Shown: positions 1 through 37,271 of the stretch, in pieces
How the letters are laid out: each line of letters opens with the position of its first letter
How positions within the stretch are numbered: position 1 is the stretch's first letter
DNA from: a virus
Virus record (IMG/VR): IMGVR_UViG_3300046558_000399
Coordinates: 1 to 37,271 of that record
Strand: one strand, 5' to 3'
DNA length: 37,271 bases
Translations under genes and position numbers: made by a program
Notes under the pieces: model-generated
Told to the model about the DNA's origin: nothing
Seen by the model: only the letters and a program-made list of their open reading frames with translations
The model's database searches: none

Positions 1-903
1 ATGGCCTGGGCGACGCATCGTGAAGCGGAAATACTGGCTGGCAGTGGGAAGGCTAAAGCCAGCAACAGAATGACGCTATCAGAGGCTCTGAAGCGATACA
101 AGCGAGACGTATCTACTACTAAGGATGGCCAGCGTTGGGAGGAGCTTCGCCTCGATAGGATGGATGCTGATCTGACGTTCGTGGGGGACTGGATCGAAGA
201 TATCACGGCAGATCAGATTGCCGAATGGCGTGATTTGCGCTTGAAGCAAGTAGCCAGTCCAACGGTGCGTCGCGAGATGACCTTGCTTTCCTCTGTCTTC
301 GAAATTGCTAGGCGTGAGTGGAAGTGTTGCACGATTAATCCAGTCCGAGAGATTAAACGACCGGCTAACAATCCACCGCGTGACCGCCGTATATCGCCGG
401 AGGAGGAGAAAGCTCTCTTAAAGCGGTTTGGATACATTGAAGGGCTAGGGCCGGTCACCTTGCAGCAGGAGCTTGCCTATGCCTTTCTGTTGGCCCTTGA
501 GACTGCGATGCGGCAGAGCGAGATTCTGGGGCTGACCTTCAACACTGTACGGCTTAAAGACCGGTATGTGCGTCTGCCAAAAACCAAGAATGGTGAGGCA
601 CGCAATGTGCCGCTGACTAAGCGCGCAACTGAGTTATTGACGCTTATGGTCGGTGACCACGGAGGTGAGGGTACAGTGTTCAAACTGAAGTCAGGTTCGG
701 CTGATGCCATGTTTCGGAAGATCAGGGATGAATTGCACATTGCCGATTTGCATTTTCATGACACAAGGCATGAAGCAACTACCCGGCTCGCCCGAAAGGT
801 CGATGTACTTGATCTAGCCCGGATCACTGGACATAAGGATCTAAAGTCTCTGATGATTTACTACAACGCCACTGCCGCCGAAATGGCGGCAAGGCTTGAT
901 TAA
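1..903 (+). CDS. int: Tyrosine site-specific recombinase (phage integrase), N-terminus probably cut by the window edge
   Basis: Catalyses integration and excision of the prophage by recombination between attP and attB. The tyrosine-recombinase catalytic set is visible: Arg171 (in AMRQSEILGL), the H-x-x-R box His253/Arg256 (HDTRH), His278 (TGHKD) and the nucleophile Tyr287 (IYYNAT). A SAM-like core-binding region covers about residues 25-120. Family members usually begin with about 30-60 more residues forming an arm-site-binding domain. Here residue 1 already sits in what looks like the linker (WATHREAEIL), and the ATG is the first base of the window, so the true start is probably upstream and unseen. 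The gene converges on the leftward early operon, whose last gene ends 5 bases away. The attachment site next to it would lie to the left, outside the window. Confidence 0.93.
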   Translation: MAWATHREAEILAGSGKAKASNRMTLSEALKRYKRDVSTTKDGQRWEELRLDRMDADLTFVGDWIEDITADQIAEWRDLRLKQVASPTVRREMTLLSSVFEIARREWKCCTINPVREIKRPANNPPRDRRISPEEEKALLKRFGYIEGLGPVTLQQELAYAFLLALETAMRQSEILGLTFNTVRLKDRYVRLPKTKNGEARNVPLTKRATELLTLMVGDHGGEGTVFKLKSGSADAMFRKIRDELHIADLHFHDTRHEATTRLARKVDVLDLARITGHKDLKSLMIYYNATAAEMAARLD

Positions 904-907
904 ATGG

Positions 908-1219
908 TCAAGCGGCTTTCTTTGATGTTCGTGGAGTTGGTAGTTTTGCGCGATTCTGACGTGCCCATTTGATAACTTCACCAGCGAACCATCGCTTGAC
1001 TGCTTTTGATCCCGTCGCACAGGGTTGGAATGACGCGGGAAAGCCGGGCTGAACTACGACGCGACGCTCTACAGTGTATTGAGCGAGCTTCAGATATTGG
1101 GCGATGTCATCAGTGGTCCATAGTTCGTCATCGATTGAGACCTTGGGGCCGCGTAGTTCAATGACAAGGGCTCGAAGGGTAGCCAATATGTCTTCGCTCT
1201 TTTCCGTGGATTGGTTCAC
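908..1219 (-). CDS. Excisionase/AlpA-like helix-turn-helix protein
   Basis: A 103-residue basic protein, last gene of the leftward operon. The middle (about residues 30-85) reads like a MerR/AlpA-type winged helix: TTDDIAQYLKLAQYTVERRV is a helix-turn-helix, and a WFAGEVIKWARQNR recognition segment follows, as in phage excisionases and AlpA regulators that read wPkRv...W...ev..W. Its place beside the integrase fits a recombination directionality factor or an int regulator. Its ATG overlaps the stop of the upstream small gene as ATGA (1216-1219), so translation is probably coupled. The family assignment is by motif and the excisionase role is inferred from position. Confidence 0.7.
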   Translation of the reverse strand: MNQSTEKSEDILATLRALVIELRGPKVSIDDELWTTDDIAQYLKLAQYTVERRVVVQPGFPASFQPCATGSKAVKRWFAGEVIKWARQNRAKLPTPRTSKKAA

Positions 1220-1395
1220 TGGTTTAAGTCCTTTAGCGAAAGTGCTTGCAGCGCGGCCAGTGCCCAGGCCATCAAGCCGGTGCTGTCCATGGGGCGGTGC
1301 AGACGGGCGTTGGCAACGAGCCAGCGTTGTAGGGCGGCCGCCTCGCCGGTTTCATTAGCGGTCGAGCATTGGCTCGATGTCGGTGAGCTGCTCAT
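1216..1395 (-). CDS. Small unknown protein (59 aa) between excisionase-like and membrane-anchored genes
   Basis: Not recognised. The start at 1395 is chosen because its ATGA overlaps the stop of the upstream gene (1392-1395) and a GGGAAA Shine-Dalgarno-like stretch lies about 6 bases upstream; an in-frame ATG at 1416 is less likely. The other end overlaps the next gene by ATGA as well (1216-1219), so three genes form a coupled chain. The protein is Ser/Thr-rich at the N-terminus and has one amphipathic or hydrophobic helix near the C-terminus (GLMAWALAALQAL). Start and stop coupling on both sides is the main evidence that it is real. Confidence 0.6.
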   Translation of the reverse strand: MSSSPTSSQCSTANETGEAAALQRWLVANARLHRPMDSTGLMAWALAALQALSLKDLNQ

Positions 1396-1886
1396 GCTGC
1401 TTTCCCGTTGCTGCATTGCTCGATCAGCACCGGCGCGTTTTCGCTCTGTAGTGAGTCAAGAACGCGATTGGCGAGCATGTTGATCGACTTGACCTGTGCA
1501 GCGGCTTTGGCTCGCCACGGGTCGGTACCGCGCATTGGCAGCCAAGTTTGGTGGGCCATGTCCAAGGTCTCGACGATATCTTTAAGAGTCTGCATATCCT
1601 GCCTGGTGAGCGTGGCGGTGCTGGATTGGCGCTTGAATTTGCGCAGTTCGTCCATCTCTTGTGCGGTTCGTTGGCGTTCAGCGTCGAAGCGAACCTTGTC
1701 CAGCTTCCGCAAGTGGACTAGCTCAGTGATTTCCTTATCCATCTCTTCCATCTGAACGAGATAGATGCTGGATGCTTGTTCCCGCGCCTCGGCGTCATTG
1801 CGGCGGATGGTACGGCGAACGAATTGGCTGATCAGTGTTGTGGCAACGATCAGGCCGATCAGGATGACAAAGTGTTCTGCGGACAT
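1392..1886 (-). CDS. Membrane-anchored coiled-coil phage protein, unknown function
   Basis: A 164-residue protein with one N-terminal transmembrane helix (about residues 6-23, FVILIGLIVATTLISQFV) followed by a basic patch (RRTIRR). That predicts a short outside N-terminus and a cytoplasmic body. Residues about 45-85 look like a coiled coil rich in Glu, Lys and Arg (EEMDKEITELVHLRKLDKVRF). The family is not known to me. It follows a hairpin carrying the CTCTCACCACAA motif in its loop (1906-1945) and is coupled by ATGA overlap to the next gene. A GGAGCACAGCAC sequence just before the ATG serves as ribosome-binding site. Confidence 0.75.
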   Translation of the reverse strand: MSAEHFVILIGLIVATTLISQFVRRTIRRNDAEAREQASSIYLVQMEEMDKEITELVHLRKLDKVRFDAERQRTAQEMDELRKFKRQSSTATLTRQDMQTLKDIVETLDMAHQTWLPMRGTDPWRAKAAAQVKSINMLANRVLDSLQSENAPVLIEQCSNGKAA

Positions 1887-1905
1887 GTGCTGTGCTCCGG
1901 GTGTC

Positions 1906-1945
1906 GCCCGCCAAGGGGATATTGTGGTGAGAGCCGTTGGCGGGC
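1906..1945 (-). promoter_or_regulatory. RNA hairpin with CUCUCACCACAA loop, copy 1
   Basis: Perfect 9-bp inverted repeat (GCCCGCCAA / TTGGCGGGC, 1906-1914 with 1937-1945) enclosing a 22-base loop. On the transcribed minus strand the loop contains CTCTCACCACAA (1922-1933). It lies 20 bases upstream of the membrane-anchored gene at 1886. The same loop word occurs in three other hairpins and once without an obvious stem in this window, with unrelated stem sequences. Confidence 0.75.
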
Positions 1946-1955
1946 CAGGTCTTAA

Positions 1956-2777
1956 TTAGATGGTTGCTTCGTACATCGGGACGTCGCCGATAGCGCCTTG
2001 GATCTTGGCGCGGACAGTGGTGTAGGCCTCTTCAAGCACCTTGTCCGGACGGACCAATTCAAACCACATGACGAGCTTTCCTTCGGTGATGCGGTAGCGG
2101 AAGCGCGCCGGGACGCAGAACGCATCGCCGCCCAGGAAAGGCTTCACGGCGATGTAAAATTGCTCGGGAATGCTGAGCTGGCCTGCTTCACCTGCGCGGC
2201 CGTCGATTTCTTCGTTGTACGTCAGCTGGACCTGTCCGTTATCCAGTCGGGTGCCTTGGCGGAAAGTGATATTTTTCTTGGCTTCCAGCGTGCGGCTGAT
2301 TTCCAGCATGTCGGCGGAGTTCGGAGCCTTCGGGGTGTTCTCCGGCGTGGTGATGTCTTTGATGTTTTCTTCGATGAACTCGGCGAAGTCCGCTTGGTTC
2401 ATGCGCTTGCGGTCTGCGGCTTTCCAGCGGCCCCATTCAATACTGATCGGGCAGCAGTACGTCGCGATGTGATTGCCCCATGATGGTGTGCCTGGTTGGT
2501 GATAGTCGAGAACCGCAGTGAAAGTGCGGCCTTCGGGGCCATTGCAGAACACGGCAGCGGCCGAGCTGGTGAAGCGATTGACGTATGCGATGAACGTGTC
2601 AGCGTCGAGCACACGGATATCCTGTTTGATGCGCGTCGGTGCGGGCAGCAGGTGTTCGAGGTCCTGAATCTTCACGCTTTGCGGTAGCAGGGTAATAGGG
2701 GCAGAGAGGCCGGGGTGGGTGATCGGCTTGCCCAGTGCTTGGGCGAGGGTTACCAGTTGCGTGATAGCTTCTTGCAT
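1956..2777 (-). CDS. DUF2303 family protein (YfdQ-like)
   Basis: A 273-residue soluble protein resembling the DUF2303/YfdQ family found in many temperate phages of Proteobacteria. Supporting stretches are the central HxPGTPSWGNHIATYCCP-like core around residues 93-112, W-x-x-W after it, and a C-terminal half with GDAFCVPARFRYRI and LVMWFELVRPDKV. The family's function is not established; it is typically an early gene in recombination or replication neighbourhoods. The length is normal for the family. A GGAG ribosome site precedes the ATG, and a copy of CTCTCACCACAA sits at 2792-2803, immediately before this gene in the direction of transcription. Confidence 0.85.
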   Translation of the reverse strand: MQEAITQLVTLAQALGKPITHPGLSAPITLLPQSVKIQDLEHLLPAPTRIKQDIRVLDADTFIAYVNRFTSSAAAVFCNGPEGRTFTAVLDYHQPGTPSWGNHIATYCCPISIEWGRWKAADRKRMNQADFAEFIEENIKDITTPENTPKAPNSADMLEISRTLEAKKNITFRQGTRLDNGQVQLTYNEEIDGRAGEAGQLSIPEQFYIAVKPFLGGDAFCVPARFRYRITEGKLVMWFELVRPDKVLEEAYTTVRAKIQGAIGDVPMYEATI

Positions 2778-2791
2778 CGGAAGTGCTCCGG

Positions 2792-2803
2792 TTGTGGTGA
2801 GAG
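2792..2803 (-). promoter_or_regulatory. CTCTCACCACAA motif, unpaired copy
   Basis: Minus-strand CTCTCACCACAA located 15-26 bases upstream of the DUF2303 start codon at 2777. Unlike the other four copies I find no convincing flanking inverted repeat; only a short CGGA/TCCG hairpin over the ribosome site follows it. It lies between two genes of the same operon. Confidence 0.6.
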
Positions 2804-2807
2804 ATTT

Positions 2808-3152
2808 TTACTGTGAGACGTGACGCAGCTGGCCCAGCCCTTCGTCATCCTCGACCGGCCGCAGCGGCAGGTCTTGCTGACGTGGGTCGCGGCGCGTGAG
2901 GTTGCCTTCCGGGGTCAGGAAGAACAGCGAAGTACCGCGAGACATCTTCGGTTCGTTCACCTTGACCTCGGCCTTGATGTTCATCTGGCCGCGCCCATCG
3001 GGCTTGTAGGCCAGCTTGATCACCAGTTCACCGCCCTTGCCCGCGAGGCGGATTGCGTCGACCAGCCGGTGCTGGTGTTCACTCAGTTCGTCGAGGAGGG
3101 CGCCCGCTTCGATGTCGCGCAGGGTCTCGAAAAAGGGTCTTGCTTTGCTCAT
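2808..3152 (-). CDS. Phage early protein of unknown function, companion of DUF2303
   Basis: A 114-residue protein without a named domain that I can assign. The sequence has a charged helical N-terminal half (LRDIEAGALLDELSEHQHRLVDAI) and a beta-rich second half (GELVIKLAYKP, MNIKAEVKVNEP, GTSLFFLTPEGNLTRRDPRQ). The C-terminal phrase about a residue stretch with R-D-P-R-Q is commonly seen in short Pseudomonas phage proteins next to DUF2303, so I infer a shared function. The ATG is preceded by GGCACAGCAC, similar to the leader of the gene at 1886. Confidence 0.7.
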   Translation of the reverse strand: MSKARPFFETLRDIEAGALLDELSEHQHRLVDAIRLAGKGGELVIKLAYKPDGRGQMNIKAEVKVNEPKMSRGTSLFFLTPEGNLTRRDPRQQDLPLRPVEDDEGLGQLRHVSQ

Positions 3153-3200
3153 GTGCTGTGCCTTTAGTGAATGGCCCTGGTGAGTAGGCCGGTAATGGTG

Positions 3201-3440
3201 TTAGGCCGCCTGTGCGCGCTGTGCGTCGAGGTAGGCCGCGAGGTCATGCAGGTAAACGACAATCAGCCCCTTACTGGAGCCGCCGAGACGAGTCAGCTTG
3301 AGGTCAATCTGCCCGGCACTGATCTTGCGGCGCAGGTACTTGTCGCTCGATATGTGCGAGAAGTAGCGCTCGCGCACGCTGCTCAGGGTTGGGCATGGAG
3401 TAGCGAACTCTGTGCGTAGTTGTTCCAAGGTCGAACTCAA
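3201..3440 (-). CDS. PrtN-family (pyocin activator) DNA-binding protein
   Basis: A 79-residue protein matching the pyocin-activator PrtN family: R-x-R-Y-F-S-H-I-S-x-D-K-Y-L-R-R-K-I in the first half, followed by G-x-I-x-L-x-x-x-R and V-Y-L-H-D-L-A-A-Y-L-D near the end. In P. aeruginosa PrtN activates pyocin genes by binding P-boxes. Here it is an early gene of a prophage and may activate phage or host promoters. The start is a TTG at 3440, supported by a strong GGGGAGG five bases upstream and by TTGA overlap with the stop of the preceding gene. The family match is by recognition of the motif pattern; its targets are unknown. Confidence 0.82.
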   Translation of the reverse strand: MSSTLEQLRTEFATPCPTLSSVRERYFSHISSDKYLRRKISAGQIDLKLTRLGGSSKGLIVVYLHDLAAYLDAQRAQAA

Positions 3441-3802
3441 GGTGCCTCCCCATGCCCCACCTTAGGGGCCTGAACCTTTCGGCGAATCAGTGCTGCCAGT
3501 TCATCTTGGGTGCGGGCGGTTGCGGTCGCTTGAAGCTGTCCTGTTTGGTCGGCGATGACGGCGCCATAGGGAGCGGTCGTGTCATGGGTCAGCGTGACGT
3601 ATGCGATCAGGTGGCTTGGGATCGCCGCGTCAACCTTGCGAAAAGCCTCTGCCAGCTCCAGCGTGTGGCCCCGCAGGTCGGCCTGCAGAGCGCCTGCCGC
3701 CGTCCCGATCAGAGTCGTACGGCAAACCATCGCCGGTGTTGCGAACTGAAAGGGCGTGCCTACAGCTGCGCCCATTACGTGTGCGAGAGTGTTGGTATTC
3801 AT
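3437..3802 (-). CDS. Unknown early phage protein (121 aa)
   Basis: Not recognised. The start at 3802 is chosen because its ATGA overlaps the stop of the upstream KilAC-like gene (3799-3802); a longer reading frame upstream would run inside that gene. The protein has an alternating beta/alpha look (LIAYVTLTHD, PYGAVIADQTGQLQATATARTQDELAALI), suggesting a small mixed fold rather than a DNA-binding helix bundle. It is coupled on both sides (ATGA with the upstream gene, TTGA with the PrtN-like gene), which supports it as a genuine operon member. Confidence 0.65.
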   Translation of the reverse strand: MNTNTLAHVMGAAVGTPFQFATPAMVCRTTLIGTAAGALQADLRGHTLELAEAFRKVDAAIPSHLIAYVTLTHDTTAPYGAVIADQTGQLQATATARTQDELAALIRRKVQAPKVGHGEAP

Positions 3803-4080
3803 GCTGCTGCGTCCTTGTCTTTGCGAGAGATTGGCTTTTCCAGTTGCTTGGCCAGCCACGCGACGCCGTCTTCTTTCACCATCACCACGCCGTAATGGGC
3901 GTACTTCTTGAGGGCGGCATTCCAACGGCTGCGCGTGTCGACGAACATGAAGCCCTTATCGCGATGGTGGCTTGCCAGGTCGCCGCCCTCGGTCAGAATG
4001 CGCAACTCGCGCAGGCGTTGCCGAAAGGCGCGTGGCTTGATGCCGAGCACGGCTGCGGTTTCGTCCAGGGTTCTGTTCAT
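3799..4080 (-). CDS. KilAC/antirepressor C-terminal-like DNA-binding protein
   Basis: A 93-residue protein resembling the C-terminal KilAC domain of phage antirepressors (ANT family): residues 1-30 (LDETAAVLGIKPRAFRQRLRELRIL) form the helix-turn-helix-like start, and the rest follows the pattern of a G-F-M-F-V and Y-G-V-V-M-V-K-E-D-G strand pair ending W-L-A-K-Q-L. In full antirepressors this domain follows a Bro/AntA N-terminus; here it stands alone. Likely a DNA-binding regulator of early genes, possibly acting against the repressor, though that is inference. A GAGG ribosome site lies about 8 bases before the ATG. Confidence 0.68.
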   Translation of the reverse strand: MNRTLDETAAVLGIKPRAFRQRLRELRILTEGGDLASHHRDKGFMFVDTRSRWNAALKKYAHYGVVMVKEDGVAWLAKQLEKPISRKDKDAAA

Positions 4081-4090
4081 GGCGACTGCC

Positions 4091-4663
4091 TCAGGCGACG
4101 GCGCGAAATGTGCGCATGCGGAGTGCGCGGTACATTTCGTCCAGTTGCTCGAGCAGCTCGCTCACGCCTGCGTCGTTGATGAGGGTCAGGTCGGCCGGGT
4201 GATCTGATACTCCTGCCTCGCTGACGTGCGGATTCACTGCTTGGGCGTCGGGCCGCACCAGGTGGATGATCGTGCCGCCTTGCTTGCGAATGAAGTCCGC
4301 TTCGTTCTCGAAGCGGACATCACTGATCACGAAACCGGGCAGGTGGTGGTGCAGTGTTCCCAGGCAGTCCAGGTTCTGCCTGGCAAGATCGATCCAGAGG
4401 TCAGCGCTGATCATGTGACGGCCCCATTCCGTGCCGAGCAACTGCATCAGCTGTCGCGGGGAGCGGCCCAGCCACGGAATAGGCTGCTCTTTCGCATCAC
4501 CCTCAAGGTCTTCAGGGGTGAGATTGAAAATTGCCATGATGCCCTCGCGCAGAGGATTGGCGAATGCATAGCTCGCCAAGAAGTGCTCGGCGGTGAGGTG
4601 ATTGGCAATGGTGGTTTTCCCGGAGCGGGCAGGGCCGGTAAGGCCAATGAGGATCTGGCTCAT
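4091..4663 (-). CDS. Deoxynucleoside monophosphate kinase
   Basis: A 190-residue P-loop kinase that would phosphorylate dNMPs to dNDPs for phage DNA synthesis. The Walker A is GPARSGKTT (about residues 10-18). It has the phage dNMP-kinase signatures: FANPLREGI, then G-R-S-P-R-Q-L-M-Q-L-L-G-T-E-W-G-R, and V-I-S-D-V-R-F-x-N-E-A near residue 120, as in T4 gp1-like proteins. The start at 4663 is preferred over one 6 codons upstream because its ATGA overlaps the stop of the preceding small gene (4660-4663). It is part of the leftward early operon. Confidence 0.9.
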   Translation of the reverse strand: MSQILIGLTGPARSGKTTIANHLTAEHFLASYAFANPLREGIMAIFNLTPEDLEGDAKEQPIPWLGRSPRQLMQLLGTEWGRHMISADLWIDLARQNLDCLGTLHHHLPGFVISDVRFENEADFIRKQGGTIIHLVRPDAQAVNPHVSEAGVSDHPADLTLINDAGVSELLEQLDEMYRALRMRTFRAVA

Positions 4664-4854
4664 GCTGCGTCCCCGCCCCATGGAGTGCTGCTGTCGTCGT
4701 AAGCCTGTGCAGCGGCAGGGCGGGCGCGAGGCTTGGTGCTGATGATGACGAGCAGACCGGTTTGGCGTTGGATTACGTCAATGGTGGCCGGGGTGGTTGC
4801 TGCTGCCGGGTGTAGGTACACCGGGCAGCGGGGTTTGTGCTGTTTCGTTTGCAT
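4660..4854 (-). CDS. Small unknown protein (64 aa), first gene of the leftward operon
   Basis: Not recognised. It is the promoter-proximal gene of the leftward early operon, and its stop overlaps the dNMP kinase start (ATGA). The sequence is basic and Pro/Ala-rich (KPRCPVYLHP; TKPRARPAAA) with a hydrophobic strand in the middle (GLLVIIST). There is no clear Shine-Dalgarno sequence. The start codon sits at the foot of the hairpin 4857-4885, so the leader structure may control its translation. Lambda-type phages often place an antitermination factor at this position, but nothing in the sequence proves that role here. Confidence 0.6.
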   Translation of the reverse strand: MQTKQHKPRCPVYLHPAAATTPATIDVIQRQTGLLVIISTKPRARPAAAQAYDDSSTPWGGDAA

Positions 4855-4856
4855 GG

Positions 4857-4885
4857 CTCGTACTCTGTGGTGAGAGGGTTACGAG
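4857..4885 (-). promoter_or_regulatory. RNA hairpin with CUCUCACCACA loop, copy 2 (5' end of left transcript)
   Basis: Inverted repeat CTCGTA/TACGAG (4857-4862 with 4880-4885) around a 17-base loop that reads ACCCTCTCACCACAGAG on the transcribed strand. A second arm pair (GTTTGC 4847-4852 / GCAAAC 4886-4891) extends the palindrome in DNA, but the predicted start point near 4883 would leave most of its 5' half out of the RNA. The element therefore lies at the extreme 5' end of the left early transcript. Confidence 0.7.
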
Positions 4886-4889
4886 GCAA

Positions 4890-4918
4890 ACAATACGATA
4901 TGTATTTGTTGGAGGCAA
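4890..4918 (-). promoter_or_regulatory. Predicted leftward early promoter (PL-like)
   Basis: On the minus strand a -35 TTGCCT (4918-4913) and a -10 TATTGT (4895-4890) are separated by 17 bases. Both hexamers are covered by AATAC-N5-GTATT operators (4917-4931 and 4892-4906), as expected for a repressor-controlled early promoter. It would transcribe the operon from the gene at 4854 towards the integrase. Confidence 0.65.
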
Positions 4919-4931
4919 TACGATTTGTATT
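4892..4931. promoter_or_regulatory. Left operator: two AATAC-N5-GTATT sites
   Basis: Two palindromic 15-mers, AATACGATATGTATT (4892-4906) and AATACGATTTGTATT (4917-4931), with centres 25 bases apart. The same palindrome occurs between the repressor and cro genes, so these are very probably binding sites for the prophage repressor and Cro-like protein. Confidence 0.8.
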
Positions 4932-4957
4932 TTTATGTGTCTTGCCTTGCCGATGCT

Positions 4958-5206
4958 TTATTGATCGGGGGTCACGAACCATGTAATCAGCAGGCTGCCG
5001 TTAGGACGCTTCGTGACGGAAACTCCTTCAGCGTCGCTGATCTCGGACACGAGCCGGTCCCAGTTCTGGTCTGTATCTCCTGGCTCGCGGGTGATGATGG
5101 CCTGGTGATCAATCTGGGATTTTGGGCTAAATATGACGGTCTGTATTCTACGAGTAAGCAATATATAGCTCTCGTGTTCGGTAATCTCGGGTGACCAGCT
5201 GCTCAT
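4958..5206 (-). CDS. DUF1654 family protein, LexA-boxed
   Basis: An 82-residue protein that fits DUF1654, a small family common in Pseudomonas and its phages: S-Y-x-L-L-x-R-R-I-Q near the start, then a middle D-x-x-W-D-R-L-V-S-E-I segment and an end of V-x-V-T-K-R-x-N-G-S-L-L-I-x-W. Function is unknown. The start at 5206 is chosen for its AAGGAGG Shine-Dalgarno 7 bases upstream; a farther ATG at 5233 lies inside the LexA box. The LexA box at 5224-5239 overlaps its probable -10 region, so it should be induced by DNA damage independently of the prophage repressor. It sits between the left operator and the repressor gene. Confidence 0.83.
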   Translation of the reverse strand: MSSWSPEITEHESYILLTRRIQTVIFSPKSQIDHQAIITREPGDTDQNWDRLVSEISDAEGVSVTKRPNGSLLITWFVTPDQ

Positions 5207-5223
5207 GGGAGAACCTCCTTTTA

Positions 5224-5239
5224 CTGTTTGCATATACAG
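5224..5239. promoter_or_regulatory. LexA box (SOS operator) of the DUF1654 gene
   Basis: CTGTTTGCATATACAG is a perfect CTGT-N8-ACAG LexA palindrome, 18 bases upstream of the DUF1654 start. A minus-strand TTGCCG lies 17 bases from TACTGT, which would put the box over the -10 element. A near-identical box occurs at 36135-36150. Confidence 0.85.
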
Positions 5240-5318
5240 TATTCTGCGCTGCCTCCCACGGCAAGAGGGAAATAATCCTACGAGTAGATTTATCCTTTTA
5301 TTTCATGGGGTTGAGGTC

Positions 5319-5343
5319 AAAAAAAACCCTGCCGGAGCAGGGT
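5319..5343 (-). terminator. Rho-independent terminator of the repressor gene
   Basis: ACCCTGC/GCAGGGT stem (5326-5332 with 5337-5343), four-base loop, followed on the minus strand by a run of eight T. It lies 22 bases after the repressor stop codon and separates it from the DUF1654 gene. Confidence 0.9.
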
Positions 5344-5364
5344 CAGTTTTACTGTAGTTAGCCT

Positions 5365-6012
5365 CTATAGCGCCGTCTTGGCAGACACCACAACTCCGAT
5401 CAGTCGACAGTGCTCGGTGATTGGCGTTATCGGATAGCCTGGATTGAGAGGCTTAAGGAAGTACATGCCGGAGTCTTCAACCAGCTTTTTGAATGTAGCC
5501 TTATTGCTTTCTGGGAGCTTGGCGATAACGAGTTTTCCGGGCGACGGTTCGATCCCCGTGTCGACGAGAATAAGCATCCCTTCCGGCACGCTCTGGCCTG
5601 CACCTACCGGTGCCGTCATTGAATCGCCTACTACCTGAAGCCAGAAAGCCGGGCCTTTCGCTTTATAGTCGGTGAGTTCGTAGGTGTCGGCTGCGCCTGG
5701 CTCGTAAGGTTCTACAGCTTCAGCCCATCCGCCAGCGGTAACCCAGCTAATGACCGGATAACGATAGAGCCGGTCAGGCGAAACGTCAGCGCTTGAGGGT
5801 TCCACGGTGGAAGTGGTGGTCGATATCAGGCCCAAGCCGGGCAACCCGAGCACACCGAAAAGGCGGTTGATTGTCTCAAGCTTAGGCTCGCGCTCACCTC
5901 TTAACCAATGCCCCACCGCGCCTTGAGTAACGCCCAAGCGGACGCCCATCTCCTCTTGGCTGATGTCCTGTTCTTCCATCACTTTTTTAGCTATTTCATA
6001 CCATTCGCTCAT
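5365..6012 (-). CDS. CI-type prophage repressor with S24 autoprotease domain
   Basis: A 215-residue repressor that maintains lysogeny. Residues 5-55 are an HTH of the XRE type (EEMGVRLGVTQGAVGHWLRGER). Residues about 85-215 are a LexA/UmuD-like S24 protease: cleavage dipeptide Ala93-Gly94 (WVTAGGW), nucleophile Ser131 (VVGDSMTAP) and general base Lys175 (ATFKKL). RecA-stimulated self-cleavage would make the prophage SOS-inducible. The start at 6012 is chosen because the HTH aligns and because the predicted promoter (-35 TTGCCC 6047-6042, -10 TATTAT 6025-6020) would begin transcription at or within 1-2 bases of this ATG. No Shine-Dalgarno is present, so the message is probably leaderless, as for lambda cI from PRM. 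Confidence 0.95.
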   Translation of the reverse strand: MSEWYEIAKKVMEEQDISQEEMGVRLGVTQGAVGHWLRGEREPKLETINRLFGVLGLPGLGLISTTTSTVEPSSADVSPDRLYRYPVISWVTAGGWAEAVEPYEPGAADTYELTDYKAKGPAFWLQVVGDSMTAPVGAGQSVPEGMLILVDTGIEPSPGKLVIAKLPESNKATFKKLVEDSGMYFLKPLNPGYPITPITEHCRLIGVVVSAKTAL

Positions 6013-6019
6013 GCCCAAA

Positions 6020-6047
6020 ATAATACAGGGCGTATTTTTATGGGCAA
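6020..6047 (-). promoter_or_regulatory. Predicted repressor promoter (PRM-like) giving a leaderless message
   Basis: Minus-strand -35 TTGCCC (6047-6042) and -10 TATTAT (6025-6020) with a 16-base spacer. The operator at 6022-6036 overlaps the -10, so high repressor or Cro levels should shut it off. The expected start point coincides with the repressor ATG. Confidence 0.6.
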
Positions 6048-6095
6048 TCGACAGACTGTATTGAGAGCTTGCACGGAAAAAATACAAAGTGTATT
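6022..6095. promoter_or_regulatory. Right operator: three AATAC-N5-GTATT-type sites
   Basis: Two perfect palindromes, AATACAGGGCGTATT (6022-6036) and AATACAAAGTGTATT (6081-6095), flank a degenerate one (6048-6062, right half GTATT intact). The arrangement mirrors a three-site OR. Site 6081-6095 covers the -10 of the rightward promoter and site 6022-6036 the -10 of the repressor promoter. Confidence 0.8.
6061..6088 (+). promoter_or_regulatory. Predicted rightward early promoter (PR-like)
   Basis: -35 TTGAGA (6061-6066) and -10 TACAAA (6083-6088) with a 16-base spacer, overlapping the operators. It would transcribe cro, the structured leader, the CII-like gene and the replication genes. Confidence 0.6.
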
Positions 6096-6123
6096 GTCTC
6101 GGTCGAACATCAAGGAGGTTGCC

Positions 6124-6357
6124 ATGAGCGCCCTAAGTATTGCTCGAAAGGCTGCAAAGCTTACGCAGCAGGATCTTGCTGAAAAGGTCGGTCTGACACA
6201 GGCCGCAATCGGTCATTACGAATCGGGGCGGCGTACGCCACGGTTGGCGGAATGTCGGCGGATTGTTTCGGTACTGAGCGGTGCAGGTGTCTCTTGCAGT
6301 CTTGAGACGGTTTTCCCAGAAGACCCGGCTGCGACTGAGACCAAGTCTGCTGCATGA
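6124..6357 (+). CDS. cro: Cro-like XRE-family regulator
   Basis: A 77-residue helix-turn-helix protein, divergent from the repressor across the operator region. Residues 4-55 form an XRE domain (ARKAAKLTQQDLAEKVGLTQ, then HYESGRRTPRL). The start at 6124 has an ideal AAGGAGG Shine-Dalgarno 5 bases upstream; a longer in-frame reading frame begins inside the operators and is not credible. It is expected to compete with the repressor for the same palindromes and drive the lytic choice. The tail beyond residue 60 is acidic and variable. Confidence 0.9.
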   Translation: MSALSIARKAAKLTQQDLAEKVGLTQAAIGHYESGRRTPRLAECRRIVSVLSGAGVSCSLETVFPEDPAATETKSAA

Positions 6358-6369
6358 CATGAAGTTGCT

Positions 6370-6409
6370 GGGCCGGGGTGTCTCTCACCACAAGATGTAA
6401 CCCCGACCC
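6370..6409 (+). promoter_or_regulatory. RNA hairpin with CUCUCACCACAA loop, copy 3
   Basis: Ten-base arms (6370-6379 with 6400-6409) with a single C.A mismatch enclose a 20-base loop holding CTCTCACCACAA (6382-6393) from loop position 3. It starts 13 bases after the cro stop codon, on the rightward early transcript. Confidence 0.75.
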
Positions 6410-6416
6410 CGCTGGG

Positions 6417-6433
6417 GCAGTGCAAAACACTGC
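6417..6433 (+). promoter_or_regulatory. Small hairpin inside the cro-cII leader
   Basis: GCAGTG/CACTGC (6417-6422 with 6428-6433) with loop CAAAA. It sits between the two motif-loop hairpins, and a short CCCC-GCT-GGGG hairpin (6407-6417) abuts it. No T-run follows, so it is not an obvious terminator. Confidence 0.5.
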
Positions 6434-6440
6434 TAACTCC

Positions 6441-6480
6441 GCCGACCAGGTTCTCTCACCACAAGTATCGCCTGGTCGGC
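6441..6480 (+). promoter_or_regulatory. RNA hairpin with CUCUCACCACAA loop, copy 4
   Basis: Perfect 10-bp inverted repeat GCCGACCAGG/CCTGGTCGGC (6441-6450 with 6471-6480) around a 20-base loop with CTCTCACCACAA at 6453-6464, again from loop position 3. Stem length, loop length and motif register match copy 3, but the stem sequence differs entirely. Confidence 0.8.
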
Positions 6481-6567
6481 TCGAACGATGAACCGTGCGG
6501 CACAGCACGATTAGCACAGCACATCGGTCGTGGCTGAAGGATAAGGCGTGCCCTGTCCTCTGGCTAC

Positions 6568-6590
6568 ACCGTAAATGGGGATTTTACGGT
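6568..6590 (+). promoter_or_regulatory. Hairpin exposing the ribosome-binding site of the CII-like gene in its loop
   Basis: Perfect 8-bp arms ACCGTAAA/TTTACGGT (6568-6575 with 6583-6590) enclose loop TGGGGAT. The loop contains GGGGA (6577-6581), the only Shine-Dalgarno-like sequence before the ATG at 6592. The start codon follows the stem by one base. Confidence 0.65.
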
Positions 6591-6591
6591 T

Positions 6592-7080
6592 ATGAGTCGC
6601 ACAGACCTTTTGCCGGACGCTGGTCCGGTTCTTTCTTTGCGCCAAGCGCTTTACCGCGCCGGGCGTGACTATAAGGGCGGTGTGACCGCCCTTGCTTTTG
6701 ACATGGTGATGGACAACGACGCCCTGCAAAAGAAGCTCAACTTGGATGAGGAGCGCCGCTGGCCTACGCCTGACGAGCTGGAAGAAATTATCAGGTTGAC
6801 GCAGAGCCCTCTGTTAATGGATGCGCTGATGCGGCCTGCCGGAGCAGTCTGGTATCGCCCGATCCCTATGCCAGCGTCCTGCGCGGCACTCAAGGCTGTC
6901 GGCAAGATGCTGGAGGAGTCCGGCGAATTTGTCGCGAGCATGCACGACGGCGCTGCTGACAATAAGTGGGAACGGCATGAGGTCCTTGAGCTTGAGTCAC
7001 GCGGCATGGATGTCATCCGCGAAGTGTTGGGCATCATGGCCGGGGCCAGGGAAGCGATGGAGGCCAGCAACAATGGCTGA
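6592..7080 (+). CDS. CII-like phage regulatory protein (CP76 family)
   Basis: A 162-residue protein that fits the phage regulatory CII/CP76 family: the N-terminal phrase LRQALYRAGRDYKGGVTALA with a following D-A-L-Q-K-K-L-N is the family's helix-turn-helix hallmark, and the all-helical remainder (EELEEIIRLTQ-type segment, then a C-terminal helix with MDVIREVLGIMAGAREAME) is as expected. Members act as DNA-binding regulators of lysogeny or replication. It occupies the lambda cII position, downstream of cro and upstream of the replication genes. Its ribosome site lies in a hairpin loop. It overlaps the next gene by 8 bases. Confidence 0.82.
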   Translation: MSRTDLLPDAGPVLSLRQALYRAGRDYKGGVTALAFDMVMDNDALQKKLNLDEERRWPTPDELEEIIRLTQSPLLMDALMRPAGAVWYRPIPMPASCAALKAVGKMLEESGEFVASMHDGAADNKWERHEVLELESRGMDVIREVLGIMAGAREAMEASNNG

Positions 7081-7279
7081 CGTAATCGATATCGCCAATG
7101 ACCAAGCCGAGTATCTGCTGCAACTGGCATTGCATCGGCGCCCGCGCGGCGTCGTTAGCTTCGTAGGTGCGATTTTCTGTGAGGATTGCGGAGTTACTAT
7201 CCCGGAGAAGCGTCGTATCGCCATTCCCGGTTGCGAAACCTGCATCCATTGCCAGGAACGCCGGGAGCGCAATAGATGA
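7073..7279 (+). CDS. DksA/TraR-type C4 zinc-finger protein
   Basis: A 68-residue protein with the TraR/DksA zinc-finger pattern: FCEDCG, then PGCETCIHCQERRER near the C-terminus, giving Cys-x2-Cys and Cys-x2-Cys pairs typical of phage TraR-like proteins. Such proteins bind RNA polymerase through the secondary channel and shift promoter choice; the short phage forms also occur as generic early genes. The N-terminus (DIANDQAEYLLQLALHRRP) is the expected single helix. It overlaps the CII-like gene by ATGGCTGA and the primase gene by ATGA, so it sits in a tightly coupled trio. Confidence 0.85.
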   Translation: MADVIDIANDQAEYLLQLALHRRPRGVVSFVGAIFCEDCGVTIPEKRRIAIPGCETCIHCQERRERNR

Positions 7280-9951
7280 GTGACCGTCCAGCACCGATTT
7301 CCGCCTGGGCGCGGCGTTACACGGAAACCTTCAACCTTGCACTTGTACCGATTGACCCCGGTGAGAAGGCCCCGAAAGGAATGGGCTGGAACCAACCGGG
7401 TGGCTACTTTACCGACCCTGATAAGGCCGATATTTTTTGGCGGGCCAACCCAAACCATAACCTTGGCGTGGTGCTCGGGCCGAGCCGTGTTTGCTCCCTG
7501 GATGTCGATGACGTCCAGTGGACCCGGCACGTTCTGTACGAGTTGCTTGGTTTGGACGTCGATGCCATGGCGTTGGTGTTCCCGACTGTTGTGGGCAACC
7601 CCGCGCGGTTTCGTGTCCTGTTCCGCGTGCCGGACGGCGTCGACCTGACTCGCCATTCCCTTGCCTGGCCGAATGAAAACGATCCTGATGGTTCGATTCA
7701 TAAGGGGCTTACGGCCAAGGCGAGGGCTGCGAAGGATGCCGGTGATCACGCCGGTGAGCAGGCTTTCCGCGAAGAGGCAAAGCAGTTCCAGCGTCTCACG
7801 GTATTCGAGCTGCGTGCTGGTCCTGTGCAGGACGTTCTGCCCCCATCAATCCATCCCGGTACCGGCGAGCCTTACACTTGGCGGACGCCGCCCGATGCCG
7901 CCGGATTTCCGGTGCTGACCGAGGAGCTACTGTCCGTCTGGAACAACTGGGAATTCTTCAAGCGCGACGCCGAGGCCGCGTGCCCTTGGTTGCCGAAGGT
8001 CGCAGCTCCGGCGCCGAAGGCAAAGGCGAAGCTCGCCTCTGTGCCTGGCAATCGGCCTTCGGTCATTGACGAGTTCAACCGCTGCCATGACGTAACAGAG
8101 CTGCTGCGCTCCCACAGCTATATCAAGCGCGGGAGCAAGTGGCTGTACCCGCAAAGCAGCACCGGCTTGCCCGGCATCACTGTTTCGGACCACGGCAAAG
8201 TCTTTTCACACCACGGCGCTGACCCTCTCGCTAACGGTCACCAGAACGATGCATTCGACGTGTTTTGCCTGCTCGACCATGGCGGGGATCGCTCGCGCGC
8301 GGTGAAAGAAGCTGCCCGGATGCTCGGTATGCAATCGTCTCGTCCTGCCGCCAACGATCTTCCCCCGGCCCCATCGGTGGATTCGGCCGAGCCTTCGCCG
8401 CCCAGCGAGGCCGCTCCGGCTCCTGACGGGGGCGCGGGGGAGGACCTGACCATAGAGCAGGTTTTGCGCCGGTATGCCTTGGTCGAAGGTACGACGCAGG
8501 TCTGGGACTTCGACAAATCGAAGGCAATGAAGAAGGCTGCGTTCGAGGCGCGTGTCGGCAAGCCGCTGGCAAAGCTATGGATGGACAACACCAACAAGAA
8601 GCTGATTGCGGACGAGCATGCCAAGGAAGTCGAGCAGGCCCGCAAGATCGCGGGCAAGAAGGGCGGCGCATTCGGTCTAGAACCGGTCGACCGTTACGTC
8701 TATATCGATGGCACGAAGGATGTGTGGGATCGCGAGAAGAAGCGCAGGATTCCCGAAGGCGCTGTGAAAATGGCCCTGGGCGATACCTACGCGTTCTGGC
8801 TGAACAGCCCGGAGCGGCGGGTGGTGGACGTTGACCACATCGTCTTTGACCCGACCATGACCAAGGACCCGAACGTCTACATCAACACGTTCGACGGGCT
8901 GCCGCTGGAGCCGGTTGACGACGACGCCGCCTGCGCGAACCTCATCTGGCTCATTTCCTTTCTCTGCAACCATGACCCCGACGCCGCCCTTTGGCTGACT
9001 CGCTGGCTTGCATATCCCTTGCAACACCTGGGCGCCAAGATGGACACCGCAGTCCTGATGCATTCCACGATGGAAGGCTCGGGCAAGAGCCTGCTGTTCG
9101 CCGACACCTTCGGGGCGCTCTACGGCCAGTACGCCGCAACGGTTGGGCAGACCCAGCTCGAAAGCAACTTCAACGCCTGGCAGTCCCGGAAGATGTGGGC
9201 CGTGTTCGAAGAGGTGGTCAGCCGTGACCAGCGCTACAACCAGGTCGGCAAGATCAAGCACCTGGTCACCGGCAAGACGGTGCGGATGGAGTCGAAGTTC
9301 ATCAACGGCTGGGAAGAGGCCAACCACATGAACGCGGTCTTCCTGAGCAACGAGATTCTGCCGTGGCCCATCAGCGATAGCGACCGCCGCATGCTGGTCA
9401 TGTGGCCCATGGAGACCTTGTCCGTAGCCCGGCAGAAGGCCATCGGAAAGGAGTTGGTGAGCGGCGGTGTCGCGGCCCTATATGGCTGGCTGTTGCGGGT
9501 TGACCTAGGGGATTTCAACCAGCGTACACGGCCGCCAAATACAGATGCGCGGGATCGCCTGGTTGCCCTCAGTCGGGCCGGGTGGCAGACGTTTCTCCAT
9601 CTTTGGCGGTATGGCGAGCTTGGGCAAAACATGTGGGGTGTATGCCTTTCGACCGATCTGTACGCGCTGTTCATCGAATGGTGTCAGCGGAACAAAGAGC
9701 ACGCGATGAGCCAAACGAAGTTCTCACTGTTCATCAGTTCCGAGGTCGAGAAGAGCCGCTCAATACCCTGGACCGACGGCAACAACAGGCGATTTGGAGC
9801 GTTCTTTTTTCCCAACGATCCGATGGCTTCCCCCGCCCCATCATTGTCAGCGGCCGGACTGGGCGTCGTCGTGAAGGATTGGCGCGACGCGGCGAAGCTT
9901 GCTGGCTGGCATGTCGAGTCCTGGGACCACATCAAGGCGACCGCAGCATGA
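7276..9951 (+). CDS. Bifunctional primase-polymerase/helicase (replication initiation protein)
   Basis: An 891-residue replication protein. Residues about 10-200 look like a prim-pol (bifunctional DNA primase/polymerase) domain, with the conserved acidic cluster D76-V-D-D79 (SLDVDDVQW) and the later FRVLFRVP strand. Residues about 530-800 form a DUF5906/SF3-type helicase region: Walker-A-like MEGSGKS (Lys604), Walker B-like WAVFEEV (about 643-650), and the sensor region FLSNEILPWPISDSDRRM. An Ala/Pro-rich linker (about 355-395) separates the halves. It likely primes and unwinds at the phage origin, and the iteron array begins 14 bases after its stop codon. Its ATGA overlaps the zinc-finger gene. 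Confidence 0.9.
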   Translation: MSDRPAPISAWARRYTETFNLALVPIDPGEKAPKGMGWNQPGGYFTDPDKADIFWRANPNHNLGVVLGPSRVCSLDVDDVQWTRHVLYELLGLDVDAMALVFPTVVGNPARFRVLFRVPDGVDLTRHSLAWPNENDPDGSIHKGLTAKARAAKDAGDHAGEQAFREEAKQFQRLTVFELRAGPVQDVLPPSIHPGTGEPYTWRTPPDAAGFPVLTEELLSVWNNWEFFKRDAEAACPWLPKVAAPAPKAKAKLASVPGNRPSVIDEFNRCHDVTELLRSHSYIKRGSKWLYPQSSTGLPGITVSDHGKVFSHHGADPLANGHQNDAFDVFCLLDHGGDRSRAVKEAARMLGMQSSRPAANDLPPAPSVDSAEPSPPSEAAPAPDGGAGEDLTIEQVLRRYALVEGTTQVWDFDKSKAMKKAAFEARVGKPLAKLWMDNTNKKLIADEHAKEVEQARKIAGKKGGAFGLEPVDRYVYIDGTKDVWDREKKRRIPEGAVKMALGDTYAFWLNSPERRVVDVDHIVFDPTMTKDPNVYINTFDGLPLEPVDDDAACANLIWLISFLCNHDPDAALWLTRWLAYPLQHLGAKMDTAVLMHSTMEGSGKSLLFADTFGALYGQYAATVGQTQLESNFNAWQSRKMWAVFEEVVSRDQRYNQVGKIKHLVTGKTVRMESKFINGWEEANHMNAVFLSNEILPWPISDSDRRMLVMWPMETLSVARQKAIGKELVSGGVAALYGWLLRVDLGDFNQRTRPPNTDARDRLVALSRAGWQTFLHLWRYGELGQNMWGVCLSTDLYALFIEWCQRNKEHAMSQTKFSLFISSEVEKSRSIPWTDGNNRRFGAFFFPNDPMASPAPSLSAAGLGVVVKDWRDAAKLAGWHVESWDHIKATAA

Positions 9952-9964
9952 GAACAACCAAATG

Positions 9965-10256
9965 TGTGTTGGGTGTGTCGGGTGTGTGTTGGGTTGATTC
10001 TGGATACTCAACACAGGGCGAAGCCTTATTTTTCAAGGGGTGTAGGGCTGTGTGTTGGGTGTGCTGGGTTTTTCGTCGCGCGCGCGCATGCATGACGTTA
10101 GTTGCACAGACCAAAGCCATCAGATTTTTTTTCCATGCGAGGACAGATAAACCCAACAAACCCAACACACCTAACACAATGTCGTTTAGATACTTGAATT
10201 TAAAGGGTTTTATCTGTGTTGGGTTTGTGTTGGGTATGGGGTTTTTTGTGTTGGGT
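9965..10256. repeat. Iteron array of TGTGTTGGGT repeats, candidate replication origin
   Basis: Non-coding stretch between the primase-helicase gene and the next gene. Direct copies of TGTGTTGGGT lie at 9965-9974, 9985-9994, 10051-10060, 10215-10224, 10226-10235 and 10247-10256, with one-mismatch copies at 9974-9983 and 10060-10069. Inverted copies are at 10160-10169 (exact) and at 10006-10015, 10151-10160 and 10169-10178 (variants). Steps of 9-11 bases keep neighbours on the same DNA face. Between the clusters are A/T-rich runs (10122-10132 and 10182-10212) and a CG-alternating tract (about 10075-10090). This is the layout of an iteron-type origin; the function is inferred. Confidence 0.8.
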
Positions 10257-10279
10257 ATCGTTTGCGGGGGGATTTGGGG

Positions 10280-10747
10280 ATGATCAAGGAGATTGAGAGC
10301 CTGATGGTTCATTGGGGCGAGCAACTGGCCCGGCACGGCCTGGGAGCGGGAATCGGCAGCCAGATGGGCAGCATCATGGAATGGAAAGGCACCGCGCCTC
10401 GCGGCACACCCGGTTCACGAATCGTCAGCGGCGGCGCGGGTATGGACCAGGTCGCGAGTGAAATCGACGCCGTGATCGCGGGCCTTGAGCGTGGTGCCGC
10501 GCCGGAGCAGAAGCTGGCGAAGCTCGCGCGGCAACGGTACTGCCAGTGCGTGACGGTGCGGGAGCAGATGCAAACGGCTGGCATTGCCGAAGGCGCTGAC
10601 CGTACTTACCGAAACTGGGTGCGACGGTTGCATGAGCGTGTGCTGCTGGATCTGACCATGCGTACTCGAACCAGTCGGGGCTATGAGCGGCAGGGTGGTA
10701 ACGACCACCAGACGGCCCTCATTCGCACCAATGTTCTGGGCCGGTGA
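10280..10747 (+). CDS. Candidate late-gene transcription regulator (Q/ArpU-like), unproven
   Basis: A 155-residue protein, start at 10280 (GGGGATTTGGGG immediately upstream; a longer frame begins in the iterons). I do not recognise a named domain with certainty. The N-terminus has a conserved-looking W-G-E-Q-L-A-R-H-G and G-S-Q-M-G-S-I-M-E-W-K-G. The second half (KLAKLARQRYCQCVTVREQM, then EGADRTYRNWVRRLHERVL) resembles the sigma-region-4-like helix-turn-helix of ArpU/RinA/Q-type late regulators. It lies exactly where such a regulator is expected: last gene of the rightward early operon, just before the late control region with phased repeats and a terminator. Function is inferred from position and size. 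Confidence 0.55.
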   Translation: MIKEIESLMVHWGEQLARHGLGAGIGSQMGSIMEWKGTAPRGTPGSRIVSGGAGMDQVASEIDAVIAGLERGAAPEQKLAKLARQRYCQCVTVREQMQTAGIAEGADRTYRNWVRRLHERVLLDLTMRTRTSRGYERQGGNDHQTALIRTNVLGR

Positions 10748-10780
10748 CATGACCGTTCGTCAGGGTACTTTGTCGTATGT

Positions 10781-10811
10781 GGGTCACATCCGGGTCAGAT
10801 TCGGGTCACAT
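10781..10811. repeat. Three helically phased GGGTCACAT repeats upstream of the late operon
   Basis: GGGTCACAT (10781-10789), GGGTCAGAT (10792-10800) and GGGTCACAT (10803-10811) repeat every 11 bases. This looks like an activator-binding array placed between the possible late regulator gene and the lysis/head genes. Confidence 0.6.
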
Positions 10812-10818
10812 TTGGTTG

Positions 10819-10846
10819 AACCGAAAAACACCGCTTTTCGGTTTTT
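10819..10846 (+). terminator. Hairpin followed by T-run in the late control region
   Basis: AACCGAAAA/TTTTCGGTT (10819-10827 with 10835-10843), seven-base loop, then TTT. It could terminate early rightward transcription or be read through by antitermination. Confidence 0.55.
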
Positions 10847-10926
10847 CCGAACCCCGGTACAAAGTGTCCACGATCTGACATTTGCGCTTTGCGCGTCGGG
10901 TTGAGCACGGTGCTGTGCTGCTTCAG

Positions 10927-10978
10927 GGAGTCCGCGACGGACTCCATTCAACCCCGCTAAGTGCGGGGTTTTCTATTT
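10927..10978 (+). terminator. Tandem hairpins ending in an intrinsic terminator before the holin genes
   Basis: First hairpin GGAGTCCG/CGGACTCC (10927-10934 with 10938-10945, loop CGA), then CCCCGC/GCGGGG (10952-10957 with 10963-10968, loop TAAGT) followed by TTTTCTATTT. The second is a textbook Rho-independent terminator, 32 bases upstream of the first holin gene, so late transcription must start after it or be antiterminated. Confidence 0.8.
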
Positions 10979-11009
10979 CTGCCCGTTGGGTTTTTCAGGG
11001 AGTACGAGC

Positions 11010-11372
11010 ATGGGCGAGCCAGCGACCGCAACAGTGGTGGTGGCCGGTGCCGCCGGTGCTGGTGTGGCTGGAATCTTGGCGGGGCTTGATCCGTTGGCCG
11101 GTGTTGGCGCCCTGGCTGGTGCGTTGGTGTTCTTCACCACGACCGAGGAACTGCCGGTGTGGAAGCGGGCGATGTTCTTTCTGGTGTCGTTCGTAATGGG
11201 CTACCTGTTCGCCCCCGCGTTGGCTGACTTCGAGGCTTGGGGCATTCGCCCGTTCAAGTACTCCGGGCCAGCCGCGTTCGGGTCGGCGGTGTTGGTGGTC
11301 ACCGTAGCACTTGCCGCCATCCGGCGACGCGGTGCGCTCGACGTTGATCAACCCGGAGGCCGGGATGGATGA
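11010..11372 (+). CDS. Putative phage holin (four hydrophobic segments)
   Basis: A 120-residue membrane protein like the putative holins that open many Pseudomonas phage late operons. Hydrophobic segments are at about residues 8-27, 31-45, 54-74 and 86-104 (AMFFLVSFVMGYLFAPAL is the clearest). A short polar tail follows. The start at 11010 has an AGGGAG ribosome site 7 bases upstream. It overlaps the second membrane-protein gene. Located upstream of the terminase genes rather than beside the endolysin, which in this phage lies about 20 kb away at the other end of the late operon. Confidence 0.7.
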   Translation: MGEPATATVVVAGAAGAGVAGILAGLDPLAGVGALAGALVFFTTTEELPVWKRAMFFLVSFVMGYLFAPALADFEAWGIRPFKYSGPAAFGSAVLVVTVALAAIRRRGALDVDQPGGRDG

Positions 11373-11655
11373 GCTGCTGATCCCTGAAGTGCTGACTCAA
11401 GTGACGTTCTGGTTGTGCGTTGCGCTGTTCGTTCGCCTGTTCACCTTTCGGCGAAAGGGCGCACGGTTCCGCCGGAACATGAGCTGGCTCGCTTGGTTGG
11501 TGATGGTGCTGTCCGGTGCGGCGGCGCTGTACATCGGCAAGGGCCAGCTCGTCATGTCGATCTACTCATGGCCGGTCGTAATGCTCCTGGGCGTTTTCGT
11601 TGGTTCGGTCTACAAGAGCGCCGGGAACCTGGCTCGCGTCTGGAAGGAAGGATGA
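11365..11655 (+). CDS. Phage holin-type membrane protein (holin 3-like)
   Basis: A 96-residue protein with three hydrophobic stretches (about residues 11-25 VTFWLCVALFVRLFTF, 40-56 LAWLVMVLSGAAALYIG, and 65-85 IYSWPVVMLLGVFVGSVYKSAG), fitting the phage holin family 3 group. A GGAGG ribosome site lies 5 bases before the ATG at 11365, inside the end of the upstream gene. It could be the partner (antiholin) of the preceding protein. Its stop overlaps the HNH gene start by ATGA. Confidence 0.75.
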   Translation: MDELLIPEVLTQVTFWLCVALFVRLFTFRRKGARFRRNMSWLAWLVMVLSGAAALYIGKGQLVMSIYSWPVVMLLGVFVGSVYKSAGNLARVWKEG

Positions 11656-12017
11656 TGGCCGGTGATGATCGCGGTAGCAGCGCAGAGCGCGGTTACGGGT
11701 ACCGCTGGCAGAAATCGCGCGATGCCTTCTTGCGCGCCAATCCATTGTGCTGCATGTGCTCGACGGATCTTCGTCCTGTCGCCGCAGCCATCGTTGACCA
11801 CAAGGTGGCGCCGAGGCTGAAGGACGCAAAGGCCAGCGGTGATGCCGAGCGTATCAAGGGTGCCTGGAAGCTGTTCTGGAATAGCTCGAACTGGCAGCCA
11901 CTCTGCAAGCTTTGCCACGACTCGACCAAGCAGCGGCTCGAAAAATCCGGACGGATGGTGGGCTGCACGGCTGCTGGTCTGCCCCTCGACCCCAAGCATC
12001 ACTGGAATCGGCGCTGA
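11652..12017 (+). CDS. HNH endonuclease (packaging-associated)
   Basis: A 121-residue HNH nuclease. The zinc knuckle pairs are CCMC (about residue 35) and CKLC (about residue 92); the HNH core is DHKVAPRLKD followed by NWQPLCKLCHDSTKQ. In HK97-like siphophages an HNH protein encoded directly upstream of TerS associates with terminase and is needed for specific cos cleavage. Position here is exactly that. The start is ATG 11652 by ATGA overlap with the holin-type gene (a second ATG follows at 11655). Confidence 0.92.
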   Translation: MMAGDDRGSSAERGYGYRWQKSRDAFLRANPLCCMCSTDLRPVAAAIVDHKVAPRLKDAKASGDAERIKGAWKLFWNSSNWQPLCKLCHDSTKQRLEKSGRMVGCTAAGLPLDPKHHWNRR

Positions 12018-12184
12018 CCCGAAATCACGGGAAAGTGCACCGGGTTGGTGCGAATAGGCGTTGCCTATGGGGAGGGGGGGGCAAAAATGTTTTTTACTAT
12101 CCATAGCTAGACCGCCACTCGCCCTCCGTCCGCAAAATGCGGGAAAAATGAGGAGGGGGGGGTATCGATTTCGAGGGGGTAAAC
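12018..12184. other. Non-coding gap with two GGAGGGGGGGG tracts, candidate cos/packaging region
   Basis: The 167-base gap between HNH and TerS carries GGAGGGGGGGG at 12071-12081 and again at 12152-12162, a CCGCA/TGCGG hairpin with AAA loop at 12130-12142, and GAGGGGGT just before the TerS start. In cos phages of this gene order the cohesive-end site lies next to terS. The location of any nick cannot be read from sequence alone. Confidence 0.45.
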
Positions 12185-12718
12185 ATGGCAGGAAACGGAA
12201 ATTCCGGGCGTCCTGCGAAGCCCGCATCATTGCACATTCTGCAGGGCAATCGCAGCAAGAAAAACTTCGAGGAACTGCTCGAAGAAATCAAATCGCCAGC
12301 GGTCCCGGTGGCTGCGCCGCCGATGCCGGACGTGCTCAGCGATGACGCTGTGGCCGAATGGGAGCGGCTCATTCCCGACCTGATGGCGCTGGGCCTGGTT
12401 TCGACCCTCGACCAGATGGCCCTGGCGACTTATTGCCAGGCTTATGCCGACTGGCTGCGCTATCAGCGCCTGATCGCCGCCCGCAATGCGAAGTCGGACG
12501 ATGAACTGGGCGGCGATATCCAGACGTTCAAAACCGGCGCCCAGCAGATGCACGTCCTACGGCAGTTGGCGAACGATGCTGAAAAGCGCGCCAACGCCGC
12601 TGGCGCGCAGTTCGGGTTCTCTCCCATGGCCCGCCGCAACCTGAAAACGGCCCCGGCGCCGCAAGGGGAGCTTTTCCCGAATGAGCAACGAGACGCCGCA
12701 AACCGATACTTCAACTGA
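12185..12718 (+). CDS. terS: Terminase small subunit, P27 family
   Basis: A 177-residue protein with the P27-type start G-R-P-x-K-P-A-x-L-H-I-L-Q-G-N-R and the central helical pattern L-x-x-x-A-V-A-E-W-E-R-L, L-V-S-T-L-D-Q-M-A-L-A-T-Y-C-Q-A-Y, ending in an all-helical segment and GFSPMARRNL. TerS recognises the packaging site and regulates TerL. A GAGGGGGT purine tract serves as ribosome site. The gene overlaps TerL by 38 bases. Confidence 0.92.
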   Translation: MAGNGNSGRPAKPASLHILQGNRSKKNFEELLEEIKSPAVPVAAPPMPDVLSDDAVAEWERLIPDLMALGLVSTLDQMALATYCQAYADWLRYQRLIAARNAKSDDELGGDIQTFKTGAQQMHVLRQLANDAEKRANAAGAQFGFSPMARRNLKTAPAPQGELFPNEQRDAANRYFN

Positions 12719-14531
12719 CGACCGGGTGACGGCCTTCGCTCACGCCGTCCTGGCACATGAGATTGTCGCCGGTCCCGCTGTTCGCAATGCTTGCGCTCGG
12801 CACTTGCGGGATCTGGAGCAGGGGCCGGATCGCGGCCTGGTCTGGGATCTGGACGCCGCAGATCGGGCCATTGGTTTTTTTGAGGACGTGCTTTGCCTTA
12901 ATGGCGGCGACTATGAGGGGATGCCATTCCTCCTCGCACCTTGGCAAGCCTTTGTCGTGGGCAGTCTGTTTGGCTGGATGACCGAAGACGGTTATCGCCG
13001 ATTCCGTCTGGCGTACATCGAAACCGGCAAGGGGTCTGGGAAAAGCCCGTTGGTGGCGGGCATCGGCCTGTACGGCCTGGTGTCGGACGGTGAAAACCGC
13101 GCCGAAATCTACGCTGCCGCGACCAAGCGTGATCAGGCCATGATTCTGTTCCGCGATGCGGTGAGCATGGTCAGCATGTCTCCGCACATGTCCAGCCGGG
13201 TGGTGCAGTCGGGGCGTGATGAGAAGGTTTGGAGCCTCTACTACCCCAACACCAAATCGTTTTTCAAACCGATCAGCGCTGACGAAGGGCAGTCCGGCCC
13301 GCGTCCGCACATCGGCCTGCTGGACGAGCTGCACGAGCATAAGACCGCCACCACCGTGAACATGATGCGCGCCGGTACCAAGAACCGGCGCAAGGCCATG
13401 GTGGTCATGATCACCAACAGCGGTTCGGACAAGAAGACGGTGTGCGGTCAGTACCATGACCTCGGTGTGCGGATCTGCGCGGGGCAGGAAGAAGACGACA
13501 GTTTCTTCGCCTTCATCTGTTCTCTGGATGAGGGTGATGACCCGTTCAAGGACGAGTCCTGCTGGCCCAAGGTCAACCCGTCGTTGGACTACATCGCGGA
13601 AGGGCAGGTCGATGGCATTCCGGGGCGCAAGTATCTGCGCGAGCAGGTCACGTCGGCTCGGGGGCTGCCCGCTGCGGAATCGGTGGTTCGGCGCCTGAAC
13701 TTCTGCGAATGGACCCAGGCGGATTCGCCGTGGATTTCGTGGGATGTCTGGAGCCAGGCAGGCGAGCGCGTCCCCATGCGGATGCTGCGCGACCGGCCCT
13801 GTGTCGGCGGCCTCGACCTGGCCAGTACCACGGACCTCACGTCGTTCACGTTGCTCTTCTATCCAACGGCAGCCGACCCGCACTGGCGGCTTCTGCCGTA
13901 CTTCTGGATACCAGACCACGACCTCGCCGAACGCGAGAAGCGCGACAAGGTGCCGTATTCGCTGTGGATCAAGCAGAAGGAGCTGGAGACAACGCCAGGC
14001 CGCGCGATCAGCAAACTCTACGTGCTGCGCCGGATGCAGACGATTTGTGCCTACTTCGACGTGCGCAAGATCGCCTATGACCGCTGGCGGATCGAGGACT
14101 TGAAACAGCTCATGATCGAGCACTCCATCGATCTGCCGGAAATGATCCCGTTCGGGCAGGGCTTCAAGGACATGGGGCCTGCGGTCGACGAATTCGAGCG
14201 CCGGTTGCTCGGCCTTCCTGCGAAGCCTGAAACAGACGTCATCGATCTGTCGCCTGATGACTATGAGCTGGTGAGCGAAGTGCCTGACGTTGAAGTCGTG
14301 GCCGAAGTGCCGGACGTTGAGACGTTGAGGCACGACAACAATCCGGTCATGACCTGGTGCGCCGGTAACGCGGTGATCGTCAGCGACCCGGCAGGCAACC
14401 GAAAGGTCGACAAGGCCAAGGCTACCGGGCGCATCGACGGCATCGTCGCGGGCCTGATGGCAACAGGCTTGAGCGGCACGGCCATCGAAGGCAGCGGCAC
14501 ATCCATTTATGACGAAGGGGCGGGCATATGA
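12681..14531 (+). CDS. terL: Terminase large subunit (HK97-like)
   Basis: A 616-residue packaging motor and nuclease. Walker A TGKGSGKS covers residues 115-122. Walker B is GLLDELHEH, with Asp215 and catalytic Glu216. The nuclease half shows GGLDLASTTD (first Asp379) and later ICAYFDVRKIAYDRW. Length and motif order match the Terminase_1 family of HK97-like siphophages. It overlaps TerS upstream and the next small membrane-protein gene by ATGA. Confidence 0.96.
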   Translation: MSNETPQTDTSTDDRVTAFAHAVLAHEIVAGPAVRNACARHLRDLEQGPDRGLVWDLDAADRAIGFFEDVLCLNGGDYEGMPFLLAPWQAFVVGSLFGWMTEDGYRRFRLAYIETGKGSGKSPLVAGIGLYGLVSDGENRAEIYAAATKRDQAMILFRDAVSMVSMSPHMSSRVVQSGRDEKVWSLYYPNTKSFFKPISADEGQSGPRPHIGLLDELHEHKTATTVNMMRAGTKNRRKAMVVMITNSGSDKKTVCGQYHDLGVRICAGQEEDDSFFAFICSLDEGDDPFKDESCWPKVNPSLDYIAEGQVDGIPGRKYLREQVTSARGLPAAESVVRRLNFCEWTQADSPWISWDVWSQAGERVPMRMLRDRPCVGGLDLASTTDLTSFTLLFYPTAADPHWRLLPYFWIPDHDLAEREKRDKVPYSLWIKQKELETTPGRAISKLYVLRRMQTICAYFDVRKIAYDRWRIEDLKQLMIEHSIDLPEMIPFGQGFKDMGPAVDEFERRLLGLPAKPETDVIDLSPDDYELVSEVPDVEVVAEVPDVETLRHDNNPVMTWCAGNAVIVSDPAGNRKVDKAKATGRIDGIVAGLMATGLSGTAIEGSGTSIYDEGAGI

Positions 14532-14716
14532 AATATCTCGGGCTACTGGCCTGGCTCGTCGGGCTGGCGGGCTTCGGTCTGCTGGTGGCGGGCGTGGCAT
14601 TGATCAGTGTTCCGGCGGGCTTCATCGCCGCCGGGGGCGGGATGGTGGTGTGGGCCTATCTGGCAGATCAAGCGGCAGCCACATCGGCGCCAGTCCATGA
14701 CGACGGGGGTGGTTGA
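14528..14716 (+). CDS. Small two-helix membrane protein between terL and portal
   Basis: A 62-residue, mostly hydrophobic protein: two transmembrane stretches at about residues 4-26 (LGLLAWLVGLAGFGLLVAG) and 29-47 (PAGFIAAGGGMVVWAYLA), then a short polar acidic tail. A small protein at this place is common in HK97-like Pseudomonas phages, but I know no function. It is coupled to terL by ATGA and to the portal gene by TGATG. Confidence 0.7.
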   Translation: MKYLGLLAWLVGLAGFGLLVAGVALISVPAGFIAAGGGMVVWAYLADQAAATSAPVHDDGGG

Positions 14717-15990
14717 TGTTCTTCAGCAAACAACGTGGATCGGTACAGGGCGCCGTATCCAGCCCGGACGGCAGTGTCTGGCGCGGCCTCATAGGTTCCG
14801 GTCGCAGCAGCTCCGGCGTGAGGGTGACGCCGGAGTCAGCGCTGGCGGTTCCGATCATCCAGAACTGCGTCACCCTGCTGGCCGAAAGCATCGCGCAATT
14901 GCCGCTTGAGTTGTATCGACGTACCGACAACGGCCAGCGTGACGCCGCGATCTACCACCCGCTGTACGACGTTCTGCGTTATCAGCCCAACGGCTTTCAG
15001 ACCCCGTATGAGCATCGCGAAGGCAGTCAGATGGCGGCCGGGCTGCGGGGCAACAGCTACAGCTTCATCGACCGTCGTGATGACGGCAATGTGGCGGCGC
15101 TCTGGCCGATCCACAACGACAAGGTGATTGTGTGTAAGGGCAGCGACATGCTGCCGTATTACCAGGTCGGGACGTTCGAGGATCGACTGCCGATGCGGCT
15201 GATCCACCACGTTCGCTGGCAGTCCCACAATTTCTATGAGGGGCTGTCGCCGATCATGCTGCACGCCGAGGCGGTTGGCTTGGCCCAGGCGGTGCGACAG
15301 TACACCGGCAAGTCATTTGCCAACGGTGCGACCGTCTCGGGGGTGATCGAACGGCCGCGCGAGGCCCCGGCGATCAAGGATCAGGGTTCGATTGATCGGG
15401 TGCTTGATCAGTGGGGCAACAAGTTCGGTGGCATGGACAACGCCAAAAAGGTCGCGATGCTGCAGGAAGGCATGACCTTCAAACCCGTCTCCATGACCAA
15501 CGTTGATGCCGAAGTGGTCGACATCCTCAAGCTGTCCGGCGTCGACTGCGCACGGATTTACAAGATCCCGCTGCCGATGGTCAACGACCTCGACAAGGCC
15601 AACTACAACACCATCGAGCAACTGTTGATTCAGTTCGTGGTGTTCGGTCTGCTGCCGTGGGTCAAGCGTCATGAACAGTCGATGATGCGCGACTTCCTGT
15701 TGCCGAAAGACCGGCGCGACTACTTCATCGAATTCAACCTGGCGGGCCTGTTGCGTGGCGACCAGAAGAGTCGTTACGAAGCCTATGCCATTGGCCGCCA
15801 GTGGGGCTGGCTCTCAGTCAACGACATTCGGCGCCTGGAAAACATGCCCCCGGTCACCGGCGGCGATATCTACCTGCAGCCGTTGAACATGGTCGATGCA
15901 GGCAAAGGAAAGCCTGACCTTAGTAATCCATCCGTGCGGGCGCAGCTGGAGCTGCAACAGCGCGAAATCGAAAGGATGCTTGCGCAATGA
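14716..15990 (+). CDS. Portal protein (HK97 family)
   Basis: A 424-residue portal that forms the dodecameric DNA channel at the head vertex. Family features: SAVxVxPESALAVPIIQNCVT-like start after residue 35, a GNSYSFIDR strand around 110-120, the HHVRWQSHNFYEGLSPIM segment, and the helical LLIQFVVFGLLPWVKRHEQ region near 300. The ATG at 14716 is preferred to a TTG one codon upstream. It overlaps the protease gene by ATGA. Confidence 0.94.
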   Translation: MFFSKQRGSVQGAVSSPDGSVWRGLIGSGRSSSGVRVTPESALAVPIIQNCVTLLAESIAQLPLELYRRTDNGQRDAAIYHPLYDVLRYQPNGFQTPYEHREGSQMAAGLRGNSYSFIDRRDDGNVAALWPIHNDKVIVCKGSDMLPYYQVGTFEDRLPMRLIHHVRWQSHNFYEGLSPIMLHAEAVGLAQAVRQYTGKSFANGATVSGVIERPREAPAIKDQGSIDRVLDQWGNKFGGMDNAKKVAMLQEGMTFKPVSMTNVDAEVVDILKLSGVDCARIYKIPLPMVNDLDKANYNTIEQLLIQFVVFGLLPWVKRHEQSMMRDFLLPKDRRDYFIEFNLAGLLRGDQKSRYEAYAIGRQWGWLSVNDIRRLENMPPVTGGDIYLQPLNMVDAGKGKPDLSNPSVRAQLELQQREIERMLAQ

Positions 15991-16937
15991 AACAACATCT
16001 CCGGGCATCCGGCTTGCTGTTTAATCAGCCGTTACTGGTTACCCCTGACATGCTCGACCTGGGCGTGCGGTGGGCCAATCAGGCCATGAACCTCAACATC
16101 ATCAACCTGGCCGGTGGCAGCGGCGCAAAACTCGGCTTCTACGACGATGAAGCCGAGGATCGTGCGGCCCTGCAGGCTGAGCAAGAGCGGGCCATGCTGG
16201 CCTCTACCGGTGTGCAGGTCTTGCCGGTCCATGGGTTTCTGGTGAGTCGCGGCAGTCACATCAACGCCTGCGAGACCATGACCAGCTACGAGGGCTTGCG
16301 GCAGCAGTTGCGCCAAGCCATCGCCGATCCTCTGGTCGAGCGCGTGGCGCTGGACATCGACACGCCCGGCGGTTCTGCCGTGGGCGCGTTCGAGCTGGCG
16401 GCCGATATCCGGGCCATGTCATTGATCAAGCCCATTACCGGCATCGTCAACTTCATGGCCTACAGCGGCGGCTATCTAATCGGCAGCGCATGCAGCGAGC
16501 TGGTGGTCAGCCAGACCAGTGGCGTCGGCTCCATCGGTGTGATTGCCAGCCACATGGACCGGTCGAGACAGCAGGAAAGCCAGGGCGTCAAGGTGACCAC
16601 GGTATACGCCGGGGCGCACAAGAACGACTTGAGCCCCAATGAACCGCTCACCGATCAGTCGATGAAGTTCCTGCAGGATCTTGTGCAAGAGAGCTATCAG
16701 CTCTTCGTCAACGCCGTGGCCGACTATCGCGGCCTGAGCATTGAAGCCGTCAGGGCCACCGAGGCAGGGCTGTATCGCGGCCAGCAAGGTATCAATGCAG
16801 GTCTCGCTGATCGCCTGCAAAGCCCTCAGGACGCCGTCGACGATCTGTCGCGCGTCGTCGCCCAGGTTCGGGCACAACGGCAGTCCGGCCGCATTGGCCT
16901 GCGCGCTTCGGCGCTGAATATTCAAGCAACACTCTGA
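15987..16937 (+). CDS. S49/SppA-like head maturation protease
   Basis: A 316-residue signal-peptide-peptidase-A-like serine protease, the type that cleaves scaffold and capsid N-termini in head assembly (lambda gpC class). The oxyanion strand DIDTPGGSA lies around 124-131, nucleophile Ser160 in MAYSGGYLIGS, and candidate Lys212 in GAHKND, giving the Ser-Lys pair of S49 enzymes. It lies between portal and capsid as expected. No scaffold domain is evident after residue about 290, so the capsid N-terminal segment probably serves as scaffold. Confidence 0.92.
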   Translation: MKQHLRASGLLFNQPLLVTPDMLDLGVRWANQAMNLNIINLAGGSGAKLGFYDDEAEDRAALQAEQERAMLASTGVQVLPVHGFLVSRGSHINACETMTSYEGLRQQLRQAIADPLVERVALDIDTPGGSAVGAFELAADIRAMSLIKPITGIVNFMAYSGGYLIGSACSELVVSQTSGVGSIGVIASHMDRSRQQESQGVKVTTVYAGAHKNDLSPNEPLTDQSMKFLQDLVQESYQLFVNAVADYRGLSIEAVRATEAGLYRGQQGINAGLADRLQSPQDAVDDLSRVVAQVRAQRQSGRIGLRASALNIQATL

Positions 16938-16961
16938 CCGCGTTCGCGGCAGTTACATCTC

Positions 16962-16984
16962 ACCCGCTCCGGCGGGTTTTTTTA
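16962..16984 (+). terminator. Terminator-like hairpin between protease and capsid genes
   Basis: ACCCGC/GCGGGT arms (16962-16967 with 16972-16977) followed by eight T. It lies inside the head operon, 16 bases before the capsid start. It may stabilise the upstream message end or partly terminate while capsid gets its own expression level. Confidence 0.75.
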
Positions 16985-16999
16985 TGCCCAGGAGGCACC

Positions 17000-18313
17000 A
17001 TGTCCCTTGTCACTCAATTGCGAAGCGAACGCGCCACGCTCAATGCTGCTGTACAGGCGTTGGCGCAGATCGAGGCTGGTGGCGGCAGCTTGACTGCAGC
17101 ACAGCTCACTGAGTTTGCTGATCTGGAAGTCAAGATCAACGCCATCACCGATAAAATCAGCCGTGCCGAAGTCGCTGAACGCCTTGCAGCGGCGTCTGCA
17201 GTACCAGTCAACGAATCGGCCCAAGGCATCAACGGCCCGCCCGGCAGTATTTCTGGCCCGTTCAACCAACAGACCAAGCCCGGTGTGGCGATGGCGCAGA
17301 TGGTGCGCTTGTTGGTGCAGGCGCAGGGCAATTCGAATACAGCGGCGGACTTGGCTAAATCCGGTGGTTACGGCGCTGATGTGCATATGGCTCTGTCGAC
17401 CGCGACGCCAGCGTCCGGCGGTGTGTTGGTTCCCGAAAATTTCAGTACCAGTGTGATCGAGTCGCTGCGTCCGAAGTCTGTGGTCCGTAAGCGTGGTGCT
17501 GTAAGCCTTCCGCTGAACAATGGCAACTTGAGCATGCCGCGCGTTATTGGCAACACCCAGGTCACTTACATCGGCGCTGATGGTGATGTCCAGGTCACCA
17601 GCATGCAGTTCGGTGACCTGAAACTGTCGTCGAAAAAGGCTGCAGCGCTCGTGCCGATCTCCAACGATCTGCTGGCGGCGTCTGGTGTTAACCCGCGTGT
17701 AGACGCTCAAGTGAGCAACGATCTGGCGACCAGTATGGGCCTTTCGGAAGATCTGCACTTTATCCGCAGTGCGGGCAGCGACATTTTGCCCAAGGGTCTT
17801 CGCTACTGGGCGCCTGCGTTCAATATCGTGGTCGCCCCGGCAAGCACTGACCTGCAAGTGGTCGAGACGTATTTGTCGAGCATTATGCTGCGTCTGGAGG
17901 CGGCAAACGTCGATCTGGCAGGTTGTGGTTGGATCATGGCTCCTCGGACCCTTCGCTGGTTGGGTGCGTTGCGCGATGGCAATGGCAACAAGGCATATCC
18001 CGAAATTGATCAGAGCTTGCTCAAGGGCTACCCCGTTTCCCTGACCACGCAAATCCCGGTGAATTTGGGTGCCGGTGGCAACGAGTCGGAAATCTATTTC
18101 GTTAACTTCTTTGATTGCTATATCGGTGAAGACACGACCCTCGCGGTCGCGATCAGTACCGAGGCGTCTTACAAGGATACCAACGGCGAAACCGTCAGCG
18201 CATTCCAGCGCGATCAGACGTTGATCCGTGTAATCAGCAAGCACGACTTCGGCCCGCGCCACCCTGAGTCGGTCGCTGTGGGTGTCGGGATCACCTGGGG
18301 CAAAGACATGTGA
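17000..18313 (+). CDS. Major capsid protein (HK97 fold)
   Basis: A 437-residue major head protein. Residues about 1-70 are a helical, probably coiled-coil delta/scaffold segment (LRSERATLNAAVQALAQIE; LEVKINAITDKISRAEVAERL); the body has HK97-family features: SGGVLVPENFSTSVIESLRP, the T-Y-I-G-A-D-G-D-V strand, the SNDLLAAS/VNPRVDAQV spine region, and a conserved end I-R-V-I-S-K-H-D-F-G-P-R-H. The Lys/Asn residues for cross-linking cannot be judged from this alone. GGAGG lies 6 bases upstream of the ATG. Confidence 0.95.
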   Translation: MSLVTQLRSERATLNAAVQALAQIEAGGGSLTAAQLTEFADLEVKINAITDKISRAEVAERLAAASAVPVNESAQGINGPPGSISGPFNQQTKPGVAMAQMVRLLVQAQGNSNTAADLAKSGGYGADVHMALSTATPASGGVLVPENFSTSVIESLRPKSVVRKRGAVSLPLNNGNLSMPRVIGNTQVTYIGADGDVQVTSMQFGDLKLSSKKAAALVPISNDLLAASGVNPRVDAQVSNDLATSMGLSEDLHFIRSAGSDILPKGLRYWAPAFNIVVAPASTDLQVVETYLSSIMLRLEAANVDLAGCGWIMAPRTLRWLGALRDGNGNKAYPEIDQSLLKGYPVSLTTQIPVNLGAGGNESEIYFVNFFDCYIGEDTTLAVAISTEASYKDTNGETVSAFQRDQTLIRVISKHDFGPRHPESVAVGVGITWGKDM

Positions 18314-18372
18314 TTTCGCTGGCCCTGCGTCGAGTAGGGCCGCTCTCTGATGCTGCATTCGAGGTATTGAAC

Positions 18373-18732
18373 ATGAGCAAGTCGAGCAACAATTTAGTCA
18401 TCGTCACATTCGCCAAATCTTGGCGGGGTTATTCGCCCACCGAGGTGGCGGGTTTTTCCCAGGAAACCGCAGACGCGCTGATCAAGGGCGGTGTCGCTGC
18501 GCTCCATGACGGCAAAGCTGCGGCTAGCCCGGCCAAGTCCACCGCGACCAAGCCGCCGGGCAAGGGCGCGCCGAAAGCACCTACCAAGGCCGAGGTACCG
18601 CCAGTCGTGATCCCTGGCTCTGTCGAAACTGAGCCAGGATCGGAGACCGATGGCGGCACTGGCGGTACGTCGGACGAGAATGGCCCGCCTGCCGGTGACG
18701 CGGATAATGACGTTGATGACGAGAAGCCGTAA
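18373..18732 (+). CDS. Small head-associated protein with Pro/Gly/acidic tail, unknown
   Basis: A 119-residue protein; the start at 18373 is chosen for a GAGG about 9 bases upstream, while a longer frame overlapping the capsid gene is less likely. Residues 5-45 form a small folded segment (LVIVTFAKSWRGYSPTEVAGF, ADALIKGGVAALHDG) similar in style to the short protein at 19622, suggesting related ligand-like modules. The rest (about 50-119) is a low-complexity Ala/Pro/Lys then Gly/Asp/Glu tail, predicted disordered. Its place directly after the capsid suits a decoration or connector accessory protein. Confidence 0.65.
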   Translation: MSKSSNNLVIVTFAKSWRGYSPTEVAGFSQETADALIKGGVAALHDGKAAASPAKSTATKPPGKGAPKAPTKAEVPPVVIPGSVETEPGSETDGGTGGTSDENGPPAGDADNDVDDEKP

Positions 18733-18734
18733 CC

Positions 18735-19286
18735 ATGGCCCGGCGCATTGCGTACACGGGTGATCCCGTGCTGACGCTGGAACAGGTGGCGTATCAGTGC
18801 CGCCTTGATCCAGAAGACACGGTGCCGGAGCTGATCGAAGGCTTGATCATTCCGGGCGTGACGGCCCAGGCCGAAGAGCGGACCGGCGCCGGTATTCGGC
18901 AGGCTGAATACGAAGAGGAATGGCCCGCGCATTTCGGCTCGGGTCGTCCGCTGGACGTCGGCCAGGCCACGGCGATCATTTCGATCAGCCGCGTCCTTGC
19001 CGATGGTAGCGACGAGTTGCTGACCGTTGCCCATTCCCTGCGAAACCGGGGCAAGGAAAGCTTTCTGCACTTCCCGGATGGCCGCCCCGAGGGTGACCTA
19101 CTCATTCGCTACGAGGCCGGTACCGACCTTGATGTTCATCCGTCCGTGCGTACCTGGTTGCTGATGCAAGCCGCCACCGCGCATGAAAACCGCGAAACGT
19201 TGGTGGTGGGTGCCACCCTGGCCGAGCTGCCCAGCTCAATGTTGGATTCACTGCTGGCACCCATCGCTGTTCCTCCGAGGTTCTGA
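18735..19286 (+). CDS. Head-tail connector protein (gp6-like)
   Basis: A 183-residue adaptor of the HK97 gp6/phiE125 gp8 type: an N-terminal helical part starting L-T-L-E-Q-V-A-Y-Q-C-R-L-D-P-E-D and L-I-P-G-V-T-A-Q-A-E-E-R-T-G, followed by a beta part (ISISRVLADG, FLHFPDGRPEGDLLIRYEAG) and a C-terminal helix (RTWLLMQAATAHENRETLV). It joins the portal to the neck. Two bases separate it from the upstream gene and one from the next. Confidence 0.88.
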   Translation: MARRIAYTGDPVLTLEQVAYQCRLDPEDTVPELIEGLIIPGVTAQAEERTGAGIRQAEYEEEWPAHFGSGRPLDVGQATAIISISRVLADGSDELLTVAHSLRNRGKESFLHFPDGRPEGDLLIRYEAGTDLDVHPSVRTWLLMQAATAHENRETLVVGATLAELPSSMLDSLLAPIAVPPRF

Positions 19287-19287
19287 T

Positions 19288-19608
19288 ATGCGAATAGGTC
19301 CTCTGGACCGGCGCTGTTCACTGCTCAAGTCTGAGTTGGCGCAGCGTCCGGGCGCAGGTTCGACGGAAACCTGGGTCAAGGTCGGTGACATCTGGGCCGG
19401 GATCGCCATTCCCACCGGTAGGACGTTGCCGGTGGCCGACCGGCTGTCAGCCGAGGTCACGGCAGAGATTCAGGTCCGTTTCAGAAAAACCATCGTCGCC
19501 GGTATGCGAATCGCCCATGGCGATGAAACGTACCTGATCGAGGCAGCCCTGCCCGCACTCAAGCGGACGATGCTCCGGCTGCTGTGTTCCAACGTAGTAA
19601 ATCCATAA
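19288..19608 (+). CDS. Head-tail joining protein (head closure)
   Basis: A 106-residue beta-rich protein of the phage head-tail joining family (Phage_H_T_join): it opens I-G-x-L-D-R-R-C-S-L, contains W-x-K-V-G-D-I-W-A-G-I, and ends with G-M-R-I-A-H-G-D-E-T-Y-L-I-E-A-A-L-P. The start at 19288 follows the connector stop; a much longer frame inside the connector gene is rejected. It forms the stopper or closure ring between connector and tail. Confidence 0.88.
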   Translation: MRIGPLDRRCSLLKSELAQRPGAGSTETWVKVGDIWAGIAIPTGRTLPVADRLSAEVTAEIQVRFRKTIVAGMRIAHGDETYLIEAALPALKRTMLRLLCSNVVNP

Positions 19609-19621
19609 TGAGGGTATGAGC

Positions 19622-19801
19622 ATGAAAGTACGTGCACTGGTCGGTCTGTCCGGCCCATTTGGCAGCCAGGTCGCGGGTTCGGAGTTCGAGATCGACAACG
19701 AGCTGGTGGCTGATCTGAAGGAGCGCAAACTGGTCGAGCCCCTCGAGGCCGTGAAGGTTGCGAAACCGAAGCCGGTCGGCGACGGCGCGGCCAAGGAGTA
19801 A
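19622..19801 (+). CDS. Small unknown neck-region protein (59 aa)
   Basis: Not assigned to a family. The start at 19622 is preferred over 19616 because AGGG is 8 bases away rather than 2. The sequence MKVRALVGLSGPFGSQVAGS and EIDNELVADLKERKLVEP suggests a short beta strand pair and a helix, ending in a basic-acidic Lys/Pro tail; similar short proteins occur between head-closure and gp10-like genes in related phages. Confidence 0.65.
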   Translation: MKVRALVGLSGPFGSQVAGSEFEIDNELVADLKERKLVEPLEAVKVAKPKPVGDGAAKE

Positions 19802-19804
19802 TTC

Positions 19805-20311
19805 ATGGCCGCGCGCAGGTCCCGATTGTCTGGCGACTTCAAGTTGAGACGGGTGCTGCGCAACATTCACACCCAGCTCGATAACGAACTCAAACCGGTC
19901 ATGCAGCAGGGTGCCAACAAGATCCTGGCCTCCATGCAGGAGCTGATCCCCAAGGATTCGGGGGAGGGTGCAGCTGCGCTCACGGCCTTTGTGTCGAAAA
20001 GCGGCCTGGATGCGCAGATCGGCTTGAGGGGCAAGAAACTCAATCAGCGGTTTTTCTATCTGCGCTTCATTGAGTACGGAACGAAAGGGTACACCGAAGG
20101 CAAGAAGCGGGCTGGCGGTCGCAACAAGCGGGTCACCAACAAGACCGATGGCACGAACTTCTTCGGGAAATACCCGGACATTCCGGCGCGTCCTGCACAC
20201 CCTTGGCTGCGTCCGGCCTATGACGTTAACCGCGAGTTCGTCCTGGCAAGCATCAAGCACGCGGTGAGCAATACGCTTAAACGTGCCGGTGAGGAACTGG
20301 GCAATGGCTGA
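19805..20311 (+). CDS. HK97 gp10-like tail component
   Basis: A 168-residue protein of the HK97 gp10 family: a helical start (L-x-x-V-L-R-N-I-H-T-Q-L-D-N-E-L; ANKILASMQELIPKDSG), then the typical Y-L-R-F-I-E-Y-G-T-K-G strand and an A-R-P-A-H-P-W-L-R-P-A-Y segment. It is thought to be a neck or tail-completion protein. It overlaps the next gene by 8 bases. Confidence 0.88.
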   Translation: MAARRSRLSGDFKLRRVLRNIHTQLDNELKPVMQQGANKILASMQELIPKDSGEGAAALTAFVSKSGLDAQIGLRGKKLNQRFFYLRFIEYGTKGYTEGKKRAGGRNKRVTNKTDGTNFFGKYPDIPARPAHPWLRPAYDVNREFVLASIKHAVSNTLKRAGEELGNG

Positions 20312-20687
20312 TCCATCGTTTGCGCTGCAGGTTGCGCTGGCAGATCGGCTCGGCGCGGAGCTGTCTTGCCCGGTGTTCGACGGTGCCCCGATGAACGCGC
20401 CGATGCCCTATGTCAGCTTCGACAGCGAGATTGTCACCAATGACGATCCCCTGAACAGCCGACGTGACCTCAGGCTGTTCTACCTGTCGGTCTGGTCGGA
20501 CTTCAAGGGGCAGGAAGAGGTCAAGCGCCTCATGGCCGAGATCGACGCCGCACTCCATGAGCGTCCTCTGCCGCTCAACACCGGCCGGGTCGTTTCCATT
20601 CGCGTCACCCGCAAGCAGGCCAATCGTGAGCCGGACGGCGTCACGTACCAGGGCAGCGTCACGCTGCGCATCGTCACCACGCATTAA
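20304..20687 (+). CDS. DUF3168 tail terminator-like protein
   Basis: A 127-residue protein matching DUF3168 (tail terminator/completion, lambda gpU-like position): L-Q-V-A-L-A-D-R-L at the start, V-F-D-G-A-P-M-N-A-P-M-P-Y-V-S-F, then W-S-D-F-K-G-Q-E-E-V-K-R-L-M. The start at 20304 overlaps the gp10-like stop, with GAGG upstream. It would cap the tail tube and set where tube growth stops. Confidence 0.85.
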   Translation: MADPSFALQVALADRLGAELSCPVFDGAPMNAPMPYVSFDSEIVTNDDPLNSRRDLRLFYLSVWSDFKGQEEVKRLMAEIDAALHERPLPLNTGRVVSIRVTRKQANREPDGVTYQGSVTLRIVTTH

Positions 20688-20700
20688 CCGCTAACCCCAT

Positions 20701-20718
20701 GCCGCGCTGCGGCTTTTT
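20701..20718 (+). terminator. Terminator-like hairpin before the tail tube gene
   Basis: GCCGC/GCGGC arms (20701-20705 with 20709-20713), loop GCT, followed by five T. It lies between the DUF3168 and tail tube genes and may adjust tail tube expression. Confidence 0.7.
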
Positions 20719-20742
20719 CACCTGTCCTCAGGAGGACTGCTT

Positions 20743-21207
20743 ATGTCTATCAATACCGGCGCGGGCACGCGAATTTACATCGGTCCACGGCTCCTGGCCG
20801 ATCTGCCCGCCGACCATACGGCCGCCGTAACGCTTCTCTCAGCCTTGACCTATGTCGAGGTCGGCGAGATGGAAACCATCGGCGACTACGGCGACACCAT
20901 CAACGATGTGAGTTTTTCCGGACTGTCCAGCGGGCGGGCCAAGCATCTCAAAGGTCTGGCTGACGCGGGCACTGTCGATCTGTCGATTGGCTTCGATGCG
21001 GGCGACGCCGGTCAGCTCAAGTTGGTGGAGGCGTTCCTGGACCGCTCTCGCTTCGATTACCCGATCAAGGTCGTGTACGTCGATGGTGAAACGGACTACT
21101 TCGCGGCCAAGGTTATGAGCAACAAGAAAACCGGCATCAGCGTTGAGGGCGTCTTGAAGCGCGCCGTCAGCCTGGGCGTCAACTCTGAAATCTACGAGGT
21201 GGTCTGA
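20743..21207 (+). CDS. Major tail tube protein
   Basis: A 154-residue protein with the typical siphovirus tube look: N-terminal G-A-G-T-R-I-Y-I-G, a central E-V-G-E-M-E-T-I-G-D-Y-G-D and F-S-G-L-S-S-G-R-A-K-H-L-K-G, then I-G-F-D-A-G-D-A-G-Q and V-Y-V-D-G-E-T-D-Y-F-A-A-K-V. It follows the tail terminator gene and a hairpin, and a strong CAGGAGG ribosome site precedes its ATG, as expected for a highly expressed structural protein. Confidence 0.9.
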   Translation: MSINTGAGTRIYIGPRLLADLPADHTAAVTLLSALTYVEVGEMETIGDYGDTINDVSFSGLSSGRAKHLKGLADAGTVDLSIGFDAGDAGQLKLVEAFLDRSRFDYPIKVVYVDGETDYFAAKVMSNKKTGISVEGVLKRAVSLGVNSEIYEVV

Positions 21208-21229
21208 GCATAACGCCGGACCCTTGCCT

Positions 21230-21262
21230 GGTGCCGAGCACCCTCGGCGCCTTCCTTTTATT
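21230..21262 (+). terminator. Terminator-like hairpin after the tail tube gene
   Basis: GGTGCCGAG/CTCGGCGCC arms (21230-21238 with 21243-21251, one G-T wobble), loop CACC, then a T-rich tail. Together with the hairpin at 20701 it brackets the tail tube gene. Confidence 0.75.
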
Positions 21263-21289
21263 GCATCCCTTTTTTTGAGAGAAACACTC

Positions 21290-21649
21290 ATGTCCAAGAC
21301 TGGCCACGGCACTATCGTCATCACTGCAGGCGAAACGACCTACACCCTGAAACCGACCCTGCGTGCCTTCCGGGCAATTGAAAGCCGCTTCAATGGCATC
21401 CTGCCCGCGATGAACGCAGTTGGCAGCGCGAGCGTCACCTCTGCCGCTTTTGTCATTGCGGCCGGTACCGGCGTCGACACCAACAAACGCAAGGATTTGG
21501 AAGTCATCGAGGAGGTGTTGTTCGACGCCGGTGTCAGCAGCGTCGGTTCGCAGGTGATCGCGTTCTTGAGCGCCTTGCTCAACCCGTCCGGCAAGACTGA
21601 CGCCGAGCTGGAAGAGGAAAAAAAGGCGGCTGAGTCGGGAAACGAGTAA
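21290..21649 (+). CDS. Tail assembly chaperone, 0-frame product (gpG-like)
   Basis: A 119-residue protein read in the 0 frame and ending at TAA 21647-21649. The sequence T-Y-T-L-K-P-T-L-R-A-F-R-A-I-E and the acidic Lys/Glu-rich end (DAELEEEKKAAE) are typical of siphovirus tail assembly chaperones. The start at 21290 follows a GAGAGAAA purine run. Seven codons before the stop comes the slippery GGGAAAC site, which gives an extended gpGT-like fusion with the downstream frame. It coats the tape measure during tail assembly. Confidence 0.88.
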   Translation: MSKTGHGTIVITAGETTYTLKPTLRAFRAIESRFNGILPAMNAVGSASVTSAAFVIAAGTGVDTNKRKDLEVIEEVLFDAGVSSVGSQVIAFLSALLNPSGKTDAELEEEKKAAESGNE

Positions 21650-21906
21650 AGGCAGGCCCTGATCTCGGGACCGTCGACTTGCTGTTCAAGATTGCAACGG
21701 GCTGGCTCGGCTGGCCCCCCAGCGAAGCCTGGGACACACCGATGGTAGAAATCATCATGGCTTGGGATTCCAAGCGCCAATTCATGATCGATACCAACCC
21801 GTTTGGCGGCGGTGGCGACAAGGACAAGCCGTCGAAAGCGGTGATCGCGCGCGAAGCCCGCATGGGCTTTCGTGTCGCCGCCATGAGTCGCAACAAAGGC
21901 AAGTAA
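21634..21906 (+). CDS. Tail assembly chaperone, -1 frame extension (gpT-like)
   Basis: Second half of the tail chaperone, read after a -1 slip at 21637-21643. The open -1 frame runs from after TGA 21631-21633 to TAA at 21904. The fusion would be about 205 residues: 118 from the upstream frame and 87 from here. It carries W-L-G-W-P-P-S-E-A-W-D-T-P and I-I-M-A-W-D-S-K-R-Q-F and ends basic (MGFRVAAMSRNKGK), typical of the T part that binds the tape measure. The only local independent start would be a TTG at 21679 without a ribosome site, so the part is probably made only as the fusion. Confidence 0.82.
   Translation, partial: VGKRVKAGPDLGTVDLLFKIATGWLGWPPSEAWDTPMVEIIMAWDSKRQFMIDTNPFGGGGDKDKPSKAVIAREARMGFRVAAMSRNKGK
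21637..21643 (+). promoter_or_regulatory. Programmed -1 frameshift site GGGAAAC
   Basis: Heptamer G-GGA-AAC is in the correct 0-frame phase (TCG GGA AAC) six bases ahead of the TAA stop. It resembles the lambda G-T slippery site GGGAAAG. A -1 slip enters the frame of the downstream reading frame, which is open from 21634 to 21906. Confidence 0.85.
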
Positions 21907-21955
21907 TGAAACACCGGACCGCGAAAGCGGTTTTTTTTCGCTTGGAGAAAAGTAT

Positions 21956-24900
21956 ATGGCTGACGCTGACGTTCAGGGCCTGTTGGTCCGCATTGAAGCC
22001 ACCACGGCGCAGATGCGCCAGGAACTGGCCCGTGGCGAAGCTTCGGTGGCGTCGACGGCCACGCGCATGGACACGCAGCTCAAGCGCGTTGACGACGCAT
22101 TTGATCGTGCGGGTGAGCACGCTGAATCCATGCGCGAGGCCATGGGCGGCGTCTTCAATGGTGTCGCACTGGGCGCAGCCGCGGCGGTTGCCGGGCTGGT
22201 GGCGATCACGCAGAAAACCGCGGAATACGCCACGCAGGTCAAGAGCCAGGCCGCGCTGTCGAATACTACGACCGATCAGTTCCAGCGGTTGGCCGCCGGC
22301 GCACGGACGGTCAGCGTTGAGCAGGAAAAACTCGCTGACATCTTCAAGGACACCACCGACCGCGTCGGGGAGTTTACCCAGCGCGGCGGCGGCGAGATGG
22401 CCGACTTCTTCAAGGAGATTGCTCCCCGGGTCGGCGTCACTGCCAAGATGTTCCAGAACCTGTCCGGCCCGGACGCCTTGCAGCTTTATTACAACTCCCT
22501 GGAAAAGGCCGGGCTTAATCAGCAGCAGGTCACCACCTACATGGAGGCCATGGCCGATGAAGCCACGGCCCTGATTCCGCTGCTGAAAAACAATGGCGCC
22601 GGGTTCAAGGACTTTGGCGATAAGGCTGAGCGGGCCGGGAACGTGCTGTCGTCGTTCCAGCTTGATCAGTTCGCTGAGATCGATCAGACCATCAAAACGC
22701 TGGGCGTCTCGTTCGACGGCGCGTCCAAGCAGTTGGCCACCGGTCTGCTGCCTGGCGTGCAGAGTGTCGCTGATCGCTTGAACTCCATGAGCGACAACGG
22801 CGCCATGGAGCTGATAGGGCAGGGCGTAGGCTTCCTGGCCGACAATGTGAACGTGCTCGCGGCCATTCTGGGTGGCAAGGCAGCGGCGGCGTTTGTCAGC
22901 TACACGCAGAGCATTGTGAATTCAGGTGCCGCCGTCATCCAGTCCCGTGCGGCAAACATGGCGTTGGCGAGCAGTGCGGTAGATACGGCTGCGGCCAACC
23001 AGCTCGCTGCGCAATCCGCCGTGGTAAGGGCAGAGCGCGAAGCCATCGCCGCGCGCGGCACGGCAGTGCAGACGCAGATGTCCATCCAGCTCGCCGAAGC
23101 CAGGATGGCGGAAAAGGCCGCGACTGATCAGGTCGCTGCTGCACAGACCCGGTTGGCTGCTGCACGCGGCACCGTGATGGGCTTTCTCGGCGGTCCTGCC
23201 GGGTTGGCTGCTTTGGCAGCGGGCGTGGCCATTGCGTTCTTCACTCTGCGCGATAACACGGCCGATCTGGAAAAGCGTCTGGGCGATCTGGCTGATCCGA
23301 TGGATAAGCTGATCGGCCGGTTTGAAAAGCTCAACCGTGCCACCCAGGCCGTGACCCTGCGCGAATTGCAGGCCACTATCGCTGATACGCAAAGCAAGAT
23401 CGGGCAGATGTCCGGGGCGATGGCCGACAAGTTTGAAAATGACTTGCGCGGCATGGGTGCCGCCGGTGCTGACGGGCTGATGTCTGGCCTGGTCAATCTG
23501 CCTGCAGACACTCAGGCTGCCCTGGAGCTGGTACGCAAGGCGTCCAAGGATCAGGCCGCAGGTGTTGCCGTGGATTGGAAAGCGGTTGCCGATCAGTTGC
23601 GCACCATGCCCGGCGTCACCGAGGACATGGCACGGTCGCTGGAGTCCAGCCAGGCGCCGGTCGCTGACCTCAGTGCGCTGTTGCAAAAACAGCAGCAGAC
23701 GTTGGCCTCGCTGACGGCTGAGACTGACAAGAACACAGCCTCGCAGAATCAGAACACCGCAGCAAAAACGATGGCGTCCGCTGCCGGTGAGAAATACATC
23801 GCCGACATGACCAAGCAATTGCAAGGTCAGCAGGACAAGACGTTCACCGAACAGGCCAACCGCTTCATCTCGGAGAACAAGGATCTCACCGAGGCGCAGA
23901 TTGTCGCCATCCGCTCGCTCGGCGCCGCCAGGGATGCCCAGAAAACGTCGGACGATGCCGCCACCCAGGCAACAAAAGACAGTGCCAGTGCCACCAAAAA
24001 GGCTGCCTCCGAAGAGGAAGCCCGGCAGAAAGCGCTGAAGGATCTGAAGACTCAGGCCGATATCGCCATCGCTTCTGCCCAGGGCCTTGCAGCGGCTTAC
24101 GCCGATGGCACAGACCGTTCACGCGAGCTGTCGATCCAGCAGAAAGCCGAGGAAGCGCTGCTCAAGACCGGGGCTGCTGCTCGCTCTGAGGTTATCGCCA
24201 AGCTGAACGCTGAGCGCGATGCTCAAGACAGTCTGAGCGTCAGTAAGGCCGCGTACGACTTGGAGCGTGAGACCTCTGATCTGGTTGCCCATGCCAAGGC
24301 GCAACTGCAGGGTTCCTCTGCTCTTGAGGCGTACAACCTGCAAAAGTCGATGACCGTCGCGTTGGCGGGCAAGAACATCGACTTTGGCAGTAAGGAATAC
24401 GACCAGCTGCTCAAACAGACCAAGGCTCAGGTGCAGGCCACGAAGGCGCTGGAGGCGGCCAACAAAGCCAATGACCTGGTCGACCGGCTCAATCCGCAGC
24501 TCAAACTGCTCAAGGATTATGCCGAAGATCAGAAGGCCCTGAATGAGGCCATCACTCAGTACCCTGAAAAGGCTGATCTGTACCGTGAATCGCTGACCAA
24601 GCTCGGCCAGGAATATGACGACAACCAGGCCAAAATGTCGGTCTGGGGCAGGTTGACGGAGGCTGCTGTAGATCGCGTCGACAAAGTGTTTGCTGATATG
24701 TGGCTGAACGTCGGCGACGGCTTCAAGGGCTTTTCTGAGGGGCTGATGGACGGCTTCAAACAATTGCTTGCGGAGCTGGCCCACGAAGCCATCACCAAGC
24801 CGATTCTGATCAGCTTCGCGAACACGGTACTCGGGACAAACAAGTCTGGTGGTGTGGGCGATGTGATCGGCGCCTTGAGCGGCGAGGGTGATTCGAGCAG

Positions 24901-27796
24901 TGGATCGGGCGGCATCGCCTCTGTGGCCAACAAGCTGTACAGCGCTTACAACATCGTCACCGGCGTGGGTGCCAAAGTGGTCGCAGGTTATGCCGAGGCG
25001 GGTATTCCCGGTGCTGCGAAAGCCGGGGTCGGTTACTACACCGATAAAGTCAGCGCCCTGTACGACATTGCCAAGAGCGGTATGGCGACACTGTTGGGCC
25101 AGCAGACCGCTCTGCAAATCGCGCAGCAGGCGGCCACCCAGGCCGCACTGAATTACGGTATCACCGAAGGTGTGGCCAGCACCGTAGGCCAGTTCACTCT
25201 GGATGCGGCCGGTCAGCAGATCGCTGCTGGAATGGTGCAGCAAGCCGCCACCCAAGGAGTTGCCCAGGCAGCTGGCGCGCAAGGCGCGAGTAGTGGTGCT
25301 ACCAGTGCGCTGGGCAGCGCCGCGTCTATGTGGCCGCTCGCTGTCCTGATGGGCATGATCCAGTCCGGCAAGTTGTACAGCGCGGGTGTGCGTCCTGATG
25401 CCAGCGAAATGTACAACAGTGCTGGTGGCACCGGGCTGGGCAAGGTGGTGATGAGCATCCCGACCTTGACCGCGAAAGCCTTTGAAATCGTCGATGGCGC
25501 ACTGAGCAAGATCGTTGGCGGCAAGGCTGCCGCAATCCTCACCGGTTCTACGTTGTACCAGGCGGTGTGGAGCAAAGTCGGTAGCAAGCTGTTTGGGACC
25601 GGCTACCAAACCAAGGACGCCGGTATTCAGCTTGCGGTTAAGGCGGGCGAATTCGACGCCTTGCAGTACACGAAACAGAAGAAAAAAGGCGGCCTGATCT
25701 CTGGCAGCTCGAAAACACGTTACCTGTACAACGAGCTGCCGGACGACACGGAAGACGCCCTTGGCAGCGAGTACAACACGACGGTCATGGGCGCGATGGC
25801 GTTGTTCACGCAGTTGGGCGTAAAGCTCAACGACAGCGTGCTTGACGGCCTCAACATGGCCTCAGCCCAGATCAGCACCCAGGGTAAAACCTCGGAGCAG
25901 ATCCAAGCCGAGATCGATCATTGGTTCGCACTGCTGGGTGACCAGGTCGTTGTTGCTGTGTCCAAGGCCACCGATGCGGGTGTCAGCGGGTTCAGTTACG
26001 TTGGCCTGCAGGCGTTCGTAAAGAACCTGTACGACGTGAACACCATGCTCAAGCACGTCAACATCGGTCTTTACGACATGTCGGTGACGGGCGGCTTCAT
26101 GGCCGAGCAGTTGTCGGCCATGGGCGGCGGATTCGAAGAACTGCAGAAGTCCGTCAGCGGTTACTACGACGCTTTCTTCTCGGATAACCAAAAGTCGATC
26201 GATACCATCAGTGATATTCAGGACGTGTTCGACGGCCTGAATATCAAACTGCCCGACAGCCGTGATGGCTTCCGGGCCATGGTCGAAGGCATCGACAAGT
26301 CGACCGAGGCTGGCCGCAAACTGTTTGTCACGCTGATGACCCTAGCGTCCACGGCCGACCAGGCTTACGACATTATCGAGGCCCGCCAGAAGACGTATTA
26401 CGACGCCTTTTACAGCGAATCGGAGAACACCGCGCGCACCGTCGCCGGGGTTACTGCCGAGTTCAAAAAAGCGAACGTGACGTTGCCTGCGAGCCGCGAA
26501 GGGTATCGGGCATTAGTCGACGGTATCGACCGTACAACCGAATCCGGCAAGACGTTGTACAACACGCTGACGGCGCTGGCTGGCTCGGCAGACACGTTCT
26601 ATAAGGCTCAGGAACAGGTACAGGCTGCTGCGAAAACAGCGGCCCTGACCAGCGTCAGCAACGCTATGAGCGCTCTGCAACGAGCGGTCGCTGCCGAGAA
26701 AAGCGCGCTTACCGCCGCCTATAACGCTCGCATGACGTCGTTAAACGACATGCTGTCGACGGCCCAGGCCAACGTTTCCGGGCTCACGAACACTGGCAAT
26801 GCGCTGGAAGCCGCGCTGAAATCGCTCAACGGCACGTCTGAAACGACAGTAAGGACGTTGCGCGAGCAAGCCAAGGCAACGCTTCAGAGCGCCCTGGCTT
26901 CGGCTCAGGGCGGCGGATCGCTGTCGGGTTTCGCAGGTCTTGACGACGCCCTGACGGCGGTCAGCACCAACACCACGGACATGTACGGCTCGCTCGAAGA
27001 CTTCACCAGAGAGCAGGGCCGTACAGCGAACGTGGTCGCGCAGTTGAACGCCATCAACGGCGTGCAACTGACGGCGCAGCAGCAATTGCTGAAGAGCGTG
27101 CAGGAGCAAATCGCGAATGCCAAGGATCAGTTCGACCTGCAGATGTCCGGGCTGGACGACCAGCTCGAGGCCGCTCAGAAGCAACTGGACGCGCTGAACG
27201 GCATCGACACGTCGATCCTGAGCGTTGCCCAAGCGCTGATTGCGTTCAATGCCTCGGTACAGGCTGCGATTGCAGGCGCTGCTGCGGCCGCCGCTGCAGC
27301 CAATAAGCCTGCTGCACCTTCGGGAGGCGGTTACACAGGGACGGCGGGTGGGGCGGGTTACAACGATATCAACGCCATATACCAGGCTGTTCTGGGGCGC
27401 GACGCGGACTACGCCGGATCGGTTTACTGGGGCGGCAAGGCCGGGTCGATGACTCCGGATCAATTGGCGGCGCAGATCAAAGCTGATGCGACCGCGAACG
27501 GTGAAATCAAGGGCTATGCCTCGGGTGGCTTCCACTCCGGCGGCTTGCGCCTGGTTGGCGAGAACGGTCCTGAGCTGGAGGTCACCGGGCCGTCTCGGAT
27601 CTACAACGCAGATCAGACGGCGGCAATGCTTCGCGGCGGCGGTGATAACTCGGCGCTGTTGGCCGAGGTTCGGCAACTACGGGCCGAAAGTCGGCAAGCA
27701 CAGTTCCAGATCGCAAAAAATACGCAGCAGTTGGGCGTGCAATTGCGTAAGTGGGACGACGAGGGCACTCCGAAAGAACGGGATTACTCACTATGA
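21956..27796 (+). CDS. Tape measure protein with duplicated 78-residue unit and DUF4214-like end
   Basis: A 1946-residue tail tape measure. The N-terminal part is a long coiled coil with hydrophobic stretches (about 62-82 and 400-425) suited to membrane passage during DNA ejection. The middle is Ala/Gln/Lys-rich helical. Two 78-residue units start at Y1403 and Y1481 (both YYDAF...E/D...TA or TI...D-G-F/Y-R-A-L/M-V-x-G-I-D), a clear tandem duplication. Residues about 1800-1855 fit DUF4214 (Y-N-D-I-N-A-I-Y-Q-A-V-L-G-R-D-A-D-Y-A-G), and the end has the common tape-measure tail G-G-L-R-L-V-G-E-N-G-P-E-L. Such length suggests a long tail. It overlaps the next gene by ATGA. Confidence 0.93.
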   Translation: MADADVQGLLVRIEATTAQMRQELARGEASVASTATRMDTQLKRVDDAFDRAGEHAESMREAMGGVFNGVALGAAAAVAGLVAITQKTAEYATQVKSQAALSNTTTDQFQRLAAGARTVSVEQEKLADIFKDTTDRVGEFTQRGGGEMADFFKEIAPRVGVTAKMFQNLSGPDALQLYYNSLEKAGLNQQQVTTYMEAMADEATALIPLLKNNGAGFKDFGDKAERAGNVLSSFQLDQFAEIDQTIKTLGVSFDGASKQLATGLLPGVQSVADRLNSMSDNGAMELIGQGVGFLADNVNVLAAILGGKAAAAFVSYTQSIVNSGAAVIQSRAANMALASSAVDTAAANQLAAQSAVVRAEREAIAARGTAVQTQMSIQLAEARMAEKAATDQVAAAQTRLAAARGTVMGFLGGPAGLAALAAGVAIAFFTLRDNTADLEKRLGDLADPMDKLIGRFEKLNRATQAVTLRELQATIADTQSKIGQMSGAMADKFENDLRGMGAAGADGLMSGLVNLPADTQAALELVRKASKDQAAGVAVDWKAVADQLRTMPGVTEDMARSLESSQAPVADLSALLQKQQQTLASLTAETDKNTASQNQNTAAKTMASAAGEKYIADMTKQLQGQQDKTFTEQANRFISENKDLTEAQIVAIRSLGAARDAQKTSDDAATQATKDSASATKKAASEEEARQKALKDLKTQADIAIASAQGLAAAYADGTDRSRELSIQQKAEEALLKTGAAARSEVIAKLNAERDAQDSLSVSKAAYDLERETSDLVAHAKAQLQGSSALEAYNLQKSMTVALAGKNIDFGSKEYDQLLKQTKAQVQATKALEAANKANDLVDRLNPQLKLLKDYAEDQKALNEAITQYPEKADLYRESLTKLGQEYDDNQAKMSVWGRLTEAAVDRVDKVFADMWLNVGDGFKGFSEGLMDGFKQLLAELAHEAITKPILISFANTVLGTNKSGGVGDVIGALSGEGDSSSGSGGIASVANKLYSAYNIVTGVGAKVVAGYAEAGIPGAAKAGVGYYTDKVSALYDIAKSGMATLLGQQTALQIAQQAATQAALNYGITEGVASTVGQFTLDAAGQQIAAGMVQQAATQGVAQAAGAQGASSGATSALGSAASMWPLAVLMGMIQSGKLYSAGVRPDASEMYNSAGGTGLGKVVMSIPTLTAKAFEIVDGALSKIVGGKAAAILTGSTLYQAVWSKVGSKLFGTGYQTKDAGIQLAVKAGEFDALQYTKQKKKGGLISGSSKTRYLYNELPDDTEDALGSEYNTTVMGAMALFTQLGVKLNDSVLDGLNMASAQISTQGKTSEQIQAEIDHWFALLGDQVVVAVSKATDAGVSGFSYVGLQAFVKNLYDVNTMLKHVNIGLYDMSVTGGFMAEQLSAMGGGFEELQKSVSGYYDAFFSDNQKSIDTISDIQDVFDGLNIKLPDSRDGFRAMVEGIDKSTEAGRKLFVTLMTLASTADQAYDIIEARQKTYYDAFYSESENTARTVAGVTAEFKKANVTLPASREGYRALVDGIDRTTESGKTLYNTLTALAGSADTFYKAQEQVQAAAKTAALTSVSNAMSALQRAVAAEKSALTAAYNARMTSLNDMLSTAQANVSGLTNTGNALEAALKSLNGTSETTVRTLREQAKATLQSALASAQGGGSLSGFAGLDDALTAVSTNTTDMYGSLEDFTREQGRTANVVAQLNAINGVQLTAQQQLLKSVQEQIANAKDQFDLQMSGLDDQLEAAQKQLDALNGIDTSILSVAQALIAFNASVQAAIAGAAAAAAAANKPAAPSGGGYTGTAGGAGYNDINAIYQAVLGRDADYAGSVYWGGKAGSMTPDQLAAQIKADATANGEIKGYASGGFHSGGLRLVGENGPELEVTGPSRIYNADQTAAMLRGGGDNSALLAEVRQLRAESRQAQFQIAKNTQQLGVQLRKWDDEGTPKERDYSL

Positions 27797-28695
27797 GGCT
27801 GATCAAACCGGTGGCAATCACCGAAGCAAAACTCATTAGCAGCAACGTTCCCGAAAGCGATTATCCCGCGTGGTCAGCGACAGCGACATACGCCGTCGCC
27901 GCGCGGGTTCTGTTGAACCACACCATCTATGAGGCGCTGGTGGCGGTTCCCGCTGGCGTAAAGCCGGGTGAGGAAGTCGTCACAACAGCCAGTCCGGCCA
28001 AGTGGCAACTGATCGGCGCTGATAATCGTTGGCGGATGTTCGATGACAAGATCGAGTCCCTCACCACCAATGCCGGAACGATCAGCGTGACGATCAGGCC
28101 GGGGGCGGTGGTCAACTCGATTGCGATGTTCAACGTCGCAGGCAAGTCGGTGACGGTAAAGGTCGTCGACCCCTACGACGGCCAGGTGTACAGCGAAAAG
28201 GTGGCCTTGGTCGATGCCGGGGTGAGTAACTGGTACGACTACTTCTTTTCACCTATCGGCGTGAAAACCGACTTCGTGCTGCTCGATCTTCCTGCCTATG
28301 GCTCTGCCGACATCGTCGTGACCGTCGATGCAGGGGCAGGACAGGCAGCGGCCGGACACATTGTCCTGGGCATGCAACAGGAGATCGGGACCGCGCTTTA
28401 TGGTTCATCAGTTGGCATCAATGATTACAGCCGTAAAGCCGTTGATGACTTCGGCAATACCGAACTTATCAGGCGTTCCTACTCGAATAGGGCGGAGTTC
28501 GATGTCTCCCTCTACACATCTGAAGTGGGCCGTATTCGTCGCCTATTGGCTGAAATGCGCGCAACGCTGCTGGTTTGGATCGGTGAGGAAACTTACGAAG
28601 CCACCATTCTGTTTGGCTATTACAAGGATTTCAGCATCGTGTTTTCAGGCCCGACTGTTTCCGATTGTTCGATTACTGTGGAGGCAATTATCTAA
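27793..28695 (+). CDS. Tail protein with carbohydrate-binding-like start, unknown
   Basis: A 300-residue, beta-rich protein after the tape measure. Near residue 25 the stretch Y-P-A-W-S-A-T-A-T-Y-A-V-A-A-R-V has the look of a small chitin/cellulose-binding (CBM5/12-like) module, with Y-E-A-L-V-A following. The rest shows repeated strands (ISVTIRPGAVVNSIAMF; SVTVKVVDPYDGQVYSE) and ends I-L-F-G-Y-Y-K-D-F-S-I-V-F-S-G-P. I do not recognise the family further. The position just after the tape measure suggests a distal tail or baseplate protein. TAATG overlaps the fibre gene start. Confidence 0.65.
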   Translation: MRLIKPVAITEAKLISSNVPESDYPAWSATATYAVAARVLLNHTIYEALVAVPAGVKPGEEVVTTASPAKWQLIGADNRWRMFDDKIESLTTNAGTISVTIRPGAVVNSIAMFNVAGKSVTVKVVDPYDGQVYSEKVALVDAGVSNWYDYFFSPIGVKTDFVLLDLPAYGSADIVVTVDAGAGQAAAGHIVLGMQQEIGTALYGSSVGINDYSRKAVDDFGNTELIRRSYSNRAEFDVSLYTSEVGRIRRLLAEMRATLLVWIGEETYEATILFGYYKDFSIVFSGPTVSDCSITVEAII

Positions 28696-30362
28696 TGGTC
28701 GTTCCTAATATTAATGCTCTTCCTGTGGCTCCCACGCGAGCCGATGCGCAGCCTGATTACTCGGCAAAGGCAGATACTTTCACTGCTGCACTTCCTCAGT
28801 TTAGCGTCCAAGTAAACACTGCAGTGCTTTGGATGGCTGACGCAATGGCTGCGGGCCTTGGATACAAGAACGCTGCAGTGGATAGCGCGGCGGCGTCTGC
28901 GACATCGGCGGCCGCATCGTCCGCACAAGTAGCCCTCGCCGCAGCCCAAGTGGCGCTTGCCACCGCGCAGGCGGGCAGTGCTTCCACCTCGGCGGCGAGC
29001 GCGCAGACCTATGCAGCAGCGGCCCAGGCGGCTATCGGTGCGCCGACCCTGGCAGGAAACAAGAATAAAGTTTTGACGGTGAAGGCCGACGAGTCCGGCG
29101 TGCTTTGGCGGGCTGTTGGGCAGCAGATTGGCGACCTGATGTTCAGCCTCAACCCACCAAGTGCAGAATACAAGTTGGCGGACGGGTCTACTTACCTGCA
29201 GGCCAGCTATCCTGAATATATTGCTAAAGTGGGATTGATTACTCCAAGCCCGCCGACTACGTTTGACGGCATACTTTCTTCTGTTGCTCCATCTTCCGGT
29301 AGCAACAAGACCGCGCTTGTCGTGGATTCTGCAGGTGTCTATTCTGTGCTCGTCTCCGCAGAAACTACCAATAACTATATTAGGATAGAACCGTACAAAA
29401 GAGTTGCGGGAGTAACTACTAAATTAACCCAGATAAACACGACAGACGCTTGTGGTGGCGTTTGCGCTGCTGCATTGAGCGCGGATGGGGTCTATTTGGT
29501 TTTAACAACCCCATCATCCTTTCTTTATGTCTACAAGAGAACAGGTGATACATTTGCCAAAATATTCACGGGGCCCACAGGTTCGGGGGGCTACGGCTGT
29601 GCAATATCCGATGACGGAGTATATATAGGTACTGCCTTAAGCTCTAACCCTTACTTCGCCGCTTATAAACGGTCCGGTGACACATTTACAAAGCTCGCCA
29701 CCCCAGTGGTAGGCGCAAACGCCATTAATAGCATGAACGTTTCTGCTGACGGGGTTTATTGGGCGGGGCATACCAATACCTCTAACCCTAATATAGTAGG
29801 ACTTAAGCGGGTCGGTGACACGTTCACTGTAGTGCCTCAAGTGGTTGTGATTTCCGCAAATTTCGCCTCACTTACTATGAGCAAGGATGGTAACTACTTG
29901 GTAGGTACCTACGCTAATAGCCCAAATCCGCTTATGTATAAGAGAAATGGTGACACTTTCACCTATCTAAAGCAGCTGCCTGCCACTTCTTCAGGTACCA
30001 ATATTTACACTACGCTCTTTAGCTTGGACTCTAAGTATTTGTTTTGTGCCGGGGCTGGCGCAGTGGAGGTGTTCAGAAACGTAAACGATACGTTTACCCA
30101 GATACCTTTATCGGGTGGCAATACCACCGGCAACACCTTGATTGCAGGGCATTTTGACGCGGGCTACTCAGCTTCATTTTTGATGGTTTATGAGAATGGC
30201 GCCCTTGCCCAGTTCAAAGATACCTACCCTTTCAACCCGCTGACCGAGTTTCAGGTTCCGAACGCAGTCGCCTCTAACGGTACTCCCAGCGCCATTAACA
30301 CCAGCACTAACACTCTGTACCCGGCCGTTAAAGCCTACGTCAAGATGAAGGAGCCAGCATGA
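28695..30362 (+). CDS. Tail fibre / receptor-binding protein with beta-propeller domain
   Basis: A 555-residue fibre. Residues 1-60 attach to the tail, 61-115 are an Ala/Ser-rich helical rod (typical of fibre shafts), and about 125-185 form a conserved lead-in (VLTVKADESGVLWRAVGQQI; LADGSTYLQASYPEY). About 205-500 is a propeller: blades of roughly 45-50 residues with S-x-D-G-V-Y at the start and G-D-T-F-x-K-L at the end, six clear copies and a possible seventh. The last about 40 residues (LTEFQVPNAVASNG; LYPAVKAYVKMKEPA) look like a fibre end shared among such genes. The propeller DNA is visibly more AT-rich than its neighbours, suggesting recent exchange of host-range determinant. The assembly-factor gene overlaps it. 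Confidence 0.85.
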   Translation: MVVPNINALPVAPTRADAQPDYSAKADTFTAALPQFSVQVNTAVLWMADAMAAGLGYKNAAVDSAAASATSAAASSAQVALAAAQVALATAQAGSASTSAASAQTYAAAAQAAIGAPTLAGNKNKVLTVKADESGVLWRAVGQQIGDLMFSLNPPSAEYKLADGSTYLQASYPEYIAKVGLITPSPPTTFDGILSSVAPSSGSNKTALVVDSAGVYSVLVSAETTNNYIRIEPYKRVAGVTTKLTQINTTDACGGVCAAALSADGVYLVLTTPSSFLYVYKRTGDTFAKIFTGPTGSGGYGCAISDDGVYIGTALSSNPYFAAYKRSGDTFTKLATPVVGANAINSMNVSADGVYWAGHTNTSNPNIVGLKRVGDTFTVVPQVVVISANFASLTMSKDGNYLVGTYANSPNPLMYKRNGDTFTYLKQLPATSSGTNIYTTLFSLDSKYLFCAGAGAVEVFRNVNDTFTQIPLSGGNTTGNTLIAGHFDAGYSASFLMVYENGALAQFKDTYPFNPLTEFQVPNAVASNGTPSAINTSTNTLYPAVKAYVKMKEPA

Positions 30363-30868
30363 TCACTGTCTACCAATACGATTCACTTGGCGTGTACTCG
30401 GCCAAGGTTGATATCGATCCCGAGGACGCCCTCCCGCCGAATAGCACCTCTCTGGCCCCGCCCAAAACCACTGGTGACAAGGTGGTTCAGTGGGCGGGCG
30501 GCGTGTGGGTGGTCTTGGATGGGCCGCCGTCGCCTGCTGCCCCGGATTGGCCCGCCCTCATTGCTACCCGACGCTACGCGGCTGAAATGGCAGGGACCAA
30601 GGTCCAGGGCTTGGCCATCGCCACAGACGACCGCAGCCAGGGCCTGATCACCGGAGCTGCCCTTGCCGCGATGCTCGATGCTGATTACACGATCAAGTGG
30701 AAGACCGCAGAGGGCTTTGTCGAACTGACCGGTGCGCAGATTATCGGCGTGGCGTCGGCAGTGCGCGCGTACGTGCAGGCCTGCTTTGACCGGGAGGCCG
30801 ATCTGCTCACCGCCGTTGCCGACGGCTCGATGACTGCAGCGATGCTTGAAGAGGGGTGGCCTACATGA
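30359..30868 (+). CDS. Tail fibre assembly / DUF4376 protein
   Basis: A 169-residue protein. The C-terminal 100 residues fit DUF4376: R-R-Y-A-A-E near 73, A-T-D-D-R-S-Q-G-L-I-T-G-A-A-L-A-A-M, then Y-T-I-K-W-K-T-A-E-G-F-V-E-L and the closing V-R-A-Y-V-Q-A-C-F-D-R-E-A-D-L. Such proteins are found immediately after tail fibre genes and are thought to help fold or attach the fibre. The N-terminal 70 residues vary, probably to match the particular fibre. It overlaps the fibre gene by ATGA and the next gene likewise. Confidence 0.85.
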   Translation: MITVYQYDSLGVYSAKVDIDPEDALPPNSTSLAPPKTTGDKVVQWAGGVWVVLDGPPSPAAPDWPALIATRRYAAEMAGTKVQGLAIATDDRSQGLITGAALAAMLDADYTIKWKTAEGFVELTGAQIIGVASAVRAYVQACFDREADLLTAVADGSMTAAMLEEGWPT

Positions 30869-31266
30869 GCCGGTTCATCACGACGTTGAAGACTGAGCAG
30901 GTAGGCAAGTGGAATCACACCTTGCTCGCAGACCTGGTGCTGATCGATGACGAGCACGGCCGCATTATCGCCGAGATCGGATTCAGCACGGACTTCGCAA
31001 GTATTCGTGTTCTTCACAATGCTCTACTGTTTCTGCTGTTCGCTCTGGTAGCCGGTTACGGCAACTATGCCGCTGCTATTCACGACAAGCTTTATTCGAC
31101 AGGGCAGTTGAAGCGGAGACAGGCCGACGACGTGCTGTACCGAGCACTTCGCGCTGAAGGCGTCGCTAGGTGGCGAGCCTGGTTGTTCTGGGCGGGGGTC
31201 AGGCTTGGCGGAGCCAAGCACTATACTCCCTTGCCAAACGCAGGAGGTTTCTCGCCTGATGTTTGA
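30865..31266 (+). CDS. DUF1353 family protein
   Basis: A 133-residue protein of the DUF1353 family: F-S-T-D-F-A-S-I-R near residue 40, then A-A-I-H-D-K-L-Y near 70 and D-D-V-L-Y-R-A-L-R-A-E-G-V. A hydrophobic region (ALLFLLFALVAGYG) lies in between. Family members are common near phage lysis or tail genes and have no firmly established role. It starts by ATGA overlap with the assembly protein gene at 30865 and is the last forward gene before the reverse-strand moron. Confidence 0.9.
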   Translation: MSRFITTLKTEQVGKWNHTLLADLVLIDDEHGRIIAEIGFSTDFASIRVLHNALLFLLFALVAGYGNYAAAIHDKLYSTGQLKRRQADDVLYRALRAEGVARWRAWLFWAGVRLGGAKHYTPLPNAGGFSPDV

Positions 31267-31278
31267 TAAGTATTGATC

Positions 31279-31941
31279 TTATGAGCGAGAACGACGTATC
31301 GACACATCATCCATTGTCGGCGCTCTATACGAAACGTCCGGCATGGCCGACAGTTCTGCATAGTCTAAAAGTTCTAGCTCTCGGCGTATATTTGCGGATA
31401 ACTCATCAAAGGCGTTGTTGACATGTTTCAGAGCGCCGACAATGAGTAGATTTAGATTCATGATATTTTCGTTGGATGAAGTCACCGCGAAGGCTGCGAA
31501 ACATTCTACGCTATGTACTTTTTGTTCTTGCTTACCATCGGTGAGAACCGCGTATGGGATAGATTGAGCAAATGGGTTGGCATCATGTGCAAAATGCATG
31601 TGGCGTAAATTTTTAAAATATTCAAACGCAATCATCGCTATTGGTGATTCAGTTTTGTAAATCGCCTTCTCGGATAATGTAGATCTAACATCTTTTCCGA
31701 AACATTTCATAAAGTGAATTACTGATGTTCGCCAAAGCGCTTCAACTAGGAACGGGTCGGTGACTTCTTTGGACATGATTTTAGCAATCGCCTGATAAGC
31801 AAATTCTAAGTCAGCCTGATGCAATCCGTAATCCGCCAATCGCTGAGCCTTCTGATTTGTTAGCAGCACAGCTTTTCCGCCTTCCGGCTCTGTGCCAATT
31901 ACAAACGCTCCGTCAGCTAATGTCACATCCAAATAATTCAT
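31279..31941 (-). CDS. AT-rich reverse-strand moron with HEPN-like RxxxxxH motif
   Basis: A 220-residue protein with its own orientation and notably lower GC than its neighbours, inserted between DUF1353 and endolysin, the signature of a moron (extra gene expressed from the prophage). The start at 31941 has AAGGAG 5 bases upstream; a longer frame would run into the endolysin region. The predicted all-helical body contains N-L-R-H-M-H-F-A-H-D with Arg113 and His119 (R-x5-H), like the catalytic motif of HEPN RNases used in abortive infection and toxin systems. No toxin partner lies beside it. Family otherwise unrecognised; a defence or superinfection-exclusion role is inference. Confidence 0.65.
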   Translation of the reverse strand: MNYLDVTLADGAFVIGTEPEGGKAVLLTNQKAQRLADYGLHQADLEFAYQAIAKIMSKEVTDPFLVEALWRTSVIHFMKCFGKDVRSTLSEKAIYKTESPIAMIAFEYFKNLRHMHFAHDANPFAQSIPYAVLTDGKQEQKVHSVECFAAFAVTSSNENIMNLNLLIVGALKHVNNAFDELSANIRRELELLDYAELSAMPDVSYRAPTMDDVSIRRSRS

Positions 31942-32010
31942 AACAGCTCCTTGTTTTTTAAGATTTGCTTTGATTCGCGGATTTTCATTTTCTAAAGAGG
32001 TTCGAGCCCC

Positions 32011-32445
32011 ATGACTATAGTACGTGGTATCCGAAATAATAATCCCGGCAACATTGATTTCAGCAGAGCGAACGACTGGCACGGCCAGCTTGGGATCGAA
32101 GAAGGTGTGACCAGCCCGCGTTTTGTTCGGTTCGACTCTGCCGAAAACGGCATTCGTGCACTAGGCAAGCTGCTAATGACTTATCAGACCAAGTACAGCT
32201 TGCGAACAGTGCAGGCCATTATTGGGCGATGGGCTCCGCCAGGAGAGAACGATACTGGCGCATATGTCACCTCTGTGCAGCAGAGCATAAAGGTTAGTAC
32301 TGGACGTGATGCAACTGGGGATCTGGCCTTGACCGACCCTGCCGTTATGACTGGCCTGGTGAAAGCAATCATCAAACATGAGAACGCCGGTTACGAGTAC
32401 CCGCCCAGCGTCGTTGTAGAAGGCGTGCGGCGGGCGCTCGCATGA
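32011..32445 (+). CDS. Endolysin (lysozyme/P5-like)
   Basis: A 144-residue lytic enzyme. The start R-G-I-R-N-N-N-P-G-N-I is a conserved opening of a muramidase/transglycosylase-type group related to phage structural protein P5, and the C-terminal half includes I-I-G-R-W-A-P-P-G-E-N-D-T and Y-V-T-S-V-Q-Q-S, also typical. It lacks a signal peptide, so it depends on a holin to reach the wall. The start at 32011 has a GAGG about 10 bases upstream. It overlaps the Rz gene by ATGA. Confidence 0.85.
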   Translation: MTIVRGIRNNNPGNIDFSRANDWHGQLGIEEGVTSPRFVRFDSAENGIRALGKLLMTYQTKYSLRTVQAIIGRWAPPGENDTGAYVTSVQQSIKVSTGRDATGDLALTDPAVMTGLVKAIIKHENAGYEYPPSVVVEGVRRALA

Positions 32446-32954
32446 ATGCTTTATCGCTGCGCTTGAGCGCTGTGCTCGTTGCCATCCTGGCCTCCACCGG
32501 TGCGCTGTATCTGGCCTATGACCATGGAATTGAGGTCTCTGAGGGCCGTTGGCTGAGCAAGTGGGCCGATCAGCAGGTGCTCCAGGCGAAGGGCCTGGCC
32601 GCTGCCACGACGGCCAACCGGTCCGAGGAACAACGCCGTCAAGCGGCAATAGACGAGGTATCGAACGATGCGCGAACGCAAAACACCGCTGCAGCTGCTG
32701 ACGCTGTTGCCGCTGATCTTGCTGGCCAGCGCCTGCACGACTCAGCCCGAGCCCTGGCAGGCAGAGCAAGTTGTCCCACCGGCGATCCCGGAATTGCCCA
32801 ACGAAGCGCGTCAGCCACCCGCGCCGCAATGGTGCTCTCAGACCTGTTCCAGCGGGCTGACCAGCGAGCGGGAGAGCTGGCAAAGGTTTATGACGCAGCC
32901 CGAATAGCGGGGCTTGCATGTGAGGCTGCCTACGACAGCCTAACGAAGAAATAG
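32442..32954 (+). CDS. Rz: Inner-membrane spanin (Rz-like)
   Basis: A 170-residue inner spanin. One N-terminal signal-anchor helix (about residues 7-26, SAVLVAILASTGALYLAYDHG), followed by a long Ala/Gln/Arg-rich helical ectodomain with likely coiled-coil character, and a C-terminal L-A-C-E-A-A-Y-D-S-L. It pairs with the outer spanin encoded in another frame within this gene to fuse inner and outer membranes at the last step of lysis. It overlaps the endolysin by ATGA. Confidence 0.85.
   Translation: MNALSLRLSAVLVAILASTGALYLAYDHGIEVSEGRWLSKWADQQVLQAKGLAAATTANRSEEQRRQAAIDEVSNDARTQNTAAAADAVAADLAGQRLHDSARALAGRASCPTGDPGIAQRSASATRAAMVLSDLFQRADQRAGELAKVYDAARIAGLACEAAYDSLTKK
32668..32907 (+). CDS. 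Rz1: Outer-membrane spanin lipoprotein (Rz1-like), nested in Rz
   Basis: A 79-residue lipoprotein read in the +1 frame entirely within the Rz gene. The basic N-terminus (MRERK) and hydrophobic segment end in the lipobox L-A-S-A-C, with Cys23 as the lipid-modified residue. The mature part is Pro-rich (PEPWQAEQVVPPAIPELP), as usual for Rz1. Full nesting in Rz is the classical lambda arrangement. Confidence 0.88.
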   Translation: MRERKTPLQLLTLLPLILLASACTTQPEPWQAEQVVPPAIPELPNEARQPPAPQWCSQTCSSGLTSERESWQRFMTQPE

Positions 32955-32977
32955 CGGCCATCAGGCCAATCAAAAGA

Positions 32978-33015
32978 GCGACTTGACAGCATGCGTCAAC
33001 ATGCTGTCAGGTCGC
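32978..33015. other. Long inverted repeat after the lysis genes
   Basis: Sixteen-base arms (32978-32993 with 33000-33015) with one T/G mismatch and loop CGTCAA, starting GCGACTTGACAGCATG. No T-run follows on either side. It could end the late transcript or bind a protein; it lies between the spanins and the SOS-boxed methylase gene. Confidence 0.7.
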
Positions 33016-33087
33016 CGAACCGCAGACATTCCCTGCAAGTCCAGCCAAGGCTCCCGCTTCGTGCACAAAGCGCGAGGAGTCTAGCGC

Positions 33088-33103
33088 CTGTTTATCCATA
33101 CAG
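33088..33103. promoter_or_regulatory. LexA box of the adenine methylase gene
   Basis: CTGTTTATCCATACAG, a perfect CTGT-N8-ACAG palindrome, lies 16 bases before the methylase ATG. No strong Shine-Dalgarno follows it. It suggests induction by DNA damage. Confidence 0.82.
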
Positions 33104-33119
33104 TAAAGGCTTGCTTTAA

Positions 33120-33914
33120 ATGACAAACCCAATCATCCCTTGGATGGGCGGCAAACGCCGCCTGGCCGACCGTCTTATCCCCCTCTTCCCGCCCCACGAA
33201 TGCTACGTTGAAGTGTTCGCTGGCGGCGCGGCCCTCTATTTCATGCGCCCGCAGGCTGCGCCGGTTGAAGTCCTCAACGACATTAATGGCGACCTGGTGA
33301 CGCTTTATCGCGTTGTTCAAAACCATCTCGAAGAATTCGTGCGGCAATTCAAATGGGCGCTCAGCTCGCGCCAGGTGTTTGAGTGGCAGAAGATGACCCG
33401 TGTCGAAACCCTCACTGACATCCAGCGTGCAGCCCGCTTCTTCTACCTGCAGCACCATGCCTTTGCGGGCAAGGTGTCCGGTCAGACGTTCGGTACCGCA
33501 ACCACGGCCCCGGCCATCAACCTGCTGCGGATCGAGGAGAACCTCTCAACCGCCTGGCAGCGCTTGTCTGGCACCTATGTTGAGAACCTTCCTTGGCTTG
33601 AATGCGCTGAGCGCTACGACCGGCCGCACACTTTTCACTATATGGACCCGCCCTACTGGCAGACCGCTGGTTATGGCGTGGACTTTCCGTTCGACAATTA
33701 CGTGCGTATGGCTGAGTTCATGCGGCGCTGCAAAGGCAAGGTGATGGTCAGCATCAATGACCACCCTGATATCCGCCAGGTCTTCGAGGGCTTTCACTTC
33801 GAAACTCTGGATATCAGGTACACCACGACAAATCAGCGCCAGGGCAAGGCGGATGTCAGCGGTGAACTGGTGATCATGAACTGGGAGCCTGCGGCCCTGG
33901 GCGGTTTGTTTTGA
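33120..33914 (+). CDS. DNA adenine N6-methyltransferase (Dam/D12 class)
   Basis: A 264-residue adenine methyltransferase of the D12 (M.MboI/Dam-like) class. Motif X is P-W-M-G-G-K-R-R (residues 7-14), motif I is V-E-V-F-A-G-G-A-A-L (30-39) for AdoMet binding, and motif IV is D-P-P-Y-W (176-180). No matching restriction enzyme is nearby, so it is probably an orphan phage methylase protecting phage DNA or altering host regulation. A LexA box lies just upstream. No strong ribosome site is seen before the ATG, so the exact start is less certain. Confidence 0.9.
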   Translation: MTNPIIPWMGGKRRLADRLIPLFPPHECYVEVFAGGAALYFMRPQAAPVEVLNDINGDLVTLYRVVQNHLEEFVRQFKWALSSRQVFEWQKMTRVETLTDIQRAARFFYLQHHAFAGKVSGQTFGTATTAPAINLLRIEENLSTAWQRLSGTYVENLPWLECAERYDRPHTFHYMDPPYWQTAGYGVDFPFDNYVRMAEFMRRCKGKVMVSINDHPDIRQVFEGFHFETLDIRYTTTNQRQGKADVSGELVIMNWEPAALGGLF

Positions 33915-34008
33915 GCGTGAGAGAAGTTGGCTGATTGTTCCCCCTTGATCGCCTCAAATCGCCGAACGATCTAACGGAAGCTAAAGCAGCCGCTACGCTG
34001 AAATGACG

Positions 34009-34026
34009 GGCCGGGATGCCCCGGCC
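34009..34026. other. Small GC-rich hairpin between methylase and the 85-residue gene
   Basis: GGCCGGG/CCCGGCC (34009-34015 with 34020-34026), loop ATGC. It lacks a T-run. The rest of the 133-base gap holds the GGAGG ribosome site of the next gene and nothing else that I can name. Confidence 0.5.
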
Positions 34027-34047
34027 TAGACGCCATGGAGGTGTGAA

Positions 34048-34305
34048 ATGATCGATTATCACAAGCGCGAGAGCGTTTTAAGCCAGGTCGTGGAGTGGAA
34101 CCGGAACTGGCTAATGATGGGTGGATTTGTGGCGTGCACTGAATGTCTTGAGTTTCAGTCAGTCGAGTATTTCGGTGAGTCTTTCAAGCACGCGAGTAAT
34201 TGCAGCAGAAACGGTGAGCCTTCGGAAAACCCCTGGGTTTCCCTGGAGTCGATCCTGAATTGGTCAGTCGGTCAGGCAAGGGGAGCAATCAGTTCGGCTC
34301 CTTGA
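34048..34305 (+). CDS. Small unknown protein with Cys-rich core (85 aa)
   Basis: Not recognised. The ATG at 34048 has an excellent GGAGGTG site 7 bases upstream. The protein contains C-T-E-C at about residues 29-32 and a later Cys (N-C-S-R-N), which hints at a small metal-binding ribbon; several aromatic residues are spread in between. It ends tail-to-tail inside the end of the SRAP gene (34-base overlap on opposite strands). It belongs to the accessory cassette after lysis. Confidence 0.6.
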   Translation: MIDYHKRESVLSQVVEWNRNWLMMGGFVACTECLEFQSVEYFGESFKHASNCSRNGEPSENPWVSLESILNWSVGQARGAISSAP

Positions 34306-34958
34306 TTGCGGACGTTACCCACGGCTTTACCCACTTCAAACCACTCGAAGTCCTCAACCGGTCTGCAGTGCCGGACTAGCTCAAGGGCTCGCTCGGCAGG
34401 CAGATCGGGCTCAAGCCACTCTCTGGCATCTTCCGGGCTCAGTACGACCGGGCGCCGGTCATGGATGTCTACCATTCCTTCGTCACTCGCATCAGTGATG
34501 ATCACAAAGCCATCGCCTTCGTGCGGTTCCAGGTCCGTGTGCACCTGGGCCAGGGCAGCGAAGAACATCGGCTCCTCTCCCTTCAGTCGAATGAAATACG
34601 GCTGCTTCTTCTTCGGGTCATCTGGGTCTTTCAGCCACTCGAACCATCCCTCACTTGGCACAATAGCCCGTCCGCGCGGCCACAGCTGCTTAAAAAACTT
34701 CCCCGTCATCACCGTCTCGACCCTTGCGTTTATTGGGTCTGGGCGCTTCCCCTTTGCCCAAAAGGGCGCCCAGCCCCATTTCACCGCATCCACCTGCAAC
34801 CCATCCTCGACATGGTGAATCAACTTTACCCGCGTCGACGGCGCAACGTTGTACCTGCCAATTGGCTCCGGATCCACGTTGAAATATTTCGGGTACCTGG
34901 GCGCCAGGACGCTGAAAAAGTCACCCATGCCGTGGTGTTGCACAATCCTTCCGCACAT
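34272..34958 (-). CDS. SRAP-domain protein (YedK/HMCES-like abasic-site DNA-protein crosslinker)
   Basis: A 228-residue SRAP protein. After start Met the catalytic Cys2 (M-C-G-R-I) is exposed by Met removal; the DNA-binding and catalytic set fits YedK: Asn77 (I-N-A-R), Glu107 (F-E-W), His166 (I-H-D-R-R-P). Such proteins trap abasic sites in single-stranded DNA as a thiazolidine link and shield them from breaks, useful for DNA replication under damage. The start at 34958 is required by Cys2; an upstream longer frame would bury it. A ruvAB-type LexA box at 35019-35034 lies 60 bases upstream. Confidence 0.93.
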   Translation of the reverse strand: MCGRIVQHHGMGDFFSVLAPRYPKYFNVDPEPIGRYNVAPSTRVKLIHHVEDGLQVDAVKWGWAPFWAKGKRPDPINARVETVMTGKFFKQLWPRGRAIVPSEGWFEWLKDPDDPKKKQPYFIRLKGEEPMFFAALAQVHTDLEPHEGDGFVIITDASDEGMVDIHDRRPVVLSPEDAREWLEPDLPAERALELVRHCRPVEDFEWFEVGKAVGNVRNQGAELIAPLA

Positions 34959-35018
34959 AGCGTCACCCGTCGAAATCTGGTCTATCCAGTATTGACCGCG
35001 AATCGCGGGCTTAGTTAA

Positions 35019-35034
35019 CTGGATGAATATCCAG
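35019..35034. promoter_or_regulatory. Probable LexA box between SRAP gene and a divergent small gene
   Basis: CTGGATGAATATCCAG on the + strand, which reads CTGGATATTCATCCAG on the other strand. It has the CTG-N10-CAG frame and closely resembles the E. coli ruvAB LexA box (a CTGGATATCTATCCAG type). It could control both the SRAP gene (left) and the small gene starting at 35050 (right). Confidence 0.65.
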
Positions 35035-35049
35035 TATAGGGCGATCGCT

Positions 35050-35358
35050 ATGCATCTTCTCATCACCCCCCGGCGCAGCATGGGTGCCACACTTCGGGCG
35101 CTGCCCGTCAAGCGTACGAACGTAATCCGTGGTGACTTGGTCATCAGAAATGAAGTCTGCGAAGCCCTGCATCGCCACTCAAATGTGGCAAGGGTGACGG
35201 AAATCTACGGCAACAGACGTCCGCTTCTTAGGGAAATGTACGATGCGACGATTTCTGCAATGGCCACCGAAGGATTCACGCTTAGCGGTATCGAGTTTGA
35301 TGGCGAGCGCTGGTATGCGCAGTCATGGTGGTGTCGGCCGATTCGTCAAGATACGTAA
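35050..35358 (+). CDS. Unknown protein (102 aa) divergent from the SRAP gene
   Basis: Not recognised. The start at 35050 is preferred because an upstream ATG at 35023 lies within the LexA box; AGGG is 8 bases before it. The protein is basic and compact: V-K-R-T-N-V-I-R-G-D-L-V-I-R-N-E-V-C-E-A-L-H, then V-T-E-I-Y-G-N-R-R-P-L-L-R-E-M-Y-D-A, and a short beta end G-I-E-F-D-G-E-R-W-Y-A-Q-S-W-W. Sharing a LexA-boxed intergenic region with SRAP suggests a damage-related task. Confidence 0.6.
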   Translation: MHLLITPRRSMGATLRALPVKRTNVIRGDLVIRNEVCEALHRHSNVARVTEIYGNRRPLLREMYDATISAMATEGFTLSGIEFDGERWYAQSWWCRPIRQDT

Positions 35359-35429
35359 ACCGAAAACTGTAGCGGCAACAACGGGAGGCCTTGACCACTA
35401 GCCGTGCTCGAGGCCTGCCTTCCAGTCCA

Positions 35430-35828
35430 TCAAAATGGCGGCGGTTCACCGTTACCCGCTGAAAGCCTGAGTACCTTTTCCTGCAGATACCGATTCTGCT
35501 CAGTTAACTGATAGTTTTGCCGGTCGGTCGAGGTCAGTCCTTTTAGCCAGCCAGCCGAGTCCGCCTGGTCGCCCAAGATCGCCAATTGCCTTACGGTTGA
35601 CCCCAGTTCCCGTCTCAGATGGTCCCGCTCGCAGATCGTAGCGGTCAGCATATTAATCAGCGTTGCCTGGTTCTCTCGGTATCGTTCGATAGCTAACCGC
35701 ATGTCATCGCACTCGGCCTCTACGAGTTTGCAATGATGCTCAAGCATTTCTTCTCTTGTCGGATTTCCGAGCCAATTTTCAGCGTCGTAATCGACGCCGC
35801 AATATTCCGGGTCGATCAGAAGGGACAC
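35430..35828 (-). CDS. Coiled-coil protein of unknown function (132 aa)
   Basis: Not recognised. The start is taken as the GTG at 35828, with a GAGGAGA purine site about 9 bases upstream; the longer frame to 35912 would overlap most of the preceding gene. The two genes overlap by 13 bases, so translation may be coupled. Residues about 25-70 and 95-125 form long charged helices (EEMLEHHCKLVEAECDDM; LTEQNRYLQEKVLRL), probably a coiled coil. It shares the LexA-boxed promoter of the upstream gene. Confidence 0.6.
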   Translation of the reverse strand: MSLLIDPEYCGVDYDAENWLGNPTREEMLEHHCKLVEAECDDMRLAIERYRENQATLINMLTATICERDHLRRELGSTVRQLAILGDQADSAGWLKGLTSTDRQNYQLTEQNRYLQEKVLRLSAGNGEPPPF

Positions 35829-36109
35829 TGTTCTTTCTCCTCGGAAAGGTTGGCCAGCATCTGCTTGAGGTGAGTCCAAGGGCGTTGGGCTCCATCTACC
35901 TTTAGGCGGCAATGCTGTTCATGGATGAAGGGCAGGTAGTTTTCACTACTAGCTTGCTCTCCTTGGCAAGCGGTGCAGCCCATTTTGCCGTTGGGCCGAA
36001 GCGTCCAGTACTTCGACCAGTGCGACAGCGACAGGTCGCTCCAGGCCACGACGGGAATCAGTACCACGTCGTCTTCATCGATGGGGATCACGCCGCTGTC
36101 TTCAATCAT
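35816..36109 (-). CDS. Unknown LexA-boxed protein with C-x2-C motif (97 aa)
   Basis: Not assigned. The sequence opens acidic (MIEDSGVIPIDEDDVVLIPV), then W-S-D-L-S-L-S-H-W-S-K-Y-W-T-L-R, then G-C-T-A-C-Q-G with a later His/Cys pair (I-H-E-Q-H-C), which could bind zinc. AAGGA lies 8-9 bases before the ATG. A perfect LexA box at 36135-36150 lies 25 bases upstream, nearly identical to that of the DUF1654 gene. First gene of a two-gene leftward unit. Confidence 0.7.
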   Translation of the reverse strand: MIEDSGVIPIDEDDVVLIPVVAWSDLSLSHWSKYWTLRPNGKMGCTACQGEQASSENYLPFIHEQHCRLKVDGAQRPWTHLKQMLANLSEEKEQCPF

Positions 36110-36134
36110 GCTGGTCGTCCTTTCTAAAATTGTA

Positions 36135-36150
36135 CTGTTTGGATATACAG
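36135..36150. promoter_or_regulatory. LexA box of the 97-residue gene unit
   Basis: CTGTTTGGATATACAG, a perfect CTGT-N8-ACAG palindrome. It differs from the box at 5224-5239 by one base. It lies 26 bases before the start codon at 36109. Confidence 0.85.
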
Positions 36151-36464
36151 TAATTTAGAAGGGGCCGCATGGCGAGCGCTGGGTGATGAAATGCACGCGA
36201 GGGACGATTCGGTTCGGCAGAACGTGGGAGAGGGTGGGCCAATATCTGGGCCAATCCATCAGGGTAAGGCAGGGAATGGCAGGGACTTGGCCCTCGGGGA
36301 TGCCCCTATTTTCGAGGCCAAATCCCTGTGGGATACTGGAATGACGGTATAAAAATATGTCGTGGTAGGGCCTTGAGATGCCTTGCTGCGCTAGCGCGTA
36401 CAGGTAGCGCGGAAAACAAGATGCGTGTGAGCGCCGGGTTGGCGCTCACACGAACGACCTGCAG
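36151..36464. other. Structured non-coding right-end region (possible attachment/arm sites)
   Basis: A 314-base gap with no convincing gene. It holds a tandem 12-mer (GGGCCAATATCT GGGCCAATCCAT, 36236-36259), a long imperfect palindrome with arms AGGGACTTGGC / GCCAAATCCCT (36281-36291 and 36317-36327) nesting GGGG-ATG-CCCC, a TAGCGCG repeat around 36393-36412, and a strong hairpin at 36424-36452. A 53-codon frame from about 36190 has no ribosome site. Region lies between phage accessory genes and the TIR gene, so it may include attR or integrase arm sites; the partner attL is outside the window. Confidence 0.45.
36424..36452 (-). terminator. Strong hairpin just after the TIR gene stop
   Basis: Perfect 12-bp arms CGTGTGAGCGCC/GGCGCTCACACG (36424-36435 with 36441-36452), loop GGGTT. 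On the minus strand it follows the TIR stop by 12 bases and is followed by a T-rich CTTGTTTT, so it is probably the TIR gene terminator. Confidence 0.7.
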
Positions 36465-37271
36465 CTATTGAGGTTCGACCTCATTTCCTGAAGTATTTAA
36501 ATAGTTTTCAAAAGGCTCGCCTGGCTTCGTGAACATGATATTACGACCGATTTCTCTCTTTAAAAATCCTAGCGGTGCGACACCCCTTAGAATCTCCACG
36601 ATAGCATCAGGATGTAAACCATATTGTAAAAGATTTTCAACAACAATCTTGACAGATCGGGATGGCAAAAATTGCTGTGACCGATCTCTAGGTTCGATGG
36701 ATATGCGCTGATTAATTGAAAGAACATTTTCTAGGATATCATTAAGGACCTCGGCTGGAGGTCTAACGGGATCCGATATTTCTTTTGTGTCTTCACGTAA
36801 AGCGGCCAAACCTTGCTCAAGGTCCGGCCACATCCTCTCAAAGGTTCGATTAAGGACCTGCTCATTTAGTGCTTCCTCATCCATCTGTCTGTTGATCGTC
36901 TGGATGAGTTTTAGAGTCTGTTCTTTTGTAGCTGTAGTGTGGTTTATTTGAACAAGGGGAGAGCCGGACTCGATATCGCTAATGCTTAGATCGACAAGGT
37001 AAGTGTAGACTCTGTTAGATCCAATTCCTTTTGAAATAGCTCCGGCTTCAAATTGTAGCCAAGGCTTAACTTGGTTCTCGCGTGTAACAAATATAACTCC
37101 TTGGTTGCATTTTGAAAGGCTACTTTGGATTTCTGTGAACCAAGTTGCGCCGCGATCAATCTCTGTGGAAATCCAAGGGGTCGCTTTTTGAATGACGGAT
37201 GGAAGCCAGTCATTAAAAAGAAGGGCGGCTTTCTGGCTTTTCGAACCTGACCAACTTAAGAATATGTTCAT
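36465..37271 (-). CDS. TIR-domain protein, probable anti-phage defence effector
   Basis: A 268-residue protein whose first about 120 residues form a TIR-like domain: opening I-F-L-S-W-S-G-S-K-S-Q, then W-F-T-E-I-Q, the strand G-V-I-F-V-T-R-E-N and K-P-W-L-Q-F-E-A-G-A-I-S (Glu75 in the place of the TIR NADase catalytic Glu). Residues about 120-260 form a helical C-terminal part (LNRTFERMWPDLEQGLAALRED; ILENVLSINQRISI) without a family I can name. Bacterial TIR proteins of this type often act in anti-phage defence by depleting NAD. AT-rich codon use and place at the phage right edge suggest acquired cargo. The start codon is the last base of the window, so an upstream partner cannot be seen. 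Confidence 0.78.
   Translation of the reverse strand: MNIFLSWSGSKSQKAALLFNDWLPSVIQKATPWISTEIDRGATWFTEIQSSLSKCNQGVIFVTRENQVKPWLQFEAGAISKGIGSNRVYTYLVDLSISDIESGSPLVQINHTTATKEQTLKLIQTINRQMDEEALNEQVLNRTFERMWPDLEQGLAALREDTKEISDPVRPPAEVLNDILENVLSINQRISIEPRDRSQQFLPSRSVKIVVENLLQYGLHPDAIVEILRGVAPLGFLKREIGRNIMFTKPGEPFENYLNTSGNEVEPQ

Follow-up and report, generated by a model that had tools for sequence, protein, structure and literature searches.

Repeated hairpins with a switchable loop word in the early operons of lambda-like Pseudomonas phages point to an undescribed control system resembling lambda N/nut

Early gene control beyond the repressor is, to our knowledge, poorly known for lambda-like Pseudomonas phages. 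The viral DNA analyzed here, a stretch of 37,271 nucleotides that we call the window, raises the question of what is done by a short word that returns in both early operons, usually in the loop of a hairpin. The early region of the window has a lambda-like order (Table 1). The left operon, on the minus strand, runs from the 64-aa phrog_13491 gene through genes for a nucleotide kinase, KilAC-like phrog_5689, phrog_8889, a PrtN-like protein, phrog_204 and DUF2303 to more genes, and on the right the CII-like gene is followed by a DksA/TraR-like zinc finger and then by primase. From site A to site C a terminator scan found no strong intrinsic terminator on the strand of the left operon; a strong terminator stands at 10950(+), ahead of the lysis genes. 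The putative left promoter was picked out by eye and lies under the threshold of the promoter scan; it would plausibly place the left transcript's start a few bases at most from hairpin A.

Table 1. Features of the early region of the window, with RNA folds where computed
Feature	Positions	Strand	Context	Fold
Integrase	1-903			
Linear element CACAGCAC	1887-1894	-	3' of site C, adjoins start codon	
Site C hairpin	1906-1945	-	between DUF2303 and next gene; word 1923-1933	1904-1945: -19.6 kcal/mol, z -4.0
Site B, stemless word	2793-2803	-	between phrog_204 stop codon and DUF2303 ribosome-binding site	2775-2822: no stem, z -0.3
Possible degenerate site, small hairpin	3173-3190	-	loop ACUCACC, ahead of phrog_204 gene; read from sequence	
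64-aa gene phrog_13491	4660-4854	-	position of lambda N	
Linear element AACAGCAC	4837-4844	-	3' of site A, within first codons of 64-aa gene	
Site A hairpin	4853-4887	-	predicted start of left early transcript; word 4866-4876	4853-4890: -9.9 kcal/mol, z -4.4
Putative left promoter	4890-4918	-	TTGCCT-17-TATTGT (8/12); overlapped by palindromes 4892-4906 and 4917-4931	
Operator-like palindromes	4892-4906, 4917-4931, 6022-6036, 6081-6095		AATAC-N5-GTATT	
S24 repressor	5365-6012			
cro	6124-6357			
Site R1 hairpin	6370-6409	+	just 3' of cro stop (6357); word 6382-6392	6369-6410: -18.3 kcal/mol, z -2.1
Site R2 hairpin	6441-6480	+	second of two after cro; word 6453-6463	-20.5 kcal/mol, z -5.8
Linear element CACAGCAC, two copies	6501-6508, 6515-6522	+	between R2 and leader of CII-like gene	
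CII-like gene (PF06892, phrog_101)	6592-7080	+	behind R sites	

The 11-mer CTCTCACCACA matches exactly five times in the 37,271 bases, where 0.02 matches are expected, and none of 100 shuffles gets to five; allowing up to two mismatches in the window added background matches only. An earlier sequence-only reading had described five copies of one word, each oriented in the sense direction of an early operon, four of them in hairpins and two standing ahead of genes inside the left operon, and each part of this description is borne out: all five copies read in the sense of their early operon, left (-) or right (+), RNA folding gives hairpins at R2, C, A and R1 and no stem at B, and B and C precede DUF2303 and the next gene, respectively. 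The minimum-energy models of A, R1 and R2 predict some pairing within the loop, where CUCU or CU of the word meets AGAG or AG, and thus leave the word only partly unpaired. The possible degenerate site is followed by CACAGCAC at 3153-3160, and at the phrog_204 gene, where the window has this site, some relatives have intact loop words. Two stretches, one reaching from the 64-aa gene to the gene that follows DUF2303 and the other from cro to primase, have gaps of more than 25 nt (48, 30, 69 and 234 nt); each of these gaps holds a site, the one in the 48-nt gap being the degenerate one, and the remaining genes in those stretches overlap or nearly abut. The nut-like placement that had been proposed is supported: site A lies in the pL leader, at a pL start that is itself predicted, and the R sites lie in the cro-CII gap. 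The sites also fill untranslated gaps of the early operons beyond the two nut positions, which the earlier reading had not foreseen.

Conservation was followed in relatives that have a close DUF2303 gene, comprising 77 viral contigs and 14 loci of Pseudomonas genomes, and in phages KT1, SC_9 and LPPA56. The core CUCUCAC(C) recurs at matching positions in about 100 related Pseudomonas phages and prophages: at the start of the left transcript (A), without a stem before DUF2303 (B, where CTCTCACC lies a few tens of bases 5' of the gene in most relatives), after DUF2303 (C), and in one to five hairpins just 3' of cro (R). What had been called an invariant loop is thus invariant as a core of 7-8 nt across relatives and not as the full 11-mer, and in some phages the core is replaced as a set. 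The expectation that the word would stand upstream of early genes in relatives agrees with 358 of 371 matches to CTCTCACC, which fall at the A, B, C and R positions, and the alternative of random positions was not borne out. Furthermore, CTCTCACC occurs in 285 distinct contexts, 191 of them with a strong enclosing stem, against means of 30 contexts and 4 stems for permuted control words.

Stem sequences vary between sites and covary within a site, while the loop stays constant. At site C, 8 of 11 stem pairs are changed on both sides, and 26 double-changed cells were counted in the first R hairpin; in both classes the covariation score was reached in none of 500 shuffles, and slid controls scored far lower. 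The number of pair types in the R class does not exceed that of shuffles, so that the support there comes from the score and the cell counts, and the MAFFT alignment of site A (A3), being out of structural register, was excluded from pair counts. A covariance model built from one R class matched the other R sites, many C sites and three sites of the window. The covarying stems around a conserved loop suggested by the first reading are supported in relatives. Since the stem changes are compensatory, they argue for an element of RNA rather than of DNA.

A second element, which the first reading had missed, is a linear ACAGCAC(A) that stands 3' of the hairpins and some 30-50 nt beyond the first base of the loop word. 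CAGCAC, usually within ACACAGCACA, prefers spacings of 31-42 or 50-51 nt, counted from the word start, over a background of 0.06 per 75 nt. About half of the raw loop-word matches have no CAGCAC, because the raw count also includes site B, matches that arose by chance in coding sequence and, in tandem R arrays, the leading hairpins. The element lies inside codons at A and is also present at R, where there is no conserved gene start, so that it is more than a piece of a ribosome-binding site. Of 300 genomes of the genus, 26 had the composite pattern CTCTNAC-N18-45-ACACAGCACA, at 43 places and often in several copies within a few kilobases as prophages would give, and the reversed control gave five matches; among 369 genomes of the class, three had the pattern, one being the Pseudomonas centre and two chance-like. 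Judged by conservation, covariation, composite layout and concerted switching of the word, the hairpin, its word and ACAGCAC(A) are cis-acting RNA elements of the early transcripts.

This switching concerns five loop words (CUCUCAC, CUCUGAC, CUCUAC, CUCACCA and CUUACCA), each uniform within a phage, so that a variant is carried at all sites. CUCUGAC characterizes the set G001-G006; CUCUAC, one base shorter, is found in LPPA56 and two contigs, hairpin A included; CUUACCA belongs to PG1 and its relatives and CUCACCA to sister phages of PG1. The PG1 clade divides into 18 loci with CUUACCA throughout and 25 with CUCACCA throughout, and hairpin A of these two groups is the same at 33 of 34 bases, the word base being the sole difference. 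Among loci with at least two typed sites, a script scored 161 of 171 as uniform, compared with 94 in shuffles (maximum 107). Of its ten exceptions, six come from CTCTAC lying in the flank 3' of site C and three from unrelated words, either distant from the sites or within coding sequence, which leaves one real mixed locus (L049, with CCUCACCA at site C) and 170 of 171 uniform loci after inspection: one word per phage, as nut specificity would need. LPPA56 and Lodos/Meadow, all phages of P. aeruginosa, have different loop words, and since they share a host species the word must depend on more than a host factor.

A phage-encoded reader is the simplest explanation of this concerted switching. 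The first reading had left the recogniser as either a protein or an antisense RNA; a protein is now favoured. Since two groups of P. aeruginosa phages have different words and no covarying complementary RNA was found in the phages examined, the probable reader of the loop is a trans-acting phage protein. The early proteins were compared between phages with different words. The 64-aa phrog_13491 protein is identical between CUUACCA and CUCACCA phages, as is KilAC-like phrog_5689, which is also identical between CUCUAC and CUCUCAC phages; the PrtN-like and DksA/TraR-like proteins are identical in the latter contrast, phrog_8889 does not differ consistently in the CUCUAC contrast, and DUF2303 is missing from Lodos and Meadow, whose sites are intact. 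All of these were rejected as readers; most of the phrog_204 protein is likewise missing from Lodos and Meadow. After these exclusions the CII-like protein is the sole universal early protein left, and we regard it as a weak candidate, unlikely to be the reader. Its tree requires the fewest loop changes (6 versus 9-13), and residues near 125-129 discriminate in two contrasts, one of which amounts to a single residue. In the CUCUGAC/CUCUCAC contrast no common column was found, one CUCUGAC subset giving a scattered set of columns, and CUCUGAC stands in three places of the tree rather than gathered. The predicted model (mean pLDDT 78) has as its nearest solved fold the CII transcriptional regulator of phage 186, which is a DNA-binding protein.

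What, then, would such elements do? Nut-like antitermination at untranslated gaps is in our judgement the most likely mechanism, and we hold it with moderate confidence. Each element would present a phage-specific word in the loop of its hairpin and an invariant ACAGCAC(A) 30-50 nt from the word start; a phage-encoded protein would read the loop, a host factor may read the linear element, and both together would modify RNA polymerase and make it resistant to termination, chiefly of the Rho-dependent kind. The element is repeated in the untranslated early gaps, at the pL start, after cro and around the phrog_204 and DUF2303 genes. Rho acts in untranslated gaps, which would make a repeated anti-Rho element a coherent reading, and with no strong intrinsic terminator from A to C on the left strand only Rho-dependent ends could be the target there.

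The lambda nut site consists of boxA and the boxB hairpin and works with the N protein and Nus factors. Like nut, the elements described here combine a phage-specific hairpin loop with an invariant linear element, lie at the start of the pL transcript and after cro, and have different loops in different phages of one host. Unlike nut, they have ACAGCAC 3' of the hairpin and no boxA, their loop is longer and unlike boxB, there are 4-9 sites per phage, and no N-like protein was recognisable. Sequences like boxA (GCUCUUNA) are not found near any site, the four matches in the window all lying beyond 22 kb at chance frequency, and GCTCTTNA is absent from the window before 22,239. No boxB-like hairpin with a purine pentaloop was seen, the loops carrying CUCUCACC or variants, and the first statement that the motif is neither boxA nor lambda boxB was therefore correct. 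The failed boxA search keeps the elements from being filed as nut sites, though they may work alike. The missing boxA and N-like protein count against a nut-like mechanism, as do the exclusion of the other universal early proteins as readers, the phage 186 CII regulator fold of the CII-like protein, the terminator scan of the left strand from A to C with its restriction to Rho-dependent ends, and site B, a word without a stem. The put RNA of HK022, which acts in cis without a phage protein, also has hairpins in the early left and right transcripts; the present elements differ in being repeated internally, and concerted switching of the loop, unexpected for an element that needs no phage protein, speaks against a put-type element. 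Rfam 15 gave no match above the gathering threshold in the window and three relatives, and no paper describing such an element was found among the open-access papers searched. We put forward more tentatively, as something that may well prove wrong, a new class of RNA-directed transcription control in Pseudomonas phages, a processive anti-Rho antitermination unrelated to N, boxA and put, in which a phage protein would read the word, a host factor would read ACAGCAC, and the elements would be reloaded at each untranslated gap of the early operons.

Translational control, in which a phage RNA-binding protein on the hairpins would repress or activate initiation of the next gene, is a rival to be taken seriously, since most sites are next to start codons, although we think it unlikely. 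Start codons follow sites A, B, C and the degenerate site at 10-50 nt, a placement that would suit a translational device and counts against the nut-like reading; the linear element at C runs directly into the ATG, and some phages have GGAG on the 3' side of the loop at A. The R hairpins, however, follow cro, are about 110-230 nt 5' of the CII-like start and have the linear element without a conserved start, and the linear element at A sits in coding sequence. The start-associated sequences (SAS/ESAS) of cluster K mycobacteriophages are similarly repeated, directional and asymmetric, found at a subset of genes, and about half have an inverted repeat (PMC3203893). In the present elements, by contrast, the loop of the repeat contains the word, the stem sequence varies from site to site and the R sites are not at starts; by the published description of SAS/ESAS, their consensus GGGATAGGAGCCC at start codons is a different word and was not found at these sites.

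It is improbable that the hairpins serve RNA stability or processing, by shielding 5' ends and intercistronic boundaries or by offering cleavage sites to a phage-directed nuclease. In favour are the strong stems and the placement of one site where the pL transcript is predicted to begin and of the others at gene boundaries, but a generic stabiliser needs neither a loop word nor its phage-wide concerted switching. Still less probable is a target for an antisense RNA of the P4 or P1 immunity type. Those RNAs also have several short targets in early leaders, and a shared exposed word at several places of the early transcripts could be a kissing target; in the phages examined, however, the complement of the word was found only at the sites themselves and in scattered coding matches, no complement covarying at 6 nt was found in the CUUACCA/CUCACCA set (where conserved complements are the sites themselves, with one minor exception), and a host RNA cannot account for two words in phages of P. 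aeruginosa. A DNA operator, such as an asymmetric repressor stoperator, would suit directional repeats in early intergenic regions, but we reject this least credible reading because stem covariation has no reason at the DNA level, and cI and cro vary widely among phages that share one loop word.

Together, the early-operon hairpins with their switchable word point to an undescribed, phage-specific control system resembling lambda N/nut. The element is an exact, testable signal carried by about 9% of the sampled Pseudomonas genomes, its five natural specificities are a ready set for tracing the RNA-binding partner, and they may provide new orthogonal protein-RNA pairs.

Several further features were observed (coordinates in the table). 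Lodos and Meadow, both phages of P. aeruginosa, lack the DUF2303 gene and what else there was of phrog_204; a deletion seems to have removed them while leaving intact site C, the hairpin following DUF2303. LPPA56 carries an additional gene pair, one gene of which is antisense, between cro and the R hairpins; among the genomes compared, all those with this pair were phages whose loop word is CUCUAC. Two more CUCUGAC words lie in the contig of G004, a locus with this variant word, on the same strand as its R hairpins and about 6 kb downstream of them; one is in a hairpin followed by a GGAGCAC ribosome-binding site. In the window, a phrog_4300 protein occupies the late-regulator position, and a strong terminator follows it, ahead of the holin genes.

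The leader of the CII-like gene, CATCGGTCGTGG....A...TA..GCG, is nearly invariant across more than 100 viral contigs. Ahead of the start codon stands a hairpin, CCGTAAA..TTTACGG, conserved in all relatives read, with Shine-Dalgarno-like purines within its loop, and through this hairpin the CII-like gene may be under translational control.

Coordinates of the features described
Feature	Sequence	Position	Strand
Leader	window	6515-6560	+
Hairpin CCGTAAA..TTTACGG	window	6565-6592	+
phrog_4300	window	10262-10970 (with terminator)	+
Terminator	window	10950	+
CUCUGAC words	G004 contig (L223)	25286, 25488	-
DUF2303/phrog_204 loss	Lodos (L256)	9313-9480	
DUF2303/phrog_204 loss	Meadow (L101)		
Additional gene pair	LPPA56 (L008)	35660-36026
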